From contig NC_008701.1 of the NCBI RefSeq assembly GCF_000015205.1, positions 682,001 to 746,000 on the forward strand: a DNA stretch of 64,000 nt, given 5' to 3'. The notes under the pieces are model-generated. The model did not search any database, was not told the DNA's origin, and was given only the letters and a program-made list of their open reading frames with translations. Source of the stretch: Pyrobaculum islandicum DSM 4184 (GTDB lineage: Archaea; Thermoproteota; Thermoprotei; Thermoproteales; Thermoproteaceae). Within the stretch, counting starts at the first letter, position 1, and the number at the start of each line of letters is the position of its first letter. A program made the position numbers and the translations under genes. Positions 1 through 64,000 of this stretch are shown one piece after another.

Positions 1-101
1 ATTACTAATGTCTTTCTCATGTATTTTCAGCGTAGACTTTGTTTAAAAGCCAAACTCACTACAGGTTAATATGATAGATTGGGCAACCCCCTGGCCCCTT
101 T

Positions 102-126
102 CCCGCCCTAGAGGGCGGGGTTTCTA
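102..126 (+). repeat. TnpB 3'-end-like hairpin module, copy 1
   Basis: An 18-base perfect hairpin at 102-119 (arms CCCGCCCT/AGGGCGGG) is followed by GTTTCTACGG. Read on the + strand it encodes SRPRGRGF, the same type of peptide as the other modules in this window (see 14792). It is probably the leftover 3' end of a TnpB-type gene. Bases 130-250 hold no intact gene, although an open minus-strand stretch here also looks like a TnpB tail. Confidence 0.5.
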
Positions 127-261
127 CGGCCGTTGCCCCTCGTCGAGGGCGGTGGATGTCCCCCGCCAGGGCCATCTTCGAGTTGACCTGCCCAACCGTA
201 TGAGGCACACCTCTAAGTCTTTCTTCACCACTCTGCTATGAGAAATATAAGTTGCCGACCA

Positions 262-284
262 CCCCAAAGGGCGAGACCTTTAAA
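262..284 (+). repeat. TnpB 3'-end-like module, copy 2
   Basis: The sequence reads HPKGRDL and a stop (TAA), matching the ends of the modules at 13603, 14792 and 62054. No recognisable TnpB body lies next to it, so it appears to be a solo end. The hairpin is degraded here. Confidence 0.4.
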
Positions 285-382
285 CGTTTCACTAATGTCC
301 GTGTTGTTTAAAAATGTGCTATATCTATTATGAGCTGTCAATGGGATTCTAAGGTTTTTATACATAAATAGCTAATCTCGCT

Positions 383-1417
383 GTGGAAGTCGTTGATAAA
401 TCCAGATTGCCGTATGTTTATTCAGCAGATGAGTTAATTTCGATGTTTTTAGCCACGTATGAGAAGGAGGAGTCTAGGGGGTCTGTTGTCGAGCCTGCCT
501 TTATAAAGCAGAAAAGACTTGAAATTAGACGTATTGTGTCTTCTGGAAAATCTTTAGCGTCTGTCTTGAGGGGAATAGCTCTTGCTATGCCGTTTCTAGA
601 CAGACTCCACCCCTTCTACAGAGATCTTATTGACGTAGTATTTGGTACACAGACCTATAAACATGCTGTTGCAAAAATAGGCAATGCTCACATGGCTATA
701 AAGGCTATAGCAAGAGAGAGTATAGCAGCTGTACGTGCCGCCTCTGATAAGGGGGGCATATATGCCGCACGGAAGATGTATCGTGCTAGAGTTATAGATC
801 TTATCAACGATTTAAGACCTGAGCTTGACAAATTACGAGAAATTGTACTTTTTCTACGGAAGTTACCCGCCATAGACCCTACGCTGTTCACCATAGTGGT
901 AGCAGGAGCGCCTAACGTTGGAAAAAGTAGTTTTGTTCGTTGTGTCTCTTCTGCAAGGCCTGAAGTAGCTGAGTACCCTTTCACTACAAAGCAGATACAT
1001 GTAGGCCACATTCGCTTAAGGGGAGATATAGTTCAGATTATAGACACGCCAGGTCTCTTAGACAGGCCTTTGAGCGAGCGCAACGTAATTGAGAAACAAG
1101 CCATATTGGCGTTGCGGCATCTTGCAGGTGCAATAATTTTTCTGATTGACCCCACGCCGCATAGCGGCTTCTCAATAGAGATGCAGTTAAATCTCTATCG
1201 CGAAATCACGGCGAATTTCTCGGCCCCCGTAGTGACGGTGGTTAACAAAATAGATATTGCAAACTCTGAGGAGTTAGAGCGGGCGAGGTCGCTATTTACG
1301 CCTATCGGCGAGGTTTCGACAATAAATTGTAGAGGTACTAGCGAGGTCGTTAATTATGTACTCAATAAATTCTACGTACCTATAGCCTTAGAAAAACTAA
1401 AAGCGGCAAGGAGATAA
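383..1417 (+). CDS. NOG1-like GTP-binding protein
   Basis: 344-aa TRAFAC-class GTPase resembling the archaeal/eukaryotic NOG1 family, which binds pre-ribosomal large subunits. The first 165 residues are a helical region with the NOG1-type N-terminal domain. The G domain follows: P-loop GAPNVGKSS at about 175-183, switch threonines in YPFTTK (about 199-203), DTPG at 221-224 and NKID at 288-291. The start is GTG at 383. A TATA-like stretch (tttttatacata) at about 355-366 lies some 22 nt upstream, as expected for a leaderless mRNA. The protein is shorter than eukaryotic NOG1 because the C-terminal extension is missing, as is normal in archaea. The role in ribosome assembly is inferred from the family. 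Confidence 0.85.
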   Translation: MEVVDKSRLPYVYSADELISMFLATYEKEESRGSVVEPAFIKQKRLEIRRIVSSGKSLASVLRGIALAMPFLDRLHPFYRDLIDVVFGTQTYKHAVAKIGNAHMAIKAIARESIAAVRAASDKGGIYAARKMYRARVIDLINDLRPELDKLREIVLFLRKLPAIDPTLFTIVVAGAPNVGKSSFVRCVSSARPEVAEYPFTTKQIHVGHIRLRGDIVQIIDTPGLLDRPLSERNVIEKQAILALRHLAGAIIFLIDPTPHSGFSIEMQLNLYREITANFSAPVVTVVNKIDIANSEELERARSLFTPIGEVSTINCRGTSEVVNYVLNKFYVPIALEKLKAARR

Positions 1418-1419
1418 GC

Positions 1420-2466
1420 TTATCTACTGTAGCCTATGCCATCTACCTCAATTATATATCTTGCCCCTGTCTTCTCTAGTTTAAACTTCACAGGGAGGAA
1501 CTGTTCTACGATATACATATTTGTCTGTAGGTGCAGTGTCGCCTCTGAGGTAGACATCTTGCTTCTGCCCTCTGCCAGAGCCATATAAACAACGGCCATG
1601 TCGGCCATATGCGGATCTAGAGAGACGCCGGTTTTTAATACAGCGGCAAGTCTCTCCGCCGCCTCCCGACCAACCTCCTCTGCAGGTTTACCCCTCTCTC
1701 CCAGGGCGTCTCCGCCAACAACATTTCCAATGTCTGATTCAGCCCAGAGCACTATGCCGCTACCAGGGCCCAGCCCGTCGCTTCTCGTTTCGACCTCTAC
1801 CTCTGCCACGTAGCCCAGCTTAGCTAACGTCTCTTTAGCCGCTTTGGCCTGTCTCTCTGCGACATGAGTAGGAAGATTTACAGCGTGCGAGATGCCTGAA
1901 ATCTTTACCAATCTGCCAAACTCAACATAGTGCACGGCTCTCAGTTTTTTAATAGGCTCGACATAGACTATGACTCTACCCCCGCCTCTCGGGTAGTGCC
2001 CTCTTCTCACGAGCTCTATAGCTATTTTTGCACCAAAGAGAGAGAGCACCTTTACAAATACATACCTCATGTAGTCTATAGGCGGGGCCCATGCCACGTC
2101 TGTACCGCCGGTGATGACTAACTTAGTGGGGCAGGGGGCGTAGAGGAGGATGGGGGCTAGGGTTTGTATCACGAGAGAGATGCTGCCGGCCGTCCCAATG
2201 TCTATGTTGAACGTGCCACATTTCAGCGTCTTTGGCTTGAAGTAGAGCCTCGTGGATCCCTTGGCGGCGCCTTCTATATCAGCGTCTGTCAGCAGTGCGG
2301 CGGCTGACACGCCGGTGAGGTGTTGAGGTTGGAGACCCGGGTTGGTCCTCTTGGCTCTTATGTTGATTATCTCAACGGGCTTGCCTAATAGTGCAGACAA
2401 CGCGATAGAGGTTCTAAGTATCTGCCCGCCCCCCTCTCCATATGAGCCATCTATTTTGACAATCAC
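1420..2466 (-). CDS. rtcA: RNA 3'-terminal phosphate cyclase
   Basis: 348-aa RtcA family enzyme, which converts RNA 3'-phosphate ends to 2',3'-cyclic phosphates using ATP through a covalent His-AMP. The N-terminus carries the family hallmark [14 protein letters not shown] at residues 6-19. Further conserved blocks are [10 protein letters not shown] (about 40-49) and [10 protein letters not shown]-like [10 protein letters not shown] (about 154-163), and the C-terminal HLQTNMY block contains the histidine that is adenylylated in the family. Length is typical (about 340 aa). Start is GTG at 2466, divergent from the proteasome gene with 56 bp between the two start codons. It ends 2 bp after the NOG1-like gene, in convergent orientation. 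Confidence 0.93.
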
Positions 2467-2522
2467 AGAGCCTTCGTATAGATCTGTTTATAATGTTTAT
2501 ATAGAGGAGGTATGGATCTGCC

Positions 2523-3134
2523 ATGGGCGAGGAGGTTCAAATTGGCGCAACTGCCGTCGGAATTAAAGCAAAAGACGGCGTTGTTCTAGCGGCTGAGAAG
2601 AGGGTGTCGTATGGCTTCTATACGTTAAGCTCTGCGGGAAAGAAAGTATTTATCATAAATGATAAACTTGCTATTGCCTCTGCCGGCATTATAGCCGACA
2701 TGCAGACGTTGGCAAGGATTTTAAAACTCAACGTCATGTCATATGAGCTTGAGGTGAGAAAGAAACCCACCGTACGAGCTATGGCAAAACTTCTCTCAAT
2801 TATTATGTTTAGCCGCCGTCTTTTACCATTCTATGCAGAAGTACTTGTGGGAGGCGTGGACGAGGAAGGCCCCCATTTAATTGTTATGGATCCCTTGGGG
2901 AGTCTTATCGAAGATAACTACGCCGCGCTTGGCACTGGGGCTAAACTTGCAGTGTCTCTGTTAGACGCCACATACCGGCCTGATATATCTCTTCAAGAAG
3001 CTAAAAAGCTGGCGGTACAAGCAATTAAGGCGGCTATTGAGAGAGATCCCGTGTCCGGCGGCGGCATAGACCTAGCTGTTGTAGATAACAACGGCGCAAG
3101 AGAAGAAGAAGTAAAAATACAGATGGTTATTTAG
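2523..3134 (+). CDS. psmB: Proteasome beta subunit, apparently lacking canonical Thr1
   Basis: 203-aa 20S proteasome beta-type (Ntn hydrolase fold) subunit with a very short N-terminal extension. The conserved [17 protein letters not shown] block (residues 11-27) and a Lys corresponding to Lys33 (GKK, about 40-41) are present. Counting back four residues from Gly13, as in the TTxxG start of active subunits, puts Ala9 where the nucleophile Thr1 should be; Thr10 aligns with position 2. Crenarchaea usually encode two beta subunits, one catalytic and one thought to be structural, so this is probably the non-catalytic type (inference). A TATA box (ttatata, about 2495-2501) and a GGAGGT-like sequence (2506-2511) precede the ATG. 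It ends 1 bp before etfA, convergent. Confidence 0.9.
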
Positions 3135-3135
3135 A

Positions 3136-4038
3136 TTACTTCGCTTTTAGTTTTGAAATTTTATTTATCAATATGGGGACTATCTTGTAGAGGTCTTCTA
3201 CTACTCCGTAGTCTGCGTTTTGGAATATAGGCGCCGACGGGTCGTTATTTATTGCTGCTATAATTCTGCTGTCTAATATCCCAGCTATGTGCTGTGGTTG
3301 GCCAGATATTCCAATTGCCAGATATAACTTAGGTTTAACCTTCTTCCCGGAGAGGCCAACCCAGTGCTCCTCTGGCAACCATTTTAGGTCTGCTGCGATA
3401 GGACGGGAACAACCTACTTGCCCCCCGAGCACCTTAGCAAGTTCAAACGCCATCTGGAGATCTTCCTTCTTCTTAAATCCTCTGCCTACAGACACTATGA
3501 TCTCGGCCTCTTCTAATTTTACGGCGCCTCTGGGCTTTTCCTCTACAGAGAGTATCTTAACCTTTGGCGCTATCGCGACCTCTTCTACTCTCTCTACTAT
3601 GCTCTGGACAGTAGGGGGCTCGCCTTGGAATCTCCCAAGGGCTATAGAGACGACAGCAGGAAGTTGCGCCTCTACCGTAGCCACCGCCTTATTGCCAAAG
3701 ACGTATCTCTCCGCTTTTATAACTCCGCCCTCAGCTCTCAAAGACAACACATCAGTTAAAAACTCGGCGCCGAGTCTTTGTGCAATTAAGCCTCCGACAG
3801 TTCTGGCGTTTTTTGTAGATGGCAACATAACGAGGTCATGCCCTGGGAAGGCTTTGATAACAGCCTCAGCTACGGCGTCTGGCGACTTGGGGTCTATCTC
3901 AGCCACTAGGATTCTGTGTGCCTTTCCAGCTAATGCTTCTGCCTCTTTCTGACTGAATACTAAAGCGGTGATCTCGCCACCTAATGTAGATGCGGCATAG
4001 AGAAGCTCTTTATTTGGATATACGACAAGTGTTTTCAT
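3136..4038 (-). CDS. etfA: Electron transfer flavoprotein alpha subunit
   Basis: 300-aa FixB/EtfA. It passes electrons from acyl-CoA or other flavin dehydrogenases to a membrane quinone reductase, bound to EtfB. The C-terminal half shows the FAD-binding segment of the family: VSVGRGFKKKED (about 183-194), GCSRPIAADLKWLP (about 209-222), GISGQPQHIAG (about 243-253) and NNDPSAPIFQNADYG (about 264-278). The start ATG overlaps the etfB stop by 4 bp (ATGA), so the two are translationally coupled in one operon. A dehydrogenase partner is not adjacent. Confidence 0.93.
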   Translation of the reverse strand: MKTLVVYPNKELLYAASTLGGEITALVFSQKEAEALAGKAHRILVAEIDPKSPDAVAEAVIKAFPGHDLVMLPSTKNARTVGGLIAQRLGAEFLTDVLSLRAEGGVIKAERYVFGNKAVATVEAQLPAVVSIALGRFQGEPPTVQSIVERVEEVAIAPKVKILSVEEKPRGAVKLEEAEIIVSVGRGFKKKEDLQMAFELAKVLGGQVGCSRPIAADLKWLPEEHWVGLSGKKVKPKLYLAIGISGQPQHIAGILDSRIIAAINNDPSAPIFQNADYGVVEDLYKIVPILINKISKLKAK

Positions 4039-4805
4039 ATTACTCCCTCCTGGCGTAAGTATTGTATAAGCTTTTCTGCCTTCTCCTCTGGAGTGCCATC
4101 TTTAATAATAATCTTTTTCCTCTGTATGACAAGTGGTCTGTAAGACGCTGAAATTTTCGGAGTAATATCAATTCCTAAGTCGGCAAGCGTTAATTTATTA
4201 ATCGGCTTCTTCATAGCAGCTCTGATAGCTAGAAGCGTTGGTATCCTCGGCTGATTTATCTCCCTTGTTACAGATACCACGACAGGTAACGGCGCTTCTA
4301 CCACCTCTACATGGTCTTCTAAGTCTCTCTTTGCCACTACTCTGCCGCCTTCTATCTTAAGCTCTCTTACATATGTCACTACAGGCCAACCCAACTCCGC
4401 CGCTACTCTCGCCGGAATTTGGCCAGTAAAGTTGTCTACGGTGGCCTCGCCCGCTAATACAATATCTGCACCAACTTTCTTTATCACAGCAGCTATGGCC
4501 TTAGCGGTAGCAGTGTGGCTAGCGTTTAGTAGTTTCTCGTCTACAACTAGGTAGACTTCATCTAAGCCCATTGCAAGAGCCTCTCTCAAGACGTTTTCTG
4601 CTTCCTGTATTTTTTTCTGTAGGGGGCCCCATTTTACTACGGTGACACCATATGCTTTATCTTGGCCTTTGAGTTTGACGGCTTCTTCAATAGCGTTCCT
4701 ATCTATATCGCTTATCTTAAATGGCGTCTCTTCTATTACAACAGTATCTCTAACTCTCAGCTGGCCGGTGTCTAACGCCGTTTTGACTAACACGGCAACT
4801 TTCAT
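4035..4805 (-). CDS. etfB: Electron transfer flavoprotein beta subunit
   Basis: 256-aa FixA/EtfB, the partner of EtfA. The N-terminus (KVAVLVKTALDT) and the nucleotide-binding core with AGEATVDNFTGQIPARVA (about 118-135) are typical of the family. It is the first gene of the etfB-etfA operon. A TATA-like tttaaaaac lies at about 4826-4834, some 25 nt before the ATG at 4805, consistent with a leaderless transcript. The 198-bp gap to the next gene (4806-5003) holds this promoter and no gene that I can see. Confidence 0.92.
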   Translation of the reverse strand: MKVAVLVKTALDTGQLRVRDTVVIEETPFKISDIDRNAIEEAVKLKGQDKAYGVTVVKWGPLQKKIQEAENVLREALAMGLDEVYLVVDEKLLNASHTATAKAIAAVIKKVGADIVLAGEATVDNFTGQIPARVAAELGWPVVTYVRELKIEGGRVVAKRDLEDHVEVVEAPLPVVVSVTREINQPRIPTLLAIRAAMKKPINKLTLADLGIDITPKISASYRPLVIQRKKIIIKDGTPEEKAEKLIQYLRQEGVI

Positions 4806-5003
4806 AAGGCAGTTAATTCCACTTGTTTTTAAATTGTGACTTAAGCTATGTAACTAACCTCTTTCTTCAATTGGCACAATATCTAAGCCCTACTTGTCCC
4901 ATATATCTCTTGGTGGGTCTTATGAAGCAGTCTAGTCACTTGTATAACAACCCCAGAGATCGCAAAAACAAGCATAGTATACTTCTAACGCGACTTTTAC
5001 AAA

Positions 5004-6065
5004 TTAGGGTGTGGGCGCTATGCCTGCCACCTTAGGATACGGCCTGGCCTCCCAGACGGCTCTCAGTCCACATATATACCTGGTAAATCTCTCAACGCCT
5101 ATTCCGAAGCCGGCCGTCTTAAGTGGGTAGAGCTCCTTGAGCATCTGAAGAAACCACTCGTACTTCCTGGGGTCCTCCCCGCCCTCTCTTATCCTCGCCA
5201 TGACACGCTTCGGCTCGTACTCCCTCTCAGCGCCGCTTATCGCCTCGCCAAAGCCCTCGGGATATAACATGTCAAAGTCGCGCAGAACCCCGGGTCTCTG
5301 CGGATCCTCCCGGTCGTAGAAGCCCCTGCTCCCCCTGGGGTAGTCGTAAACGAAGAAGGGCTGGGCGTGTAGGCCAGACATGAGCTTCTCGCACTCCCAT
5401 GTCAGCTCCGACCTGGGGTCATTTCTACAGCCGTAGGAGTTGACTATCTTGATCGCTTCGCTGTGGGGGTACCGCTTGAAGGGCGGCTTGAACTCGGGAA
5501 GGCTCCTGCCGAGGACGTCCTCGAGCTGCTTGCCATACTCCTCCCTGACCCTCTTCACCACATAGGCCACGAGGCCCTCCGCCAACTCCATGGCCTGTCC
5601 GTAGTCCGCGCCGTACATCTCTATATCCACCTGGAAGAACTCCACTAGGTGGCGGCCTGTGTAGATGCTGTCGGGGGGCTCGAGCCTCAGGTTGGGGCTC
5701 ACGAAGTATATCTTGCCTAGAGAGGCCGCCATGTACTGCTTGTAGAGGATGGCCGAGGACATGACCTTGTACTCATGGCCGTAGAAGTCAATAGACGCTT
5801 GCTTAGCGCCGCGGATGCCGGGATCTGTCACAGGGCCCACGATTGGAGGCAGAACCTCCACAAAGCCCCTTCCGTCTAAGTACTCCCGAATCGCTTTGAC
5901 AATAGCCGCCTGCACCCTGAAGACCAACTTGTACTTCTCCGACTGGGCCCACCGCCAGGAATATCGAAGCCATTCCTCGACGGTCTTTCTGTACGTTTCT
6001 CTGTCGGCTACCAATTTTTCAAATTCTAACACAGCCGGGTGGTATCTAGGTTCTTTGTAATCCAT
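5004..6065 (-). CDS. AspRS/AsnRS-like class II catalytic core; probable archaeal asparagine synthetase
   Basis: 353 aa with a class II aminoacyl-tRNA synthetase core of the AspRS/AsnRS subgroup but no N-terminal OB-fold anticodon-binding domain: the protein begins directly before the catalytic domain. A motif 2-like segment is LRLEPPDSIYTGRHLVEFF (about 126-144), and motif 3 is GFGIGVERF near residue 323. Archaeal paralogues lacking the tRNA-binding domain act as ATP-dependent asparagine synthetases that make free Asn from Asp and ammonia, so that role is the best inference. A truncated AsnRS cannot be excluded. Most of the gene (about 5030-5870) is clearly more GC-rich than neighbouring genes, while the first 60 codons are not. 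Confidence 0.8.
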   Translation of the reverse strand: MDYKEPRYHPAVLEFEKLVADRETYRKTVEEWLRYSWRWAQSEKYKLVFRVQAAIVKAIREYLDGRGFVEVLPPIVGPVTDPGIRGAKQASIDFYGHEYKVMSSAILYKQYMAASLGKIYFVSPNLRLEPPDSIYTGRHLVEFFQVDIEMYGADYGQAMELAEGLVAYVVKRVREEYGKQLEDVLGRSLPEFKPPFKRYPHSEAIKIVNSYGCRNDPRSELTWECEKLMSGLHAQPFFVYDYPRGSRGFYDREDPQRPGVLRDFDMLYPEGFGEAISGAEREYEPKRVMARIREGGEDPRKYEWFLQMLKELYPLKTAGFGIGVERFTRYICGLRAVWEARPYPKVAGIAPTP

Positions 6066-6255
6066 AAGGCGCAGTAAGAATCAGTACTTGACAATATCTC
6101 GTACAACATACCTTCATGCCTGGGTTTTCTAAGTCTATATAACATAAAACTCCCTGGTAAATTGTTAATTTATTCATTGAAAACCTCGATTTCTCTGCAC
6201 TATGTGCCAGCAGCTCTGGGTATGTATATTTAAATTCTTGCCTATAACGTTCTCT

Positions 6256-6528
6256 ATGGAGCTTGCTGTTGTTTCTGTACTAGGAGCCGACAGAGTGGGC
6301 ATCGTAGCAGGGATTGCGAGTGTTTTAGCACGCCACAACGTCAATATAATCGACATCTCCCAGACGGTGGTGAGAGACATCTTCTCTATGGTAATGGTGG
6401 TAGACATGTCTAAGGCGGATATCGATATTGCCCAGCTCAGGAAGGAGCTCGAGGAAGAGGGGAGGAGGCTCGGGGTGATGGTGGGGGTCTATCACATTGA
6501 CGTGTTTAGGTACATGCAGAGGATATGA
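6256..6528 (+). CDS. ACT domain protein, UPF0237 family
   Basis: 90 aa, almost entirely one ACT domain (MELAVVSVLGADRVGIVAG at 1-19; HNVNIIDISQTV at about 28-39). ACT domains bind amino acids or other small ligands. The frame is open from 6202, but ATG 6256 fits the family start and the usual 90-residue length. It overlaps the next gene by 4 bp (ATGA). This ACT protein plus UPF0210 protein pair is conserved in many bacteria and archaea, suggesting that the small protein regulates the large one. Codon use changes from A/T-rich to GC-rich at about 6430, inside this gene. Confidence 0.85.
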   Translation: MELAVVSVLGADRVGIVAGIASVLARHNVNIIDISQTVVRDIFSMVMVVDMSKADIDIAQLRKELEEEGRRLGVMVGVYHIDVFRYMQRI

Positions 6529-7871
6529 GGTTCGATCCTTCGGAGATCGGCGAGGTCCTCGAGATGCTCCTATTCCGCGAGCTGGATATCCGCGCCGTCA
6601 CGCTCAGCGTAAACACGCTACCGGCCATACGGCCCACCGTGGGAGATACCCTGGCGGCGCTGGAGGAGACGCTGGAGCCCCTCTTGAAGAGGCTTAGACC
6701 TGCGGTGGAGCGGGTGGCCTCTAGACTCGGCGTGAAGATCGTCACAGTGCGGCTCGCCGTGTCGCCCATCTCCATAATGCTGGAGCCCATCGGGAAGGCG
6801 GAGGCCGCCGTGGAGATAGCGAAGCACCTAGACGGTCTGGCGGAGAAACACGGCGTAGACATGGTGGGAGGCTTCTCAGCCTTTGTACACGCCGGCGTCT
6901 CAAGGGGAGACGCCGCCCTCATGGAGGCCCTCCCCGAGGCGCTGAACTCCACGAGGAGGCTCGCCGGCTTCCTCAACGTGGCCTCCACCGCCACCGGGGT
7001 GAACATGGACGCGGTTAGAGCCGCCGCCGAGGCGGTCCTCAAGATGGAGCCCCACGCCGCGGCGCGGTTCGCCGCAACCGCCAACATGCCTGAGGACGTC
7101 CCCTTCATGCCCGGCGCCTACCACGGTCTCGGCCTCCCAGACGCGGTGGTGAACATAGCGGTTAGCGGCCCCGGCGTCATAGAGGCGGTGGTGCGGAACA
7201 TGCCCAACGCCGACGTGAGAACTCTACACGACGCCATCAAGAGAGCCGCCTTCAAGATCACGCGCCTCGGCGAGCTCGTGGGGCGGGAGGTGGCCAAAGA
7301 GCTGGGGGTCCCCTTCGGCTCGGTAGACCTCAGCGTGGCCCCCTCCCCCAAGGTGGGAGACTCCGTAGCCGCCATACTAGAGGCGGTGGGCCTCCCCAGG
7401 GTGGGCGCGCCGGGAACCCTCTTCGCCCTCGCCCTCTTCGTAGACGCCGTCAAGAAGGGCGGTGCCATGGCCACCTCCACCATAGGCGGCCTCAGCGGGG
7501 CCTTTATCCCAGTGAGCGAAGACGTCGTCATGGCCGAAGCCGCCAGAGAGGGAGCCCTCACCTTCGATACCCTCAAGTCCACCCTCGCCGTCTGCAATAC
7601 CGGCATAGACATGGCAGGCATACCCGGCGATGCGCCGCCAGACGCCGTGGCGGCCCTGATAGCAGACGTCATGGCCGTGGCGGTAGCCCTAGACAAGGCG
7701 CTTGGAGTCAGGCTTGTCCCAATCCCCGGCGCGAAGCCGGGAGACGTCTACGACCTAGGCGGCCTCTACGGCAGAGTAGTGGTGATGGACCTGGGGAAAT
7801 ACAGAGACATCCCCCTCGCCAGAAGAAAAGGAACCGCCCCGCCGGCCGTAGAAAGGCTCAAAAAAGGCTAG
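6525..7871 (+). CDS. UPF0210 (DUF711) family protein
   Basis: 448 aa, full length for the family. Recognisable segments include NTLPAIRPTVGDTL near residues 30-43, GGFSAFVHAG (about 115-124) and the C-terminal GDAPPDAVAALIADV block (about 366-380). The family has a glycyl-radical-enzyme-like barrel fold but no established reaction, so I give no function. It is co-transcribed with the ACT protein just upstream (4-bp overlap). The gene is much more GC-rich than the window average. It ends convergently with the frameshifted gene at 7868. Confidence 0.85.
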   Translation: MRFDPSEIGEVLEMLLFRELDIRAVTLSVNTLPAIRPTVGDTLAALEETLEPLLKRLRPAVERVASRLGVKIVTVRLAVSPISIMLEPIGKAEAAVEIAKHLDGLAEKHGVDMVGGFSAFVHAGVSRGDAALMEALPEALNSTRRLAGFLNVASTATGVNMDAVRAAAEAVLKMEPHAAARFAATANMPEDVPFMPGAYHGLGLPDAVVNIAVSGPGVIEAVVRNMPNADVRTLHDAIKRAAFKITRLGELVGREVAKELGVPFGSVDLSVAPSPKVGDSVAAILEAVGLPRVGAPGTLFALALFVDAVKKGGAMATSTIGGLSGAFIPVSEDVVMAEAAREGALTFDTLKSTLAVCNTGIDMAGIPGDAPPDAVAALIADVMAVAVALDKALGVRLVPIPGAKPGDVYDLGGLYGRVVVMDLGKYRDIPLARRKGTAPPAVERLKKG

Positions 7872-8464
7872 TGGGTTTCGATATACAGACCGGCTGGTAC
7901 CCCATACTGACACGAGCCAGAGCTGTACTTGAACTTGCTTGTGGCTATGTACACATATTCGCGGACGTTATAATCATTGGGGACGCCCGGGTGGTCTCCG
8001 TAGTTTGTTACCCAGCCGTCTATATAGATGAATGGCCCGCTGGCGCTTAACGAGACGTCGAAGCCGCTTAATAGCACGCGGCAAGCTGTGCTAGCCGTGC
8101 CGCGGGTGATAGCCCCGCATGCGGCATCTGACAGTATAGCGCCGACTGGCAACCCCACTTCAAAATCTGCCCCACAGGTGTCAAATGTCCTGAATATGTC
8201 TGCGAACTCTGCCGTCTCGCCCGGAGATAAGAAAGTATCTACGAGAGCCCCGCTTGTGGTGCCAACAAGAGTCAGCGTATTTCCGTCGAAAAACCTCGAC
8301 ATGATCTCTGAGGGATAGCTATATTCAAAGCCGCCATCGAGGTACTTAGATGACCCTAGATAGTACGTCCGCACCTCCGAGACGTAGTTTGTTATCTTAT
8401 CGCCGAGATATTCACACCCCATAATGGCGGCACAATAGTATACTTGATAGCCCTCAGAGACCAC
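7868..8464 (-). CDS. 3' part of a frameshifted secreted/membrane protein
   Basis: 198 codons that continue the protein encoded at 8392-9393 in another frame. There is no promoter, and the first residues (VVSEGYQVYYCAAIMGC) look like internal sequence. It is rich in Tyr, Ser and Thr and has six cysteines, typical of an exported, disulfide-bonded protein. One added G in the G4 run (plus-strand CCCC, 8469-8472) would join the two frames into one protein of about 510 aa. No family was recognised. Treat it with the next feature as one broken or frameshift-decoded gene. Confidence 0.6.
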   Translation of the reverse strand: MVSEGYQVYYCAAIMGCEYLGDKITNYVSEVRTYYLGSSKYLDGGFEYSYPSEIMSRFFDGNTLTLVGTTSGALVDTFLSPGETAEFADIFRTFDTCGADFEVGLPVGAILSDAACGAITRGTASTACRVLLSGFDVSLSASGPFIYIDGWVTNYGDHPGVPNDYNVREYVYIATSKFKYSSGSCQYGVPAGLYIETH

Positions 8465-9393
8465 TCTTCCCCAAAGCCATATCCACCCCTTCTCTCTGGA
8501 TCTAAAGTGAGACTGGCACTATATACAGCTCTGTCTCCCCAACTAAATACGTTGCCCTTCCATATTGTTACGCTAGGCAGGATATTGTTCTTCAGCTTTT
8601 CTGCGAGGTTATCCCCAAATCCAAACGTTGGGTAGATGCCGAATTGTACATCTGTCCTAACGGCGCGAAACGATATCGCGATCGTGCCGCTGTAGGTATA
8701 TTTGTTATATGCAACAACGGCAGGTATCTTCATATAGAGCTTACCATCCGCTGTTTTGAAGTAGGTGGATGGATACAGCCTTGCCAAGTCTTCAGTAGCG
8801 ACTCTGTAGATTAACACCTCGGAAATATACTCAAGGGTGGGCTCCGGAGTTGCTACATATGCAGCTACTGTACCTGTAGGTATCAAGGGGGGAGGTTTCT
8901 GTGTTTTCTCCACCTTAACCACGTTGCGCGCCCCCCTCTCCATATGTATCGTGTATATGTTTACCATCTCTATGTCAGCTGGACTTATGTCGATGTTGTC
9001 TATCACCAGGTAGATCGGCTTGTGCGAGGTCTTGTTGACAACGGCTACCGTGATGAAGAGGACGGTTCTGAAGTCCTTCACGTCGCCTCTCCTCCACTCG
9101 GCCCAGCGCCTCGCCCACTCCCTAAGCTTAGCAACCGGTATGTAGATGGAGCCGCCTCTGGCGGTGCCGTTGAAAAACACCACCCTAGACTCGTTGCGGC
9201 TGGGCGGGTCGATCCCATACACCAGAGCCACCACCGACACGTCGCCCCTCTGGAGAAGGTAGTCGGCGGGCTTTCCTCCGTCGTACAGCTTAAGCCTAAT
9301 GTGCACGCCGGGCGGATCTCCAACCGTCGACGATATGACAAACGTGGCTACCAACGCCGCGGCGAGAATGCCGATGAGCCAGACCTTCCTCAT
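8392..9393 (-). CDS. 5' part of a frameshifted secreted/membrane protein
   Basis: 333 codons starting at ATG 9393, with TATA-like tttataaa about 22 nt upstream at 9412-9419. The N-terminus MRKVWLIGILAAALVATFVI is a signal peptide or membrane anchor, followed by an extracellular-type region of unknown family. The last ~25 codons (after GGYGFGEEW) are out of frame with the natural continuation, which runs on in the overlapping frame at 7868-8464. The first third (9060-9393) is strongly GC-rich and the rest is not, so base composition changes inside the gene. It could be a pseudogene, a sequencing error or a programmed frameshift. Confidence 0.6.
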   Translation of the reverse strand: MRKVWLIGILAAALVATFVISSTVGDPPGVHIRLKLYDGGKPADYLLQRGDVSVVALVYGIDPPSRNESRVVFFNGTARGGSIYIPVAKLREWARRWAEWRRGDVKDFRTVLFITVAVVNKTSHKPIYLVIDNIDISPADIEMVNIYTIHMERGARNVVKVEKTQKPPPLIPTGTVAAYVATPEPTLEYISEVLIYRVATEDLARLYPSTYFKTADGKLYMKIPAVVAYNKYTYSGTIAISFRAVRTDVQFGIYPTFGFGDNLAEKLKNNILPSVTIWKGNVFSWGDRAVYSASLTLDPERRGGYGFGEEWSLRAIKYTIVPPLWGVNISAIR

Positions 9394-9412
9394 ATAAAAC
9401 AAAAAAAACAGT

Positions 9413-10663
9413 TTATAAATTTTTTTGCACCAGAGCTATGTAGAAGGCTTCGCTTTTGTGTATGTGGGGGAAGGTTCTTCCTCCTGGGCCGCCTCTGTAG
9501 GCTGGGGCGAGGTCTGGGTGTGGTTTTTCGGCTTTTGCTGGGGCGCTGGCCACGACCTCTTCGCCTTCTTGGGGCATTATGCTACATACGGCGTATACCA
9601 CCTTTTCGGCCAAGGAGAGGGCGTTGGCTAGGAGCTCTCTCTGGAGTGTGCCGTATCTGGGGGCCTCCTCTACCCTTGGGTATATCTTGACGGCCGGCTC
9701 CTTGGTGAAGGCGCCGCTTGAGGTGCAGGGCGCGTCTAGGAGGGCTTTGTCGAACCTCCTCGTCTTTAGCCTTCTAGAGTCCGCCCGTACGACCTCTACG
9801 GCGTCGCCGGCGCCCAGGGCCTTGAGGAGGTGCTTCATCCTGGCCACCCTCTTTGCGGAGAAGTCGGCCGCCACCACCTTGGCCCGGCCCTCCGCCAGCT
9901 GGACTATTAGGCTGGTCTTCATGCCGGGGGCGGCGGCTAGGTCCAGTATCTTTTCGCCGGGGGCGGGGTCGAGGGAGAGCACGGCGTATATCGAGGCTAG
10001 GTCCTGGGGGACCGCGGCGAAGGTCCTCACGGCGGTTAGGTACTGGACGGGCCTCTTGGCCTTCTTGAGGAGGAGGGCGAAGGGTATCCTGGGGTGGGGC
10101 TCCACCTCGGCCTCCCGCTCCAGCATCTTCAGCGCCTTGTCCACGTCTGTCTTTAGGGTGTTTACCCTGAGCCAGATCCAGGTGTTGTTTCCGGCGTCTA
10201 GTATCCTCTCGACCTCCTCCGGGGGGAGGTTGGCAAGTAGAGTCTCCACTATCGCCGGGTGGTAGCTGTATTTCACCGACAGGTAGCGGGGGAGGTCGCC
10301 CCTGAGGGTCTCAAGGGAGGCCAGCGCCTCCTCGGGCCTCGCCCTGGCCCTCTTTAGGACCCGCCTCCTGTATCTCTCCACGAGGTCTCTGTTGTAGAGG
10401 AGCTTGTCTGCGCGGTACACGAACCAGGTCCGCGCCACGGCTTTCGCGCTTGTGGAGCCCAGAAGCGCCGAGGCTAAGTGGCGGAGGAGGTAGTAGTGCC
10501 TAACCGCGTCGAAGGAGGCGTCGTAGAAGACCTTGAAGCTGTCTAGTCTCCTCCACCTCTGCTTCACCTTCTGGAAGGCGTAGTCCAGCGTGAGTCCGTT
10601 TTTTGTGACCTCGTATAGCACCCTGGCAATGAAGGCAACTAGCTCGTCAGCTGTCCAGGTCAC
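9413..10663 (-). CDS. NOL1/NOP2/Sun family RNA (cytosine-5) methyltransferase
   Basis: 416 aa, SAM-dependent RNA m5C methyltransferase (RsmB/NSUN family). The N-terminal ~150 residues are helical. The Rossmann core has ILDLAAAPGMKTSLI (motif I), the DAPCTSSGAF motif IV with the Cys that releases the product, and VCSIMPQEGEE (motif VI) with the nucleophilic Cys. The start is GTG at 10663, whose GTGA overlaps the stop of the upstream phosphodiesterase. The frame is open farther upstream (to 10735), but that would overlap the neighbour by 76 bp. Substrate (tRNA or rRNA) cannot be told. It is GC-rich. Confidence 0.88.
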   Translation of the reverse strand: MTWTADELVAFIARVLYEVTKNGLTLDYAFQKVKQRWRRLDSFKVFYDASFDAVRHYYLLRHLASALLGSTSAKAVARTWFVYRADKLLYNRDLVERYRRRVLKRARARPEEALASLETLRGDLPRYLSVKYSYHPAIVETLLANLPPEEVERILDAGNNTWIWLRVNTLKTDVDKALKMLEREAEVEPHPRIPFALLLKKAKRPVQYLTAVRTFAAVPQDLASIYAVLSLDPAPGEKILDLAAAPGMKTSLIVQLAEGRAKVVAADFSAKRVARMKHLLKALGAGDAVEVVRADSRRLKTRRFDKALLDAPCTSSGAFTKEPAVKIYPRVEEAPRYGTLQRELLANALSLAEKVVYAVCSIMPQEGEEVVASAPAKAEKPHPDLAPAYRGGPGGRTFPHIHKSEAFYIALVQKNL

Positions 10664-11166
10664 GTTAGGAAGAGCAGCTCCGCCTCTAGCTTGGCTAGAT
10701 CTACCACGGCCACCGTGGAGCGGCCGGTGAGACACCCACAGACCTCCCCTGGGTTGACCACCAGCGTCTTGCCGCGCCTCTCTATGGCGGCTTGGTGGGT
10801 GTGGCCATAGATCACCACGTCGTACAGCCCCGACTCGACCAAGGCCTTCAGCAGGACCGAAGATGCGCCGTGGTAGAGGGCGATCCTCCTCCCCCCGGTC
10901 TCCAGCTCCGCTGCCTCGCCCACTATCTCAACGCCGTATTTCCTCGCCACTTCCATGAAGTAGAGCCTCTCCCCCTCGTTGTTGCCCCAGACCCCAACTA
11001 CCCTCACGCCTTCTCCCAGGGCCTCTCTGAGGGCACGGGCTGAGAAAGGCGCGACCCAATCGCCAGCGTGGAGGACTAGCCTAATCTCTCTCTTTTTAAA
11101 CTCCTCAGCCGCCTTTTTAATTGCCCAAATGTTGTCGTGACTGTCTGACAAAACGCCGATTAGCAC
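10660..11166 (-). CDS. YfcE/MJ0936-type metallophosphodiesterase
   Basis: 168 aa with the calcineurin-like phosphoesterase metal ligands in order: DSHDN (8-12), HAGDWVAPF (34-42), GNNE (61-64), YHGAS (about 98-102) and GHTH (120-123). The family hydrolyses phosphodiesters with Mn or Ni; the natural substrate is unknown. It is the first gene of a two-gene operon with the NSUN methyltransferase (4-bp overlap). Base composition shifts from A/T-rich in the first ~30 codons to GC-rich for the rest, with a border near 11080. Confidence 0.9.
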   Translation of the reverse strand: MLIGVLSDSHDNIWAIKKAAEEFKKREIRLVLHAGDWVAPFSARALREALGEGVRVVGVWGNNEGERLYFMEVARKYGVEIVGEAAELETGGRRIALYHGASSVLLKALVESGLYDVVIYGHTHQAAIERRGKTLVVNPGEVCGCLTGRSTVAVVDLAKLEAELLFLT

Positions 11167-11202
11167 GAGAGATCGAAACAGACAGTATAAAAGTGTTTTA
11201 AT

Positions 11203-11742
11203 TTAGTCTACTTGTACTCCTAGGACTTTTTGGAAAAACTCTATCGCCTCCTCTCTTGTCACTAGTTGACGCTTGCCTACTTTCCCCCTTCTACGTCTCC
11301 TTAGCTGTACTCTTAAGCCTGGCTTAGCTAGCTTTACACAGACGTCCATACCCCAGATGCCGACCGCCGGGTCGTACTTTACGCCTGGTAAAAGGATGTG
11401 TTCTTTTATGCCAAAACAAACGTTGCCCCTGTTGTCGAAGCTCGACCGCTTTATTCTATTGTTAATAGCTTGTAATGCGCGCATTAGGAATTCCACCGCT
11501 TTATCTCTTCTCAATGTTACCGCAACGCCGATAGGTTCGCCTTTTTTTATGCCGAAGTCTTTTATAGTACGTTTTGCTCTTCTCTTGGATGGCTCAGCTC
11601 CTGTCAGTTCCTTAAGCAAACTGGCGGCTTTTTCTAATTTCTCGCCTCCTGTTCCAACGCCTATATTTACTACAACCTTCTCAATAAAAATCCTCTGCAT
11701 AGGGTGTTCTTTCACTAACACCAACTCCCTCCAATTCGGCAT
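11203..11742 (-). CDS. rpl5: 50S ribosomal protein L5 (uL5)
   Basis: 179 aa, archaeal uL5, which contacts 5S rRNA in the central protuberance. Typical features are NWRELVLVKEHPMQRIFIEK near the start, VNIGVGTGGEKLEKA (about 25-39), the basic SKRRAKRTIKDFGIKKGE (about 52-69) and the internal RRRRRGKVGKR (about 148-158). The length is normal. It stands alone here instead of in the large ribosomal operon, as often seen in Thermoproteales. Its ATG at 11742 lies 36 bp after the PAC2 gene on the same strand, so the two may be co-transcribed. Confidence 0.95.
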   Translation of the reverse strand: MPNWRELVLVKEHPMQRIFIEKVVVNIGVGTGGEKLEKAASLLKELTGAEPSKRRAKRTIKDFGIKKGEPIGVAVTLRRDKAVEFLMRALQAINNRIKRSSFDNRGNVCFGIKEHILLPGVKYDPAVGIWGMDVCVKLAKPGLRVQLRRRRRGKVGKRQLVTREEAIEFFQKVLGVQVD

Positions 11743-11778
11743 CGAAGGTAGAGCTTCGCTAGATTTAATAAATTTTTT

Positions 11779-12603
11779 CTAGAAGACAAGTGGAATCTCC
11801 TTCCCGGGGACTCGGGCGGTTGTCTCCACCGGCTTAAATATCGCTTCTATGTTTTTCTCTATGAGAAACGCATATTTAGAGGCGTGTTCCTGTAGTCTTG
11901 TCGTGTCTATCTGGGTCTCCGCTAGTTTAGCCACGGCGTTTATAAGCTTGAGAGCTGCTCCTACGTCTGGCCCAACGCGGCCTACTAGATCGTTTAAAAT
12001 TAGCATAACGTCGCGGTGTGTCGAAATCTTGCCGCTGTCTACAAGTCTTTTTATTGCGGTGAGCAGCTTGGATTCTGCAATTAACAAAGCTCCGTCTATA
12101 CCACGGCCTAATACAGCGTCTAAATAAGCACCTTCTAGCCCAGTCACGGTGGCCTCTTTTATAGGCTCAAAACCGTATTGTCTAAACTTTTCGACTAGGT
12201 TTTCCTCAGTGACGAAATAAACAGCGTCGCTTTCTTTTTCGCCTACGGCAGGCATGGCCGAGAGACAGACGGCCAGTTTTATCTTGTTTTCCTCTGCCCA
12301 GTCTAATACCCTGCGTATGAACTCGGCGTATATCTGCGGAGGGATTGGGACATGTTGTCGAATGGCCACAATACCAGCTTGTCTAGAGTAGAAGATTCTA
12401 TATGGTAACTTCGCAGCGCCGTTTACAACGGCAATAACAGGCGGCATTTCTGTTATCCTAATAGCGCCGATCTCCTCCATAGATAGCGCATCTATTAGAT
12501 ACTCCACGGCAACTACACCAGCGAGAGAAGGTTCGGGACATGCCATAACTAGGATATTTTTCTTGTCTCTAGGCAAGCTACTCATTTTTACCTCAAGCCG
12601 CAT
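11779..12603 (-). CDS. PAC2 family protein (proteasome assembly chaperone-like)
   Basis: About 274 aa. The frame begins at 12609 (MCMRLEVKMSSL). I place the start at ATG 12603 because a TATA box (tttatata, centre about 12628) lies 25 nt upstream; ATG 12585, preceded by GAGGT, is an alternative. The fold signature LAGVVAVEYLIDAL, EIGAIRITEMPPV and TGLEGAYLDAVLGRGIDGALLI fits the archaeal PAC2 family (COG2047), related to eukaryotic proteasome assembly chaperone 2. Its function in archaea is unproven. A proteasome gene occurs at 2523, but not in the same operon. Confidence 0.8.
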   Translation of the reverse strand: MRLEVKMSSLPRDKKNILVMACPEPSLAGVVAVEYLIDALSMEEIGAIRITEMPPVIAVVNGAAKLPYRIFYSRQAGIVAIRQHVPIPPQIYAEFIRRVLDWAEENKIKLAVCLSAMPAVGEKESDAVYFVTEENLVEKFRQYGFEPIKEATVTGLEGAYLDAVLGRGIDGALLIAESKLLTAIKRLVDSGKISTHRDVMLILNDLVGRVGPDVGAALKLINAVAKLAETQIDTTRLQEHASKYAFLIEKNIEAIFKPVETTARVPGKEIPLVF

Positions 12604-12738
12604 GCACATGTCCGGTGCCTATTATATAAATATTTCCCGCTCCTCAGTCTCTACACGCGACAATCCCAAGAGTAGCATGAGAACGTAATCTTAAAGGAGT
12701 TTTTTAATACAACTTCCGCATGTTAATAACGGCGATCT

Positions 12739-12769
12739 AAGCCAGGTTTCCATAGTCCACCCCTGGCTT
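12739..12769. other. Hairpin in the divergent intergenic region
   Basis: A perfect 8-bp inverted repeat (AAGCCAGG ... CCTGGCTT) with a 15-nt loop, followed by TTAAA. It sits between the starts of two divergent genes, so it is neither an obvious terminator nor near either start codon. Its purpose is unknown. Nothing else was recognised in 12610-12847 except the promoters. Confidence 0.35.
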
Positions 12770-12847
12770 TTAAATGTACCTTTTTTGCGCTGCTAAATAT
12801 TAGGTTTAGGCTAAAGTTTTTAAAAAGATTGTAAAATAGTCGTTGTT

Positions 12848-13453
12848 ATGCCGAAAGCGTTGGCTTTCCACGGACGCGGAAGTTCTCCAGAGAATATCTT
12901 GTGGTTAATACAACCTCTACAGGAGACCGGACATGAGGTCGTGGCGCCTCAGATTAGGGACGTAGAAGACGGCTATGAGACTGGTCTTAAGGAGTTGCCT
13001 GTAGCCATAGCAGCTGGCCACAGCATGGGCGGAACTGTGGCATTACTTCTTGCAGCTAAGAATCCTGGCGCCGTCGGATGTGTAGTAGCTATCGCGGCGC
13101 CTGTAGACAGAAGGCTGCAACTTCAGTATATGCTTCAGTCTGGAGACCCCTACCTGAATAAACTAGCAAACGAATTAGCTGCACTGGGAAATAAGCTTGA
13201 ACAAACATCTCCTTCGCGTTTTATAGGTAGCGGTATGCCGCCTGTACTTTATATAAGGGGGACAAAAGACCGTGTAGTCCCTAGAACGCAAATAGATATC
13301 TTAGCCGGTCTCTCAGACAAGTTCAACTTCCCTTTGGAAGTTGTGGAGATCGAAAACATGGGACATAGCCCTCAAACACCTGAACATCAAAAAGCCATAG
13401 CAGACGCGATAAAACGCTTTATAGCACATTGTTCACAAGATAGAAGAAAGTGA
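12848..13453 (+). CDS. Alpha/beta hydrolase (serine hydrolase)
   Basis: 201-aa single-domain alpha/beta hydrolase. It has the oxyanion-hole start KALAFHGRGSSPEN (3-16), a nucleophile elbow GHSMGG (about 58-63), the acid in RGTKDRVVP (about 137-145) and the catalytic His in MGHSPQ (about 171-176). This small cytoplasmic type resembles carboxylesterases or dienelactone hydrolase-like enzymes; the substrate is unknown. TATA-like tttttaaaaag at 12817-12827 lies about 26 nt before the ATG, so the message is probably leaderless. Confidence 0.85.
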   Translation: MPKALAFHGRGSSPENILWLIQPLQETGHEVVAPQIRDVEDGYETGLKELPVAIAAGHSMGGTVALLLAAKNPGAVGCVVAIAAPVDRRLQLQYMLQSGDPYLNKLANELAALGNKLEQTSPSRFIGSGMPPVLYIRGTKDRVVPRTQIDILAGLSDKFNFPLEVVEIENMGHSPQTPEHQKAIADAIKRFIAHCSQDRRK

Positions 13454-13523
13454 CAATCTCGCTCACGCCGTCGTGGGTATCCAAGATACTTCGGAGTCGT
13501 CGGGCGCAGGGCTAGGCGACTAC

Positions 13524-13548
13524 AACCCTTCTTGAAGGGTAAAGCCTC
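13524..13548 (+). repeat. TnpB 3'-end-like module, copy 3 (degenerate)
   Basis: AACCCTTC TT GAAGGGT is a short hairpin followed by AAAGCCTC, reading QPFLKGKAS. It resembles the other modules but lacks the closing stop codon. The region 13454-13638 contains this and the next module and no gene. Confidence 0.3.
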
Positions 13549-13601
13549 TTTGATCTGCACAGTCTATACATCTACCGTATGGAAATACGGACAACGACCT
13601 C

Positions 13602-13634
13602 TCCCGCCCTGAAAGACGAGACTTTCCCCCGTAA
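13602..13634 (+). repeat. TnpB 3'-end-like module, copy 4
   Basis: Reads SRPERRDFPP and stop TAA at 13632-13634, with the CCCGCCCT left arm of the family hairpin. It abuts the 3' end of tRNA-Ala (13639). No TnpB body is attached, so it is a solo end. Confidence 0.45.
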
Positions 13635-13638
13635 AGGT

Positions 13639-13709
13639 GGACCGGCCGGGATTCGAACCCGGGATCTCCCGCACGCCAAGCGGGCATCCTTCCGCTAGAC
13701 TACCGGCCC
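13639..13709 (-). tRNA. tRNA-Ala (GGC)
   Basis: 71-nt cloverleaf without intron and without an encoded CCA. The acceptor stem GGGCCGG pairs with CCGGTCC and contains the G3:U70 wobble pair that identifies alanine tRNAs. The anticodon arm is CCCGC-TTGGCGT-GCGGG, giving anticodon GGC. The T arm is CCGGG-TTCGAAT-CCCGG. TATA-like ttataaag at about 13729-13736 lies 20-27 nt upstream of the 5' end. Confidence 0.95.
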
Positions 13710-13929
13710 TTGTTTCTTGATTTTCTTACTTTATAAGCTTTATAGCGTTCTATGGTCACACGTCTTTTAGAGCGTATTTACGACTAAATCTAAACCTATC
13801 TATTTGTACTTTGTACACAGTACGTCGGGAATTCGCTGGTAGGTACTGCATCACTAGTGTTTTTTCTCATATCACATAGAGAAATGAAATAAGTTTAGGT
13901 TAGATTGGTAAAAATTTTTAAATAATTTA

Positions 13930-14395
13930 TAACTTTAAGGCTCTCTTAGCCATCTACGTGAACTAAACAGAGACAGCGAAGATAGGGGTGTCGCCGAGAT
14001 CTACGCTGGGTATACCGAGGACGTTGTATAGGATACATAAAATGAAGACGCCGTAAACATCCGAAATCGCCGACAACAGTAGAGAGATTCAGTGAAGCTA
14101 GCGGAATATGGGATATGGCAGTATGTCGTAGATAAGAACGACACGTCAAAGACATTAATATGCAACGAAATTCACAGAAACGGTGGAGTACTCAGAGAGA
14201 CTCCACAAGCAATTCAATAATAAACATAACCAAAACATAACTACATTGGATATAAGACTCCACTGCCAACAAAAATCGAGTCTTACTACGTTACGACAAA
14301 CCGACCATTAACCTCGGAAAGGGGTAACGCCCGAGACCTCATAGTGCGGATTCTGCACAAGCGGATAGACAGTTTGTTAACAAATATTTTAAATT
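13930..14395 (+). pseudogene. Decayed coding region, plus strand
   Basis: Coding-like stretches appear in successive frames of the + strand, interrupted by stops: ALLAIYVN / ETAKIGVSPRSTLG, which looks like a helix-turn-helix; then LAEYGIWQYVVDKNDTSKTL; then NARDLIVRILHKRIDSLL near 14320-14395. The composition resembles a decayed DNA-binding or integrase-like gene, but no family can be named with confidence. The whole gap 13710-14423 otherwise contains only the tRNA promoter. Confidence 0.35.
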
Positions 14396-14423
14396 GATGT
14401 ACTAATTCATTATATAAAAATAA

Positions 14424-14777
14424 TCATAGATTATTTACAAATTCTGCTAATAGATACATTACGATTGCGCCCATGATCATACCACGTCCGCCGTATTTAT
14501 TAATACCGGAAAAGTATAGAAATGCACCAATTAGCCCCAATATTACAGATAACGTCTTTGCCATAGAGGCTATATGTATCTTCAAGATATCTTTTAGATT
14601 TTGAAGAAAATTATCAACAGACGATAAGATACTATCTATTGTCTTATATATTTTTACGAAAGGGTCTGTTGCATTAGAAATTGCAAATGTTAACGAAACG
14701 AGGAGCAACATCACAATAGCAATTTTCACAATAATAATTACTACCCTTAAAAACCAACTGTCGGCTTTACGCAACAA
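14424..14777 (-). CDS. Small membrane protein of unknown function
   Basis: 117 aa with three hydrophobic segments: about 11-33, 70-89 and 98-115, separated by an amphipathic linker (SILSSVDNFLQNLKDILKIH). No family was recognised. The start given is TTG at 14777, and there is no TATA box in front of it: the upstream bases are a TnpB-end module. The 5' end may therefore have been replaced by an insertion, and the gene could be truncated or inactive. Confidence 0.5.
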   Translation of the reverse strand: MLRKADSWFLRVVIIIVKIAIVMLLLVSLTFAISNATDPFVKIYKTIDSILSSVDNFLQNLKDILKIHIASMAKTLSVILGLIGAFLYFSGINKYGGRGMIMGAIVMYLLAEFVNNL

Positions 14778-14791
14778 TGTACGGCCCGCGC

Positions 14792-14824
14792 TCCCGCCCT
14801 AAAGGGCAAGGTTTTCAGTTGTAA
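14792..14824 (+). repeat. TnpB 3'-end-like module, copy 5
   Basis: Reads SRPKGQGFQL and stop TAA (14822-14824). The hairpin (GCCCT AA AGGGC) and the tail TTTTCAGTTGTAA match the module at 62054. It sits between two minus-strand genes with no TnpB body. Confidence 0.5.
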
Positions 14825-14825
14825 C

Positions 14826-15728
14826 CTAGAGGACTTCTAACGTTTTTACGCCAACGCTTAGTTTAATTCTTATCTTCTTTGCATTTAAGCTGTTGGGGTG
14901 GTACCCGTCCTCGTCGTATATCACAGTGCCGTCATCTTGGACGTATTTATTGGGCTTTGCTATAGTCATCATGTGTCTAAAGAGTCGTGTGCCAATCTGT
15001 ATCGTGTCTTTATACCTACTAGTACATATATGTGCAGGCGCCTTCACCATCTCCGCTATCCTCTCTGCCGCCTTTAAACTACCATATACACTATGGCCTT
15101 CGATTTTGTAGCCCATAGCCTTTAGCCTTTCTAAGTTAGACTCAGAGATGTCTAACTCGTTTATATTTACAAAACTTATGTATGGCACAAGGGCGTTCAC
15201 AGCTTCAGCAATCTGTTGTTCAAAGCCCGGCAACGCTGGCACCTCCGCACCAATAGTTTTACCAGATGCGACCAACGCCTTTACATATTTTTCTCTGCCC
15301 TGAAGTTGCTTAACGGATGTGATGTGTATCCGCACCTCATCTACTCTACTTGACGCTATAATTCCAACTCTCTTTCCATCGAGATTTAGTATGTGTGTAT
15401 ACATGTGGATATGGAAATCCTCGCCAAACTCCCTCTTTAAGAGGTCTGCAACTATCTTAACACGTTCAGCAACAACTGACGGATCTCCGCCAGTTATCGC
15501 CGCGCCTTCTGAAGAGTATTCAGCCACCACCTTTGGTATATCCTCTATTTTATCCACGGGGATGTCGTTGACATATATTACGTCTTTTCCAAACCTCTCC
15601 TTACTAACAGGACAATAGAAACAGCTAAGGGGGCACAAACCTGTTATAAATATAACACTTTTAGCGCCTAGTAAACAGAGCTCGCAGCCTCTGGCAAATT
15701 CTCCACGAAACACCCTGTTGTAATACAC
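14826..15728 (-). CDS. Radical SAM protein (COG2108-like)
   Basis: 300-aa radical SAM enzyme. The [4Fe-4S] cluster motif is CPLSCFYC (residues 32-39; CxxxCxxC), followed by GGDPS (about 80-84) for SAM binding. It is preceded by two cysteines (CELC, 15-18) and followed by ICTSRYKD near residue 233, with another Cys that could hold an auxiliary site. The family is widespread in archaea but its reaction is unknown. It is divergent from the ThermoDBP gene, with start codons 43 bp apart and a shared palindromic TATA box. Confidence 0.85.
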   Translation of the reverse strand: MYYNRVFRGEFARGCELCLLGAKSVIFITGLCPLSCFYCPVSKERFGKDVIYVNDIPVDKIEDIPKVVAEYSSEGAAITGGDPSVVAERVKIVADLLKREFGEDFHIHMYTHILNLDGKRVGIIASSRVDEVRIHITSVKQLQGREKYVKALVASGKTIGAEVPALPGFEQQIAEAVNALVPYISFVNINELDISESNLERLKAMGYKIEGHSVYGSLKAAERIAEMVKAPAHICTSRYKDTIQIGTRLFRHMMTIAKPNKYVQDDGTVIYDEDGYHPNSLNAKKIRIKLSVGVKTLEVL

Positions 15729-15747
15729 GGTCTATAAACGGATTTTT

Positions 15748-15755
15748 ATTTAAAT
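15748..15755. promoter_or_regulatory. Shared palindromic TATA box (radical SAM / ThermoDBP)
   Basis: ATTTAAAT lies midway between the start codons at 15728 (minus) and 15772 (plus), about 20-24 nt from each. That is the normal TATA-to-start distance for leaderless genes here, so one box could serve both directions. Confidence 0.5.
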
Positions 15756-15771
15756 ACACACTGATAAACTT

Positions 15772-16335
15772 ATGGCAGAAGAAGAGAAAACTGTAGAGCG
15801 CGCCCACGTAGAGGAACGCGGCGGTAGGCAAGTATTAGTTCTAAGATGGAATACCGGTAAGACGTCAGCAGGCCGTCTCTTCGGCAGATATGGCGTGGGG
15901 GGAAGGCCAGATTTCTTTAGGCTGTTATTTGGAGCCATTGCTGGCTCATTAAAGGAGAAGTTCGGCCCCCAGGGGGACGAGATATTTAATAAGATTAGAG
16001 ACTCAAGCGAATTTAGGAAAAGTAGTAGGGAGATTTTTGACGCTTTGAAAGATTGGTTTTTCAACGAACTTGCGCCAAAGTATGGGTTAGACAAAGGCGA
16101 TATTTTTATGATAATTACAGAAATAGAGTTAGATATAACGACGGGAGAGTTGAAATGGCATAAGGACAGAACAGAATTCTACTACTGGGTGAGAAGCGAC
16201 AGATGCCACCAGGTATCGGTGCCAAAAGAGTGCCAAGAGCTGGCCGAAGAAAATACAAAACTAAAGCAAGAAATAGAGCAACTACGCAGAGAGCTAATGC
16301 AGATAAAAGAGAGATTGGCCAGTATATTAAAATAG
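15772..16335 (+). CDS. Probable ThermoDBP, Thermoproteales ssDNA-binding protein
   Basis: 187 aa: a compact N-terminal domain (about 15-140; RQVLVLRWNTGKTSAGRLFG and GRPDFFRLLFGAI are prominent), then a C-terminal coiled coil or leucine zipper (about 150-187: LAEENTKLKQEIEQLRRELM). This architecture and sequence type match ThermoDBP, the protein that replaces canonical OB-fold SSB in Thermoproteales, binding ssDNA in a cleft and dimerising through the zipper. I assign it from memory of the family, not from a search. It stands alone, leaderless, next to a shared TATA. Confidence 0.7.
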   Translation: MAEEEKTVERAHVEERGGRQVLVLRWNTGKTSAGRLFGRYGVGGRPDFFRLLFGAIAGSLKEKFGPQGDEIFNKIRDSSEFRKSSREIFDALKDWFFNELAPKYGLDKGDIFMIITEIELDITTGELKWHKDRTEFYYWVRSDRCHQVSVPKECQELAEENTKLKQEIEQLRRELMQIKERLASILK

Positions 16336-17529
16336 CTATGGTTTTTCTAAACCGGTGGTCACAGCCTCGCCTATTCTTCTAATGCCCTCCTCAATTCTCT
16401 CAGGAGTTTCGGTTACAAAGGATATACGCACTGCGGCTCTATATATTCCACTAAAATATGACCCAGGCACTACTGCCACGCCGTACTTCTCCAGTAGTTT
16501 TTTGGCAAACTCTTCACCATCGTAGATATATCTAGAAAGGTCGACGAATATAAACATAGAGCCCGAAGGTACAATAAATCTAGCCTCTGGCACATATCTT
16601 CTCAACGCCGAAACAGCGATATCTCTTTTATGGCGGTATATCTCAACAACTTCTCTGATATACTTCATTCTGACTTCAGAACGTAAATATATAGACACTA
16701 ATCTCTGTGCAAAAGACGGGGGGCAATATACCATTTCTTCATTCATTAGCTTTATTTTCGGTATTACCTCTGGGGGGCCGTATACATAGCCTAATCTCCA
16801 TCCAGGTATAGCCGGGTCCTTAGAAAATGTATTTATCGAAATTGTATGTTCAGGCGCGAATTTGTAGATGTAGACATGATGCCCCTCATATATTAATGTC
16901 TTATAAGCCTCGTCTGTAATAATCCAAAAATCGTAGTCTCTTGCCAAGTCTGCAATAGCTTTTGCAATATCTTCTCTTAGAACTCTGCCTGTTGGATTAT
17001 CTGGGGAGACTAAGATAACGGCCTTAGTTCTCCTACCAATTGCAGACTTCAGCACCTCAGGCTCCGGCTGAAAGCCGTTTTCAAGAGTTGTCCTAACCGG
17101 TTTTACGGTGGCGCCGAAGTACTCAATAAGAGGTCTGTAGCCGAAGTATGTCGGATCTGTCACAACGACCTCATCCCCTGGCTCTAACAGCGTGGCAAGC
17201 GTTGAAAACATAGCGGCTTGACCGCCCGCGGTTAACACAATTTGCTCCGGAGGAATATCGAGCCCTCCTAGCCTCTTCAAATCCTCGGAAATCGCTTGCC
17301 TAACCTCGTAGATGCCTTGAGAAGGCGTATAACCATAGAGTTCCATAGAATCTATTTTGAGAAGCTCTCTCATTACTTCTCTCACCTCTCGAGGAGGGGG
17401 AATACTAGGCTGGCCTGTAGACAACAGAATCACGTCTCGGTTCTCTCTTTTTAGTCTCTCACGTAACTCGTCGATCTTCCGAGTTGGCGACTCCCTTAAC
17501 GCGGAAATCCTAGGCGAAAACCCCCTCAT
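16336..17529 (-). CDS. Class I/II PLP-dependent aminotransferase
   Basis: 397-aa fold-type I aminotransferase of the aspartate/aromatic group. It has LSTGQPSIPPP (about 36-46), the PLP contact DNPTGRV (about 173-179), TDEAY (about 208-212) and the Schiff-base lysine in SINTFSKDPAIPGWRLG (about 232-248). The C-terminal PGSYFSG...RISFVTETPERIEEGIRRI is typical. Substrate is undetermined. TATA atatatata at about 17553-17561 precedes ATG 17529. Its end abuts the ThermoDBP stop, convergent. Confidence 0.9.
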   Translation of the reverse strand: MRGFSPRISALRESPTRKIDELRERLKRENRDVILLSTGQPSIPPPREVREVMRELLKIDSMELYGYTPSQGIYEVRQAISEDLKRLGGLDIPPEQIVLTAGGQAAMFSTLATLLEPGDEVVVTDPTYFGYRPLIEYFGATVKPVRTTLENGFQPEPEVLKSAIGRRTKAVILVSPDNPTGRVLREDIAKAIADLARDYDFWIITDEAYKTLIYEGHHVYIYKFAPEHTISINTFSKDPAIPGWRLGYVYGPPEVIPKIKLMNEEMVYCPPSFAQRLVSIYLRSEVRMKYIREVVEIYRHKRDIAVSALRRYVPEARFIVPSGSMFIFVDLSRYIYDGEEFAKKLLEKYGVAVVPGSYFSGIYRAAVRISFVTETPERIEEGIRRIGEAVTTGLEKP

Positions 17530-17615
17530 TGAGAGAGGTAAAGAGAGTCGTATATATATGTTTACGTGTACGTTTTTTGTAAAGGGGGTATAAAACTTTG
17601 GCCATAGCTTAAGCC

Positions 17616-17753
17616 ATGGAACAGATTATCATACCTATTTCTGAAGATGAGCTAGAAAAAATAACAAGAATATGTAAAAAATATGGATTTGAAACACTTG
17701 ACGACTGCATAAATATGGCGTTAGCACAACTTATTTACATTTACAAAGGGTAA
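17616..17753 (+). CDS. 45-aa ribbon-helix-helix-like protein
   Basis: A short ORF with ATG 17616 and stop TAA 17751-17753, 26 nt downstream of TATA-like gtataaaac (about 17588-17596). The protein is a strand (EQIIIPIS) followed by two predicted helices (EDELEKITRICKKYGF and LDDCINMALAQLIYIY), the layout of MetJ/Arc/CopG ribbon-helix-helix DNA-binding proteins. No hit could be run. It may act on its own promoter or pair with an unlinked partner. It stands alone between the aminotransferase start and decayed sequence. Confidence 0.55.
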   Translation: MEQIIIPISEDELEKITRICKKYGFETLDDCINMALAQLIYIYKG

Positions 17754-17813
17754 ACTTAGTGGGTTGGAAATTTTTCTTAACTACTTAGTATTCTCGAAAC
17801 CAAAAATCTAACA

Positions 17814-17829
17814 GTCCCTAGGTATTGCC
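17814..17829 (+). repeat. Degenerate copy of the GTCCCTAGG hairpin repeat
   Basis: GTCCCTAGGTATTGCC matches the first 16 positions of the 26-nt repeats at 40453 and 23255 with one base missing. The right arm is altered; a second CCTAGGTA follows at about 17842. Confidence 0.35.
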
Positions 17830-17869
17830 TACCTGTCTTAGCCTAGGTAGTATGCCTTGTTAACAAAAG

Positions 17870-18046
17870 GTGCAGATAGAAAAGGTGATATCTAAATACC
17901 TGCTGATACCGTGGACAAAACTCGCCGTGGAGAAGTCATTTTTTGTAAGAGTGTTCTTGATTTTATTATTTATCAATTTATACGAACCTTGTTGTGTGGT
18001 ATACCGGCAGGCTCTGGCTGAGCGGTGTTGTGGCTTTAGCGTGTAA
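17870..18046 (+). CDS. Short ORF, possible gene remnant
   Basis: 58-codon frame starting at GTG 17870 and ending TAA 18044-18046: a basic N-terminus (QIEKVISKYLLIPWTKLAVE), then a hydrophobic stretch (FFVRVFLILLFINLY) and a Cys-rich tail. No family was recognised and no clear TATA. It follows a degenerate hairpin repeat, so it is probably a leftover of a lost gene. The rest of 17754-18106 holds the eS1 promoter. Confidence 0.25.
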   Translation: MQIEKVISKYLLIPWTKLAVEKSFFVRVFLILLFINLYEPCCVVYRQALAERCCGFSV

Positions 18047-18106
18047 TCCTGCACAAACACGGAGGTGGTCGTAAAATTTATATTCCATAGTACACAGCTT
18101 TTTTCA

Positions 18107-18775
18107 ATGTCTGAGAAGCAGAAAGCTGTAGCCGCACAGGAGAGAGTTACAATTTCTAAACGAGATCCTTGGGCATTAAAGAAATGGTTCAGCGTATATG
18201 CGCCTTCGTATCTTGGTGGAGTATTTTTAGCAGAAGTACCAGCCTCAGAACCTCAGAAGCTGTTGTTAAGAACTCTTGAAGTTTCGCTTTTTGACATCAC
18301 CAAGGACTTGTCGCATCTACCTATTAAATTGAGGTTTCAGATACATAAAGTCGATGGCTTAAAGGCCATTACTAGATTTAAAGGGTTAGAGCTTACAAGA
18401 GATTATATAAGATCTCTTGTAAGAAAAGGCACAAGTAAAGTATCAGCCATTGTAGAAGTAAAGACAAAAGATGGGTGGGTTATGAGAATTGCGGTATTGG
18501 CAATAACCACACATAGGATAGGCTCTGCCCAAAAGTCGGCAATGAGAAAGAGAATGTTTGATGTATTGACTAGGAAAGCCTCTGAAATGGACATAGGCCA
18601 ATTCCTAAAGGAGGTGCTTGAAGGCTTACTTACGGCTGATCTCTTTGTGGCAGGAAAGAAAATTGCCCCGCTGAGAAAGGTTGAGATAGCTAAGATAAAG
18701 GTGTTAAAATACCCGCCAGAGGAGGAGCAAACCACGGTAAAAGAATTAACAACAGAAACAGTAGCCGCTTCTTAA
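18107..18775 (+). CDS. rps3ae: 30S ribosomal protein S3Ae (eS1)
   Basis: 222 aa, archaeal/eukaryotic eS1. Recognisable from KKWFSVYAPSYLGGVFLAEV (residues 25-44), SLFDITKDLSHLPIKLRFQI (about 60-79) and the middle KGLELTRDYIRSLVRKGTSK. The frame is open from 18065, but ATG 18107 gives the usual family length and lies 26 nt after TATA-like aatttatat (18075-18083), so the extra 14 residues are not real. It converges on the Dim2 gene with a 4-bp overlap of stop codons. Confidence 0.95.
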   Translation: MSEKQKAVAAQERVTISKRDPWALKKWFSVYAPSYLGGVFLAEVPASEPQKLLLRTLEVSLFDITKDLSHLPIKLRFQIHKVDGLKAITRFKGLELTRDYIRSLVRKGTSKVSAIVEVKTKDGWVMRIAVLAITTHRIGSAQKSAMRKRMFDVLTRKASEMDIGQFLKEVLEGLLTADLFVAGKKIAPLRKVEIAKIKVLKYPPEEEQTTVKELTTETVAAS

Positions 18776-19302
18776 CTACCACGGCCTTTTGCACCCTGGA
18801 TAAATTTATACACCGTGTTGTGTTTCTTACCTTCGATTAACATCTCTACCGCACGTCTTGCTATTTCAACATCCTCCATCTTGCCTAAGATAGCCACGTA
18901 GTTGTCTCCCACTACCATATGTACCTCTGCTAGATACTCGATCGTGCGCCTTGCGCGACCTTCTTCACCAATTATCCTGCCTTTAATACGTCTCAAGTGA
19001 TTTGGTTTATCTGTGTACTCTTTTAGATCTATTACGACGAGTGTATATTCATCGTTCTCTAACTCAAGTGCTTGCTCTGGCGTGAATCCAAGCGCTATGG
19101 CTTTAATCATCTCCCTTAGTTTAAGCACGGAATCCACTGTTACATCGGGGCCTGGCTTTACTTTGATATAGAGCTCTTTCTCGTCTAATTCTACCCTAGC
19201 TCCAAATCTGCCATCTACAAGTTTCACAAACTCTCTCGCCGCTTTTATCCTCTTTTTTTCAATCGGCTGTAGTATTTCTCCTCTTAAGTAATCTGATGCC
19301 AC
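18772..19302 (-). CDS. KH-domain protein, Dim2/Pno1 (Krr1) family
   Basis: About 176 aa with two KH-like domains; the second has the GxxG loop as GRIIGEEGRARRTIEYL (about 108-124). Homologues (Dim2/Pno1) bind the 3' end of pre-16S/18S rRNA and control its cleavage. The frame can start at TTG 19317, but GTG 19302 lies 23 nt from the TATA box shared with Rio1, so I choose 19302. Being divergent from rio1, another small-subunit maturation factor, fits a joint role in 30S assembly. Confidence 0.85.
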   Translation of the reverse strand: MASDYLRGEILQPIEKKRIKAAREFVKLVDGRFGARVELDEKELYIKVKPGPDVTVDSVLKLREMIKAIALGFTPEQALELENDEYTLVVIDLKEYTDKPNHLRRIKGRIIGEEGRARRTIEYLAEVHMVVGDNYVAILGKMEDVEIARRAVEMLIEGKKHNTVYKFIQGAKGRGS

Positions 19303-19319
19303 ACTATAATTAGGCAAGA

Positions 19320-19329
19320 AATTTAAATT
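19320..19329. promoter_or_regulatory. Shared palindromic TATA box (dim2 / rio1)
   Basis: AATTTAAATT sits 22 nt before the rio1 GTG (19347) and 23 nt from GTG 19302 of dim2 on the other strand. One symmetric box could direct both leaderless transcripts. Confidence 0.5.
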
Positions 19330-19346
19330 CGTTTACAAAGATTCAC

Positions 19347-20147
19347 GTGAGACGTTTTAAGACTGAGAAAGATAGCGATTATTTCAAAATTGTAGATGAT
19401 GCCATAAATGCCTACACATGGGCTGCTATAGTTAAATTACAGGAGAGGAAAGTTATCGATGATGTGCTAGGCGCCATAGGTCAGGGAAAGGAAGCAAAGA
19501 TAATACTAGCAAAAAGAGGAGAGTCATACGCTGTTTTAAAGGTGTTTTATCCTATCTTAATAAGATTTGTAAAGAGTAGATACGGCTATATCTTGGGAGA
19601 TCCAAGATTTAGAAGACTAAAGATAAGCGACCAGTTGCACTTGGTAGAAACGTGGTGTAGGAAAGAGTTTGGAAATTTATCAAGGGCATATTCCGCTGGA
19701 GTTAAAACGCCAAAGCCGTACGGCTTCTATAGAAATGTTATGGCAATGGAATTTGTTGGCATTGATAAAACTCCCGCCCCTCTTTTAGCAGATGTGGGAT
19801 TAGAAAATCTTGAAGATCCAGACCACGTATTCTACGAAGTTGTGAAAAATCTTGAGAAAACATATATATTTGCAGGACTTGTACACAGCGACTTAAGTCC
19901 ATTTAATATATTATACGACGGGAAAGATCCGTGGATTATTGACTGGGGCTCTGCTGTCAGACGCGGACATCCAAAAGAACTCGAATACCTCAGACGCGAC
20001 GTGGAGAGAGTCTTGGAGTTTTTTGAGACTCCACTTCCTCCAGAGGATCTCTTTAAGAGACTTGTAGAGAGGGGCGCTTGGCGAGGTTCTATTGATATAG
20101 ATGAGGAGGGGTGGTTGTTAATAGGGGGAAAGAGAATCTTAGATTAA
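19347..20147 (+). CDS. rio1: RIO1-type atypical serine kinase/ATPase
   Basis: 266 aa. The P-loop is AIGQGKEAKIILA (about 43-55), the ATP-site lysine is in YAVLKVF (about 61-67), the catalytic loop is LVHSDLSPFNIL (about 178-189) and the metal-binding Asp is in WIIDWGSAV (about 195-203). The GKEA and HxDLSxxN signatures point to RIO1, not RIO2. RIO1 acts in late 40S/30S maturation. Start GTG 19347; divergent from Dim2. It ends convergently with iorB (9-bp overlap). Confidence 0.9.
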   Translation: MRRFKTEKDSDYFKIVDDAINAYTWAAIVKLQERKVIDDVLGAIGQGKEAKIILAKRGESYAVLKVFYPILIRFVKSRYGYILGDPRFRRLKISDQLHLVETWCRKEFGNLSRAYSAGVKTPKPYGFYRNVMAMEFVGIDKTPAPLLADVGLENLEDPDHVFYEVVKNLEKTYIFAGLVHSDLSPFNILYDGKDPWIIDWGSAVRRGHPKELEYLRRDVERVLEFFETPLPPEDLFKRLVERGAWRGSIDIDEEGWLLIGGKRILD

Positions 20148-20666
20148 GGACATACCTCTTAAAAATGCCTTTCTATTATTTTCATCTAAAGATGGCGGCA
20201 TAGAGAGGCCAAGCAATTTAGAGACAAAGCCTAACATTACGGAATTCTCATATAAGACAGAGCCTAGCTCTAGAGCTATGTCATAACAAGGCACGATGTA
20301 TGTTTTTATGCCAGATCTCCTAATTGCGTCTAATGTGTCATTTAAGTTATACCATTTCCCAGGCGGCTGAATTATTCTCTTATTGACAACTAGTATGCCA
20401 TTTGGTTTAAGATAACGATATGCCCTAAGCGCCTCGAGGGCCTCAAGCGCTATGACAAAATCTGCGCCACCCTCCTCAACTATTGGGGCGTACACCTCTC
20501 TGCCTATTCTCACATGAACTTCCACAGAACCGCCACGTTGACTCATGCCGTGTACTTCAGCAATTCTCACGTCGTAGCCTTCTGCCATTGCCGCCTCGCC
20601 TAACCATCTCGCCAAAGTTAATACTCCCTGTCCACCGACTCCTACAATAACTATGCCTGTTTCCAT
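20139..20666 (-). CDS. iorB: Indolepyruvate ferredoxin oxidoreductase, beta subunit
   Basis: About 175 aa, the gamma-domain-like subunit of 2-oxoacid:ferredoxin oxidoreductases: TGIVIVGVGGQGVLTLARWL at the start, then EVHGMSQRGGSVEVHVRIG (about 37-55). With IorA it oxidatively decarboxylates aryl pyruvates made from aromatic amino acids to aryl-acetyl-CoA, reducing ferredoxin. ATG 20666 is preferred over TTG 20678; either overlaps the end of iorA, so translation is coupled. Confidence 0.92.
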   Translation of the reverse strand: METGIVIVGVGGQGVLTLARWLGEAAMAEGYDVRIAEVHGMSQRGGSVEVHVRIGREVYAPIVEEGGADFVIALEALEALRAYRYLKPNGILVVNKRIIQPPGKWYNLNDTLDAIRRSGIKTYIVPCYDIALELGSVLYENSVMLGFVSKLLGLSMPPSLDENNRKAFLRGMSLI

Positions 20667-22429
20667 ATCTCTAGCCAAATTTCTTTTCTGCCTTCAAGTT
20701 TAAAGGCGTTAAACGGACATACTTCCGCACATACACCACAACCTACACATAACGCAGGGTCGACATACGCTTTCCCGTCCGGTCTTTTCGAAATAGCGCT
20801 ACATTTTAATAAATTATAGCATAAACCACATGATTTACATTTCTCTAAGTCAACTTGATACTTAGGTATCTGAACTCCCAACCTTCTAGCCTTACGAATG
20901 GCCATTAATACGCAAGGCCTCCTAGAGATGACAACAGCGGGCTTGCCGTTTTTTACAATCTCCACAGCCTTTTTAACAATCTCTATAGATCTCTTAACGT
21001 CAACGGGGTCTATGACAAAAGTAGGCAAACCCAGCGCCTCTGTTATCTTTTCAGCCGGTAAAAATCTACTGGGACTAGGCTGGCCTCCTGTCATAGCCGT
21101 ATAGGAGTTATCCATAACTACAATGAGAATAGGTATCGACTTCCCCACCACATCAATTAGTTGGGGTAACGCGGCGTGGTAAAAAGTGGAGTCGCCTATT
21201 GTAGCTACCACAAAGTGTCGCCCCGCAACCGTAATCCCAGAGCCCAGCCCCACCGAAGAACCCATATGCGTTATTACATCCTGTTGGCCCATGTTAATGC
21301 CAAGAGAATAACAGCCAATATCTCCAGACCACACCGGATTTAATCCAGCAGTCGCAACCTTAAGTATATAAAAGGTAGCCATATGTGGACAACCGGGACA
21401 TAAAACAGGCGGTCTTGGAGGGGGCTCAAGAGGGGGTCTCGGAGGTTGAGGTGGGTTATATGGTACTCCCACTGCCTTTGCGATTCCCATCGCGACCTTA
21501 TTTATATCAAGTTCCCCAAATTTAGGGAAATATCCGTTTAGCTTCCCTCTTGTGGATATGCCTAGACTTCTCAGCTGGAGTTCCAACACGGGATCTCCCT
21601 CTTCGACTACAACAGCGGATTTGTCAACTATGTCGGCTACTTTCCTGGGCGTGGGTACGACAATCCCTAGTTTCACAATTACCGCCTTGATGTTTAAGCG
21701 TCTTACAGCTTCTTTGACGTAATTATACGCAACGCCAGATGTGACAATAAATACATCGCCAGAACCCTCCGTTTGTATATACTCACTTGCAATATCTTGT
21801 ATTTTCTCCCACTTTTCTAATAACGCCTTTTTTCTCTCTCTGGCGTTTGTAGGTACAAGACAGAACCTCTTTACATCTTTTGTAAATCTGCCCCATTTTG
21901 GCGGAGCTGGATGTTCTATCTCTACAGGCGCTCTTACATGGCTAACTCTAGTAACACTTCTTAACATAACTGGATGCTTTAACTTTTCGCTAAGGGCAAA
22001 ACCATCTTTTGCCATTTTATAAGCCTCTACAGGATTTGATGGCTCTAGCACAGGTATATACGCTTGTAAACCATACCACCTGGTATCCTGTTCATTTTGA
22101 GAAGAGTACATCCAGGGATCGTCAGCGGTAATTATGAGGAAGCCGCCCTCCACTCCTGTATAAGCGGCGCTGTGAAGAGGATCTGACGCAACGTTGAGAC
22201 CTACGTGTTTCATGGCAACTAGAGCCCTTGCGCCTGCAAGCGCTGCACCGTAGGACAGCTCAAATGCCGTTTTTTCGTTTGCCGCCCAATATACAAATCT
22301 GTCTTTAAACTCTTCCAGCGTTTCTAATACCTCAGTCGAGGGGGTTCCTGGATAGGCTGTGGCGACGGCGACGCCGGCAGCTAAAGAGCCATATGCGAGA
22401 GCCTCGTTGCCGAGGAGGAGAAGTCTCAT
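20651..22429 (-). CDS. iorA: Indolepyruvate ferredoxin oxidoreductase, alpha subunit
   Basis: 592 aa. The order is the pyrimidine-binding domain (ATAYPGTPSTEVLETL, about 21-36), the TPP domain (CPGCPHMATFYIL about 333-345; GDIGCYSLGINMGQQD; GDSTFYHAALPQL) and a C-terminal ferredoxin domain with two Cys clusters: CKSCGLCYNLLKC (about 527-539) and CVGCGVCAEVCPF (about 555-567). In the first cluster the fourth Cys lies after LLK where most ferredoxins have CP. It oxidises aromatic 2-oxoacids. TATA-like atttatag lies about 25 nt upstream of ATG 22429. Confidence 0.95.
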   Translation of the reverse strand: MRLLLLGNEALAYGSLAAGVAVATAYPGTPSTEVLETLEEFKDRFVYWAANEKTAFELSYGAALAGARALVAMKHVGLNVASDPLHSAAYTGVEGGFLIITADDPWMYSSQNEQDTRWYGLQAYIPVLEPSNPVEAYKMAKDGFALSEKLKHPVMLRSVTRVSHVRAPVEIEHPAPPKWGRFTKDVKRFCLVPTNARERKKALLEKWEKIQDIASEYIQTEGSGDVFIVTSGVAYNYVKEAVRRLNIKAVIVKLGIVVPTPRKVADIVDKSAVVVEEGDPVLELQLRSLGISTRGKLNGYFPKFGELDINKVAMGIAKAVGVPYNPPQPPRPPLEPPPRPPVLCPGCPHMATFYILKVATAGLNPVWSGDIGCYSLGINMGQQDVITHMGSSVGLGSGITVAGRHFVVATIGDSTFYHAALPQLIDVVGKSIPILIVVMDNSYTAMTGGQPSPSRFLPAEKITEALGLPTFVIDPVDVKRSIEIVKKAVEIVKNGKPAVVISRRPCVLMAIRKARRLGVQIPKYQVDLEKCKSCGLCYNLLKCSAISKRPDGKAYVDPALCVGCGVCAEVCPFNAFKLEGRKEIWLEIWKQA

Positions 22430-22511
22430 ATGTAATTATGATATATAGACTATAAATGTTTTTATAGATGGAAGAAGTAAGGCTTAAATACTTAATATTA
22501 CAACCATAGGA

Positions 22512-22781
22512 ATGCGGTTTTGTCCTAGAGACGGAACTTTGATGATCCCGCAGAAAAAAGACGGCATCACGGTACTGAAATGTCCAAAATGCGGCTATGA
22601 GGTAAAACTTACAGAAAAAACAAAAGAGGCTTATAGGCAACGGTCAGAAGTGTCGGAAGAGAGAAAGAGAGGAGTTATGGTCGCCGAAGAGAGAAAAATT
22701 GAGTACGACCAGGAGGAGGTAGAGGAGTTAAGAAGACAACTACTCGAAAATCTACAAGAAGCCGAGAGAGAGAGCGATTAA
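22512..22781 (+). CDS. Zinc-ribbon protein resembling the N-terminal half of TFS/RpoM
   Basis: 89 aa. Residues 1-30 look like the N-terminal zinc ribbon of transcription factor S / RNA polymerase subunit M (RFCPRDGTLMIP ... VLKCPKCGYEV). The second Cys of the first knuckle is Asp (C4, D7, C24, C27). The C-terminal TFS ribbon with its acidic DE loop is missing; in its place is a charged helix (about 35-89). It therefore cannot be a normal cleavage-stimulating TFS. It may bind polymerase competitively (speculation). Leaderless, with TATA-like cttaaata (about 22484-22491). Confidence 0.6.
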   Translation: MRFCPRDGTLMIPQKKDGITVLKCPKCGYEVKLTEKTKEAYRQRSEVSEERKRGVMVAEERKIEYDQEEVEELRRQLLENLQEAERESD

Positions 22782-22838
22782 TCAGCCTGGTTTAGGACAT
22801 TTCACCATGTCATAAGCCGTTTCTCATCACCTATCGTC
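22775..22838 (-). ncRNA. Candidate C/D box sRNA
   Basis: On the minus strand a perfect box C (GTGATGA, 22830-22824) and box D (CTGA, 22785-22782) are separated by 38 nt, the usual size of archaeal 2'-O-methylation guides. Degenerate inner boxes are present (ATGA as D', TGGTGA as C'). Flanks CGAT and ATCG form a 4-bp terminal stem. A TATA-like tttaatat lies about 26 nt before the RNA start. Its 3' end touches the stop codon of the zinc-ribbon gene on the other strand, a common arrangement for Pyrobaculum C/D RNAs. The target was not identified. Confidence 0.5.
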
Positions 22839-23047
22839 ATGACATAGGTAGGGCCCGTTATATTAAACTTGATTCTTGAGGTAAAGATCCGCACCCAATA
22901 ATTACCGTTAGCATGTCTGTCATACTTACATCCCCCTCTACATCTTGTACTTTTTTCTAGTCCGCTAAGTCTGTCGCATGTTGTACAATTAGGCCATCCC
23001 CCGTTTGTACATGCCGGGCGGCGTGTCTGCCCACTGAGCTTTTCCAA
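22839..23047 (-). pseudogene. Possible TnpB zinc-finger remnant
   Basis: The frame open from 23047 down to 22802 encodes CTTCDRLSG ... CRGGCKYDRHANGNYWVRI, resembling the C-terminal zinc finger and following Asp of TnpB (CxxC ... CxxC-x-D). There is no body attached. Its last codons overlap the candidate sRNA. Confidence is modest because the cysteine spacing is irregular. Confidence 0.35.
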
Positions 23048-23135
23048 TAAAACTCCTATGGCGTTTTAACGCCGTGGTTTAGAGGAGGGCGGTGGGGAGA
23101 CAGCTCTTCTGCTGACTTTAAACCGACTATTCTCT

Positions 23136-23243
23136 ATGGAAGACTTAGAAGAGAATGGCAAAGGGCCGAAGAAGAAATGGAAGAAAACGCAGGCTAAGAA
23201 GGGCCCCACACCCGAGGTGTCTTGGATACCGATGAAGACGTAG
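23136..23243 (+). CDS. 35-codon basic ORF, probably a remnant
   Basis: ATG 23136 to TAG 23241-23243; a Lys-rich peptide (GPKKKWKKTQAKKG) ending EVSWIPMKT. No promoter or family is evident. It lies between the zinc-finger remnant and the hairpin repeat at 23255 and probably belongs to the same decayed mobile element. The rest of 22782-23320 contains the sRNA candidate, a GGCGTT/AACGCC hairpin near 23060 and the promoter of the next gene. Confidence 0.25.
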   Translation: MEDLEENGKGPKKKWKKTQAKKGPTPEVSWIPMKT

Positions 23244-23254
23244 GCGGAGAGGAA

Positions 23255-23280
23255 GTCCCTAGGTGCAATAGCCTAGGGAC
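23255..23280 (-). repeat. 26-nt hairpin repeat (GTCCCTAGG family)
   Basis: Perfect 9-bp inverted repeat GTCCCTAGG / CCTAGGGAC with an 8-nt loop. Its reverse complement matches the element at 40453-40478 in 24 of 26 positions. Both lie next to TnpB debris, so they may be terminal hairpins of an IS200/IS605-type element. Confidence 0.6.
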
Positions 23281-23320
23281 AGACGGTAAAAGGATTTAAA
23301 GATGTGATACTTATTATGCA

Positions 23321-23782
23321 ATGGTTAGATATCTCAAGGCGGAGCTTATCAGCGTTATAGAGACTGTTGATTCCTATGGACAGCTTGTGGGCATAATGCT
23401 AATAGGGGCTGATGAGTGGGGTGATAGAGCGGTTCCTATTATTATAGGATCTGCCGAGACTTTATCTATAAAAAAAGGGCTTGGAGAGGTTGACTTCCCC
23501 CGCCCCCTAAGCCATGATCTATTCGTTGATATCCTAGAAGCTCTGGGCGTGGTTATTGAGAAAGTTACTATTGACGCGCTGGTGTCTAATACATACACAG
23601 CTACTGTATACATACGCGACAAAGAGGGAAAAACGCATACTTTTGACGCAAGGCCCAGCGACGCTGTGGCACTTGCTGTAAGAGTAGGTGCGCCTATTTA
23701 TATTTCTGAAAACTTAGAGAAATATGCCGAAGATTTAAGAAAATATATACGGCCTCCAAGCGGCAAGATTACCGAGGAATAG
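23321..23782 (+). CDS. Bifunctional nuclease (DUF151) family protein
   Basis: 153 aa matching the DUF151/BFN family: AVPIIIGSAETLSIKKGL (about 37-54), RPLSHDLFVDILEALG (about 61-76) and DARPSDAVALAVRVGAPIYISE (about 108-129). Plant and bacterial members have been reported to have nuclease activity; the archaeal role is unknown. Start ATG 23321 with TATA-like gatttaaag about 25 nt upstream. Its end overlaps the pcc1 gene by 14 bp, convergent. Confidence 0.88.
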   Translation: MVRYLKAELISVIETVDSYGQLVGIMLIGADEWGDRAVPIIIGSAETLSIKKGLGEVDFPRPLSHDLFVDILEALGVVIEKVTIDALVSNTYTATVYIRDKEGKTHTFDARPSDAVALAVRVGAPIYISENLEKYAEDLRKYIRPPSGKITEE

Positions 23783-24008
23783 ACTTTTCGATAAGTTGAA
23801 GAGCCCTAACTATGTCGTCTATCGTGTTCTTTAGAGTTAAAATATCTTCGGGATTCTCAACGGTATAGTAAATGAGTATATGGAGCCGGTCGTTTGTACA
23901 AACGTAATGTATTTCCATATCTTCTGGAAGTTCTATATCATCTGGACTTAGCGCGTCTTTAAAGATACAATCTAGTGGCGTCTCTATTCTACTTATTAAC
24001 TTCTTCAT
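23769..24008 (-). CDS. pcc1: Probable KEOPS subunit Pcc1
   Basis: 79 aa, the right size for Pcc1, the dimerisation subunit of KEOPS, which helps install t6A37 in ANN-decoding tRNAs. The pattern is a strand pair around a central segment (FKDALSPDDIELP), then DRLHILIYYTVENPEDILTLKN and the C-terminal helix IDDIVRALQLIEKSI. Sequence similarity is weak, but the order rps15 - DHH protein - pcc1 is conserved in archaea, which strengthens the call. The start overlaps the end of the upstream gene by 20 bp. Bud32, another KEOPS subunit, is at 60000. Confidence 0.65.
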   Translation of the reverse strand: MKKLISRIETPLDCIFKDALSPDDIELPEDMEIHYVCTNDRLHILIYYTVENPEDILTLKNTIDDIVRALQLIEKSIPR

Positions 24009-25068
24009 ATATCTTTAGAAAATCGGCATATTTGTCTGATTCGATATAAGCTATGAAGTGCGTTGGAAATACTAGTGTCTGGCCGATTTCGCTTAACACA
24101 TTTGCAAAATTCTTTAGCATATCTCTCTTGTTCATAGGAGGTATCACTGCAAGAATAAAGCCTCTTGTAGTTTCGTATCTTAGTATAATCCACTCTGTTA
24201 ATTTCATATAATAGGATAAATATGGCGGAATTTTGTAGATATAGAATGGATTTTGAATTGTTATAACGCTATCCTTTATTTTTTTCAAAAGCAGATAGAA
24301 AGTCTCCGCAAGATTTGAAACGTAGACGCTTATGTCTCTGTTAATAAAGCCTGCTAAATCGGCCTCTATTCTTATCGCAATATCTGCCGGTTTATACGTA
24401 AATGAATAAGGCTTTATTGCCTTGTCAAAAACGGCGGTATGAAAACCCTCGTTATAAACCACGCCAAGAGCCCGGTCTAAAAGGGAGACCGCTTCCTCAG
24501 ACGACATGGAAGCTATAGACTTTGAGTTCTCTGCCCCACGCCCTGTGATCCCCGGGAGTATAGGCAGGGTAGATAGCGATAAGGCCTTTTCCACAGGTAA
24601 AGTGTCGAGAAATGGAAAGACTATTGCCAGTTTTTCATCTCCTTTTAAAAGCTCTTTGGGAATTGGACATTTATATTCACAATAGTCAACAGACCAAGAG
24701 TAATGACCTGCATAGAGCGCCCTATGTATATGTTCTTCAAGCGGAGAAAGTGATTGTATGATTATAGCAACAAGATGACTTATAGATGTAAATTCGACAT
24801 TGTATCTATCGTTGTCTATGCCAACCTCACGCTCTGTTATATACATCCCCTCACATTTGAATCCTATGCAGATGCCGCTTTTGGGCGGCCAATCTACAAC
24901 TGATAGTTGCGCAGTCTCGCCAAAGGCTTCTATTAAAGCATAAGTAGCGAGATATGCGTCTACGGATCTTCTAGTGTAAATAATAAGCGGATTTTGTTTT
25001 AGATACTCTAGCACCCTGTCGATGTGGTCAATGACGAAGTTTTTGAAATCCACGTAGAAATAGCCCAA
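23989..25068 (-). CDS. Divergent DHH/RecJ-like protein (GAN-type position)
   Basis: 359 aa, no clear motif. The N-terminal LIIYTRRSVDAYLATYALIEAFG (in two parts, about 28-50) has the shape of the DHH-family start, where a DHxDADG-type motif normally precedes a helix, but the metal ligands are missing. In other archaea the gene just after rps15 encodes a RecJ/Cdc45-like protein that joins GINS in the replicative helicase. I infer a catalytically inactive relative here. Start TTG 25068, 12 bp after rps15; followed by pcc1. Confidence 0.5.
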   Translation of the reverse strand: MGYFYVDFKNFVIDHIDRVLEYLKQNPLIIYTRRSVDAYLATYALIEAFGETAQLSVVDWPPKSGICIGFKCEGMYITEREVGIDNDRYNVEFTSISHLVAIIIQSLSPLEEHIHRALYAGHYSWSVDYCEYKCPIPKELLKGDEKLAIVFPFLDTLPVEKALSLSTLPILPGITGRGAENSKSIASMSSEEAVSLLDRALGVVYNEGFHTAVFDKAIKPYSFTYKPADIAIRIEADLAGFINRDISVYVSNLAETFYLLLKKIKDSVITIQNPFYIYKIPPYLSYYMKLTEWIILRYETTRGFILAVIPPMNKRDMLKNFANVLSEIGQTLVFPTHFIAYIESDKYADFLKIYEEVNK

Positions 25069-25080
25069 GTACTTTTAAAG

Positions 25081-25536
25081 CTAGGTCGCCAGATGAGACA
25101 AAGCCTCAGGGTTATAGACAAATTCCTTTGGTAACTTACCAACTCTCTTGTAATACTTTATCAATCTATGTATTTTAGACTCTACAAGTTGCAACCCCCT
25201 TCGAGACGCCATATCTTTGGGGTGCTCCTCTAAATGTTTTCTAATTCTCAAGGCTCTCTTTATTAAATTTAACAAATCTTCCGGAATCTCTTGTCTTATA
25301 CCGTGCTCTTCTAGAATTTTTGTAAGTTTTTTGCCAGTTATAGGCTTTACAAGAGGGATGCCATATTGATCCCTTAGGATTATTCCAATTTGCGAAGGGG
25401 GAAAGCCGCGACGTGCTAACTCCACAACTAATTGCTCAACTTCGTCTGGTGTATATTGTATCCAAGTAGGCACTGTTGGATGGGCGGGTCTTACAGATCT
25501 CGAACGCCCCTTTTTGTGACGAGATCTATGTGGCAC
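25081..25536 (-). CDS. rps15: 30S ribosomal protein S15 (uS15)
   Basis: 151 aa, archaeal long form of uS15 (eukaryotic S13). N-terminal basic extension [16 protein letters not shown], then [34 protein letters not shown] and the conserved [20 protein letters not shown] (about 107-126), which binds 16S rRNA. Start GTG 25536. It heads the rps15 - DHH-like - pcc1 operon and shares a palindromic TATA with the divergent methyltransferase gene. Confidence 0.96.
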
Positions 25537-25556
25537 GTCGCTAAGTTTTTTACAGC

Positions 25557-25564
25557 TTATAAAG
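25557..25564. promoter_or_regulatory. Shared TATA box (rps15 / methyltransferase)
   Basis: CTTATAAA-type box centred near 25560.5, exactly midway between start codons at 25536 (minus) and 25585 (plus), 24-25 nt from each. Confidence 0.5.
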
Positions 25565-25584
25565 TTTTCAACCTAAGGCGATAT

Positions 25585-26386
25585 ATGAACGAGACACCCC
25601 CTTGGCTCTGGGATCTCCCCTTAATAAATTTATATAATACTGACGTCGTTGGCTTTATGTACGATGTGCCTTTCGTAGCAACACCGGAGGTAGTCGTCCG
25701 TAGAATGCTTCAATTAGCTAAAGTCCAGCCAGGAGAGGTTGTATATGATCTAGGGTCTGGCGATGGGAGAGTTGTTATTATAGCCGCGAAAGAGTTCGGA
25801 GCTAGGGCTGTGGGAGTTGAAATTAGGAAAGATCTATACGAACAGTCTATGACACGTATCAAAGACCTAGGCCTATCTGATAAAGCGGTAATAATAAACG
25901 CGAGTTTACGAACAGTCTATGACACGTATCAAAGACCTAGGCCTATCTGATAAAGCGGTAATAATAAACGCGAGTTTCTACGATGTACCTCTCACTGATG
26001 CAGATGTAGTAACAATGTACCTTTTGACTAGCGTCAACGAGCGGTTAAGACCTAAGCTTGAGAAAGAGTTAAGACCTGCGGCAAGAGTTGTTACCCACGA
26101 TTTTGAAGTGCCAGGGTGGCGCCCTATTGTCATAGAGGAGATATATGAAGATTGGCGTAGTCACAAGCTCTTCCTCTATAAGATACCTGGCAAAGAAATA
26201 CCACTCCCAGGTAAAAACAAAGCTCTGGAGGACAAGTGGCTCAGACAAGTGGCAGAGCTCATAGATGGAGTACATTCACTCGAGGAAATTGCTTTGAAGC
26301 TGGGCGTTACAATTAGAAAAATAAGGGAAACAATAGAAGAACTAAAGAAAATAGGTGTTGTTGAAGAGGTGAAGATCATTAAATGA
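25585..26386 (+). pseudogene. Class I SAM methyltransferase (aKMT-like) disrupted by a 70-bp tandem duplication
   Basis: ATG 25585 starts a Rossmann methyltransferase: TPEVVVRRMLQLAKVQPGE, then motif I VVYDLGSGDGRVVI and acidic motif II VGVEIRKDLY. At 25838-25977 a 70-bp segment is present twice in perfect tandem. Since 70 is not a multiple of 3, the frame ends at 25950, and the rest of the protein is read in another frame to 26386. Removing one copy restores 243 codons, including FYDVPLTDADVVTMYLL and a C-terminal winged-helix-like domain. The core resembles the crenarchaeal lysine methyltransferase aKMT. It is the first gene of a long operon (4-bp overlap with deoxyhypusine synthase). It may be truly broken, phase-variable or an assembly artefact. 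Confidence 0.75.
25838..25977 (+). repeat. Perfect 70-bp tandem duplication
   Basis: Unit 25838-25907 is repeated exactly at 25908-25977 with no mismatch, beginning ACGAACAGTCTATGACACG. It lies wholly inside the methyltransferase gene and shifts its frame. Complete identity suggests a very recent event. Confidence 0.95.
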
Positions 26387-27261
26387 GGGAGATTATAGAG
26401 CTATATAGAAAAGTTGGCGGATTTCAAGCTCTCCACGTTGTAGAGGCCTATGATATACTAAAAGAGGCTATTAAAGAGGCAGATTTACGCTTTCTCTCTT
26501 TTACAGGCAACTTAGTAGCCACAGGTTTACGGGAAATTATCGCCGAGACATTGAGAAAAGGGTTTTTTAACGTAGTAATAACCACAGCTGGGGCGCTTGA
26601 CCACGATATAGCAAAAGCCATGGGGGCTGTGTACTCTCCAGCTTCTTTTGACCTCGACGATGTAGAGTTGGCAAACAGAGGATTGCACAGGCTTGGTAAT
26701 GTTGTAATCAAGAGAGAGGAGTACGGCCCCTTTGTAGAGAGGTTTGTACTTAAGCTCTGTGAAAAGCTAGGCGGTAGATCTCTTGGCACGTATGAAATAG
26801 CCGAGGAATTTGGGAGAGAAATGCCTGAAGACTCAATATTGGGATCTGCGGCTAGAGCTGGCGTAAGGATATTTGTGCCAGGACTTGTAGATGGCGCAGT
26901 TGGCACTGCGTTGTTAACATGTAACGAGCTGGCAAGAGCCAGAAGGGGGGGACTTAGGTTACACATAGACGTTTTAAAAGATGAGGAAATGTTGAGAGAA
27001 TTGGTGTACAACAGTAAGAAATTGGCTGCCTTAATCGTAGGCGGCGGCATTAGTAAGCATCACGTAATTTGGTGGGCCCAGTTTAAGGGAGGATTAGACT
27101 ATGTCGTATATATCTCAACTGCCGTAGAATACGACGGCTCACTTAGTGGCGCTAGACCGAAAGAAGCTATAAGTTGGGGGAAAGTTAAACCGACGGCAAA
27201 ATCCGTGTATATATTCGCAGAGGCAACATTAGTGCTACCGATATTACTTAAGGCTTTGTGA
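26383..27261 (+). CDS. dys: Deoxyhypusine synthase
   Basis: 292 aa. Transfers the aminobutyl group of spermidine to a lysine of aIF5A. Family blocks: LSFTGNLVATGLREII (about 38-53), ITTAGALDHDIAKAMG (about 66-81), VPGLVDGAVG (about 165-174), HIDVLKDEE (about 196-204) and GGGISKHHVIWW (about 220-231) with the active-site lysine. The start overlaps the methyltransferase stop (ATGA). The aIF5A gene is not in the window. It is embedded in the operon 25585-29876. Confidence 0.95.
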   Translation: MREIIELYRKVGGFQALHVVEAYDILKEAIKEADLRFLSFTGNLVATGLREIIAETLRKGFFNVVITTAGALDHDIAKAMGAVYSPASFDLDDVELANRGLHRLGNVVIKREEYGPFVERFVLKLCEKLGGRSLGTYEIAEEFGREMPEDSILGSAARAGVRIFVPGLVDGAVGTALLTCNELARARRGGLRLHIDVLKDEEMLRELVYNSKKLAALIVGGGISKHHVIWWAQFKGGLDYVVYISTAVEYDGSLSGARPKEAISWGKVKPTAKSVYIFAEATLVLPILLKAL

Positions 27262-27262
27262 T

Positions 27263-28228
27263 ATGTTAATTGAAACTCTCTCCATAGCTATCACATTTGT
27301 CATAGGTGTTCTTTTTGGCAACTGGTGGATCTCTTACCAGAGGAAGATAGGGCTGACGTCGCGAGATATCTACAAAGGTATCGACGGCGTCCCTCGCGCC
27401 GGCGGCCTTATCGCTATGGTTTCCGCCGTCTCTGGCTACATGATAGTTTTACCCCAATCTAGAGATGTGTTGCCCCTACTCATTATCATAATACTCACAG
27501 GCATATTAGGCCTTTTAGACGATATAAAAGGAGTTAGTGAATATGTAAGAGTGTTTGTTCCCTTCTTTCTAGCATTGATGTTGGCACGGGCTTTAGAGAA
27601 TAAACTAAGGTTAACTATGCCGTTTATAGGGCTTTTCTACGGCGCCACTGGGTGGCTAGCTGTATTAGCTATACCTATTTTGACAAATGCCTTTAATATG
27701 CTAGACCCTGTTAATGGCTTTCTTCCAGTTGCAAATATAGTAATTGGGAGTACTCTAGCCATTATTTCTATTATCAGAGGACAGATAGAGGCTGTCTCTT
27801 TATATGCAGTACATGTGGCAGCCTCTGCCGCATTGTATTTCTATAACCGCTATCCCGCCAAGACATTCAATGGTAATGTGGGTAGCTATTTTTTGGGGGC
27901 CAATTTGTCAACTCTAGCCGTGATATATGACATGGTTCCCTACCTAATTTTGGCAGCCCTCCCCTTTGTGGTAAATGGGGCGTTAATTATATTCTCTTCA
28001 GGAGGTATCAGAAGGCGTGAGAAGATACAAAGGCCGACCATGCTCGTTAACGGCATAGTTTCGCAAGACTGCTCTTCGCCCATAATATCGCTAGTGAGGT
28101 TAATAGTAGCCGATAGGCCTATGACGGAATATGATATATTCAAATCTCTCGTTTTAATAACTAGCGTAACTTCAGCGTTAACATTGATACTTGTCGTGGT
28201 TATTAAGGCGTTACAACTTCCCATATGA
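27263..28228 (+). CDS. GPT/Alg7-type UDP-GlcNAc-1-phosphate transferase (glycosyltransferase family 4)
   Basis: 321 aa, polytopic membrane protein with about ten hydrophobic segments. Catalytic loops are recognisable: GVPRAGGL (about 42-49), GILGLLDDIKG (about 76-86) and ITNAFNMLDPVNGF-like LTNAFNMLDPVNGF (about 139-152). Members transfer GlcNAc-1-phosphate or a related sugar to dolichyl phosphate, the first step of N-glycan assembly; the exact sugar is unknown. It begins 1 bp after the dys stop. Confidence 0.88.
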   Translation: MLIETLSIAITFVIGVLFGNWWISYQRKIGLTSRDIYKGIDGVPRAGGLIAMVSAVSGYMIVLPQSRDVLPLLIIIILTGILGLLDDIKGVSEYVRVFVPFFLALMLARALENKLRLTMPFIGLFYGATGWLAVLAIPILTNAFNMLDPVNGFLPVANIVIGSTLAIISIIRGQIEAVSLYAVHVAASAALYFYNRYPAKTFNGNVGSYFLGANLSTLAVIYDMVPYLILAALPFVVNGALIIFSSGGIRRREKIQRPTMLVNGIVSQDCSSPIISLVRLIVADRPMTEYDIFKSLVLITSVTSALTLILVVVIKALQLPI

Positions 28229-28440
28229 AAAGAGCTCTATATCTTGTATTAACCTCCTACGCAGCTCTTCTCCTACTGTTTACAACAGGCTCAGTAATGC
28301 TACCGCTTCTTAGAAAGAGGATTATCGGCGGTTTTACAATCGGCGATGTGGTTATAATAATAGCGGTCCTATCCTATGGGTTATTCATATATATCTTTGG
28401 TCTCTGGCTAATACGTGTCAGTTGCAAAAATAGACGTTGA
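28225..28440 (+). CDS. Small two-TM membrane protein
   Basis: 71 aa with two hydrophobic segments (about 4-28 and 40-63) and a positively charged loop and tail (LRKRIIGG; RVSCKNRR). No family was recognised. Its ATG overlaps the stop of the glycosyltransferase (ATGA), and the next small gene begins inside its last 26 bases, so it is translated as part of the operon. Confidence 0.6.
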   Translation: MKRALYLVLTSYAALLLLFTTGSVMLPLLRKRIIGGFTIGDVVIIIAVLSYGLFIYIFGLWLIRVSCKNRR

Positions 28441-28561
28441 GACTTTGAGATGTATAACGGGAGAGACAAAATGGGAGTTTTGCATCAGACTAAAGACTAT
28501 CCGTAACACACTAGAAGAGCTAAGAGCTAAAGTCGAGAATTTGCTCCAATCTTTGCCGTGA
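28415..28561 (+). CDS. 48-aa helical protein in GTPase operon
   Basis: An overlooked short gene: GTG 28415 to TGA 28559-28561, overlapping the membrane protein by 26 bp and the GTPase by 4 bp (GTGA). The protein (VETLRCITGETKWEFCIRL, then TIRNTLEELRAKVENLLQSL) looks like two helices, the second amphipathic. The overlap geometry matches every other junction in this operon, supporting reality. It may bind the GTPase encoded next (speculation). Confidence 0.6.
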   Translation: MSVAKIDVETLRCITGETKWEFCIRLKTIRNTLEELRAKVENLLQSLP

Positions 28562-29043
28562 GACGGTATTCAGTTGCTGTATTAGGCGTCGGCGGAGTTG
28601 GAAAAACTACCTACGTATTTAGACTACTAGGTCTTTCACTTAAACCCAGGGCGACTCTTAGGCCCGGCATATACCGCTTATATCTAGGCGACAAAGAGAT
28701 AGATTTTATAGATGTACCAGGCCAAGTGGCTACTGAGGTGGCGAGAAACTTCTCTAGAGCTTGGTCGTTTTACGTCGATCTAATGATCTATATGTACGAC
28801 TTAACTGATCAATCCTCGCTTTATGCTATTGCAGAACTTCACAGCGCACTGCTAGATAGAGGTATTAAGCCATATAGAAAAGTAGTATTAGTTGGCAATA
28901 AACGAGACTTAGCAGAAGAGCTAGGGCTTTTCGTAGAGGGAGATGAGATAGCAGTTGCAGTTGGTGCGTCTAAGGTATATTATATGTCTGCTCTAAAAGA
29001 CAACATAGAGATTTTATACAGACCAATAGGAGAAAATATATGA
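28558..29043 (+). CDS. Ras/Arf-like small GTPase
   Basis: 161 aa, a stand-alone small GTPase domain: G1 GVGGVGKTT (about 10-18), G3 DVPGQ (about 53-57, like Arf WDxGGQ/Ras DTAGQ), YDLTDQSSLYAI (about 80-91), G4 NKRD (about 115-118) and G5 MSALK (about 146-150). There is no lipid-modification Cys and no transmembrane segment. Archaeal members of this superfamily are little studied. Co-transcribed with two tiny proteins upstream and an unknown 278-aa protein downstream (4-bp overlaps), which are candidate partners. Confidence 0.85.
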   Translation: MRRYSVAVLGVGGVGKTTYVFRLLGLSLKPRATLRPGIYRLYLGDKEIDFIDVPGQVATEVARNFSRAWSFYVDLMIYMYDLTDQSSLYAIAELHSALLDRGIKPYRKVVLVGNKRDLAEELGLFVEGDEIAVAVGASKVYYMSALKDNIEILYRPIGENI

Positions 29044-29876
29044 TCCCACGTGATGACATTATAGCAGGTATAGTTTCCACGCCTATATCGGCTTTCCTCT
29101 TAGAGTTAGAGGAGATAAAGCCAAGTCCCCGTGTTAAATCTCTCATAGACTTCTTTGTAGATATTGGCGTCCTTCAGAAAAAGTGGGATAAATATAGAAA
29201 GGGGGGACGTGTATCCCCTCAAGAGTTATCCCCGCTTGCAGAAGCTGTATCGACATTATTTCAACAACTAATTTTTCCATATCTAATACTTGGCAAGAAA
29301 TTCGATAGAATAAATCAAGATATTCAAAGAGCGCTCTATATCTACACCTCGGCTTTTCAAACAATGCGTATAACTATAGTACAGGAGCTATTGAAATACG
29401 GCGGCCTAACTCTCGTAGCTGGGTGGTTCCCATGCGGCTTCTCCTCTGAGCTTATGTCTATTGCTGGAAGAGACTTAGTTATTGTAGAAGAAAGAGACGA
29501 CATAATTGCGCTAGAGATAGATAGACTTTCTCTAATTCCCTTAGCCACAGCACCTATTGGACGAGAGCTCGCCGCAGCCAGTTTCTACGCCTTTGAGAAC
29601 ATGTCTCTAGAGAAGTTGGGAGAGATTTCTGAAAAATATGGAAAATTTGAAACAGCTATTGTGTGTCAAAGAGGCGCAGATTTAGCGCTATTACAGAATG
29701 TTGCAAACGAGATATATTACATAATTCCAAGAGACAAGATAGTGACGTTTTTAAACAACGCGCTCATAGACGCTCTAGGGCTATCTAACTATAAGGGAAG
29801 CACATTTAAAAATGCCGAAAGACAAGAAATAGGGCCTTTCGACGTATATATACTAAGGGGTACAAGCGTCTCCTGA
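29040..29876 (+). CDS. Unknown protein, last gene of the GTPase operon
   Basis: 278 aa, soluble. The middle part (about 120-160: ELLKYGGLTLVAGWFPCGFS, then DLVIVEERDDIIALEID) alternates strands and helices in a Rossmann-like way, resembling a degenerate methyltransferase, but no motif is complete. No family was recognised. The start overlaps the GTPase stop by 4 bp, making it a likely functional partner (effector or regulator; inference). It overlaps the convergent phosphatase gene by 24 bp at its end. Confidence 0.6.
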   Translation: MIPRDDIIAGIVSTPISAFLLELEEIKPSPRVKSLIDFFVDIGVLQKKWDKYRKGGRVSPQELSPLAEAVSTLFQQLIFPYLILGKKFDRINQDIQRALYIYTSAFQTMRITIVQELLKYGGLTLVAGWFPCGFSSELMSIAGRDLVIVEERDDIIALEIDRLSLIPLATAPIGRELAAASFYAFENMSLEKLGEISEKYGKFETAIVCQRGADLALLQNVANEIYYIIPRDKIVTFLNNALIDALGLSNYKGSTFKNAERQEIGPFDVYILRGTSVS

Positions 29877-30539
29877 GAGAATTAGGTTGACGGCTTCTTT
29901 AAAGCCAAGGCCGCTTGGCTCTTCGACAACCACACGTGCAGCTTTTTTGGCAGCCTCTGTGGCATTACCAACGGCAATACCCCATGCAATACTTAACATC
30001 CCTACATCTACATCACTATCTCCAACCGTAGCAACTTGATGGCACGAGACATCGAGTTTTCTACAGAGCCAACTGACAGCAACTCCCTTGTCTACTCCGG
30101 CAGGTCTTACATGTATTGCATATCCACTAGACTCGACAATGTAGCCAGTACCAACAACAGCTCTTACTTTCTCTAGCGTGTCTTTAACAAGAGGTATATA
30201 TGCCATATCGTACTTTCTACATCTATTCTGAGGACTCGGTATAACAGCCCCTGTTGAAATAATTACCTTATCTACTATAGACATATCGCCGGAACATAGC
30301 TCGTACGTCACTCCATCAAGGTGAATAAGACAGCCATTTTCGGCAATTACGTCACGAACACCCAAATACCTAGCTATAGTAAGCGCAAAATCTAGACCGT
30401 TAGCCGTGGCTAGTACAACTCTTAAGCCACTGTCGCGGGCTTTACGTAAAGCCAAAAGCGCCTCTACGGAAAGCTCGTAGGTGTTTCTACTCAGAGTCAA
30501 CGTGCCATCTAAATCTGCTACTAAAATCTTACATTTCAC
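29853..30539 (-). CDS. HAD-family phosphoglycolate phosphatase (archaeal type)
   Basis: 228 aa with HAD motifs: DLDGTLT (about 8-14, nucleophile and acid Asp), TANG (motif II), Lys in GVDKGVAVSWL (motif III) and GDSDVDVGML (motif IV). The type IIB cap lies between motifs II and III, as in archaeal phosphoglycolate phosphatase TA0175. The frame is open from 30623, but GTG 30539 gives the normal N-terminus KCKILVADLDGTL, and TATA-like tttaaat (centre about 30565) is 26 nt upstream. Confidence 0.85.
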   Translation of the reverse strand: MKCKILVADLDGTLTLSRNTYELSVEALLALRKARDSGLRVVLATANGLDFALTIARYLGVRDVIAENGCLIHLDGVTYELCSGDMSIVDKVIISTGAVIPSPQNRCRKYDMAYIPLVKDTLEKVRAVVGTGYIVESSGYAIHVRPAGVDKGVAVSWLCRKLDVSCHQVATVGDSDVDVGMLSIAWGIAVGNATEAAKKAARVVVEEPSGLGFKEAVNLILSGDACTP

Positions 30540-30562
30540 ACAAAATATAGATGTCGAAGTTT

Positions 30563-31111
30563 TTAAATCCTCGGCAAAAAGTGCGCTATTAGAGGAATCG
30601 CATCTTCTACAGACTCGCCACACTCTATAGACATATAGCGACTTTCAACTAGACACTGTGTTAATTTTACATCGCCTAGTATTTTCAACGCGTTTGGGCT
30701 TGGCTGACGGTCTAAAGGCTTCCAACGCTCATATACTTCAGCATTTATATAACCATAAACTACCTCTTTTATACCTGTGGGATATGCTAGTGCGTAGAGT
30801 GGAGACAAGTCGCATTTCTCAGACCAACAATTTACCATCGCTAGATGCGGAACTCCGTCTACTAAGCCATAGGCTTCGTACATCTCAACTAATTGCACCT
30901 CATATGTTCTGTCATTTGCCTTTATAATTAGTTTTGGAGGCATCAATGTGTCTTTTGCAAGAGTGACGTAGTTTATAACAGCCCTCACCTTTTTATCTGT
31001 AAATGTGGCCAACTTATTTATAGGCACTGGGATTGGAGGCCATAGAGTTGCTACAAAACCACGTTGAATAACAGCCCAGCCCTCTCTAGTTAGTATCTTA
31101 CTCCAAGACAC
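30563..31111 (-). CDS. Unknown conserved-type protein
   Basis: About 182 aa, soluble mixed alpha/beta protein without recognisable motifs. The frame begins at ATG 31129, but the TATA box (tttatata, 31129-31138) overlaps that codon; GTG 31111 lies at the proper distance for a leaderless start, giving SWSKILTREGWAVIQRG. It ends 23 bp before the phosphatase start and could be co-transcribed with it, although the phosphatase has its own TATA inside this gap. Confidence 0.55.
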   Translation of the reverse strand: MSWSKILTREGWAVIQRGFVATLWPPIPVPINKLATFTDKKVRAVINYVTLAKDTLMPPKLIIKANDRTYEVQLVEMYEAYGLVDGVPHLAMVNCWSEKCDLSPLYALAYPTGIKEVVYGYINAEVYERWKPLDRQPSPNALKILGDVKLTQCLVESRYMSIECGESVEDAIPLIAHFLPRI

Positions 31112-31144
31112 TATAAGTTTAGGGCACATATATAAATACGAAAG

Positions 31145-31260
31145 CGCCGCCGCCGGGATTCGAACCCGGGACTTCCGCCTGAAGCCCAGCCTACGGGTTA
31201 ACAGCTTCGGCGGACCCGCTCGAGTCCTCCGCCGCTCTAACCGGGCTGAGCTACGGCGGC
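31145..31260 (-). tRNA. tRNA-Asn (GTT) with two non-canonical introns
   Basis: The 116-nt precursor folds to a 75-nt tRNA after removing two introns. Acceptor GCCGCCG/CGGCGGC, discriminator G73, T arm CCGGG-TTCGAAT-CCCGG. The anticodon arm GCGGG-CTGTTAA-CCCGT (anticodon GTT, 31202-31200) forms only when a 23-nt intron (about 31228-31206) between positions 30 and 31 is removed. A second, 18-nt intron (about 31189-31172) lies in the variable loop (near 46/47). Exact borders may shift by a base or two. TATA-like tttttaaaata lies about 25 nt upstream. Confidence 0.88.
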
Positions 31261-31551
31261 AGGATAGAAAAAGTTGTATTTTAAAAAATTTGTCCCATAA
31301 TACAAGGCTGTCGTGAGAGATATACGCAAGGGTCTCCGATATAATAATTCTTAGTTAATTATACGGCACGCGCTGGTGAAACTCTCCCTATGAAGCCACG
31401 CTGCCCCCGACAAGCGCCGTCTTGACGGCGCCTCTGTGGACACAACACCGCCGGGGCAGACCTTCGGCCTTAGGCTCTGCAGCGATAGGCCGCCGCTTAC
31501 AACGCCGCTTGGCTTGTACACACGGCGTCGCTTGCTCTGCAGACGCCGCCG

Positions 31552-31901
31552 GATCCGAAGTACTTCGAGTTGGCGCAGTCTCACCTGGCTGATATCGTCG
31601 AGGCAGGAAGCACTACCTCGCCCTATATGCCCACAGCGTCACCGACAGGCTGGAGGCAGAGGCGGCGAACTACGTCGGCTACTACAGGAGCCTCTTGTCT
31701 TCTCTAGCCAAGGCGCTGAGGTCTGCCGGAGAGGCCGTCGAAAGCGCTCTTGCACGCGCCGCCGGAGCGCTGAGAGAGCTCGGCTCTAAGTTCGCCTCGC
31801 TGGCTGAGGAGGTCGTTTCGCACTTGAGGAGGGGCAAGCAAACGTCTCAGTTGCCATCTTCTCACCGTACGGCGGCTAACCACTGGGCTAAGGTGAGTTA
31901 A
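31552..31901 (+). pseudogene. GC-rich gene fragment with frameshift
   Basis: Coding-like sequence on the + strand in two frames: DPKYFELAQSHLADIVEAG (from 31552), then RKHYLALYAHSVTDRLEAEA and a long alanine-rich helical stretch to the stop at 31899-31901. A frameshift near 31605 separates them. Base composition is much richer in G and C than flanking genes. It might be the C-terminal end of a repeated Pyrobaculum protein, but I cannot name the family. Bases 31261-31551 contain the tRNA promoter, a GCGCCGTC/GACGGCGC hairpin near 31420 and nothing else that I can support. Confidence 0.4.
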
Positions 31902-31914
31902 AAATTTCTTGGTT

Positions 31915-32319
31915 TCACCTCTCGAGAAGAGTTTTCACATACTCCGCAAGCGAGGTTCTAACCTCAGCATCTTCTAGCTGAAGGGCTGTTGCCAGTATCA
32001 ACTGGGCAAGGATAGGCTTTCTATCCTCTGGCGGGAGTACATTAAGTAGGTTGGCTATGATTGTAGACACGAGCCCTATTGTCTCATCTACTTTAAGTTC
32101 CATATCTGAAAGCATGCTTAGCACCTTATCTTCTGTTTTATATAATGTATAAACCGCGACCAGCATTATGAAGTCGATGGTCGATATTTGAAGTCTCTCG
32201 ACCCACTCTTGGACTTTCTCAGGATTTTCTGTCATATATGTAACAAACTTCTCTAGTTCACTTCGCGGAATTTGGAACATTTTCTCAGCGTCTACGAGAA
32301 ACTTCTCAACCCAACTCAC
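31915..32319 (-). CDS. Unknown all-helical protein
   Basis: 134 aa, predicted entirely alpha-helical and soluble (SWVEKFLVDAEKMFQ; LEKFVTYMTENPEKVQEWV; MLVAVYTLYKTEDKVLSML; LEDAEVRTSLAEYVKTLL). No motif or family was recognised. Start ATG 32319, divergent from the MBL gene at 32364, with an A/T-rich stretch (tatttaaataagg) between them that could serve as promoter for both. Confidence 0.6.
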   Translation of the reverse strand: MSWVEKFLVDAEKMFQIPRSELEKFVTYMTENPEKVQEWVERLQISTIDFIMLVAVYTLYKTEDKVLSMLSDMELKVDETIGLVSTIIANLLNVLPPEDRKPILAQLILATALQLEDAEVRTSLAEYVKTLLER

Positions 32320-32363
32320 ATATGTGTTGACGCATTATTTAAATAAGGTTTACATAAAAAGCG

Positions 32364-33092
32364 GTGTTTTCAAGAGCTGGTGTTGGATGGGCGTGTGACG
32401 GATTTTTTGGTGTAGACACACCTGAAGATGTTAACATTGATATCGTATTAGTGACGCATCACCACGAGAGACATGTGTCAGGAGCGCGCAAAGCAAAAAT
32501 AGTGATAATAAACCCGATAGAGTACGGGATGGCTGCAGATGCCCATAGAGCGACGAGGTACGCAGAAGTTGTACTAAAACGCGCTGGGGCGCCAAGAGAT
32601 TACAAGCCATTCGTGTCTACAGCGCCTTTCAACGGCACGGTATATAAATTCACAGCAGGGTGGGTGGATCTCGGCGATTTGTCGGTTAGAGTGATACCCT
32701 GCGGTTCTCATACTTGGGGACACACGTGTTATAGTATAGACAATGTTATATTTGTAGGCGACCTTGACAGTTGGATCGTTAGCGTCAACACGTTTATAAG
32801 AGTTCTAGCCTCTCTAAGAAAACTAAGAGATTACATAGCTTATACAGGTCGCGGCGAAAGGAAACCTCTAGAGGAGTATATAGATATTCTCAATACTACA
32901 TTCAAGAGATTAGTAAGGAGATATGTCGAATGTTTAGGTGAAAAAACCCCATATAAGATAGCTCTTTGCGCTAGAGGTGGGGGCGACCCCCTTAGATTAT
33001 CAGAGGAAGGCATCGCCTTTGTTAAGTACCTCGTAGAGAATGGCCTGGCCAAATTGATTAACTCTTTACCCTATACTGTCAAACCGATATAG
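32364..33092 (+). CDS. Metallo-beta-lactamase-fold protein with altered HxHxDH motif
   Basis: 242 aa. The beta-lactamase-fold metal motif appears as THHHERH (31-37): H32, H34 and H37 are kept, but the Asp of THxHxDH is replaced by Arg36. A second ligand region GSHTWGHTCY (about 114-123) and GDLDSW (about 132-137) are present. Without the Asp, the second metal site may be lost, so activity is uncertain. Start GTG 32364. It ends convergently, overlapping the GIY-YIG gene by 22 bp. Confidence 0.7.
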   Translation: MFSRAGVGWACDGFFGVDTPEDVNIDIVLVTHHHERHVSGARKAKIVIINPIEYGMAADAHRATRYAEVVLKRAGAPRDYKPFVSTAPFNGTVYKFTAGWVDLGDLSVRVIPCGSHTWGHTCYSIDNVIFVGDLDSWIVSVNTFIRVLASLRKLRDYIAYTGRGERKPLEEYIDILNTTFKRLVRRYVECLGEKTPYKIALCARGGGDPLRLSEEGIAFVKYLVENGLAKLINSLPYTVKPI

Positions 33093-33433
33093 CGCACAAC
33101 TTCGGCTAAGTTACAGCGAAATAAATGGCTGGGAGACTCCGGATCGTCTGTAGAGCCGAAGTGTGGCACATAAGCGCAAACCTCCGCAAGCTTCTTCGCT
33201 AACTCTCTTTCGCTAAAAGGCACAACAACTGCATATAATGTCTCACATTGTAGATAATCTACGTGCCACCTCTTTCTGGCCGGCTGTTCAAGATGTCGTA
33301 GTATACGCTTTTTACACGATACGCCACAAGAGCCGGCGTAAGTATATACGCCAGTCTCAATCACAAACCTAGCGGTGTTTGTATTTATTGTCTGACTTGG
33401 ACATTTAAAAAACACTAGATAGCCTTGTGCCAT
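33071..33433 (-). CDS. GIY-YIG family (DUF123) protein
   Basis: About 120 aa. DUF123 proteins are archaeal relatives of the GIY-YIG nuclease fold. Here GVYTYAGSCGVSCKKRILRH (about 28-47) corresponds to the GIY-YIG/YVGS core, followed by RKRWHVDYLQ (about 53-62), the conserved WHVDYL box. The frame begins at 33478, overlapping sir2 by 8 bp; ATG 33433 (AQGYLVFFKCPSQT) is a more likely start because it matches the family N-terminus. Function is unknown. Confidence 0.75.
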   Translation of the reverse strand: MAQGYLVFFKCPSQTINTNTARFVIETGVYTYAGSCGVSCKKRILRHLEQPARKRWHVDYLQCETLYAVVVPFSERELAKKLAEVCAYVPHFGSTDDPESPSHLFRCNLAEVVRYIGLTV

Positions 33434-33470
33434 GGCTGTGAAGAGCCGATGGCTGGCGTGAGACGTGACG

Positions 33471-34226
33471 TTACCCATGGCGGGTGCTGAGCCTCCTCCT
33501 TATTTCTCTAACCAACGCCGGAAGTACTACACCAGCTCTCCCCTTGATGAATATATCTGCGATTGGGGTAATAGCGGATTCTTCTGTGTTAATTTCTATG
33601 ACTAACGCTCCATTTCTTTTTGCGATGTGTGGTATATACGCCGCGGGATATACAACGCCGGAAGTACCGATTACTAAAACTACATCGGATTTATGCGCTA
33701 GTTCTACGGCTTTGTTCCACACATCTTGAGGTAATGGCTCGCCGAACCATACAACGTCTGGTCTCAATAGACCCCCACAATTGGGACATCTGGGGAGTAT
33801 CTCCTCCACTGGGCGCTCTAATCTATACGTTAGGCCGCATTTTACACATCTAGCTCTCCAGAGAGAGCCATGTAGCTCCACTACGTTCTTGCTACCAGCT
33901 CTCTGGTGGAGCCCGTCTACGTTCTGTGTGATAATCGCTTTTATAACTCCTAAATTCTCTAACTCTGCTAAAGCCAAATGGCCGGGGTTCGGCTTGGCAT
34001 TATATACTAACTCCTGTCTCCATCTATACCATCTCCAGACAAGTTCTGGATTGCGTTCAAAAGCCTCAGGTGTGGCCAATTCCTCTGGTTTATACCTCTC
34101 CCATAATCCTCCGGCACCTCTAAAAGTGGGTACGCCGCTTTCAGCAGAGATTCCAGCCCCCGTAAATGCTATACAAAACGCCGACTTATGTACCAACTCT
34201 GCAGCTTTTAAAACAGCTACATCCAT
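33471..34226 (-). CDS. cobB: Sir2-family NAD-dependent protein deacylase
   Basis: 251 aa, full-length class U/III sirtuin. NAD-binding [15 protein letters not shown] (about 22-36), [12 protein letters not shown] (about 97-108), catalytic His in ELHGSL (about 116-121), zinc ligands CVKC and CPNC (about 126-129 and 149-152), and [10 protein letters not shown] (about 190-199). In archaea sirtuins deacylate chromatin proteins such as Alba and metabolic enzymes. ATG 34226, with TATA-like tatatattta about 21 nt upstream. Confidence 0.95.
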
Positions 34227-34249
34227 ATAAAGCCACCTATGATAAATAT

Positions 34250-34306
34250 ATAAGTGATGAGCCAGGCAATACGGAAATGTGACGCACCACGACCTCCTCT
34301 GAGTTA
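34250..34306 (+). ncRNA. Candidate C/D box sRNA in the sir2 upstream region
   Basis: A perfect box C (GTGATGA, 34254-34260) and box D (CTGA, 34299-34302) are 38 nt apart, the same spacing as in the candidate at 22775. Possible inner boxes are CGGA (34272-34275) as D' and GTGACG as C'. TATA-like catataaag (34224-34232) is about 26 nt upstream, though it overlaps the sir2 start codon. The terminal stem is weak (TAA/TTA). It lies in the 146-bp gap between sir2 and the Lon-like gene. Confidence 0.35.
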
Positions 34307-34372
34307 CAACGCTGATAAACTTAAGGACGTGCAGTGAGTTACTTTTTTATACAGTGCGCGGAGGGTGGTGAC

Positions 34373-36034
34373 ATGAGAAAGGCATTTGTGCTAGCTTTAA
34401 TCGCCACAGCGCTTACGCTGGCTTTATGGCAAGCTTACACCGTAAGGATCGCCTCAGTGGAGATCAATGCCTTAGCAGTAGGGCCCTCTGGGGGCGCCGT
34501 TTTGCCCATAAGGGTCACACTTCTGACGCCAGGCGACGGGAGGGCCTATGTGGCGGGAGTTCCCGAAGCAGGACAGGGATTTGGCCCGTCTGCTCAAATA
34601 GCCCTATATGTTGCAGCTCGATACTCTGGCAAGCCATATATAAATTATACAGCTCTATTGAGAGTGCTCGCAAGCGATGCACAAGTAGGCGGCCCCTCGG
34701 CCAGCGGCTATATTACTGTGGCTATGTTTGCCCTCATGAATGGTCTACAGCTTAGAAACGACACGGCTATGACTGGTATAATACTACCCGACGGGCTAAT
34801 CGGCCCCGTGGGCGGCGTTTCACAAAAGGTCGCCGCAGCGGCGGAGAGAGGAATAAAGACCGTTCTCGTTCCAATTGGCGAAAAGCCAAGTGGCATACGT
34901 GGCATCAGAGTGATAGAGGTAGGAACTGTAGAAGAGGCCATATATTACCTAACTGGTTATAGAGTTGAAACACCACGGTCGTCGGTGGTAGATGACACAA
35001 TGTTTAGAGAGATATCTAAAAACCTCTTTGATGCAGTATACCGATATTACAACCAGACAGTAGGTAGGGGGTATGTAGACACATCCCTAATAGAAGAGTT
35101 AAAGGCTAAAGGCGACTACTACACAGCAGCATCGTTAATATACCAAGGCATTGTGAATTACTACAGCGACCAAGCCGCCTCCTCTAGGAGGATGGCTCGA
35201 ACACTTTATGATCAAGCTCTCCAGCTAGCTAAAGAGGCCGAGAGGGAGCTTTCTAAAATCCCCATAACTATTAACAACATAGATCTCGTAGTAGCGGCGT
35301 ACACCAGAATATATGAGGTATATCTACAGGCTAACTCAACGTCGCCTCAACCAGGTGTTATGTATGCCCGCGCAGTCACGCTAAAGCCGTGGATTGAGGA
35401 AGCTCGTAAAATGGCCTACGGTCCTGCTGTAAATGAGAGTGGATTAGCAGAGGCGGCCAGGATGTATCTAGACTACGCCAAAGCTATGTATGCGTATTTA
35501 GAGACGACATATGGCGTCACTATTGGCGATTATTCAACCGCCGTACAGCTCGCCGAAGATCTTTACGGCAAGAGACTATATCTCGCGTCTATGGCTAACT
35601 CTATAGAGATCATTGCCGAATCTGCCGCCGCTCTCATGGCATCTGCGTCAGACAAGTATCTTTCTATAGCAAAAGACAGGGCGTTAATAAATATGGCGCG
35701 TGCTGCGCGGTGCGGCTATACAAACACACTGCCTCTCAGCTATCTCCAATTTGGCGATTATTACAGCCAGCAACCAACTAGAACGCAAAACGCCTTGACC
35801 TACTATATTATGGCATCTGTATATTCGACAGCCATGGGGGACGTCGCTTGTACCTCAAAGAGCGAAGTGGTATATCAACGCCCGACTTTCTCAGCGTCTG
35901 AAAGCAAAAATATAACTGCTTCAACTATATATACAGCAAGTACTAGAGAAGATGTAGAGGGGAAAAGTCTCTGGCTACCTCTCGTATTAGCACTATTGGC
36001 CGCTTTAGCTCTAGTCTACTCCTCTAGACGGTAA
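34373..36034 (+). CDS. Membrane-anchored Lon-like (S16) protease
   Basis: About 553 aa. N-terminal signal/anchor helix (RKAFVLALIATALTLALW), then a Lon proteolytic domain with the catalytic serine in VGGPSASGYITVAMF (about 105-119) and lysine in GGVSQKVAAAAERGIK (about 144-159). A long helical, Tyr/Ala-rich region (about 220-510) follows, then a C-terminal transmembrane helix (LWLPLVLALLAALALVYS). No AAA+ domain is present. This fits the archaeal COG1750 proteins, proteases with Lon catalytic dyad facing outside the cell. ATG 34373 is preceded by a GGAGGGTGGTG element; the frame is open from 34334. Confidence 0.82.
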   Translation: MRKAFVLALIATALTLALWQAYTVRIASVEINALAVGPSGGAVLPIRVTLLTPGDGRAYVAGVPEAGQGFGPSAQIALYVAARYSGKPYINYTALLRVLASDAQVGGPSASGYITVAMFALMNGLQLRNDTAMTGIILPDGLIGPVGGVSQKVAAAAERGIKTVLVPIGEKPSGIRGIRVIEVGTVEEAIYYLTGYRVETPRSSVVDDTMFREISKNLFDAVYRYYNQTVGRGYVDTSLIEELKAKGDYYTAASLIYQGIVNYYSDQAASSRRMARTLYDQALQLAKEAERELSKIPITINNIDLVVAAYTRIYEVYLQANSTSPQPGVMYARAVTLKPWIEEARKMAYGPAVNESGLAEAARMYLDYAKAMYAYLETTYGVTIGDYSTAVQLAEDLYGKRLYLASMANSIEIIAESAAALMASASDKYLSIAKDRALINMARAARCGYTNTLPLSYLQFGDYYSQQPTRTQNALTYYIMASVYSTAMGDVACTSKSEVVYQRPTFSASESKNITASTIYTASTREDVEGKSLWLPLVLALLAALALVYSSRR

Positions 36035-36317
36035 CTATTTCGCCGTTGATATGTCGCTTTTTCTTGCGGCCGCTTTTTCTACCAGGAAGTAGCGTTAATG
36101 TAAAGAAGACAACCGGTACTAAATATTCCCAGTAGGGTGCATACATGTAGATTGTCGCTACTAACCTCTCTACAATATCGCCATTTATAGTCACGGCAGG
36201 GATAGATATTAAGACTAAACCCGCAACTGCTAAAGCGGTTAATACTCTGTCACGTACTCTTCTTAGAGCAAGTGCTGTTAGTATAGCTATTATAGTTAAC
36301 GCAATTAATCCAGTCAT
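36024..36317 (-). CDS. Small membrane protein
   Basis: 97 aa with three hydrophobic segments (about 3-19, 24-47 and 62-80) and a very basic C-terminus (RKSGRKKKRH). No family was recognised. It converges on the Lon-like protease gene, overlapping its end by 11 bp. Possible function as a partner of the protease is only a positional guess. Confidence 0.55.
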   Translation of the reverse strand: MTGLIALTIIAILTALALRRVRDRVLTALAVAGLVLISIPAVTINGDIVERLVATIYMYAPYWEYLVPVVFFTLTLLPGRKSGRKKKRHINGEIVTV

Positions 36318-36448
36318 AGGCTACGCCTACCTCGTCTATTATATGTCTATCAGTTATTATGTGGCAAGTTATTATATTACTTTCGGCATCTCAGAACGTC
36401 TTTACGCCACTCAGTGTATTGTTTAAATATGTGTATAATCATTACGTC

Positions 36449-36967
36449 GTGTGGTTCCTCCCGCTTAATAGAGGCGAGGCAGTAGAAGTTATAAAAAGAG
36501 CGTATGAAATTGCGCGGGAACATGCAAGAAAAGCCGGTGGGAGATTAGAGCCTATACAGCCAAAACATATCTACGGGGGGGAGGCCGATAAATTTGGCTA
36601 TACTCTGCAGGTTGGCAGAATAACTGTAACTCTACCGCCAGCATCAACTCTTGTAATATGGGGGTTTTATAACGCAGATGAGTATCTAGATTTTATACGG
36701 TTTATACACGACGGAAGAGTATATGAATGGTTTGTCGAACCTATTGCTTACTACCCAGAGCGAATTGGGGTGTGGTTAGAGGAGCCTCTTATATTTAGAA
36801 ATACGCTATATATAGACGTACATACTACATCTACAGAAGGTAGAGATCGGGTTTATGGTTGGCCTCTTGGCTATTTTATCGCGCCTCTACAGCCGCCTCA
36901 GGAAGTAAAAACGCCACGTAAACCTAAGAGTGGACAATCTAAAAGAGGGAAGGGAGAGCAGACATAG
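36449..36967 (+). CDS. Unknown protein upstream of a serine recombinase
   Basis: About 172 aa: VIKRAYEIAREHARKAGGRL helix, then a beta-rich domain (FGYTLQVGRITVTLPPAS; WFVEPIAYYPERIGVWLE) and a basic, Pro-rich tail (TPRKPKSGQSKRGKGEQ). The frame is open from ATG 36359, but TATA-like gtttaaatat (36421-36430) is 24 nt before GTG 36449, and the extra 30 residues look non-coding. It ends 3 bp before the recombinase, so the two are co-transcribed. No family was recognised. Confidence 0.5.
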   Translation: MWFLPLNRGEAVEVIKRAYEIAREHARKAGGRLEPIQPKHIYGGEADKFGYTLQVGRITVTLPPASTLVIWGFYNADEYLDFIRFIHDGRVYEWFVEPIAYYPERIGVWLEEPLIFRNTLYIDVHTTSTEGRDRVYGWPLGYFIAPLQPPQEVKTPRKPKSGQSKRGKGEQT

Positions 36968-36970
36968 GTC

Positions 36971-37726
36971 TTGATTACCGCAATCACGTATATACGTGTA
37001 TCTACCGAGGAGCAAGACCCAGAGAACCAACGCGACTTCTTAGAGAAATGGGCGAGTGGACGCGGCTTATACATACTTAAACACTATATAGATGTAGGGG
37101 TATCGGGGGTTGTTGAGCCTTGGAAAAGACCCGCATTTAAACAGATGGCGACAGAAGTGGATAAGTTAGAGCCGAGACCCAAGGTGCTTTTAGTATATGA
37201 AATTTCGAGATTAGTTCGCTCTTTTCAAGAACTCTTCACACTACTAGATCTCGTGGAAAACAAGCTGGGTCTTGTAGTTGTATCAGCGTCGGAAAGAGAG
37301 CAAGCGCTTCAGAATCTCGACGGAGTTTACCGTCAGTTTCTTCGCGCAGTTCTTGCATTTGTGGCCACTATGGAGAGAGAATTCATACGACAAAGAACTA
37401 AGATCGCACTCGAAAGGGCGAGAGCAAGAGGCAAGATCTGGAATGTGGCAGAGAAAAGAAATGACATAACACAAGCTGTAGTGGAAATGTACACTTCAGG
37501 CGCTTCATTAAGAGAAACCGCCAGAGCGTTTGGACTTTCCTTATATGAAGTCAGAAGAATACTATCTAAAGCCGGTGTTTATCGGCCTAGCGCCTACACA
37601 TGCCCCCGGTGTTTCTCCCGCCTAAAGGTGATAGAGAGAACGGCGAAAATAGTGGATAGCAGATATACGGTTACAGAAAGACTATATTGTTCTAACTGTG
37701 GATACGAAGAGATAAGAGAAATCTAG
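36971..37726 (+). CDS. Serine site-specific recombinase with zinc ribbon
   Basis: 251 aa. Resolvase-type catalytic domain: YIRVSTEEQDPENQ (7-20) with the nucleophile Ser11, SRLVRSFQE (about 79-87) with the conserved arginines, and MEREFIRQRTKIALERARARG (about 133-153). A helix-turn-helix (ASLRETARAFGLSLYEVRRIL) and a C-terminal zinc ribbon (CPRCFSRL ... CSNCGYEE) follow. It is probably a resident invertase/resolvase; no transposon ends were seen beside it. Start TTG 36971, directly after the unknown gene. Confidence 0.88.
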   Translation: MITAITYIRVSTEEQDPENQRDFLEKWASGRGLYILKHYIDVGVSGVVEPWKRPAFKQMATEVDKLEPRPKVLLVYEISRLVRSFQELFTLLDLVENKLGLVVVSASEREQALQNLDGVYRQFLRAVLAFVATMEREFIRQRTKIALERARARGKIWNVAEKRNDITQAVVEMYTSGASLRETARAFGLSLYEVRRILSKAGVYRPSAYTCPRCFSRLKVIERTAKIVDSRYTVTERLYCSNCGYEEIREI

Positions 37727-37806
37727 ATCCGTACTTAAAGGACACATCATTGATCAGCGAGGTGAAGCCACTTCATTTAAAATACCCTGGGCTGTGGTTT
37801 ATATCT

Positions 37807-38352
37807 TTAACAGATCTTCTCTACATACCTAGATATATCAAATCCCCGTTTTTTGAATTCCCGGAGATCCTCATAGCGACTCCAGGGGTACGAAATCCAA
37901 ACCCATTCCTCAATCTTCTCCACATAGTAATCCGGCACATAACTACTGGTTGTCTTTAGATGTAACACCGCTGTTTTTGTCTCCGAAGCACCTACTAAAT
38001 CAAGAATATTCTTGACAGTCATCAAAGTATGCCCTGTGTCGGCTACTTCGTCAACTACTAAGACAGACTTACCTCTAACTACGCCTGGCTCTACGTTATG
38101 GTAGACTATCGGTCTCTCAGCACGTCTCTGAGCCAGCCCCCAATATTTTACTCCTATTGATATTATATCGTCAATCCCTAAAACATCACTTATTATACGC
38201 GCTGGGACAAGACCGCCGCGAGAAACTGCAATGATGACCTCAGGCTTGTATCCAGACTCCTCTATTTTCTTTGCTAAAATTTCGCTTAAAGTTATCCCCT
38301 CGGGCCATGAGATAAATCTCACCTTTACTCCCCCTATCTCGATAATAGGCAT
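37807..38352 (-). CDS. Purine-type phosphoribosyltransferase
   Basis: About 181 aa, type I PRTase. The PRPP-binding loop is VLVVDEVADTGHTL (about 99-112), preceded by IIAVSRGGLVPARI (about 40-53). The C-terminal PWSRYEDLREF resembles archaeal hypoxanthine/xanthine-guanine PRTases. The frame is open from 38382; ATG 38352 (PIIEIGGVKVRFISW) fits the family start. Base preference is not predictable. The 80-bp gap to the recombinase holds no gene. Confidence 0.85.
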   Translation of the reverse strand: MPIIEIGGVKVRFISWPEGITLSEILAKKIEESGYKPEVIIAVSRGGLVPARIISDVLGIDDIISIGVKYWGLAQRRAERPIVYHNVEPGVVRGKSVLVVDEVADTGHTLMTVKNILDLVGASETKTAVLHLKTTSSYVPDYYVEKIEEWVWISYPWSRYEDLREFKKRGFDISRYVEKIC

Positions 38353-38499
38353 GTATGAAGGGTTGGAGAGGTATAAAAACACGTGTCAGCGCCCGCCACC
38401 GTTGGGCAGGCTCTCGTCATCAATACCGCGTGGGTTCAACTCTCCACCAATAGTTATGGAAGTCCATAAATATAAAAATAATGCCCCCTTCATAATAGT

Positions 38500-38650
38500 T
38501 TAGTTGTCTCTCAAGAACTCGACTATAATCGAGATGGACAACTCTATACAGGGAGTCATGCCCCTGTAGTTTTGTCGATCGCCTAAGGACAAGGATTCAT
38601 TACTGGGAGCAAATTTCGCTCTTTGTGACGCAGGGAGTAGTCGTAACCGG
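38500..38650 (+). ncRNA. Possible structured RNA upstream of pyrG
   Basis: Successive hairpins: 38502-38543 (outer stem AGTTGTC/GACAACT, inner stem CTCGA/TCGAG), 38547-38568 (TACAGGG/CCCTGTA) and a weaker one (TTGTC/GACAA). TATA-like ataaatataaaa at about 38467-38478 ends some 24 nt before the first stem, where transcription would start. The opposite strand has an open frame of about 50 codons, so a decayed gene is an alternative. The remaining part of 38383-38716 contains a GC-rich patch (38385-38440) and the pyrG TATA (ttttatac, about 38694). Confidence 0.35.
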
Positions 38651-38674
38651 TCTGGCTACGTATCTTGATAGTAG

Positions 38675-40309
<1,635 letters not shown>

Positions 40310-40452
40310 CAATATTCTTTTATACATAATAGCAAAACTTTTGTTAAAAAATAATAGATTCAAGAAAAGAACTTTGCAAAGCTTATTAAAAGAGAGTTGC
40401 ATAAGGCCTTTCCCTCTTTATCTCTTAGAGACCTCATAATTTCTTGCCGCTT

Positions 40453-40478
40453 GTCCCTAGGCTATTGCGACTAGGGAC
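40453..40478 (+). repeat. 26-nt hairpin repeat (GTCCCTAGG family)
   Basis: GTCCCTAG / CTAGGGAC, 8-bp stem with a 10-nt loop. It matches the reverse complement of 23255-23280 in 24 of 26 positions. It lies at the outer edge of the inverted TnpB segment. Confidence 0.6.
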
Positions 40479-40480
40479 TT

Positions 40481-40803
40481 TCACCCCGTCCACGTTTTTA
40501 TTGACAGCTGGGCTACCTCCGGCGCCACTTCTCTAGTGAAGACGGGGGCGACGTAGAGCTTGTCATAGGTCGGCTTTTTCTTGCCCTTCCGTCTTCCTAC
40601 GCCCAAGAACGCCAACTTGAGTCTGGCGCCCTCCTCCAACCGTTTTCTGATCCAAGAGATGTCGCCCTTCTTCAATTTTACAACAAACGGCGGTATGCCC
40701 AACTTCCGCACTCTGAGAACGCCGCTCTTTAGGTCGACAAAGACGACTCTGCTTATGTCTTTCTCATTTTTGATTCCCAGTTGGGCGTTTAACGGAACCG
40801 CCT
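40481..40803 (-). pseudogene. tnpB: TnpB fragment, inverted N-terminal part
   Basis: Minus-strand remains of the part of TnpB before RuvC-I. AVPLNAQLG, VVFVDLKSGVLRVRKLG and ISWIRKRLEEGARLKLAFLG (in order) match the fragment at 56395-56964 almost word for word. The frame ends in APEVAQLSIKTWTG where PKAIVAVDVN should follow. The rest of the protein is on the other strand just downstream (40804-41361). A small inversion explains this layout. Confidence 0.7.
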
Positions 40804-41361
40804 AGACCACTACATAAAGGTTGGCCTCGTGGCCGACGACAGAGTTGTGGAGTTGCAGAAGTTCCCCAAGAAAGAGCGGATACGGAAGCTTGAGAGGATT
40901 CATGCCCACATAAGCCGGCTTAGTAGAGCTCTCGCGCGTGTGGACGAGGACAGAGACCCACGCAGAGCGTTGGATCTCCAAAGACAGCTGTGGAAACTTG
41001 AGACAAAGCGCTACGGCGTAATCCGCGACGTCGTTATAAACGCCGCCCGCGAGATCATAAAGTTGGCCAGAGAGCACCAAGCCGCCGTCGTAGTTGACGC
41101 AGTGGAGGAGGAGAGCTACCGAGAGCTGAAGGAGGGGGGCGGAGAGAAGAAACACCTCCTAGACGGCCTCGGCCAGCTGAAGAGGCGCAGTGGTACGGCA
41201 TTCCATATGTAGAGGAGCGACTCTACAGCACGGTCTGCCCCCGTTGTGGAGCTAAGATGGCGGAGGAGAGGGGCCGCGTAATGCATTGCCCCACCTGCGG
41301 CTTCGGGGCACATAGAGACAGCGCCCCCATGACATGGCGGAGAAGAGGTACTGGGGGCTAG
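40804..41361 (+). pseudogene. tnpB: TnpB fragment, central and C-terminal part
   Basis: Begins within the RuvC-I strand (KVGLVADDRVVELQKFP) and continues through the helical linker (IRKLERIHAHISRLS) and RuvC-II (VVVDAVEEESYRELKEG). Near 41190 a -1 frameshift moves the frame to WYGIPYVEERLYSTVCPRCG ... CPTCGFGAHRD, the zinc finger and RuvC-III Asp. The stop is at 41359. The catalytic residues are recognisable but the gene is broken. GC-rich, unlike neighbouring genes. Bases 41362-41561 look like its decayed tail. Confidence 0.7.
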
Positions 41362-41561
41362 AAACAACCCCCTCGGCGACCACCACCTAACCCCCCAACT
41401 ACACCTCCCACATGAACGACGCCGGCCCCGGGCGGCAGACGGAGAAAATCGACGACCTACGGCCACATAAGACCCACCCCCCGCCCCGGCACACCCAAAA
41501 CAGACCCCCAAGCCCCCCAGGGAGAGGCCAAGAAAGAGTTAGGGAGATACACAAAACCCCT

Positions 41562-42368
41562 ATGGTATCTCAACTTAAAAAAATACAGTCGTGGTACGAC
41601 GTGCGCGGTGTAGTTTTGCCACTTCGACATGAAAAAATCTTGCTATTAGCAGATACCCACGTTGGTTACGAAGTTGAACTTAGAAGAGAAAGAGGGATAA
41701 ACATAATCAGTCAAACTAACAGACTGGTAGAAAAGATCCTAGAACTCGCGGATTTTCATAATGTCTCTTCTGTTGCAATTCTTGGCGATGTAAAACACGA
41801 ACTTCCCATCCCGCGGGAAAGCATAGACGAAGTTAAGACATTTCTCAGAGCTATAGCAAAGAAAGTCCCCTTGCTTTTGATACCTGGAAACCATGACTCA
41901 TTACTACAGGAAATAGCAGCTGACATAGAAGGTGTCGAAATTACTTCAGCACGCGGAGTGTTGCTCAATAAGTTTCTACTTCTCCACGGCCATGTAAAAC
42001 CGGTGGCACAAGACTTAGAAAAAGCAGAAGTAATCGTGATGGGACATACACATCCTGCTGTCGTAATTAGAGATGAGATCGGATACACAGTTAAAGAACC
42101 TGCAATACTTAAAATATACACATCTCGCACAAAACTTTGTAAATCTCTATACGGCGAGCCTTGTAAAAGAAGGGGTAAGATAAGCATAGTTATATTGCCG
42201 GCCGCTCACCCACTTATAACTGGAGTAGACGTTAAAGAAATACCACAACTAATCTCTAGCGGACGCACAATTCTTAAACACATAGAGTGGAACGCAGAAA
42301 ATATAGAAGTGTATCTTACAGACATGACATTCTTAGGAACTCTTGCTGATTTACAAAACGTAGCATAA
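41562..42368 (+). CDS. COG1407-type metallophosphoesterase
   Basis: 268 aa calcineurin-like phosphoesterase: ADTHVGYE (about 27-34), ILGDVKHE (about 71-78), PGNHDSL (about 106-112), LHGH (about 143-146) and MGHTHPA (about 161-167). Archaeal COG1407 (ICC-like) proteins often lie near DNA-repair helicases, but not here. The frame is open from 41412 because it runs into the TnpB tail; ATG 41562 starts the real protein (VSQLKKIQSWYDV). Confidence 0.85.
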   Translation: MVSQLKKIQSWYDVRGVVLPLRHEKILLLADTHVGYEVELRRERGINIISQTNRLVEKILELADFHNVSSVAILGDVKHELPIPRESIDEVKTFLRAIAKKVPLLLIPGNHDSLLQEIAADIEGVEITSARGVLLNKFLLLHGHVKPVAQDLEKAEVIVMGHTHPAVVIRDEIGYTVKEPAILKIYTSRTKLCKSLYGEPCKRRGKISIVILPAAHPLITGVDVKEIPQLISSGRTILKHIEWNAENIEVYLTDMTFLGTLADLQNVA

Positions 42369-42378
42369 CACGATTTTT

Positions 42379-42410
42379 CGCCTCGAGATGAGATCATCAA
42401 CCCTCAGGCG
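42379..42410. terminator. Hairpin after the phosphoesterase gene
   Basis: CGCCTCGAG ... CTCAGGCG forms an 8-bp stem with one bulge, 10 bp after the stop codon. It could protect or end the transcript. On the minus strand it contains CTGA-GGGT-TGATGA, resembling the D'-C' core of a C/D RNA, but outer boxes are missing. Confidence 0.3.
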
Positions 42411-42504
42411 CTGCCCGCTACGCACATCTACGCATCATAATATTCATAATGTGTTTTAAATATTTTAAATAAAAAAGATGACAGCCTTACCAATGTGACA
42501 AAAG

Positions 42505-43182
42505 CTATATCCTGAGCGTATCTCCTGGCTTCATTAGATAGACTTTTACACGTGAAATAGCTTCTACCCGCGATTTGAAATCTTCGGGATCTTGTTTTAT
42601 AAGTGGGAATGTATTATAATGCATCGGCACAACTTTTTTAGGTCTTAACAACTGTACGGCTATTGCGGCTTCACGCGGCCCCATGGTGAAAACACTTCCA
42701 ATCGGCAATAAAGCCACGTCTATGTCGTACAACTCTGCTATAAGTTCCATATCTTTAAAAAGCCCTGTGTCGCCGGCATGATAAACAGTGCCCTCAGGCG
42801 TTGCTATTACAAAACCAGACGGTGCGCCTCTATTTGCTGTATGTAAAGCTTGAGTCATATATATCTCTACGCCATCGCCTAACTTAATAGTACCGCCGAT
42901 GTTCATAGGCAGAGTTTGAGCCTCGGGTATACCCTTCTCAGCCACCTCAAGCGTTAGCTCATAGGTGCCAACAATAGGCGCTCCAGTAGCTTTACTTATA
43001 TCTATGGCATCGCCTAAATGATCAAAATGATCGTGTGTAACCAATATATGGGTTGGCTTTAGATTTTTTACGTCTTGTAGCGAAACCGGCGAAAGAGGAT
43101 TGGAGATCCATGGGTCAATTAATATCTTTAAACTACCGCTTTCTAGTATAAACGCGGCATGACCGAACCATCTAATTTGCAT
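42505..43182 (-). CDS. UPF0173 metal-dependent hydrolase (MBL fold)
   Basis: 225 aa, the usual family length. QIRWFGHAAFILESG at the start, the complete metal motif THDHFDHLGD (about 49-58), HTANRGAPSGF with another His, YHAGDTGLFKD (about 127-137) and the final VPMHYNTFPLI. The frame is open from 43218, but ATG 43182 agrees with family length and with TATA-like ttttatta (about 43199-43206). Substrate is unknown. Confidence 0.9.
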   Translation of the reverse strand: MQIRWFGHAAFILESGSLKILIDPWISNPLSPVSLQDVKNLKPTHILVTHDHFDHLGDAIDISKATGAPIVGTYELTLEVAEKGIPEAQTLPMNIGGTIKLGDGVEIYMTQALHTANRGAPSGFVIATPEGTVYHAGDTGLFKDMELIAELYDIDVALLPIGSVFTMGPREAAIAVQLLRPKKVVPMHYNTFPLIKQDPEDFKSRVEAISRVKVYLMKPGDTLRI

Positions 43183-43214
43183 ATAGCGTACAAGTCCCGA
43201 ATTAATAAAATTTC

Positions 43215-43451
43215 TCACTTCTTCCTAAGATCTAACCGCAACACGCGAGCATGAGGAACGTATATTTTTACCGAAAACACCCTTTCTACCTCTTTAATAA
43301 TTTCACTAAGAATCCTCCATTCTAACGGCTTTACTAGATATATCTTTACATGGTATGTATCTGACGCAAGCGAGTAGCTCCACTTGACATACTTAACAGA
43401 TCCCATGCCGGCTCTTTTAGCTAAATCTACTACCTTCTCAAGCTCCTTCAC
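43215..43451 (-). CDS. Small unknown protein
   Basis: 78 aa, predicted alpha-beta-beta-alpha-beta layout (ELEKVVDLAKRAGMG; YHVKIYLVKP; LSEIIKEVERVFSVKIYV). No family was recognised. It lies 32 bp before the UPF0173 start and on the same strand, so it may be in the same transcript. Confidence 0.5.
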   Translation of the reverse strand: MKELEKVVDLAKRAGMGSVKYVKWSYSLASDTYHVKIYLVKPLEWRILSEIIKEVERVFSVKIYVPHARVLRLDLRKK

Positions 43452-43532
43452 AAGTTATTGCATATTGCGAAGTTTATAAATAGTGTTGAAAGAAGTTTTC
43501 GTTACTTTTCAAGCCAACGAAGACTAACCTGT

Positions 43533-43958
43533 CTATAAACGCTCATTGTCTCTCTTAATGATGAAATCCTCCAGTTTGGCCGTAAAGAGAGATTCTATAA
43601 ACGTCCTTAAGTCCATCGCTTTTTCGTACTCGTCCCGCCCTACCCTGTCTCTAATCTCTAGAACTTTCCAAGGGTTCCTCCCATATTTAATTAAAAGTAA
43701 AGCCTTGCCTCCGGCTCGCTTGGCAAATTCAATTAAGCGCTCTAGCTTTTCAGTCTCTATCTTAATTGACGTATGTTTAGACCTATATTTAACTTCAAAT
43801 ACTAAGACGGTCCCCCGACATATAACTACTAGATCTGGCACATACCTCTTTCTAACGCCACCTCCTGATGAACAGCCGCGTAATACAGCACAGCCACGTT
43901 CCCATAGGTAGTTTGCCAATTCTCTCTCCTTTGCAGAACCCTTTCTCTTTGTGTTCAT
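43533..43958 (-). CDS. hjc: Holliday junction resolvase Hjc
   Basis: 141 aa. RKGSAKERELANYLWERGCA (about 5-24) holds the catalytic Glu, RYVPDLVVICRGTVLVFEVKYR (in parts, about 38-59) the PD...ExK nuclease residues, and the SGGG loop precedes them. Dimeric enzyme cutting four-way junctions. Its ATG overlaps the upstream gene by 4 bp, so hjc is the last gene of a tbp - orf162 - hjc operon. Confidence 0.92.
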   Translation of the reverse strand: MNTKRKGSAKERELANYLWERGCAVLRGCSSGGGVRKRYVPDLVVICRGTVLVFEVKYRSKHTSIKIETEKLERLIEFAKRAGGKALLLIKYGRNPWKVLEIRDRVGRDEYEKAMDLRTFIESLFTAKLEDFIIKRDNERL

Positions 43959-44443
43959 AGTATCTCTATCTCTTTATATGCATTGCATAATAGTCTCTCT
44001 ACGATGTCACACCTTTCGCATTCACATTCCATACCTCCCTTGACTACCTGTTCCACAAGAAGTGGGTCAAATCCTCTGACATCTAGTAGCACGCCATCTA
44101 TAGCTTTCCCAACAAGTACTTCAAGCTCAGACTTATTTCTCGCATAGTAAATTCCACGTCCTCGATATTCAACCGCATGATATATCGGTATTATATTCCT
44201 CCTTCTTATAGAGAGACCCCATATATAAATAGGCAAGTCTAGCCTAATTTCGCGTGCAAGAGATAGCCAGAGTCTGCTTCTAGTTTTTAAAACAACTCCT
44301 TGACTTGCTTTGCGGATAGCAGTATAAAGACAGCGTAGATCTTCTGACACAAGAGGAATCACTCTGTGATCGTAGGCTTCGCACGTCGGCACGACCTGTA
44401 CAAGGTCTACATCGAGGATTCTCTCACTGTATAAAAATATCAC
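43955..44443 (-). CDS. Unknown protein between tbp and hjc
   Basis: 162 aa. Features: YSERILDVDLVQVVP, basic SIRRRNIIP, and a Cys-rich C-terminal stretch CECERCDIVERLLC (about 140-153) that could bind metal. No family was recognised. The 4-bp overlaps on both sides (tbp stop, hjc start) tie it to transcription/recombination genes; a nucleic-acid role is a guess. Confidence 0.6.
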   Translation of the reverse strand: MIFLYSERILDVDLVQVVPTCEAYDHRVIPLVSEDLRCLYTAIRKASQGVVLKTRSRLWLSLAREIRLDLPIYIWGLSIRRRNIIPIYHAVEYRGRGIYYARNKSELEVLVGKAIDGVLLDVRGFDPLLVEQVVKGGMECECERCDIVERLLCNAYKEIEIL

Positions 44444-45039
44444 AACTCTTCCAACTCTTCCTCTTCCTCTCCGCCACCCTCCTCTATATATAGTACACCT
44501 AGATCCTTCAGCTGGTTGTAAAGTTTTTGAACGGCCGTAGCAACATCTCTCTCTGACTTAGCCCCTGTACAGACAATTTTACCAGAGCCAAATATTAACA
44601 TGACAACTCTAGGCGATGACATCCTATATATAAGGCCAGGAAATTGCTCTGGCTCATACATAGCATTCTCTAGCATCAATACTGCCTGCTCCAAATCGAC
44701 TTCAGCATGTAGATTACCGCTAGCTACAATATTCTGTACCTGAACTTCAGGATCAAACGGAACCTCGGCGCCGTGGTCTCTGAGCAACTTCACTAATGCT
44801 CTAACTGCGTTTTTTAAATCCTCTTCGTTTTTTGCGCCTGTGCAAACCATTTTGCCCGTGCGGAAGATCAACGCAGAAATCCTAGGTTTTGTTAACCTGA
44901 GGATTAAGCCAGGAAATTGATCTGGGTTATATTCTGCCATTGCAAGTCTTTCGGCGAGTTTCTCCAAGTCTAATTCCACACCTAGATTTACCGTTGCCAC
45001 GATATTCTCGATACGATAAGTTGGTCCGCCAGACTCCAT
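44440..45039 (-). CDS. tbp: TATA-box-binding protein
   Basis: 199 aa with the two direct TBP repeats: ENIVATVNLGVELDLEKLAE ... FPGLILRLTKPRISALIFRTGKMVCTGAK and VQNIVASGNLHAEVDLEQ ... FPGLIYRMSSPRVVMLIFGSGKIVCTGAK (each abbreviated). An acidic tail (EEEEELEEL) follows, common in archaea. TATA-like atttaaat (about 45060-45067) is 25 nt before ATG 45039. First gene of the tbp - orf162 - hjc operon. Confidence 0.97.
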   Translation of the reverse strand: MESGGPTYRIENIVATVNLGVELDLEKLAERLAMAEYNPDQFPGLILRLTKPRISALIFRTGKMVCTGAKNEEDLKNAVRALVKLLRDHGAEVPFDPEVQVQNIVASGNLHAEVDLEQAVLMLENAMYEPEQFPGLIYRMSSPRVVMLIFGSGKIVCTGAKSERDVATAVQKLYNQLKDLGVLYIEEGGGEEEEELEEL

Positions 45040-45169
45040 ATGACAATTTATAAACCTCTATTTAAATATGCTTGGTTTAAAACAGTATAGTTCTCAGGAA
45101 AATCCCGGCTACAGAAGCCGCGAGAATTTATATTGCAAAGGTTTTTTATAGGGATACTTGTTTTAGCTT

Positions 45170-45499
45170 ATGGGCGGAAAGAAAAAGCCCACATTGAGCC
45201 AACTTGCCAAAAAGGCTGAAAAAGAAAAAGAGCAACAAGTTCAAAAGTCAAAGAAAGAGACTAAAAAAGAGGAGACACAAACCAAAAGGACAATACAAAT
45301 ACTTGACGAAAAGCTGTTTCAAACTATTGCCAAGGATATTCAGAATATGAGAGTTATCACGCCATATGAAATAGCTTCTAAATATGGTATTAAAATGTCG
45401 GTGGCGTTTAAAGTATTAAGAAACTTAAGCGAAAGAGGGGACTTAGTCTTGGTCTCTAAAGGCCATCGAACTGAGATATATATACCTAGGAGGAGCTAG
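45170..45499 (+). CDS. rps25e: 30S ribosomal protein S25e (eS25)
   Basis: 109 aa: Lys-rich N-terminal tail (to residue 40) followed by a winged-helix domain (LFQTIAKDIQNMRVITPYEI; IKMSVAFKVLRNL; GDLVLVSKGHRTEIYI). This is the crenarchaeal eS25 layout. Leaderless, with TATA-like tttttatag about 25 nt upstream. It converges on the next gene (4-bp overlap of stops). An ACAGAAGCCG hairpin lies in the upstream gap. Confidence 0.92.
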   Translation: MGGKKKPTLSQLAKKAEKEKEQQVQKSKKETKKEETQTKRTIQILDEKLFQTIAKDIQNMRVITPYEIASKYGIKMSVAFKVLRNLSERGDLVLVSKGHRTEIYIPRRS

Positions 45500-46110
45500 A
45501 GTGGCAATTCTCCACGTCTAATTTGTCTCTTCAAATTCACTACCCCCTCCTCCTTTAAGTCTATCAAATCTGCAGATCTTAAGATTTCTAACGCGGCTCT
45601 AACTACTCTGCCTTCTACCTTTGTCATTCTTGCAATATCTTCTATTAGTCTTAATACGCCTACGCTAGGATATACGGATAAGTAGTTAAACAAAGTGTTT
45701 ATTACACTGTCTGCCTTTGCCTTATCTATTTTTGCCTCTTCTGCCAGTAATGTAGTGAGTTTATCTAGACTTATGCGCTCCTCTTTTACAAGCTCTACCT
45801 TAGTTTCACTCTTAGGTTCCTTAGACTCTACAGACTTAGACTTGTCACTCTCTAATTGTACTTGGACTCTAGAGGATTTAAGGTTCTCCAACTTAGGTTG
45901 TTGTAGAGTCCTCTCCTGTTTAAGAGCCTTAGGCTGAGCTTGTTTGGACTTTGATGTAGATAAAGACTCAGCAAGTTGTAGAACTACATTGCCAAAGATA
46001 ACCTCAGGCCCCGAGGGTAGACACCCGATCTTTATGCATATTATAGTCTTTGCAAGAACTCCAAGTGTCTCTTGTTTGATTTTTCCGGCTTTATACAACT
46101 CTGAGAGCAC
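45496..46110 (-). CDS. Unknown winged-helix-like protein with charged linker
   Basis: 204 aa in three parts: a helical N-terminus (about 1-50), a long low-complexity Lys/Glu/Ser/Gln linker (about 51-110) and a C-terminal helical domain (LTTLLAEEAKIDKAKADSVI; LIEDIARMTKVEGRVVRAAL) resembling a winged helix. No family was recognised. Start GTG 46110, 30 bp after the small regulator gene on the same strand, so probably one transcript. Confidence 0.5.
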   Translation of the reverse strand: MLSELYKAGKIKQETLGVLAKTIICIKIGCLPSGPEVIFGNVVLQLAESLSTSKSKQAQPKALKQERTLQQPKLENLKSSRVQVQLESDKSKSVESKEPKSETKVELVKEERISLDKLTTLLAEEAKIDKAKADSVINTLFNYLSVYPSVGVLRLIEDIARMTKVEGRVVRAALEILRSADLIDLKEEGVVNLKRQIRRGELPL

Positions 46111-46140
46111 TAAATTTACATATGACGTCGTTTTAAAAGC

Positions 46141-46365
46141 CTAAGCCTCTTTAGCTTCAACAAGTCTCCAATATGCTATTTTACCCCTCTTAATCTCCTT
46201 CACCACATTTTCTTTCTCTAACAACTTTAGTATGTAAAACACTTGAGAGTGACTAAGCCCTGTTAACTGAATAAGTCTACTGGTGGTAAGTTCACCGTAC
46301 ATTTTGAGATATTCTATAACCTGTTCCTTCCTCTCAAAGATCTTATCTGTTTGTCTTCTCGGCAT
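46141..46365 (-). CDS. Winged-helix transcription regulator (ArsR/MarR-like)
   Basis: 74 aa, a single wHTH: EQVIEYLKMYGELTTSRLIQ, then recognition helix SHSQVFYILKLLEKEN and wing KRGKIAYWRL. Small archaeal DNA-binding regulators look like this. It lies 47 bp after the HMG-CoA synthase operon on the same strand, with A/T-rich sequence in between that could be its own promoter. Targets are unknown. Confidence 0.7.
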   Translation of the reverse strand: MPRRQTDKIFERKEQVIEYLKMYGELTTSRLIQLTGLSHSQVFYILKLLEKENVVKEIKRGKIAYWRLVEAKEA

Positions 46366-46412
46366 GTAAAAAGTAATATACGCTATTTTTTCACGATGGT
46401 TTAAGTAGCGTG

Positions 46413-47465
46413 TTACTCAAATAATTTTATCATTTTACGCATTTTTAGATACTGCGCATAGTCTATGTATATCTTGTCACGCAACATCTGCTCCACAGTA
46501 GGCACGTCCGTTTTTTGTCTTTCTAGAATTGTATCTGTGACAGTAAATACATATGCATTAGACCCAGCACCGCTTCCAAACGGCACAAGTAATATTTTGT
46601 CTCCGGGTTTGGCCATGTCAAGGATCTTGGCGAACCCCATTAATGCCGAGGCGTTATACGTATTGCCTATGTGTGTAACTACAATTCCTGGCTTTACCTT
46701 CTCTATAGGAATGTTTAACATCGATGCTACACGAACTGGAAATCTGCCATTTGGTTGATGAAATACCGCATATGTAAAGTCAGAGGGCTTATACCCATAT
46801 TTTTCCATGAGACCTCTAGTAGCTCCTATAATGTGACGAAAATATGCAGGCTCCCCTGTAAAACCCTCTCCGTGCATAGGATATGGTGATCCCTCTCTTC
46901 TCCAAAAGTCGGGCGTATCCGATACAAACGAATACACAGCCTCCAGCTCTGCGACTATACCATCTCTCCCCACAATTAATGCAACCCCTCCACTGCTGGC
47001 AGAGTATTCTAAATGCTCGCCGGGCTCTCCTTGCGACGTATCCGCACCTACCGTCATACCATATTCAATTCTACCAGATTCTACAAGCCCCACAGCTGCC
47101 ATTAGGCCCTCGCTACCTGCCTTACATGCAAATTCCATATCGACAGCAAACACGTTATTGCTAAGCCCCAACGCGTCTACTAGTATAGAAGATATTGGCT
47201 TTACGGCATATGGCTTAGATTCCGTACCGACATAAATCGCCCCTATACGCTTTGGGTCTATCCTCGCCCTCTTCAAAGCTCTCTTAGCAGCCTCAACCGC
47301 TATGGTTACAGCATCTTCGTCTATTCCCTCTACACTCTTTTCATCAACAAGATACAGATCTACAATTCGTAGAGGGTCATCACCCCAGATTTTAGCCACC
47401 TCCTCTGTCCTAATCCGGTATTTTGGTATATACGCGCCCCAACTTACTATACCAACGCGGCTCAT
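46413..47465 (-). CDS. Hydroxymethylglutaryl-CoA synthase
   Basis: 350 aa, archaeal HMG-CoA synthase. Condenses acetyl-CoA with acetoacetyl-CoA. [16 protein letters not shown] at the start, catalytic Cys in [12 protein letters not shown] (about 108-119), catalytic His in [14 protein letters not shown] (about 262-275), and [13 protein letters not shown] (about 299-311). Its start overlaps the DUF35 gene by 4 bp. Part of the cluster DUF35 - thiolase-like - HMG-CoA reductase, giving the entry to isoprenoid lipid synthesis. Confidence 0.95.
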
Positions 47466-47866
47466 ACCCCATCAACTGGCCTAAACTTATAACCATACAT
47501 GACAAGCCCATATTTTCCATCTACCATAACCCTACGAAATACAGCTTCTACTTTCGCTCCTTGCGTGAGCTTTTCCGGCTGAACATCTACTATCTGGCCT
47601 ACTACCTTAACGCCATTAGAAAGTTCGACAAGCCCTATTACTAAGGGCTTTTGTTTGAGAAAATCTGTGCCAACCTGATACAATACTGTAAACTCCACGA
47701 GTTTTCCCTCATGCGGAAGTTCAAAGTCTTCCAACTCCTTAGAACCACATCGGCATTTTATAACTGGCGGAAAGTAAACTGCGCCACATTTTTTACATCT
47801 CTTAGCTACAAGACGATAGTAATGAGGGATATTTCTCCAGTATATTGGCACTGACTCGTGTTTCAT
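47462..47866 (-). CDS. DUF35 zinc-ribbon/OB-fold CoA-binding protein
   Basis: 134 aa. Zinc ribbon [20 protein letters not shown] (about 24-43) with four cysteines, followed by an OB fold ([13 protein letters not shown] ... [15 protein letters not shown]). In methanogens the DUF35 protein bridges acetoacetyl-CoA thiolase and HMG-CoA synthase so that the intermediate is passed on directly. The order thiolase-like - DUF35 - HMG-CoA synthase here suggests the same complex. 33-bp gap after the thiolase-like gene. Confidence 0.9.
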
Positions 47867-47899
47867 ATTAACACATTATCACTCTCTTTTTATATCTTG

Positions 47900-49006
47900 T
47901 CATACTCCAACAACGACAACTGTCGACACTCTATCAACACCCCCCATATTGTGCACCAACCCATAATCTCCATCTACACGTTTGAATTCTCTGCCTATAA
48001 GTTGCCAAGCAACCTCCACTAATTGGTAAACCCCAGTGGCGCCGAGTATGTTACCTCTGGATTTAAGGCCGCCGCTGAGATTAATAGGTAAATCGCCTTC
48101 TCTTATAGCCGCTAACGCGCCACCTCTTTTTACAAAACCGAGACTCTCTAGTGCAAGTATACCAAATATAGAGAAAGAGTCGTGTACCTCCGCCGTCGCT
48201 ATATCTCTGGGAGTGACTTTTGCTTTTTCAAGCGCTTTTTTCGCTGCCTCTTGTGCGCTATAGAGGGTGTCATAATCTTGCCTTAGGTTAAATGGTATGG
48301 CGTTTGTAGAAACAGATGCCGATAGTATGCGTGGACCGTCTTTTTTGTTGTTACACAATACGGCAGCTGCAGCACCGTCTGCGAGGGGGCCAATATCATA
48401 TAGGCGCAATGGCTCACTGACAAGCTCGCTATTAATGGCGTCTTCAATTTTTATCTGCCTTCTAAGATATGCGTAGGGGTTGTTTGCACCATGTTTATGC
48501 ATTAACACCGCCCACTGTGCCAACTCTTCATACCTGTATTCATACTTTCTCAAGTATACCTTTGCCATTAATGCCGCATATGCCAACGGGGTAATACCGA
48601 AGTATCTCTCAAAATAGGTATCAAGAGTTGTAGCGTAGATATCTTGCTGTTGGTTACTTAATACGTCGTTTGGCTTATCGACACCCACAACAGCGACACA
48701 GTTGTACTCCTCTGATTTCAAGACATGATGCGCCAAAGCTATGGCAGCCCCTCCAGATCCATCGCCGTCTTCTATTCTAAATACGGGTATTTTATCAAGA
48801 CCGAGAGACTCCAGTACATACGCGCCCAAGATCTGCTGTTTGTTTGCAAGCTCGGCAGTTGATGATGCTATAAAAACGGCTTCAATATCTGTCTTTGCTT
48901 CTGCTAATGCTTTGTCTAAAACTTCTGCAGCCATGTCATCAATATTTTTACCATAATGTCTCCCCGCGGGATATAAGGCCCCTCCTACAATGTATACGTC
49001 TCTCAT
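47900..49006 (-). CDS. Thiolase-superfamily protein lacking the usual catalytic Cys and GHP His
   Basis: 368 aa, archaeal SCP2-type thiolase fold. The nucleophile loop, normally EAACASGGAA in archaeal relatives, reads EDGDGSGGAAIALA (Cys replaced by Asp). The NPSGGxxxKGHPxGATG motif reads NLSGGLKSRGNILGATG (His replaced by Asn), and HDCF is HDSF. It may therefore be inactive or use different chemistry, perhaps acting as a scaffold for HMG-CoA synthase. ATG 49006 is the family start; the frame is open to 49210 but runs over the reductase gene. TATA-like ttttaataa is about 26 nt upstream. Confidence 0.88.
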   Translation of the reverse strand: MRDVYIVGGALYPAGRHYGKNIDDMAAEVLDKALAEAKTDIEAVFIASSTAELANKQQILGAYVLESLGLDKIPVFRIEDGDGSGGAAIALAHHVLKSEEYNCVAVVGVDKPNDVLSNQQQDIYATTLDTYFERYFGITPLAYAALMAKVYLRKYEYRYEELAQWAVLMHKHGANNPYAYLRRQIKIEDAINSELVSEPLRLYDIGPLADGAAAAVLCNNKKDGPRILSASVSTNAIPFNLRQDYDTLYSAQEAAKKALEKAKVTPRDIATAEVHDSFSIFGILALESLGFVKRGGALAAIREGDLPINLSGGLKSRGNILGATGVYQLVEVAWQLIGREFKRVDGDYGLVHNMGGVDRVSTVVVVGV

Positions 49007-49010
49007 CGAA

Positions 49011-49035
49011 GAGTTATAAAGCCAACTTATTAAAA
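49011..49035. promoter_or_regulatory. Interleaved divergent promoters (thiolase-like operon / HMG-CoA reductase)
   Basis: The two ATGs (49006 minus, 49044 plus) are 37 bp apart. AGTTATAAA at 49012-49020 is about 26 nt before the reductase ATG; on the other strand TTTTAATAA (about 49028-49036) is about 26 nt before the thiolase ATG. Both boxes lie between the start codons, so polymerase on one should block the other. Confidence 0.55.
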
Positions 49036-49043
49036 TGTTTTTA

Positions 49044-50234
49044 ATGGAAGTTAAGTTACACGAGTTTGAAAAAATATACGGCGACGCCAATAAAGCAGCC
49101 GAGGCAAGACGCCAGTTTTTAGAGAGAGTAACAGGTGTAAAGTTGGAAAATATAGGCAAGACGACGATAGATCTAAACACTGTTGTCGGAAAAAATATAG
49201 AAAACGTCATAGGGGCTGTGCAGATACCAGTTGGCGTCGCAGGCCCCTTATTGATAAAAGGCGATTATGCAAACGGCTATTTTTACATCCCGCTCGCAAC
49301 TACTGAGGGGGCGCTTGTCGCCTCGGTAAACAGAGGGGCAAAAATAATTACAGAGTCTGGTGGTACTAGGGTAAAAGTCTTAAAAGATGGCATGACCAGG
49401 GCGCCTTTGTTTAAACTACAGTCAGTTATAGAAGCCATAAAATTTGTAGAGTGGGTATATCAACATTTTGACGAATTGAAAAAGGTAGCAGAGTCTACGA
49501 CTAAACATGGGAAATTAAAAGAAGTACAACCCTTTATAGTTGGGAATTACGTGTGGCTAAGATTCGTCTTCTCTACGGGGGACGCCATGGGTATGAATAT
49601 GGTTACTATAGCCACAGACGCTATTGCGAAATATATAAGTGAGAAGTTCCCTGAAGCAAAACTTGTGGCACTTAGCGGAAATATGTGCGTTGATAAAAAA
49701 GCCAATGCTGTGAACTTTATATTAGGTAGAGGTAAAACTGTAATAGCAGAGGCGTTGATAAAGAGAGATGTATTGGAAAAATTTGGAGTCTCTCCTGAAG
49801 ATGTTCACAACGTAAACGTCGAGAAAAATCTCATAGGCTCAGCATTAGCGCATTCATACGGTTTTAATGCACATTTCGCCAACATTATAGCAGCAATATT
49901 TATCGCAACAGGGCAAGACGTAGCACAAGTTGTTGAGTCTAGCATGGGCATAACGACGACTGAACCTAGAGAAGAGGGCTTATACATATCTGTATTTCTG
50001 CCCAGTCTAGAAGTCGGCACCGTAGGTGGTGGAACAGGGCTACCTACGCAACGAGAGGCTTTAGAACTGTTAGGGGTGGCAGGCCCAGGGAACCCGCCTG
50101 GCACCAACGCTCTAAAATTTGCGGAAATTGTAGCCTCAGCGGTGTTAGCCGGGGAGCTAAATCTGCTTCTGGCTCTTACACGAAACGAATTGGCTTCAGC
50201 CCATCAAAGATTGGGTAGAGCTAAAGGGACATAG
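49044..50234 (+). CDS. hmgA: 3-hydroxy-3-methylglutaryl-CoA reductase
   Basis: 396 aa, class I HMG-CoA reductase, catalytic domain only. ENVIGAVQIPVGVAGPLLI (about 51-69) with the catalytic Glu region, TTEGALVASVNRGAK (about 83-97), DAMGMNMV, GNMCVDKKANAVNF (about 213-226) with the Lys, GTVGGGTGLPTQREAL (about 324-339) and the His in NELASAHQRLGR near the end. Makes mevalonate with NADPH for archaeal lipids. ATG 49044, leaderless; the earlier in-frame ATG at 49035 is too close to the TATA box. Confidence 0.97.
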   Translation: MEVKLHEFEKIYGDANKAAEARRQFLERVTGVKLENIGKTTIDLNTVVGKNIENVIGAVQIPVGVAGPLLIKGDYANGYFYIPLATTEGALVASVNRGAKIITESGGTRVKVLKDGMTRAPLFKLQSVIEAIKFVEWVYQHFDELKKVAESTTKHGKLKEVQPFIVGNYVWLRFVFSTGDAMGMNMVTIATDAIAKYISEKFPEAKLVALSGNMCVDKKANAVNFILGRGKTVIAEALIKRDVLEKFGVSPEDVHNVNVEKNLIGSALAHSYGFNAHFANIIAAIFIATGQDVAQVVESSMGITTTEPREEGLYISVFLPSLEVGTVGGGTGLPTQREALELLGVAGPGNPPGTNALKFAEIVASAVLAGELNLLLALTRNELASAHQRLGRAKGT

Positions 50235-50307
50235 AGAACTTTTGAGTTTAAAAGCTAGATACTAAGATTTGAGATGGAAAAATGGAGTGTTTTTGTTTTG
50301 CCTTTAG

Positions 50308-50620
50308 TTAATCCTCTTCTTTCACCTTGACTCTACGTCCTGGACAGACAGTGATGAACGGTCTCTCTTCCGAATATGGAAGATTATACCACTGGGTTAA
50401 CGTCGTCGAACTCCTCCTCCACTGTCTTAACCCACCGTAGAGATGTTTTCCTATCTCCGCTTTCGTCGCTCTGCCTCTGCTCTAGGTAAGTCTCATCGCA
50501 CATCTTGTCAACAATAAAGACGGTGTTGTTTCTCTAAGGCCAGTTTAATTATCCCCTGGGTCATTCTTATAACACCAGCGGCAGTAATTTAGCTTTTTCC
50601 CAGAGCTCTCTCTTTCCCGC
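50308..50620 (-). pseudogene. tnpB: TnpB remnant, RuvC-II to zinc-finger region
   Basis: Minus-strand pieces match the copy at 40804-41361: VIRMTQGIIKLALEKQ, then VDKMCDETYLEQRQSDESGDRK, and WYNLPYSEERPFITVCPG just before a stop at 50308-50310. Frameshifts and stops interrupt it, and the second zinc-finger Cys is lost. The remaining bases of 50235-50744 (especially 50620-50744) are GC-rich debris with short hairpins and no gene. Confidence 0.55.
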
Positions 50621-50744
50621 GTGTCACACCCCCAGCTCTGGGGTCTGGTTATCGCAGGGGCTGTCGCTAAGCCCAGACAATCCAGACTCTCTTGCCCGGG
50701 GTCAAGACCCTTCAGGGGCTGTGCACCATGGAGGAGGACTAGAG

Positions 50745-51158
50745 CTAAGAAGTAATGCTTTGGCTAATTCTATGGGCAAATTGACGTATTTTTGGTAATA
50801 AATTCTCTATGTGCCAAAGAGGGTTAACAAACACAATTAACCAACCTTTCTTATTAGGAAGTTCGAATATTCCAACTTTATAATTGGCGTACTTTATGGT
50901 GACATAATTAAGTTCACCTAAATTTTCGTCATGATTCTGCTTTATTATACTTATTATCTCAATGAGGTTTGACACTTGCCGTAATGTTTTTGCAGTAAGA
51001 GTATTAGGCAAGTGGTGTATAAGCGGTACACCTCGCTCGTCGAGTATCGTCACACCGTGTATAGCCTCATTTATAATCTCTGTGATTATAATCCGCTTTA
51101 AATCTGTAGCAACAGACGTCCTATTATCCGTCTTATGTGGAGAAACATAAATTACCAC
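50745..51158 (-). CDS. Unknown protein, possibly Roadblock/LC7-like
   Basis: 137 aa. Layout alpha-beta-beta-alpha-beta-beta-beta-alpha (IIITEIINEAIHGVTILDERG; AKTLRQVSNLIEIISII; NYKVGIFELPN; KGWLIVFVNPLW) resembles a Roadblock/profilin-like fold, which often regulates small GTPases. The assignment is by pattern only. Start GTG 51158, 24 nt from TATA-like tttataag on the reverse strand. Divergent from polB. Confidence 0.45.
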   Translation of the reverse strand: MVIYVSPHKTDNRTSVATDLKRIIITEIINEAIHGVTILDERGVPLIHHLPNTLTAKTLRQVSNLIEIISIIKQNHDENLGELNYVTIKYANYKVGIFELPNKKGWLIVFVNPLWHIENLLPKIRQFAHRISQSITS

Positions 51159-51392
51159 GTAACTTCAATAAGGTATAGTTTATAAGTTTTCGTAGAAGTA
51201 AAAACAGCGACTTAGGTTAAATTCTGACGCAAAAATTTGAAGCCGTGGCATTCAGCCTTATCAGAATGTTGGCACATATCTTGTTCTTAACATCATTACA
51301 ACCGTAGGTCTCGCAATCATGGACGGGGGCTGTTGAATCTCCCCCGATGTAATACTGTTGTTAATTTTTATTCCTCGTCTGGATATAGCTAT

Positions 51393-53957
51393 GTGTTAGA
51401 GTTCGAGGAGGAGGTAGAACTCGAAGAAGAGGAAACTAAGGAATATGAAGGCGAGGCAATAGAAGAGGGGAGGGTAAAGGGCGTCGTCTCTAATACAGTG
51501 CCGCCCTCCATCGTTTTAGCCGTTGTATATGATGGATCTGAGGGTAAGGCACTAGTGAAGTTTTACGATCCAATAGGCGATGTTGTATATTACTGGTATG
51601 ATAAAACGGGACATAAACCCTATCTTATAACTAACAAGACACCAGAAGAGATAGCTGAGAAATTTCCCGAAGTTTTACGTCATCCGGGCTTCAGTCACCT
51701 TGACGTAGAGGAGAAATATAATGCTCTATATGATAAAAAAATCTTGGTAACTAAAGTATACGCCAAAGACCCGCTCTCTATCGGCGGCGGCAAAAATTCG
51801 CTAAGAGATATCCTAGGAGAAACATGGGAATCTAGAATAAAGTACCACCATAGCTATCTCTTTGATAGAAACGTCATACCAGGAATGTGGTATCAGACAA
51901 ACGGCAACGGATTAACTCCCGTAGAGATTGTAATTCCGCCTGAGGTAAGACAAACACTGAGTAGCGTTTTCAAGCCAGAACATGCAAAAGTTGCAGAAGA
52001 GTGGATACCACTTTTCCAAGCGCCTGTACCACACATAAGGAGAGTAGCAATAGACGTAGAAGTTTACACACCTCAAGAAAATAAGATCCCAGATCCAAAG
52101 GAGGCTGAGTATGAGATTATTTCTGTGGCATTAGTAGGAAGCGACGGGCTTAAACGTGTACTAATGCTGAAAAGACCTGAAATTGAGGCTGAGCTCAAAT
52201 ATAGACCTGATTACGAGATACTATTTTTCGACAGCGAGTATGAGCTGATTAGAGAAGTATTTAAGACCATAGTACAATATCCAATCGTAATAACATTCAA
52301 CGGCGACAACTTCGATTTACCATATCTGTATAATAGAGCTATTGCACTCGGCATACCAAGAGAAGAAATACCCATAACTGTGAAAAGAGATTACGTCAGC
52401 GTGGCTCCCGGCGTTCATATAGACATGTATAAATTCTTTGCAATAAAGGCTATAGAGGCTTATGCATTTGGCGGCGTCTATAGAGGCGAGAGAGGGCTTG
52501 ATGGAATAGCTTATGCAATACTCGGCGTGGGCAAGGTGGAAAGACAGAAAAACGTGTCTAGAATGGGGTACTGGGAACTTGCAGAGTATAACTACAGAGA
52601 CGCTTTAATCACTCTCTATTTCACTCTATACAACAGCGAAATGGTCATGAAGCTGATAATGTTATTATCCAGAATCGCTAAAATGCCTATAGAGGATATA
52701 ACAAGATCTCAAGTATCTGCTTGGATTCGGAATATGCTCTATTATGAACACAGAAAAAGGGGATGGCTTATCCCCAATAAGGAGGATATCTTAAAGGAGA
52801 AGGGGGCTGTTCACACCAAGGCGATTATTAAGGGAAAGAAATATGCAGGAGCTGTAGTCTTAGACCCGCCCCTAGGCATATTTTTCAACGTCTACGTCTT
52901 AGACTTCGCCTCTCTATATCCATCTATCATAAGCAAATGGAACTTATCTTACGAAACTGTAAACTGTCGCCAAGATGCCGAAAAACCAATCCCAGAACTT
53001 CCTCATACAGTATGTCGCGATAGGCCAGGGCTTACAAGCACGCTAGTTGGAATCTTGAGAGATCTCAGAGTCCATGTATATAAGAAACTTGCGAAAACCG
53101 CATCTTCTCCTATCGAGAGACAGTTATATGATGTAGTTCAAAGCGCAATGAAGGTTTTCATAAACGCATCATACGGCGTCTTTGGCGCTGAGACGTTTCC
53201 GCTATATTGTCCGCCAGTCGCTGAATTAACAACAGCGTTAGCGAGGTATATAATGACAAGTACGGTTCTTAAGGCAATAGAGCTAGGGCTAATCCCGGTC
53301 TATGGTGATACAGACTCGCTATTTCTATGGAATGTTACTGAAGATAAGATTAAAGAGTTGATAAAACATGCAGAAGAAATCGGCATAGATATCGAGCTTG
53401 ACAAAGTATACAAGTTTGTTATGTTTAGCGGCAGAAAGAAAAACTACCTTGGCATAACAAATGATGGAAGCGTTATAGTCAAAGGCATTGTTGCTAAAAA
53501 GCGTAACGCTCCACCTTTTGTAAAAGAGCTTGTTGAAGACATTATAAATAACTTGAAAAATATAAATAGTGTAGATGATATAATTAAAGTGAGAGATATA
53601 ATTATAGCAATGGTGAAAGAAGCCGAAACAAAAATTAGGGAGAAGAGAATAACACTAGATAAGCTAGGTATAAAGATGGTATTAAGCAAAAACTTATCTG
53701 AATACACTAAGAATAGGCCTCAGCATGTAAAAGCCGCTGAGCAACTATTAAAGTACGGAATACAGATAGGCAAAGGCGACGCTATAATTCTAATCAAGAC
53801 TAAGGATTCTGTCGGCGTTAAACCTATACAACTTGCACGGATAGATGAGATAGATGAAAAGAAGTACCTAGAGTACATAAGCACTTCTCTCGAACAAATT
53901 CTAGAGGCTATGGGAGTCTCTATCGAAGAGCTAAGAGGCGCAACACGTTTACTCTAG
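51393..53957 (+). CDS. polB: Family-B DNA polymerase
   Basis: About 854 aa. Proofreading exonuclease motifs: AIDVEVY (Exo I), TFNGDNFDLPYL (Exo II) and YNYRDAL (Exo III). Polymerase motifs: DFASLYPSII (A), KVFINASYGVFG (B), YGDTDSLF (C) and the KKR block. It resembles Sulfolobus Dpo1, the main replicase. The frame opens at TTG 51333, but GTG 51393 (LEFEEEVELEEEE) is 26 nt after TATA-like tttttatt and is preferred. The acidic N-terminus (residues 2-25) is unusual. A GGGGG/CCCCC hairpin lies at about 51324-51345, in the upstream gap. Confidence 0.95.
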   Translation: MLEFEEEVELEEEETKEYEGEAIEEGRVKGVVSNTVPPSIVLAVVYDGSEGKALVKFYDPIGDVVYYWYDKTGHKPYLITNKTPEEIAEKFPEVLRHPGFSHLDVEEKYNALYDKKILVTKVYAKDPLSIGGGKNSLRDILGETWESRIKYHHSYLFDRNVIPGMWYQTNGNGLTPVEIVIPPEVRQTLSSVFKPEHAKVAEEWIPLFQAPVPHIRRVAIDVEVYTPQENKIPDPKEAEYEIISVALVGSDGLKRVLMLKRPEIEAELKYRPDYEILFFDSEYELIREVFKTIVQYPIVITFNGDNFDLPYLYNRAIALGIPREEIPITVKRDYVSVAPGVHIDMYKFFAIKAIEAYAFGGVYRGERGLDGIAYAILGVGKVERQKNVSRMGYWELAEYNYRDALITLYFTLYNSEMVMKLIMLLSRIAKMPIEDITRSQVSAWIRNMLYYEHRKRGWLIPNKEDILKEKGAVHTKAIIKGKKYAGAVVLDPPLGIFFNVYVLDFASLYPSIISKWNLSYETVNCRQDAEKPIPELPHTVCRDRPGLTSTLVGILRDLRVHVYKKLAKTASSPIERQLYDVVQSAMKVFINASYGVFGAETFPLYCPPVAELTTALARYIMTSTVLKAIELGLIPVYGDTDSLFLWNVTEDKIKELIKHAEEIGIDIELDKVYKFVMFSGRKKNYLGITNDGSVIVKGIVAKKRNAPPFVKELVEDIINNLKNINSVDDIIKVRDIIIAMVKEAETKIREKRITLDKLGIKMVLSKNLSEYTKNRPQHVKAAEQLLKYGIQIGKGDAIILIKTKDSVGVKPIQLARIDEIDEKKYLEYISTSLEQILEAMGVSIEELRGATRLL

Positions 53958-54359
53958 CTCCTCCTCTTCAACGCCAGATAAGCCTGTTAAGACGCCTTTT
54001 AAAACTTCCTCTGTTGTAACATCGTCAATATATGGAAACACCACCGTGGCATTATCAACTTGAAGACTCTCTCCAGCCCATCTGGCCTCGTAAAAAATTT
54101 CATATATTGGCAACGTCACTTCAACTCTATCCTCTATCCTTTTAGGCGAATACTTCCTAACCTTCTCCAAAAGCTCTTTAGCTAATGGCGCTGGATATGA
54201 TACTGAGTAGAAATCCCTTAGAATTATGAAATCGGAGCTCGTAGGATTCCAAGACTTTAATAACTCCACAGCTATCTCCTTCACCGCCTCTGTTACATCT
54301 TTATTCACCACCTCTTTGCTTACTACAGAGTTTTTCGAAATCTTTGCAACGACACTCAT
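53949..54359 (-). CDS. Crenarchaeal protein of unknown function (DUF2286-like)
   Basis: 136 aa, mixed alpha/beta with an acidic tail (GVEEEELE). Segments VTEAVKEIAVELLKSWNPTS and YSVSYPAPLAKELLEKV resemble an uncharacterised crenarchaeal family (DUF2286) as far as I can recall. It is the last gene of the rps26e - trmY - CDP-alcohol transferase group (19-bp gap) and overlaps the polB end by 9 bp. Confidence 0.5.
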   Translation of the reverse strand: MSVVAKISKNSVVSKEVVNKDVTEAVKEIAVELLKSWNPTSSDFIILRDFYSVSYPAPLAKELLEKVRKYSPKRIEDRVEVTLPIYEIFYEARWAGESLQVDNATVVFPYIDDVTTEEVLKGVLTGLSGVEEEELE

Positions 54360-54378
54360 TGTCTCTCTCCCCTCTAGG

Positions 54379-54933
54379 TTATTTAAACTTTCTAAAAACG
54401 GTTAAACCACGGTATAACGCTGCAATATTGACCAACGACACATATACATAGAGCAGGTATTTCGTATAATAATGAGCAACCTCAATAAAGAGCGCTGTTA
54501 AAAAGAGGTAAGCTATACGCTCTCCACGTTCCATAAAGCCAACCCCCCTAACCTCTACGCCAAGCGCTTCACCTCTACATCTGGCATAGCTAATTGCAAA
54601 TGTGCCAACTAGGCCAATGTATAGCATCAGAGGATCTAGGTACGGTATAAAATACAAAAGATATGCCGCATCTGAGTACCTATCTAGAAATGAATCTAAG
54701 AATGCGCCTTTTTTTGTCACAGTGCCTCTACTTCTAGCTACTGCTCCATCTAGGCCATCTAAGAGCCCTGATACCAATATAAAAAGCCAAGGCGGGCAGT
54801 TAAAAAGCAACACAAGCAGCACACCACCCCATGCAACTAGCGCAGAAGCTATAGTTAACATATTTGGGTCAAGCGGTATAAACCTACCTATTCTGTCTAA
54901 GTTTATGAACCTTCTTAGTTTTTCGGAAACCAC
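54379..54933 (-). CDS. CDP-alcohol phosphatidyltransferase family enzyme
   Basis: 184 aa integral membrane enzyme with about six transmembrane segments. The family signature DGxxAR...GxxxDxxxD is complete: GLLDGLDGAVARSRGT (about 56-71) then KGAFLDSFLDRYSD (about 74-87). In archaea such enzymes join CDP-archaeol to inositol phosphate, serine or glycerol phosphate; which one is unclear (archaetidylinositol phosphate synthase is plausible). Upstream gene trmY is 16 bp away. Confidence 0.85.
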   Translation of the reverse strand: MVSEKLRRFINLDRIGRFIPLDPNMLTIASALVAWGGVLLVLLFNCPPWLFILVSGLLDGLDGAVARSRGTVTKKGAFLDSFLDRYSDAAYLLYFIPYLDPLMLYIGLVGTFAISYARCRGEALGVEVRGVGFMERGERIAYLFLTALFIEVAHYYTKYLLYVYVSLVNIAALYRGLTVFRKFK

Positions 54934-54949
54934 AGCAAAATGAATCTTG

Positions 54950-55429
54950 TTATTTTTGAAGTTGAGAAATTAAATATGCCACATATGCTGCGGCTTGCCA
55001 AGACATATATGGGACGGGCCCCAGCGATATCCATACAGCGTGTTTTGATAATATCTCTTCATCCTCTTGCGAGAGACCATCGTGATCGCCAAAGATATAA
55101 AGCCCGTCTGACGTAAGAGCAATTTCAGACACATCTATTCCCCTTTCATGTAAATAATAGACGTGTCTAAACCGCCCAACTATAGTCTTTAGATCGCTTT
55201 TAAAACTTGGTAACGAGAGGAGCCAGCTGGCCACCGCATGCGTACGGTCGGAGGGGTAAGACGCGACGCGATATGTCGTTCCTTCACATAACATAATATA
55301 TACCTCGCGTGCACCGCCACGTAGAGACTCTACGAGAAAGTCTATAAGTACGTCAAATCTATTCTTAACAAGATTATGAAGATCTACGGACCAAGGACAA
55401 GCTACGTCGCTCTTTATTAAAAAACTCAA
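54950..55429 (-). CDS. trmY: Probable tRNA pseudouridine-54 N1-methyltransferase TrmY
   Basis: 159 aa SPOUT-type protein. The C-terminal knot region GLYIFGDHDGLSQEDEEIL (about 108-126) and WISLGPVPYMSWQAAAYVAY (about 132-151) match the TrmY (DUF358) pattern, which makes m1-pseudouridine at position 54 of archaeal tRNAs. The N-terminus is more divergent than usual. Its start overlaps rps26e by 4 bp, placing it in a translation operon. Confidence 0.7.
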   Translation of the reverse strand: MSFLIKSDVACPWSVDLHNLVKNRFDVLIDFLVESLRGGAREVYIMLCEGTTYRVASYPSDRTHAVASWLLSLPSFKSDLKTIVGRFRHVYYLHERGIDVSEIALTSDGLYIFGDHDGLSQEDEEILSKHAVWISLGPVPYMSWQAAAYVAYLISQLQK

Positions 55430-55722
55430 ATGACCTGTTGTAATGGCACTTTTTTCTTTCTCTCCTCTCGAGGTCTTACCTTGATTATACCAAAGAACAC
55501 TGCGCAGTTAATGCAGTAAGTCTTGGTAACTAGATAACGTGGGATTATCGCGCCCTGTTTTTCCAATTCTCTGGCTAAGTCTGGCGGCACAGGGGAGTAA
55601 GGAACTGTTAATCTAACGGCTTTAGATCTCGGCATAATTTTCCCACAGTTATCACAATATACATATGGCTCCCGTCCCTTATCGCCCTTTTTACGACCTC
55701 TATTTTTCCTCTTTTTAGGCAC
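55426..55722 (-). CDS. rps26e: 30S ribosomal protein S26e (eS26)
   Basis: 98 aa. Very basic N-terminus (PKKRKNRGRKKGDKG), zinc ligands in YCDNCGKIMPRSKAVR (about 22-37) and YCINCAVFFGIIKVRPRE (about 69-86). Typical of crenarchaeal eS26. First gene of the rps26e - trmY - CDP-alcohol transferase - DUF operon. TATA-like atttttaaattt at about 55741-55752. Confidence 0.95.
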   Translation of the reverse strand: MPKKRKNRGRKKGDKGREPYVYCDNCGKIMPRSKAVRLTVPYSPVPPDLARELEKQGAIIPRYLVTKTYCINCAVFFGIIKVRPREERKKKVPLQQVI

Positions 55723-55759
55723 AGCGCCTTTACTTAAGTAATTTTTAAATTTTTGCCTA

Positions 55760-55879
55760 TTACCCCCTTTGCAGTACCCAACCCTCTAGACACATATACA
55801 TTGCAAGGTCTAGGACGTTTGATCCCTCCTTGATGAGACGCCATGGTATCTCCACCTTTAGCGTTCTGTAGACGTACAT
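55760..55879 (-). pseudogene. TnpB-like N-terminal fragment
   Basis: 39-codon ORF starting YVYRTLKVEIPWRLIKEG and continuing VLDLAMYMCLEGW before a stop. It looks like the beginning of a crenarchaeal TnpB-type protein. The body is absent. Bases 55880-56150 contain no gene that I can see. Confidence 0.4.
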
Positions 55880-56150
55880 GTGAAGCGTATATGGAGAGGG
55901 TGAATTTCTGTTAGTGAAGAGTACATGCGACAAGCCAAAAGTTTTTAGTGTTGACTACAATTAAGCGTAGCCGTCCCCATAAATTAGCTTACGCGATGAA
56001 CCAACCCCATTTTTCTGCCATAACCTGACGTTTAGCTACCCTTAATGTTAGGTTATATTTTCTACGTCGGCATGATCTACGTGACAATTCAGACTCTCAA
56101 GCACTTTTCAACACGTCTCTTTCACACTTTGTCTTCTGAGTCTATAAGGC

Positions 56151-56370
56151 CATGAACCGACCGACGGTATACGTGGCCATCGGCACGGGATTTGGCAAGA
56201 CCGCCGTCGCTCTGTCTGCGGATTTTGGGTAAACCCGCTCTTCGCCGACGCGCCTTGACTCGCCGTCGTTGCCAACGTCTTCATGGCCGTGGTAGTGCTT
56301 GATTTAAGCGGTAGGGCCGCGGCGACGATACTCGGCACGCATCTTGACAATGACGTCAATCTTTGCCGCC
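56151..56370 (+). pseudogene. Decayed membrane-protein fragment
   Basis: Plus-strand stretches RPTVYVAIGTGFGKTAVALS and, after a frame change and a stop, LAVVANVFMAVVVLDLSGRA and ATILGTHLDND have the hydrophobic pattern of a transporter. No intact frame remains and no family can be named. Confidence 0.3.
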
Positions 56371-56394
56371 AGTAAAGCGGTCATCGCAAGCGTA

Positions 56395-56964
56395 CTAATT
56401 CTCTTCGGCGGTCTGTCTCTCGAGTCGGCTTATCTCCTTGTGGAGTCTCCTTAACTCCTTGGCTATTGACGCATCTGGAAGTCTCAGCCGTTTGACGATT
56501 CTGCCGTCCACGATGAGTCCCGCCGTAACGCCGTGGTCGAGACGGTTCACGTCAACGGCGACAATTGCCTTGGGCTCCACCGGCATCGCTTCGCGGGCGA
56601 ATACAAGCGCTACATACAACCTTCCGTAAGTCGACCCCCTCTTGCCCCTCCGCCTCTCTACGCCCAAGAACGCCAACTTCAATTTGGCGCCCTCTTCTAG
56701 TCTCTCCCTTATCCACTCGACGGTCTTTCTCCTGAGACAGACGGCAAATGTGCTCTGCAACCTCCGCACTTTGAGGACGCCGCTCTTTAGGTCGACAAAG
56801 ACCGCTCTGCCCATGTCTCTTTCGTTTTCCACTCCCAGTTGGGCGTTTAACGGAACCGCCCTGTAGAACACCACATCGCGCCAGAACACCTTGGCTTGAT
56901 CTACGAAATACTTCCTGAGTCCATGCTGTCTGTTGGGGTATGGACGACGTTGGTAAGCTTAGGT
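56395..56964 (-). pseudogene. tnpB: TnpB fragment, N-terminal half through RuvC-I
   Basis: Open on the minus strand: RRPYPNRQHGLRKYFVDQAK, then FWRDVVFYRAVPLNAQLG, VEWIRERLEEGAKLKLAFLG, RuvC-I with its Asp (PKAIVAVDVNRLDHGVTAGL) and the first linker helix (LRRLHKEISRLERQT). It stops at 56395, so RuvC-II, the zinc finger and RuvC-III are missing, as is the very N-terminus. It directly follows proS. Closely related to the inverted copy at 40481. Confidence 0.7.
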
Positions 56965-56969
56965 TAGGC

Positions 56970-58436
56970 CTAGTACCGCTCCGAAAGTCTAAGCCAAAAC
57001 TCGGCACGTTTTTCTTTACATGCTAGGTCACGCATATCAAAACCGCCTATTGAGGGGTCTGTATCCATAGGAATGCCGAGCGCATCCGCACCTACGAGCT
57101 CTTGCAACTTAACTCCACACTCATCGTCACCACTCCAGGGGACTTCTACAACCTTGCCCTCTCTAATGGCGTTTTTTGCATCTTCGACTTTCTCCACTTT
57201 AACTAATCTATTTCTTAGATCTTCCCAAGCCCTCTTTCGTAAATTGTCTTCTACGACGCTCATAAGTTGTTTGACCGCATCTACCAGCTCTCCAAGCGAT
57301 ACGGCGTATTTCTCTAGCGTATCTCTCCTGGTTACAACAACTTGTCTCTTTTCTATATCCCGCCTACCGACCTCTATGCGTAAAGGCACACCTTTTAACT
57401 CCCAGTAGTAAAACTTCCATCCAGGTGTTTTATCTCGTCTATCGTCAATATGTATACGGATACCTACGTCTCTCAACATCCTGTATACTTCGTCTACAAA
57501 TTTCATAACCGTTGGCATCTCTTCTTCTCCGTAGAATATAGGCACTATAACTACTTGTATAGGCGCCAATTTTGGAGGCAATGTAGTACCTCCATCGTCG
57601 CCATGTGTTATAAGCATAGCGGCAATACTTCTCTCTGAAATACCGTAGGAGGTTGTGTGGGCAAGCTTTCTCGTGCCATCTATATCTAGATACGTAACTT
57701 CGAAAACTTTGGTAAAGTTTACGCCAAGGTAATGTACAGTGCCTATTTGCAAAGTTCTACCATCAGGCAGAATAGTGTCAAATGCTATTGTATATTCAGC
57801 ACCAGCAAATTTATCCCAGTTGGGTCTCTTATTTATCATATATGCTAGACACATTTCGTCAAAAATCCTCTTATAGATCTCCACAGCCTCCCGAATCTGT
57901 CTCTCGGCATCTTCTCTAGTTGCGTGTACAGTATGAGCCTCTTTAAACATGCTAATCTCCCTTAGGCGAATCATGGGGTGTGTCATTTTTGTTTCCGCTC
58001 TAAATACACTAACTATTTGATACAACCGGAGAGGTAGATCTTTATAGTCTTGTATCCATAGCTTCACCATAGGCATAATTGCAGTTTCTGAGGTGGGCCT
58101 CAGGATTAATCTCTCGCCACCTTCGCCGCCTTTTGAAACCCAAAAAACCTCCTTTTCAAATCCTCTTATGTGTTGCGACTCTTTGCTGAAAAACTCATAG
58201 GGTATAAAAACAGGAAATAGCACTTCTTCGTGTCCTGTTTCATCGTGAATACGCCTTATCAAGTTCTCCACGTTACGCCTTAATTTCATACCATAAGGAC
58301 GCCATACGTAAGCCCCCTTAACCGGATATCTTACATCATACAGCTCCGCTTCTCTTAAAAGCCAATGGAACCATTCTATTAAATTTGTTTTAAGTTTATC
58401 CTTTGTATATGGTTTAGCCTCTCTTAAAAGTTCCAT
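56970..58436 (-). CDS. proS: Prolyl-tRNA synthetase (archaeal/eukaryotic type)
   Basis: 488 aa, class II. No bacterial-type insertion domain. [16 protein letters not shown] near the start (motif 1 region), [14 protein letters not shown] and [20 protein letters not shown] (motif 2), [10 protein letters not shown]...[16 protein letters not shown] (motif 3), anticodon domain, and a C-terminal zinc-binding-like part that ends RERAEF-like [13 protein letters not shown]. Length is typical. TATA-like tttttatta about 25 nt before ATG 58436. Confidence 0.96.
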
Positions 58437-58500
58437 AGCGCTTCTTACAGAGAGCTAATAAAAAGATTTAACCCGAAGTATCTATCACTATATCGAAACC

Positions 58501-58517
58501 AAGAAGTCACACTTCTT
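58501..58517 (-). terminator. Hairpin after trmI
   Basis: AAGAAGT CAC ACTTCTT: perfect 7-bp stem with a 3-nt loop, starting 8 bp beyond the trmI stop codon. On the minus strand it is followed by GGTTTC, not a T run. It could mark the transcript end. Confidence 0.35.
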
Positions 58518-58525
58518 CGAAGGCG

Positions 58526-59290
58526 TTAAGCTTTTCTAGCTGTAATAATCCACCCGGTGTGGACAACATCAAAAGTCTCAGGCCTTAGCTCACCTACAAC
58601 AGATTTCCAACGACGTAGAAGTACCTCTTCAATAGAAATGTTGTAGAAGTTATATGTCTTAAGCATCTCAACGGTTTTTGACATGTGCTCAATAGTCGTA
58701 GAGAAGACGGCCAACGTACCCCCTGACTTTAGGACTTCTACGGCTTTTTCAATAACGTTCCAAGGATCCCCCATGTCTAATATTACGGCGTCTACTTTCA
58801 TAGAGCCAAAGCCGCTTTTAACAACGTCTCTTAATTGTAAATCAACATATAGATCAAGTCCCACACTCTTTATATTTTTTATAGCGACTCTTATGTGATC
58901 GAATCTTTTTTCAAAACTATAGACAATCCCCCAGGGTCTCACATACCAAGCCAATACGGCGGTTAAAAAGCCGGAACCTGTTCCAGCTTCTACTACTCTA
59001 GATCCCGGACCTATGGCTGTAGCTTTTACAATGTATATAGCGTCTTTTGGATATATTGCCTGGGCTTTAATACGGAATCTATGTTCAATTATGTCAAATA
59101 TAGTCGCAGGAATAGCCCTAAACTTCGCTCCTAATGTAGATGTTACTACTGTACCATATGGCACACCTATTAGCGTATCTGTGTCGATATATCCTCTAAT
59201 AGTTTGGAGTAAGCCGCTACCGACTTTTGCCACGATTTTGTAATTTCTGTCTTCCTCTATTAACAGCGTCCAATCGTTTTTCTTAAACAC
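58526..59290 (-). CDS. trmI: tRNA (adenine-N1)-methyltransferase TrmI
   Basis: 254 aa. Beta-strand N-terminal domain then a Rossmann methyltransferase: GSRVVEAGTGSGFLTAVLAW (about 96-115, motif I), YSFEKRFDHIRVAIKNI (motif II), AVILDMGDPWNVIEKAV (about 163-179, motif IV with DPW), LKSGGTLAVFSTTIEHMSK. Archaeal enzymes methylate A57 and A58 in the T loop. C-terminal DVVHTGWIITARK is conserved. Confidence 0.92.
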   Translation of the reverse strand: MFKKNDWTLLIEEDRNYKIVAKVGSGLLQTIRGYIDTDTLIGVPYGTVVTSTLGAKFRAIPATIFDIIEHRFRIKAQAIYPKDAIYIVKATAIGPGSRVVEAGTGSGFLTAVLAWYVRPWGIVYSFEKRFDHIRVAIKNIKSVGLDLYVDLQLRDVVKSGFGSMKVDAVILDMGDPWNVIEKAVEVLKSGGTLAVFSTTIEHMSKTVEMLKTYNFYNISIEEVLLRRWKSVVGELRPETFDVVHTGWIITARKA

Positions 59291-59311
59291 TAAAAGGTAT
59301 ATCGACTTTAT

Positions 59312-59812
59312 TTAAAATCTAGCGATGATATACCACTTCTTAAAGTACCGCATTACTGTAAATATATCCCCATCTCTTCTAACTGAGACAGCTCTATAAC
59401 TGGTTAATAGTATATCGCCTTCTTCATAACCGGCAACCGAGGCGACTACAGCAAGAGGAATAATAACGTCTCTAGCCACTTTATATATTGGCTCATGACC
59501 GTTCTTTTTTAAAGCTAAACATAGTTGATAAAGTTCTGGCAGTACCTCTGTCAACAAGTCACATTTAGGGATCCCACCTAATCTGATGCCTAAAATAGAG
59601 TTTGTAAAAACGTTCAGATTGTCGCCGGCAATTCTTACAACGAGATACGAAAACAACTCCGGTGGTATTACTTTTATAAGGCGGCGTCTTAATAAACTAC
59701 GCGGAGGAATAACCGAGGATCCAATTATGGCTAAGTATGCGAACTCCGCAGCTAAGCCTCTTAGTATACGTCTTATTTTTATATCAAGTGTGTAAAGCAC
59801 GACTATAGACAT
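59312..59812 (-). CDS. Unknown protein
   Basis: 166 aa, helical, basic N-terminal half (KIRRILRGLAAEFAYLA; PPRSLLRRRLIKVIPPEL) and a beta-rich end (EEGDILLTSYRAVSVRRDGD). No family was recognised. It is 21 bp upstream of trmI on the same strand, so the two are probably co-transcribed. TATA-like attttatacga lies just upstream of its ATG. Confidence 0.5.
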   Translation of the reverse strand: MSIVVLYTLDIKIRRILRGLAAEFAYLAIIGSSVIPPRSLLRRRLIKVIPPELFSYLVVRIAGDNLNVFTNSILGIRLGGIPKCDLLTEVLPELYQLCLALKKNGHEPIYKVARDVIIPLAVVASVAGYEEGDILLTSYRAVSVRRDGDIFTVMRYFKKWYIIARF

Positions 59813-59899
59813 CGTATAAAATATATAGACGATAGATAGGCGTTAACGTGAGTAAACGTCGTCTGAAAAATTTTAAAACACAGCCGGTTAAGGAAAGCG

Positions 59900-59997
59900 G
59901 GGCCCGTAGCTCAGTCAGGATAGAGCGGCGGAGGACCCAGCTAGGTCCGTCGTGCCTCCTAAGCCGTAGGTCGTGGGTTCAAATCCCACCGGGCCCG
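59900..59997 (+). tRNA. tRNA-Arg (CCT) with a non-canonical intron
   Basis: Acceptor GGGCCCG/CGGGCCC, discriminator G, D arm GCTC...GAGC, T arm GTGGG-TTCAAAT-CCCAC. The anticodon arm GCGGC-CTCCTAA-GCCGT (anticodon CCT) forms only after removing a 23-nt intron (59932-59954, or one base earlier) between positions 30 and 31 (or 29 and 30). The intron resembles the first intron of tRNA-Asn at 31145. TATA-like attttaaaac about 26 nt upstream. The tRNA ends 2 bp before the bud32 stop codon. Confidence 0.9.
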
Positions 59998-59999
59998 CT

Positions 60000-60626
60000 C
60001 TACCTTTCAACATAGCGGCCAGATGCTCTTATTCTGCTTACCTCACTTTCCACAACGCTTGACCTAACACCCATCTCCTCTCTATATCCACTCCAAAAGA
60101 GTGATTTAAATTCCTCAGATTTTGCACCGTAGAGCTCTAACGTCCTTAATAATACATTTATGTCTCTCGCCATCAATATGGCTGTTTTACGAGTCCACCC
60201 CCTCCTCGTCTCGCCCAGGCCAAAGTCTATGAAGTAAAGCTCTCCCTTTGAAAGAATTATATTTGTGGGCGCAAGATCGCCGTGTATCAACCCAGCTTTA
60301 TGCATCTTGCCGATATATATGCCTACATCTTTCAGGTACTTATGCTCGCCTCTGCTTAGTAAATCGCGAAGGCTCTCGCCTTCTACATATTCCATTAGTA
60401 TAGTTGTTTTCTCAGGATCAAAAAAGTATACCGCAGGAACCCTTACGCCTATTACGTGGGCTATGTACATATTGCGAACTTCGTTAATTGTTCTTCTCCT
60501 CCTTATGAGATAGTCAAGTGTATGATCTCTATACGCCTTGGGCTTTCTCCATTTTAACACCGCCTTTATTCCGAACCAATCGACAAGGTATATTTCGGCT
60601 TCCGCACCTTTCGCAATCAGAATCAC
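60000..60626 (-). CDS. bud32: KEOPS kinase/ATPase Bud32
   Basis: 208 aa minimal kinase: KGAEAEIYLV (about 5-14), VLKWRKPKAYRDHTLDYLIRR (about 23-43) with the conserved Lys and basic strip, catalytic HGDLAPTNII (about 115-124) and FIDFGLGE (about 131-138). The C-terminal RASGRYVER matches the family tail. Bud32 supports t6A synthesis with Kae1, Pcc1 and Cgi121. GTG 60626 is 22 nt from a TATA shared with the divergent radical SAM gene. Confidence 0.95.
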   Translation of the reverse strand: MILIAKGAEAEIYLVDWFGIKAVLKWRKPKAYRDHTLDYLIRRRRTINEVRNMYIAHVIGVRVPAVYFFDPEKTTILMEYVEGESLRDLLSRGEHKYLKDVGIYIGKMHKAGLIHGDLAPTNIILSKGELYFIDFGLGETRRGWTRKTAILMARDINVLLRTLELYGAKSEEFKSLFWSGYREEMGVRSSVVESEVSRIRASGRYVER

Positions 60627-60643
60627 AAAGTCACGAGTTTAAT

Positions 60644-60652
60644 AATTTAAAT
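60644..60652. promoter_or_regulatory. Shared palindromic TATA box (bud32 / radical SAM)
   Basis: AATTTAAAT is centred 22 nt from GTG 60626 (minus) and 24 nt from ATG 60672 (plus). No other A/T-rich box lies in the 45-bp gap. Confidence 0.55.
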
Positions 60653-60671
60653 GTGCATACAGAGTTGAGAT

Positions 60672-61793
60672 ATGTATTGGACCTTTTATAGACCTGACGC
60701 AATTTCCATATGGGAAAGCGCTGTTATAAGGGAAAGGCTTGCGTGGTACTCTTCGGTAATGCGTAATAAGGCGCCTGCTAAATATCATATAGCAGCCAGG
60801 CTTGAGGCTCCACAGGATTATACCGAGATGAATGAAGAAGAGCTTTGGAAACTCCACAATGAATTAGGGCGTGTTTTTGATGAGGAGTTAAGTCGCCAGA
60901 GAGAGCGGCCGGACCCATCTCTTATAAAAAAGACACTACCGCCCGCATCGTTTCTTGACGTAAAAATAGAACTTGCTAAAAGACAGCTAAAGCATTGTAT
61001 GCTCTGTGAGAGAAGATGCGGTATAGATAGAACCACAAAGAAAGGCGCTTGTCTTCTAGATTACAAACCCCGGGTTGCAAGCTTCTTTCTCCACCTGGGC
61101 GAAGAAGCCCCATTGGTGCCTTCGGGCACAATCTTCTTCACAGGGTGCAACTTCCGTTGTGTATATTGCCAAAACTGGGATATCTCACAATATCCAGAAG
61201 CCGGAGTGGAAGTTACAGCAGAAGCCTTAGCTGCTATACAAGTAAGGCTAAGAGAGGAGGGAGCCAAAAATATAAATTGGGTTGGCGGAGAGCCTACTCC
61301 TAACATACCGTATATTCTGGAATCTATGAAGATTCTGGCAACCAAAGGAGTCAATGTACCTCAGCTCTGGAATTCAAACATGTATATGACACCGGAGGGT
61401 CTTTCTCTTGTTCTCCACGTAATTGACATATGGCTTCCCGACTTTAAATACGGTAATAACATGTGTGCTATGCGCTATTCGGTAGCTCCTAGATATTGGG
61501 AAGTGATTACTAAAAACTTTTCTGTTATATGTAGGCGGCGGGAGGATATAATAGTTAGACATCTAGTCCTCCCAGGCCATCTTGATTGTTGTACAAAACC
61601 AGTATTAAAGTGGCTGGCAGAAAACTGCCGCCACGCCCTTGTAAACATAATGGATCAATACAGGCCAGAATACCTCGTATCTAAGCTGGATAAATATAGG
61701 GAGATTAGAAGAAGAGTTTCAGAAAGAGAAATGGAGGAGGCCTATAGATATGCCGATTCATTGGGTCTAACATGGAGAGAGGTCAGCAGATAA
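60672..61793 (+). CDS. PflA-related radical SAM protein (COG1313-like)
   Basis: 373 aa. A Cys-rich N-terminal site CMLCERRCGIDRTTKKGAC (about 113-131) precedes the radical SAM core: FFTGCNFRCVYCQNWDISQ (about 155-173; CxxxCxxC), GGEPTPN (about 205-211) and WNSNMYMTPE. It resembles uncharacterised proteins related to pyruvate formate-lyase activase. The target protein is unknown. ATG 60672; leaderless. Ends before a stretch of TnpB-like debris. Confidence 0.85.
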   Translation: MYWTFYRPDAISIWESAVIRERLAWYSSVMRNKAPAKYHIAARLEAPQDYTEMNEEELWKLHNELGRVFDEELSRQRERPDPSLIKKTLPPASFLDVKIELAKRQLKHCMLCERRCGIDRTTKKGACLLDYKPRVASFFLHLGEEAPLVPSGTIFFTGCNFRCVYCQNWDISQYPEAGVEVTAEALAAIQVRLREEGAKNINWVGGEPTPNIPYILESMKILATKGVNVPQLWNSNMYMTPEGLSLVLHVIDIWLPDFKYGNNMCAMRYSVAPRYWEVITKNFSVICRRREDIIVRHLVLPGHLDCCTKPVLKWLAENCRHALVNIMDQYRPEYLVSKLDKYREIRRRVSEREMEEAYRYADSLGLTWREVSR

Positions 61794-61873
61794 CTGCCCT
61801 CCCTACCCTTGGGGTGAAGTTTGCTGTGAGTATTTCAGCTATTATCTTTCGTCAAGATTGACGAGCGGATATT

Positions 61874-62089
61874 TTGGCTATCCGCCTCAGTACTAAATGG
61901 CGGGATTTCTTCTCGCCCACGCCTTCACTAACAGCACATGTCTCCGACACGGGCATGGGCCGACGACTACAGCTCCCCCAAAGACAGAGCCCCTTCGACA
62001 AGCAGGGCATATCCGTATTTAGATATCCTCTTCTCTGCCACGAGATTATATTAGAACCCCGCCTTAAGGGGCGAGACTCTCGGTTGTAA
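61874..62089 (+). pseudogene. TnpB tail-like ORF ending in the 3'-end module
   Basis: 71-codon plus-strand frame: a tail of low similarity (MGRRLQLPQRQSPFDKQGIS) ending EPRLKGRDSRL and stop at 62087-62089. The last 33 bases are the module found also at 14792 and 13602 (CCCCGCCTTAAGGGGCG hairpin, TTGTAA end). Probably the last part of a lost TnpB gene. The remaining part of 61794-61873 has only a CGGATA/TATCCG hairpin (61865-61883). Confidence 0.4.
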
Positions 62090-62095
62090 GTCTCG

Positions 62096-62998
62096 TTAAC
62101 TAGGCTTACTAAACATATAAATTCTAGCAGAACGCGTAGCGTCATATTTTACCTCAACTCTGCCTGTGAGTATAAAAGTCGCCGGTATATACGGGCTCTC
62201 TTCTATTTTTCTCCTCATTTGCGGCTCGCTAAGCGCATTACGCCAAGCATCGTGTATTTTAGCCGGAGGCACAAGTTTTAGCGCTCTCTCAAGAAGTTTG
62301 ACCGTCGTTTTGATACATCTCCCCTGGGGACAGTCTTGCCCAGAAGCCAAAACTTTTACAGCATAATACACCATAGGTATTGTTAAGCCAAGATCAACAA
62401 CAGGGTCTTTAAAAACTATTGTCGAGCGGTTTTTAAACTGTGACACGAGACGCCACATTAATTGGGAAACTGTATCTGGATCGTCTACGTCAAATATATT
62501 ACTTCTCAGGATTTTGTCTGCTATATCTTCTTCATCGTCTCCCTCCACCCTAAGGGCTCTAAGTTTTGTTAATATGTCGAAATAACGTCCGTCTCTGCCG
62601 CCTCCTAAAACTTTTGAACTCACTAATTCTATCGGCTTGCCAGTTGTAAAAAGTTTCTCTAACCATTCAGCTTTTGTACAGGCGTACACAGCTATTGAAG
62701 TAGATGTCCCAACAATGACAGATCTCACAAGAGGGGGGCCGGCAATCCAACACTCCCTCCCGCCCACGAATTTATACAACGATGTGTATAATCTTGGCGC
62801 GTATCTCACCTCAGCACCAAAGTTGTCTATAGCTTCTAAAACCGCCACTTTGTTAAACACAGGTCCTGACGTCACCACGGCTAGTTTTACTTGTTGAGCA
62901 AGTGACAACACTCCAAGACCTCCCAATGGCGAAGATACCGCTAAGATCTGTTTAGGTTTTATAGATTCTATACACTCAGCGATAGATGCGCAGATCAT
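62096..62998 (-). CDS. Unknown protein
   Basis: 300 aa, soluble. N-terminal half looks like a nucleotide- or sugar-phosphate-type alpha/beta domain (KQILAVSSPLGGLGVLSLAQ; KLAVVTSGPVFNKVAVLEAI), the rest is mostly helical with CPQGRCIKT (about 225-233). No family was recognised. The 53-aa Cys-rich gene upstream is on the same strand, 44 bp away, so they may form an operon. Confidence 0.55.
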   Translation of the reverse strand: MICASIAECIESIKPKQILAVSSPLGGLGVLSLAQQVKLAVVTSGPVFNKVAVLEAIDNFGAEVRYAPRLYTSLYKFVGGRECWIAGPPLVRSVIVGTSTSIAVYACTKAEWLEKLFTTGKPIELVSSKVLGGGRDGRYFDILTKLRALRVEGDDEEDIADKILRSNIFDVDDPDTVSQLMWRLVSQFKNRSTIVFKDPVVDLGLTIPMVYYAVKVLASGQDCPQGRCIKTTVKLLERALKLVPPAKIHDAWRNALSEPQMRRKIEESPYIPATFILTGRVEVKYDATRSARIYMFSKPS

Positions 62999-63042
62999 AG
63001 TTACGCAAATGAAAGTGTTTTAAAAGCTATAGAACTCAGAGC

Positions 63043-63204
63043 TTACATCGTTTTTTTAGCTAGATACTGAGCATAAATTGGACATCCGTTACCTCCGTTG
63101 TTGCAATATCTTTCTAGTTGCGTTTTTCTAATACGCCATTCTTCAGGCGGCATTAAAATACACCGAAGGCCGTCGGCTGTCGATCGATACATAGGACAGC
63201 GCAT
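63043..63204 (-). CDS. 53-aa cysteine-containing protein
   Basis: ATG 63204 to TAA 63043-63045: four cysteines in CPMY (3), GLRCIL (15), RYCNNGGNGCPIYAQYL (34 and 41). The spacing suggests a small metal-binding or disulfide-linked domain. TATA-like atattaaaat (centre about 63229) is 25 nt upstream and lies within an 8-bp inverted repeat. It precedes the gene at 62096. Conservation in relatives should decide whether it is real; the promoter supports it. Confidence 0.6.
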   Translation of the reverse strand: MRCPMYRSTADGLRCILMPPEEWRIRKTQLERYCNNGGNGCPIYAQYLAKKTM

Positions 63205-63218
63205 ATTCTAAGCACACA

Positions 63219-63240
63219 GTGAAGATTTTAATATCTTCAC
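63219..63240 (-). promoter_or_regulatory. TATA box flanked by a perfect inverted repeat (operator candidate)
   Basis: GTGAAGAT and ATCTTCAC (8 bp, perfect) enclose the 6-base centre TTTAAT that forms the core of the TATA box for the 53-aa gene. A dimeric repressor bound here would cover the TATA box. Confidence 0.4.
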
Positions 63241-63422
63241 GACATGTAGATAAATCATATTTCATGTTCATCTATGCAACTCCTTATACAAAGTTTTTGC
63301 TATGGGGTCTTGGGTATTGTTTCTTGACGGGGTTGAGCATTGTGACAACGTATTAAGCATGTCATTACCCAGTCTCTTCGCCGACTTTGAAGTAAGAAAT
63401 GCAACTGAGAAAAACCCCTACT

Positions 63423-63447
63423 CCCCGCCCTAGAGGATACAACCTTT
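63423..63447 (+). repeat. TnpB 3'-end-like module, copy 7 (degenerate)
   Basis: CCCCGCCCTAGAGG followed by ATACAACC; reads TPRPRGYNLYL without a stop at the expected place. The region 63241-63480 otherwise holds only the promoter of the last gene (tttttatac, about 63455-63463). Confidence 0.35.
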
Positions 63448-63481
63448 ATTTGTATTTTTATACATTCACATTTTAGCAATT

Positions 63482-64000
63482 GTGGAATGCGACGTTATTC
63501 TTGACTATCTTAGAGAGCGTGGTATAAGCGGAAGTAGAAAAAACTCGGAGCTCGTCATAGCCCCCGTCGGATCTCTTCAGTTAGGCTTTTGGTGCCCCCG
63601 TGACGATTTTCCAAATATTGACGACATAGAGGATGCCAAAAGGGTTTTGGGTTTGGATAACCTAGACGTGTTAATAATAGTATCTTACAGACCTTATATA
63701 TTAATAGACTTCTTGAATTCGCTCATAGAGAGAGCAAACCGTTGGTACGGTCTTCAGTTTAACGTAAAACTTCTCGGCGTCAGTTCCGTTGAACTTGAAA
63801 CAGGGCTTGAAGATGCCCTAGGCCGCGCCTTTGTGGAAAAACCTCATAAACTCTCCCCCGGGGTTAAAAGCGAATACATATGTCCACAATGCGGCAAAGA
63901 TCTCCTCTACCTCTACAGAGAAGAGAGATATTTCTCTAGGAAGTACCGTAGAAGAGTTGTTGAGAGAATATATGCATGCATATCTTGCGGATTCAGGGCA
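63482..64000 (+). CDS. Partial unknown protein with zinc ribbon (runs off the window)
   Basis: 173 codons from GTG 63482 to the window end with no stop. TATA-like tttttatac is about 23 nt upstream, so it is leaderless. An N-terminal alpha/beta part (LVIAPVGSLQLGFWCPRDDF; LDVLIIVSYRPYILIDFL) is followed by cysteine pairs CPQCGKD (about 140-146) and CISC (about 168-171), a zinc ribbon. No family was recognised; the 3' part lies outside. Confidence 0.65.
   Translation, partial: MECDVILDYLRERGISGSRKNSELVIAPVGSLQLGFWCPRDDFPNIDDIEDAKRVLGLDNLDVLIIVSYRPYILIDFLNSLIERANRWYGLQFNVKLLGVSSVELETGLEDALGRAFVEKPHKLSPGVKSEYICPQCGKDLLYLYREERYFSRKYRRRVVERIYACISCGFRA

Follow-up and report, generated by a model that had tools for sequence, protein, structure and literature searches.

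Thiolases that are linked to HMG-CoA synthase (HMGS) but have lost catalytic residues recur across the Thermoproteota, extending beyond the single Pyrobaculum islandicum gene described in the first-pass annotation. In this hot-spring archaeon, a thiolase at such a position would be expected to provide the starting compound for membrane lipid synthesis. In P. islandicum, whose genome is complete (1,826,402 bp), this gene belongs to a thiolase-DUF35-HMGS order that spans positions 46413-49006, (-) strand, of the window, that is, the whole 64,000-nucleotide stretch of DNA that was analysed. The features of the locus are:

47903-49006, (-) strand: pseudo-thiolase, SCP2-type, archaeal acetoacetyl-CoA thiolase-like, 368 aa, intact (ORF translation, family profiles)
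48761-48763, (-) strand: codon 82, Asp (GAT), aligned with the nucleophiles Cys85 (6esq) and Cys83 (7yvy)
48182-48184, (-) strand: codon 275, retained His in HD[S]F, opposite His284 of 6esq and His285 of 7yvy
48050-48052, (-) strand: codon 319, Asn (AAC), in the column of the GHP His, opposite His336 of 6esq and His335 of 7yvy
47462-47866, (-) strand: DUF35 protein (ChsH2-type zinc ribbon and OB fold), 134 aa, four zinc Cys (PF01796, PF12172)
46413-47465, (-) strand: HMG-CoA synthase, 350 aa (NF003274, TIGR00748, active-site motifs)
49035-50234, (+) strand: divergent neighbour ORF, HMG-CoA reductase-like (ORF list, motif resemblance)

The gene order that had been read from the letters was borne out by the ORFs and the family profiles. 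All three products matched their families clearly, and the HMGS gene starts just before the DUF35 gene stops. HMGS reached 570 bits with NF003274 and 494 bits with TIGR00748, and the DUF35 protein 55.1 bits with PF01796 and 39.1 bits with PF12172, all over cut-off. The thiolase belongs to the thiolase superfamily according to PF22691 (93.7 bits, cut-off 28) and is above threshold for PF00108 (51.3 bits, cut-off 26.4); with NF053570, the equivalog of the archaeal acetoacetyl-CoA thiolase, it scored 234.8 bits, below the curated cut-off of 600. The divergent ORF, which has an alternative in-frame ATG at 49044, is a putative HMG-CoA reductase, judging from its motifs. HMG-CoA reductase catalyses the next mevalonate step.

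Active-site residues were mapped by alignment with the solved archaeal thiolases 7yvy and 6esq and by position counting. The best solved relative is 7YVY (204 bits, full length), the acetyl-CoA acetyltransferase of Pyrococcus furiosus. The M. thermolithotrophicus complex 6esq contains the same three protein families, encoded by linked genes, and its thiolase is of the same family (176 bits, nearly full length). Whereas 7YVY has Cys83 and His335 and 6esq has Cys85 and His336, the Pyrobaculum protein carries Asp82 in the EDGDGSGGAA loop and Asn319 in GNILGATG, so that both substitutions claimed by the first-pass annotation were confirmed, against the solved archaeal enzymes as well as in the other Thermoproteaceae copies. 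Among the residues expected of an acetoacetyl-CoA thiolase (EC 2.3.1.9), the nucleophilic Cys and the GHP His are thus missing and the HDxF His is present. Because the first two are replaced, an acyl-enzyme should be impossible to form. The protein has only two cysteines, C103 and C218, and a relocated nucleophile was rejected since Cys also occurs at these columns in Cys-bearing enzymes (5 and 9 of 14, respectively); no candidate for a substitute active-site Cys, which would have overturned the earlier claim, was found by sequence. An AlphaFold model of the pseudo-thiolase built from a three-row alignment had a mean pLDDT of 39, too low to interpret.

We then considered how far these residues are conserved. 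Within the Thermoproteaceae, 17/17 full-length orthologues carry Asp82 and 18/18 carry Asn319, which excludes a sequencing error or chance, and none of the three residues Asp82, His275 and Asn319 varies in this family. Ketosynthase III has a His-Asn pair, which His275 and Asn319 recall. Both points favour an enzyme with a different chemistry based on these three residues, for example a CoA-ester decarboxylase, hydrolase or aldolase, a reading that we regard as unlikely. In the sister genera the picture is less strict: every Caldivirga-, Thermocladium- or Vulcanisaeta-like orthologue examined keeps Asp82, but Tyr, Phe, Ser or Cys may take the place of the His and the Asn. GHP becomes GN, GY or GF in the Caldivirga- and Thermocladium-like genera, one of which has also lost the HDSF His. 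Beyond these genera the Asp column itself varies. Among 45 Cys-less sequences other than the Bathyarchaeia-like ones, column 82 was Asp in 35, Glu in 4, Gly in 4, Gln in 1 and Leu in 1. The first-pass annotation had offered new chemistry as one of two readings; with a column that takes five different residues, and with the other active-site residues decaying, this proposal is not supported. A narrower form of it, in which Asp82, His275 and Asn319 of the Thermoproteales subunit took on a new catalytic role inside the HMG-CoA complex, such as activating or protecting acetoacetyl-CoA, seems quite unlikely to us, given that lineages differ at this column and at the residues next to it. If it were true, the complex would have swapped thiolase chemistry for a new reaction or for a gated intake of substrate. 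The strict Asp of several families could nevertheless mean selection on an Asp function, and this counts against regarding the protein as a pseudo-thiolase.

Known proteins of the thiolase fold provide some parallels. The chain length factor (KS-beta) of type II polyketide synthases is a Cys-less thiolase-fold subunit and the obligate partner of a live condensing enzyme; its likeness to the pseudo-thiolase is an analogy only, as family, pathway and partner all differ. The second-best solved relative of the Pyrobaculum protein, the putative acyl-CoA acyltransferase 4YZO (185 bits), is also Cys-less (NTSGSGG, Ser at the column), but it keeps the GHP His and represents a separate paralogous group that is not HMGS-linked in the genomes examined. 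Thiolase-fold proteins without the nucleophilic Cys are in fact already established, namely Ltp2 (with its DUF35 partner ChsH2), Sal (with the DUF35 protein Shy) and the trypanosomal SLP (PMC12329534). The steroid aldolases Ltp2 and Sal share with the Pyrobaculum thiolase a DUF35 neighbour, and the existence of such aldolases, together with the weak decarboxylation of malonyl-CoA by SLP (PMC12329534), again speaks for a different chemistry. However, Ltp2 and Sal use the catalytic Tyr of a YDxF/Y motif and have no HMGS partner, and in the Pyrobaculum subunit this Tyr is absent, the motif being HDSF.

To place the P. islandicum gene among its relatives, HMGS was located in 130 of 161 Thermoproteota genomes and its flanks were read for a family-spread sample. 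Both flanks were read, as most lineages have the order HMGS-thiolase-DUF35, with the thiolase downstream. In the 67 sampled genomes with both genes, the HMGS-linked thiolase was Cys-less in 52 and Cys-bearing in 15. Seven of these genomes, which we take to be Bathyarchaeia-like, have a fused HMGS-DUF35 (L156, L157, L158, L159, L160, L161, L162) with a thiolase-like gene upstream, in which the Cys loop is shortened away, GNP stands for GHP and a YDQST-like sequence for HDSF. With its Tyr-Asp, this sequence recalls the thiolase-fold aldolases. On trees inferred quickly and without bootstrap, the distribution of the Cys required 6 state changes for HMGS and 4 for the thiolase with the motif columns removed, and supported branches force 3 Cys changes in each tree. 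The Cys was thus lost independently at least three times, and four to six times on the best trees. Linkage to HMGS is not always genomic: in Vulcanisaeta-like genomes the Asp-type thiolase is paired with DUF35 in a unit of two genes, at a distance from an HMGS gene that stands alone (L249; G033:C1:1580831-1581214), and loss of the pair from these genomes was rejected since it was found at this other locus. In two further genomes, G193 and G153 (L178, L179), DUF35 lies beside HMGS and a single Cys-bearing thiolase lies elsewhere (L238, L237).

The partner proteins remain apparently competent. In the P. islandicum HMGS both catalytic residues are in place, the Cys in EFACKAGS and the His in HQPNGRF; the Cys is present in every motif variant listed for 99 partner sequences, as is the His motif HQPN, and the four-Cys zinc ribbon is found in 65 of 66 DUF35 ORFs. 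The ratio of thiolase to HMGS distances was 1.24 in Cys enzymes versus 1.56-2.35 in the Cys-less groups (computed from non-independent pairs). Cys-less subunits therefore evolve about 1.5-2 times faster relative to HMGS, yet they stay intact and DUF35-linked. The faster rate, as expected under relaxed constraint, argues against a new chemistry and would suit a functionless, decaying relic. Further in favour of a relic, one very close pair of sequences gave a dN/dS of ~0.3, although this value comes from ten differences, too few to weigh. Against it, the ORF is intact in all orthologues examined, the protein is ~80% identical between Pyrobaculum species, and the pairing with DUF35 persists even when the two genes are separated from HMGS. 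Between Pyrobaculum species dN is 0.12-0.15 with saturated synonymous sites, which indicates purifying selection on the gene, and we consider a relic highly improbable. Residues Lys111, His170, Asp210, Gly211, Asp276, Asn309 and Lys315 do not vary in either the live or the dead groups; together with the faster rate, this pattern fits a loss of catalysis in a fold that would be kept, perhaps along with CoA-ester binding.

A Cys-containing thiolase was also sought elsewhere in the P. islandicum genome, and three were found with a Cys loop and a GHP His (G000:C1:26451 (-), 1179582 (+) and 1306112 (+)), the first two of which also carry NEAF and the second Cys motif. Thermoproteaceae contain additional SCP2-type paralogues (L026 to L032 and L034) whose Cys apparently lies one column earlier (RVEACAAAG). 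When genomes were searched with PF02803 and PF22691, the HMGS-complex-type thiolase was the only thiolase detected in 15/15 Cys-keeping genomes, and another thiolase with a verified Cys was present in 35 of the 40 Cys-less genomes searched. Two more Cys-less genomes (G001, G155) gave further canonical thiolase matches that were left outside this Cys-verified count, and the two family searches found no other Cys-thiolase in G101 (a MAG), G113 and G173. Loss of the Cys is thus almost always confined to genomes in which another thiolase exists, these last three being the exceptions. The association of Cys state with another thiolase gave a Fisher p of 1.3e-9, uncorrected for kinship; three independent contrasts lie on supported branches, of which ~2.8 are concordant, too few for significance. 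The sister contrasts G088 (Cys, sole thiolase) versus G128 and G079 versus G181 agree with it.

G113 and G173 are both f30 genomes (L181, L231 and L191, L232, respectively). They have HMGS, and the one other thiolase copy in each belongs to the 4YZO type and has Ser in place of the Cys. Such genomes, like the presence of the gene at the operon position of the active thiolase, are what could be expected if the subunit were a slow thiolase that makes acetoacetyl-CoA without the Cys, via Asp82 or a His275-aided direct condensation in the complex. This is very unlikely in our judgement, as the subunit has neither the Cys that would accept the acyl group nor the GHP His, competent thiolases are encoded in the same genome, and the genomes that keep the Cys (15/15) are those in which this gene is the sole thiolase.

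Acetoacetyl-CoA is also an intermediate of the dicarboxylate/4-hydroxybutyrate cycle. P. islandicum has a match to the 4-hydroxybutyryl-CoA dehydratase family at G000:C1:242762, and a dicarboxylate/4-hydroxybutyrate (DC/HB) cluster is listed for this species in a 2025 paper (PMC12794621). The dehydratase family was found in 24/47 Cys-less versus 0/15 Cys genomes, meaning that the cycle is one route to acetoacetyl-CoA and not a general condition. We rejected the idea that the cycle alone caused the Cys to be lost, since the Caldivirga-like and several other Cys-less lineages are without the dehydratase.

Altogether, these data make it likely that the pseudo-thiolase maintains the assembly with DUF35 and HMGS and its CoA-ester site, with acetoacetyl-CoA coming from another thiolase or from the 4-hydroxybutyrate cycle. 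Its ancestor would be the active acetoacetyl-CoA thiolase of the archaeal complex with DUF35 and HMG-CoA synthase, and the protein would have been retained since the assembly still needs it. Homology to 6esq suggests that the P. islandicum proteins form such a complex with a shared CoA site, in which the subunit probably links DUF35 to HMGS and contributes part of that site. Acetoacetyl-CoA would then be made by one of the three other thiolases or by the dicarboxylate/4-hydroxybutyrate cycle and be taken up by the complex. Thiolases favour the cleavage direction, and for this reason acetoacetyl-CoA supplied to the complex would be wasted by a live thiolase there; loss of the Cys would stop cleavage to acetyl-CoA and could be neutral or beneficial in a cell that has another source. 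The reading of a structural subunit plus another thiolase, proposed in the first-pass annotation, is well supported by the three other Cys/GHP thiolases, the pattern of Cys loss and the kept DUF35 pairing; the scaffold function is what we infer from sequence comparison. Binding of CoA esters, catalytic inactivity and the source of acetoacetyl-CoA in P. islandicum are likewise predicted from the genes.

We found no published account of inactive thiolases in archaeal mevalonate clusters in the open-licence literature. Within that literature, the repeated death of the thiolase of the archaeal mevalonate complex appears unreported, the Cys-less thiolase-fold proteins mentioned above being already known. 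The thiolase/HMGS complex is regarded as a textbook example of substrate channelling, by which an unfavourable condensation is drawn into the mevalonate pathway. Should the thiolase have died repeatedly while the assembly persists, channelling would not be the sole reason for the complex, and in many crenarchaeal genomes the wrong gene would be annotated as the mevalonate acetoacetyl-CoA thiolase. Lineages that can be paired, one with a live and one with a dead subunit, would offer a natural experiment on the scaffold role. Elsewhere in P. islandicum, a 581-aa ORF (L095:3779-5521) that comes directly after genes for an SCP2-type thiolase with its Cys and for an acyl-CoA dehydrogenase-like protein reads as a 3-hydroxyacyl-CoA dehydrogenase fused to a DUF35-like domain.
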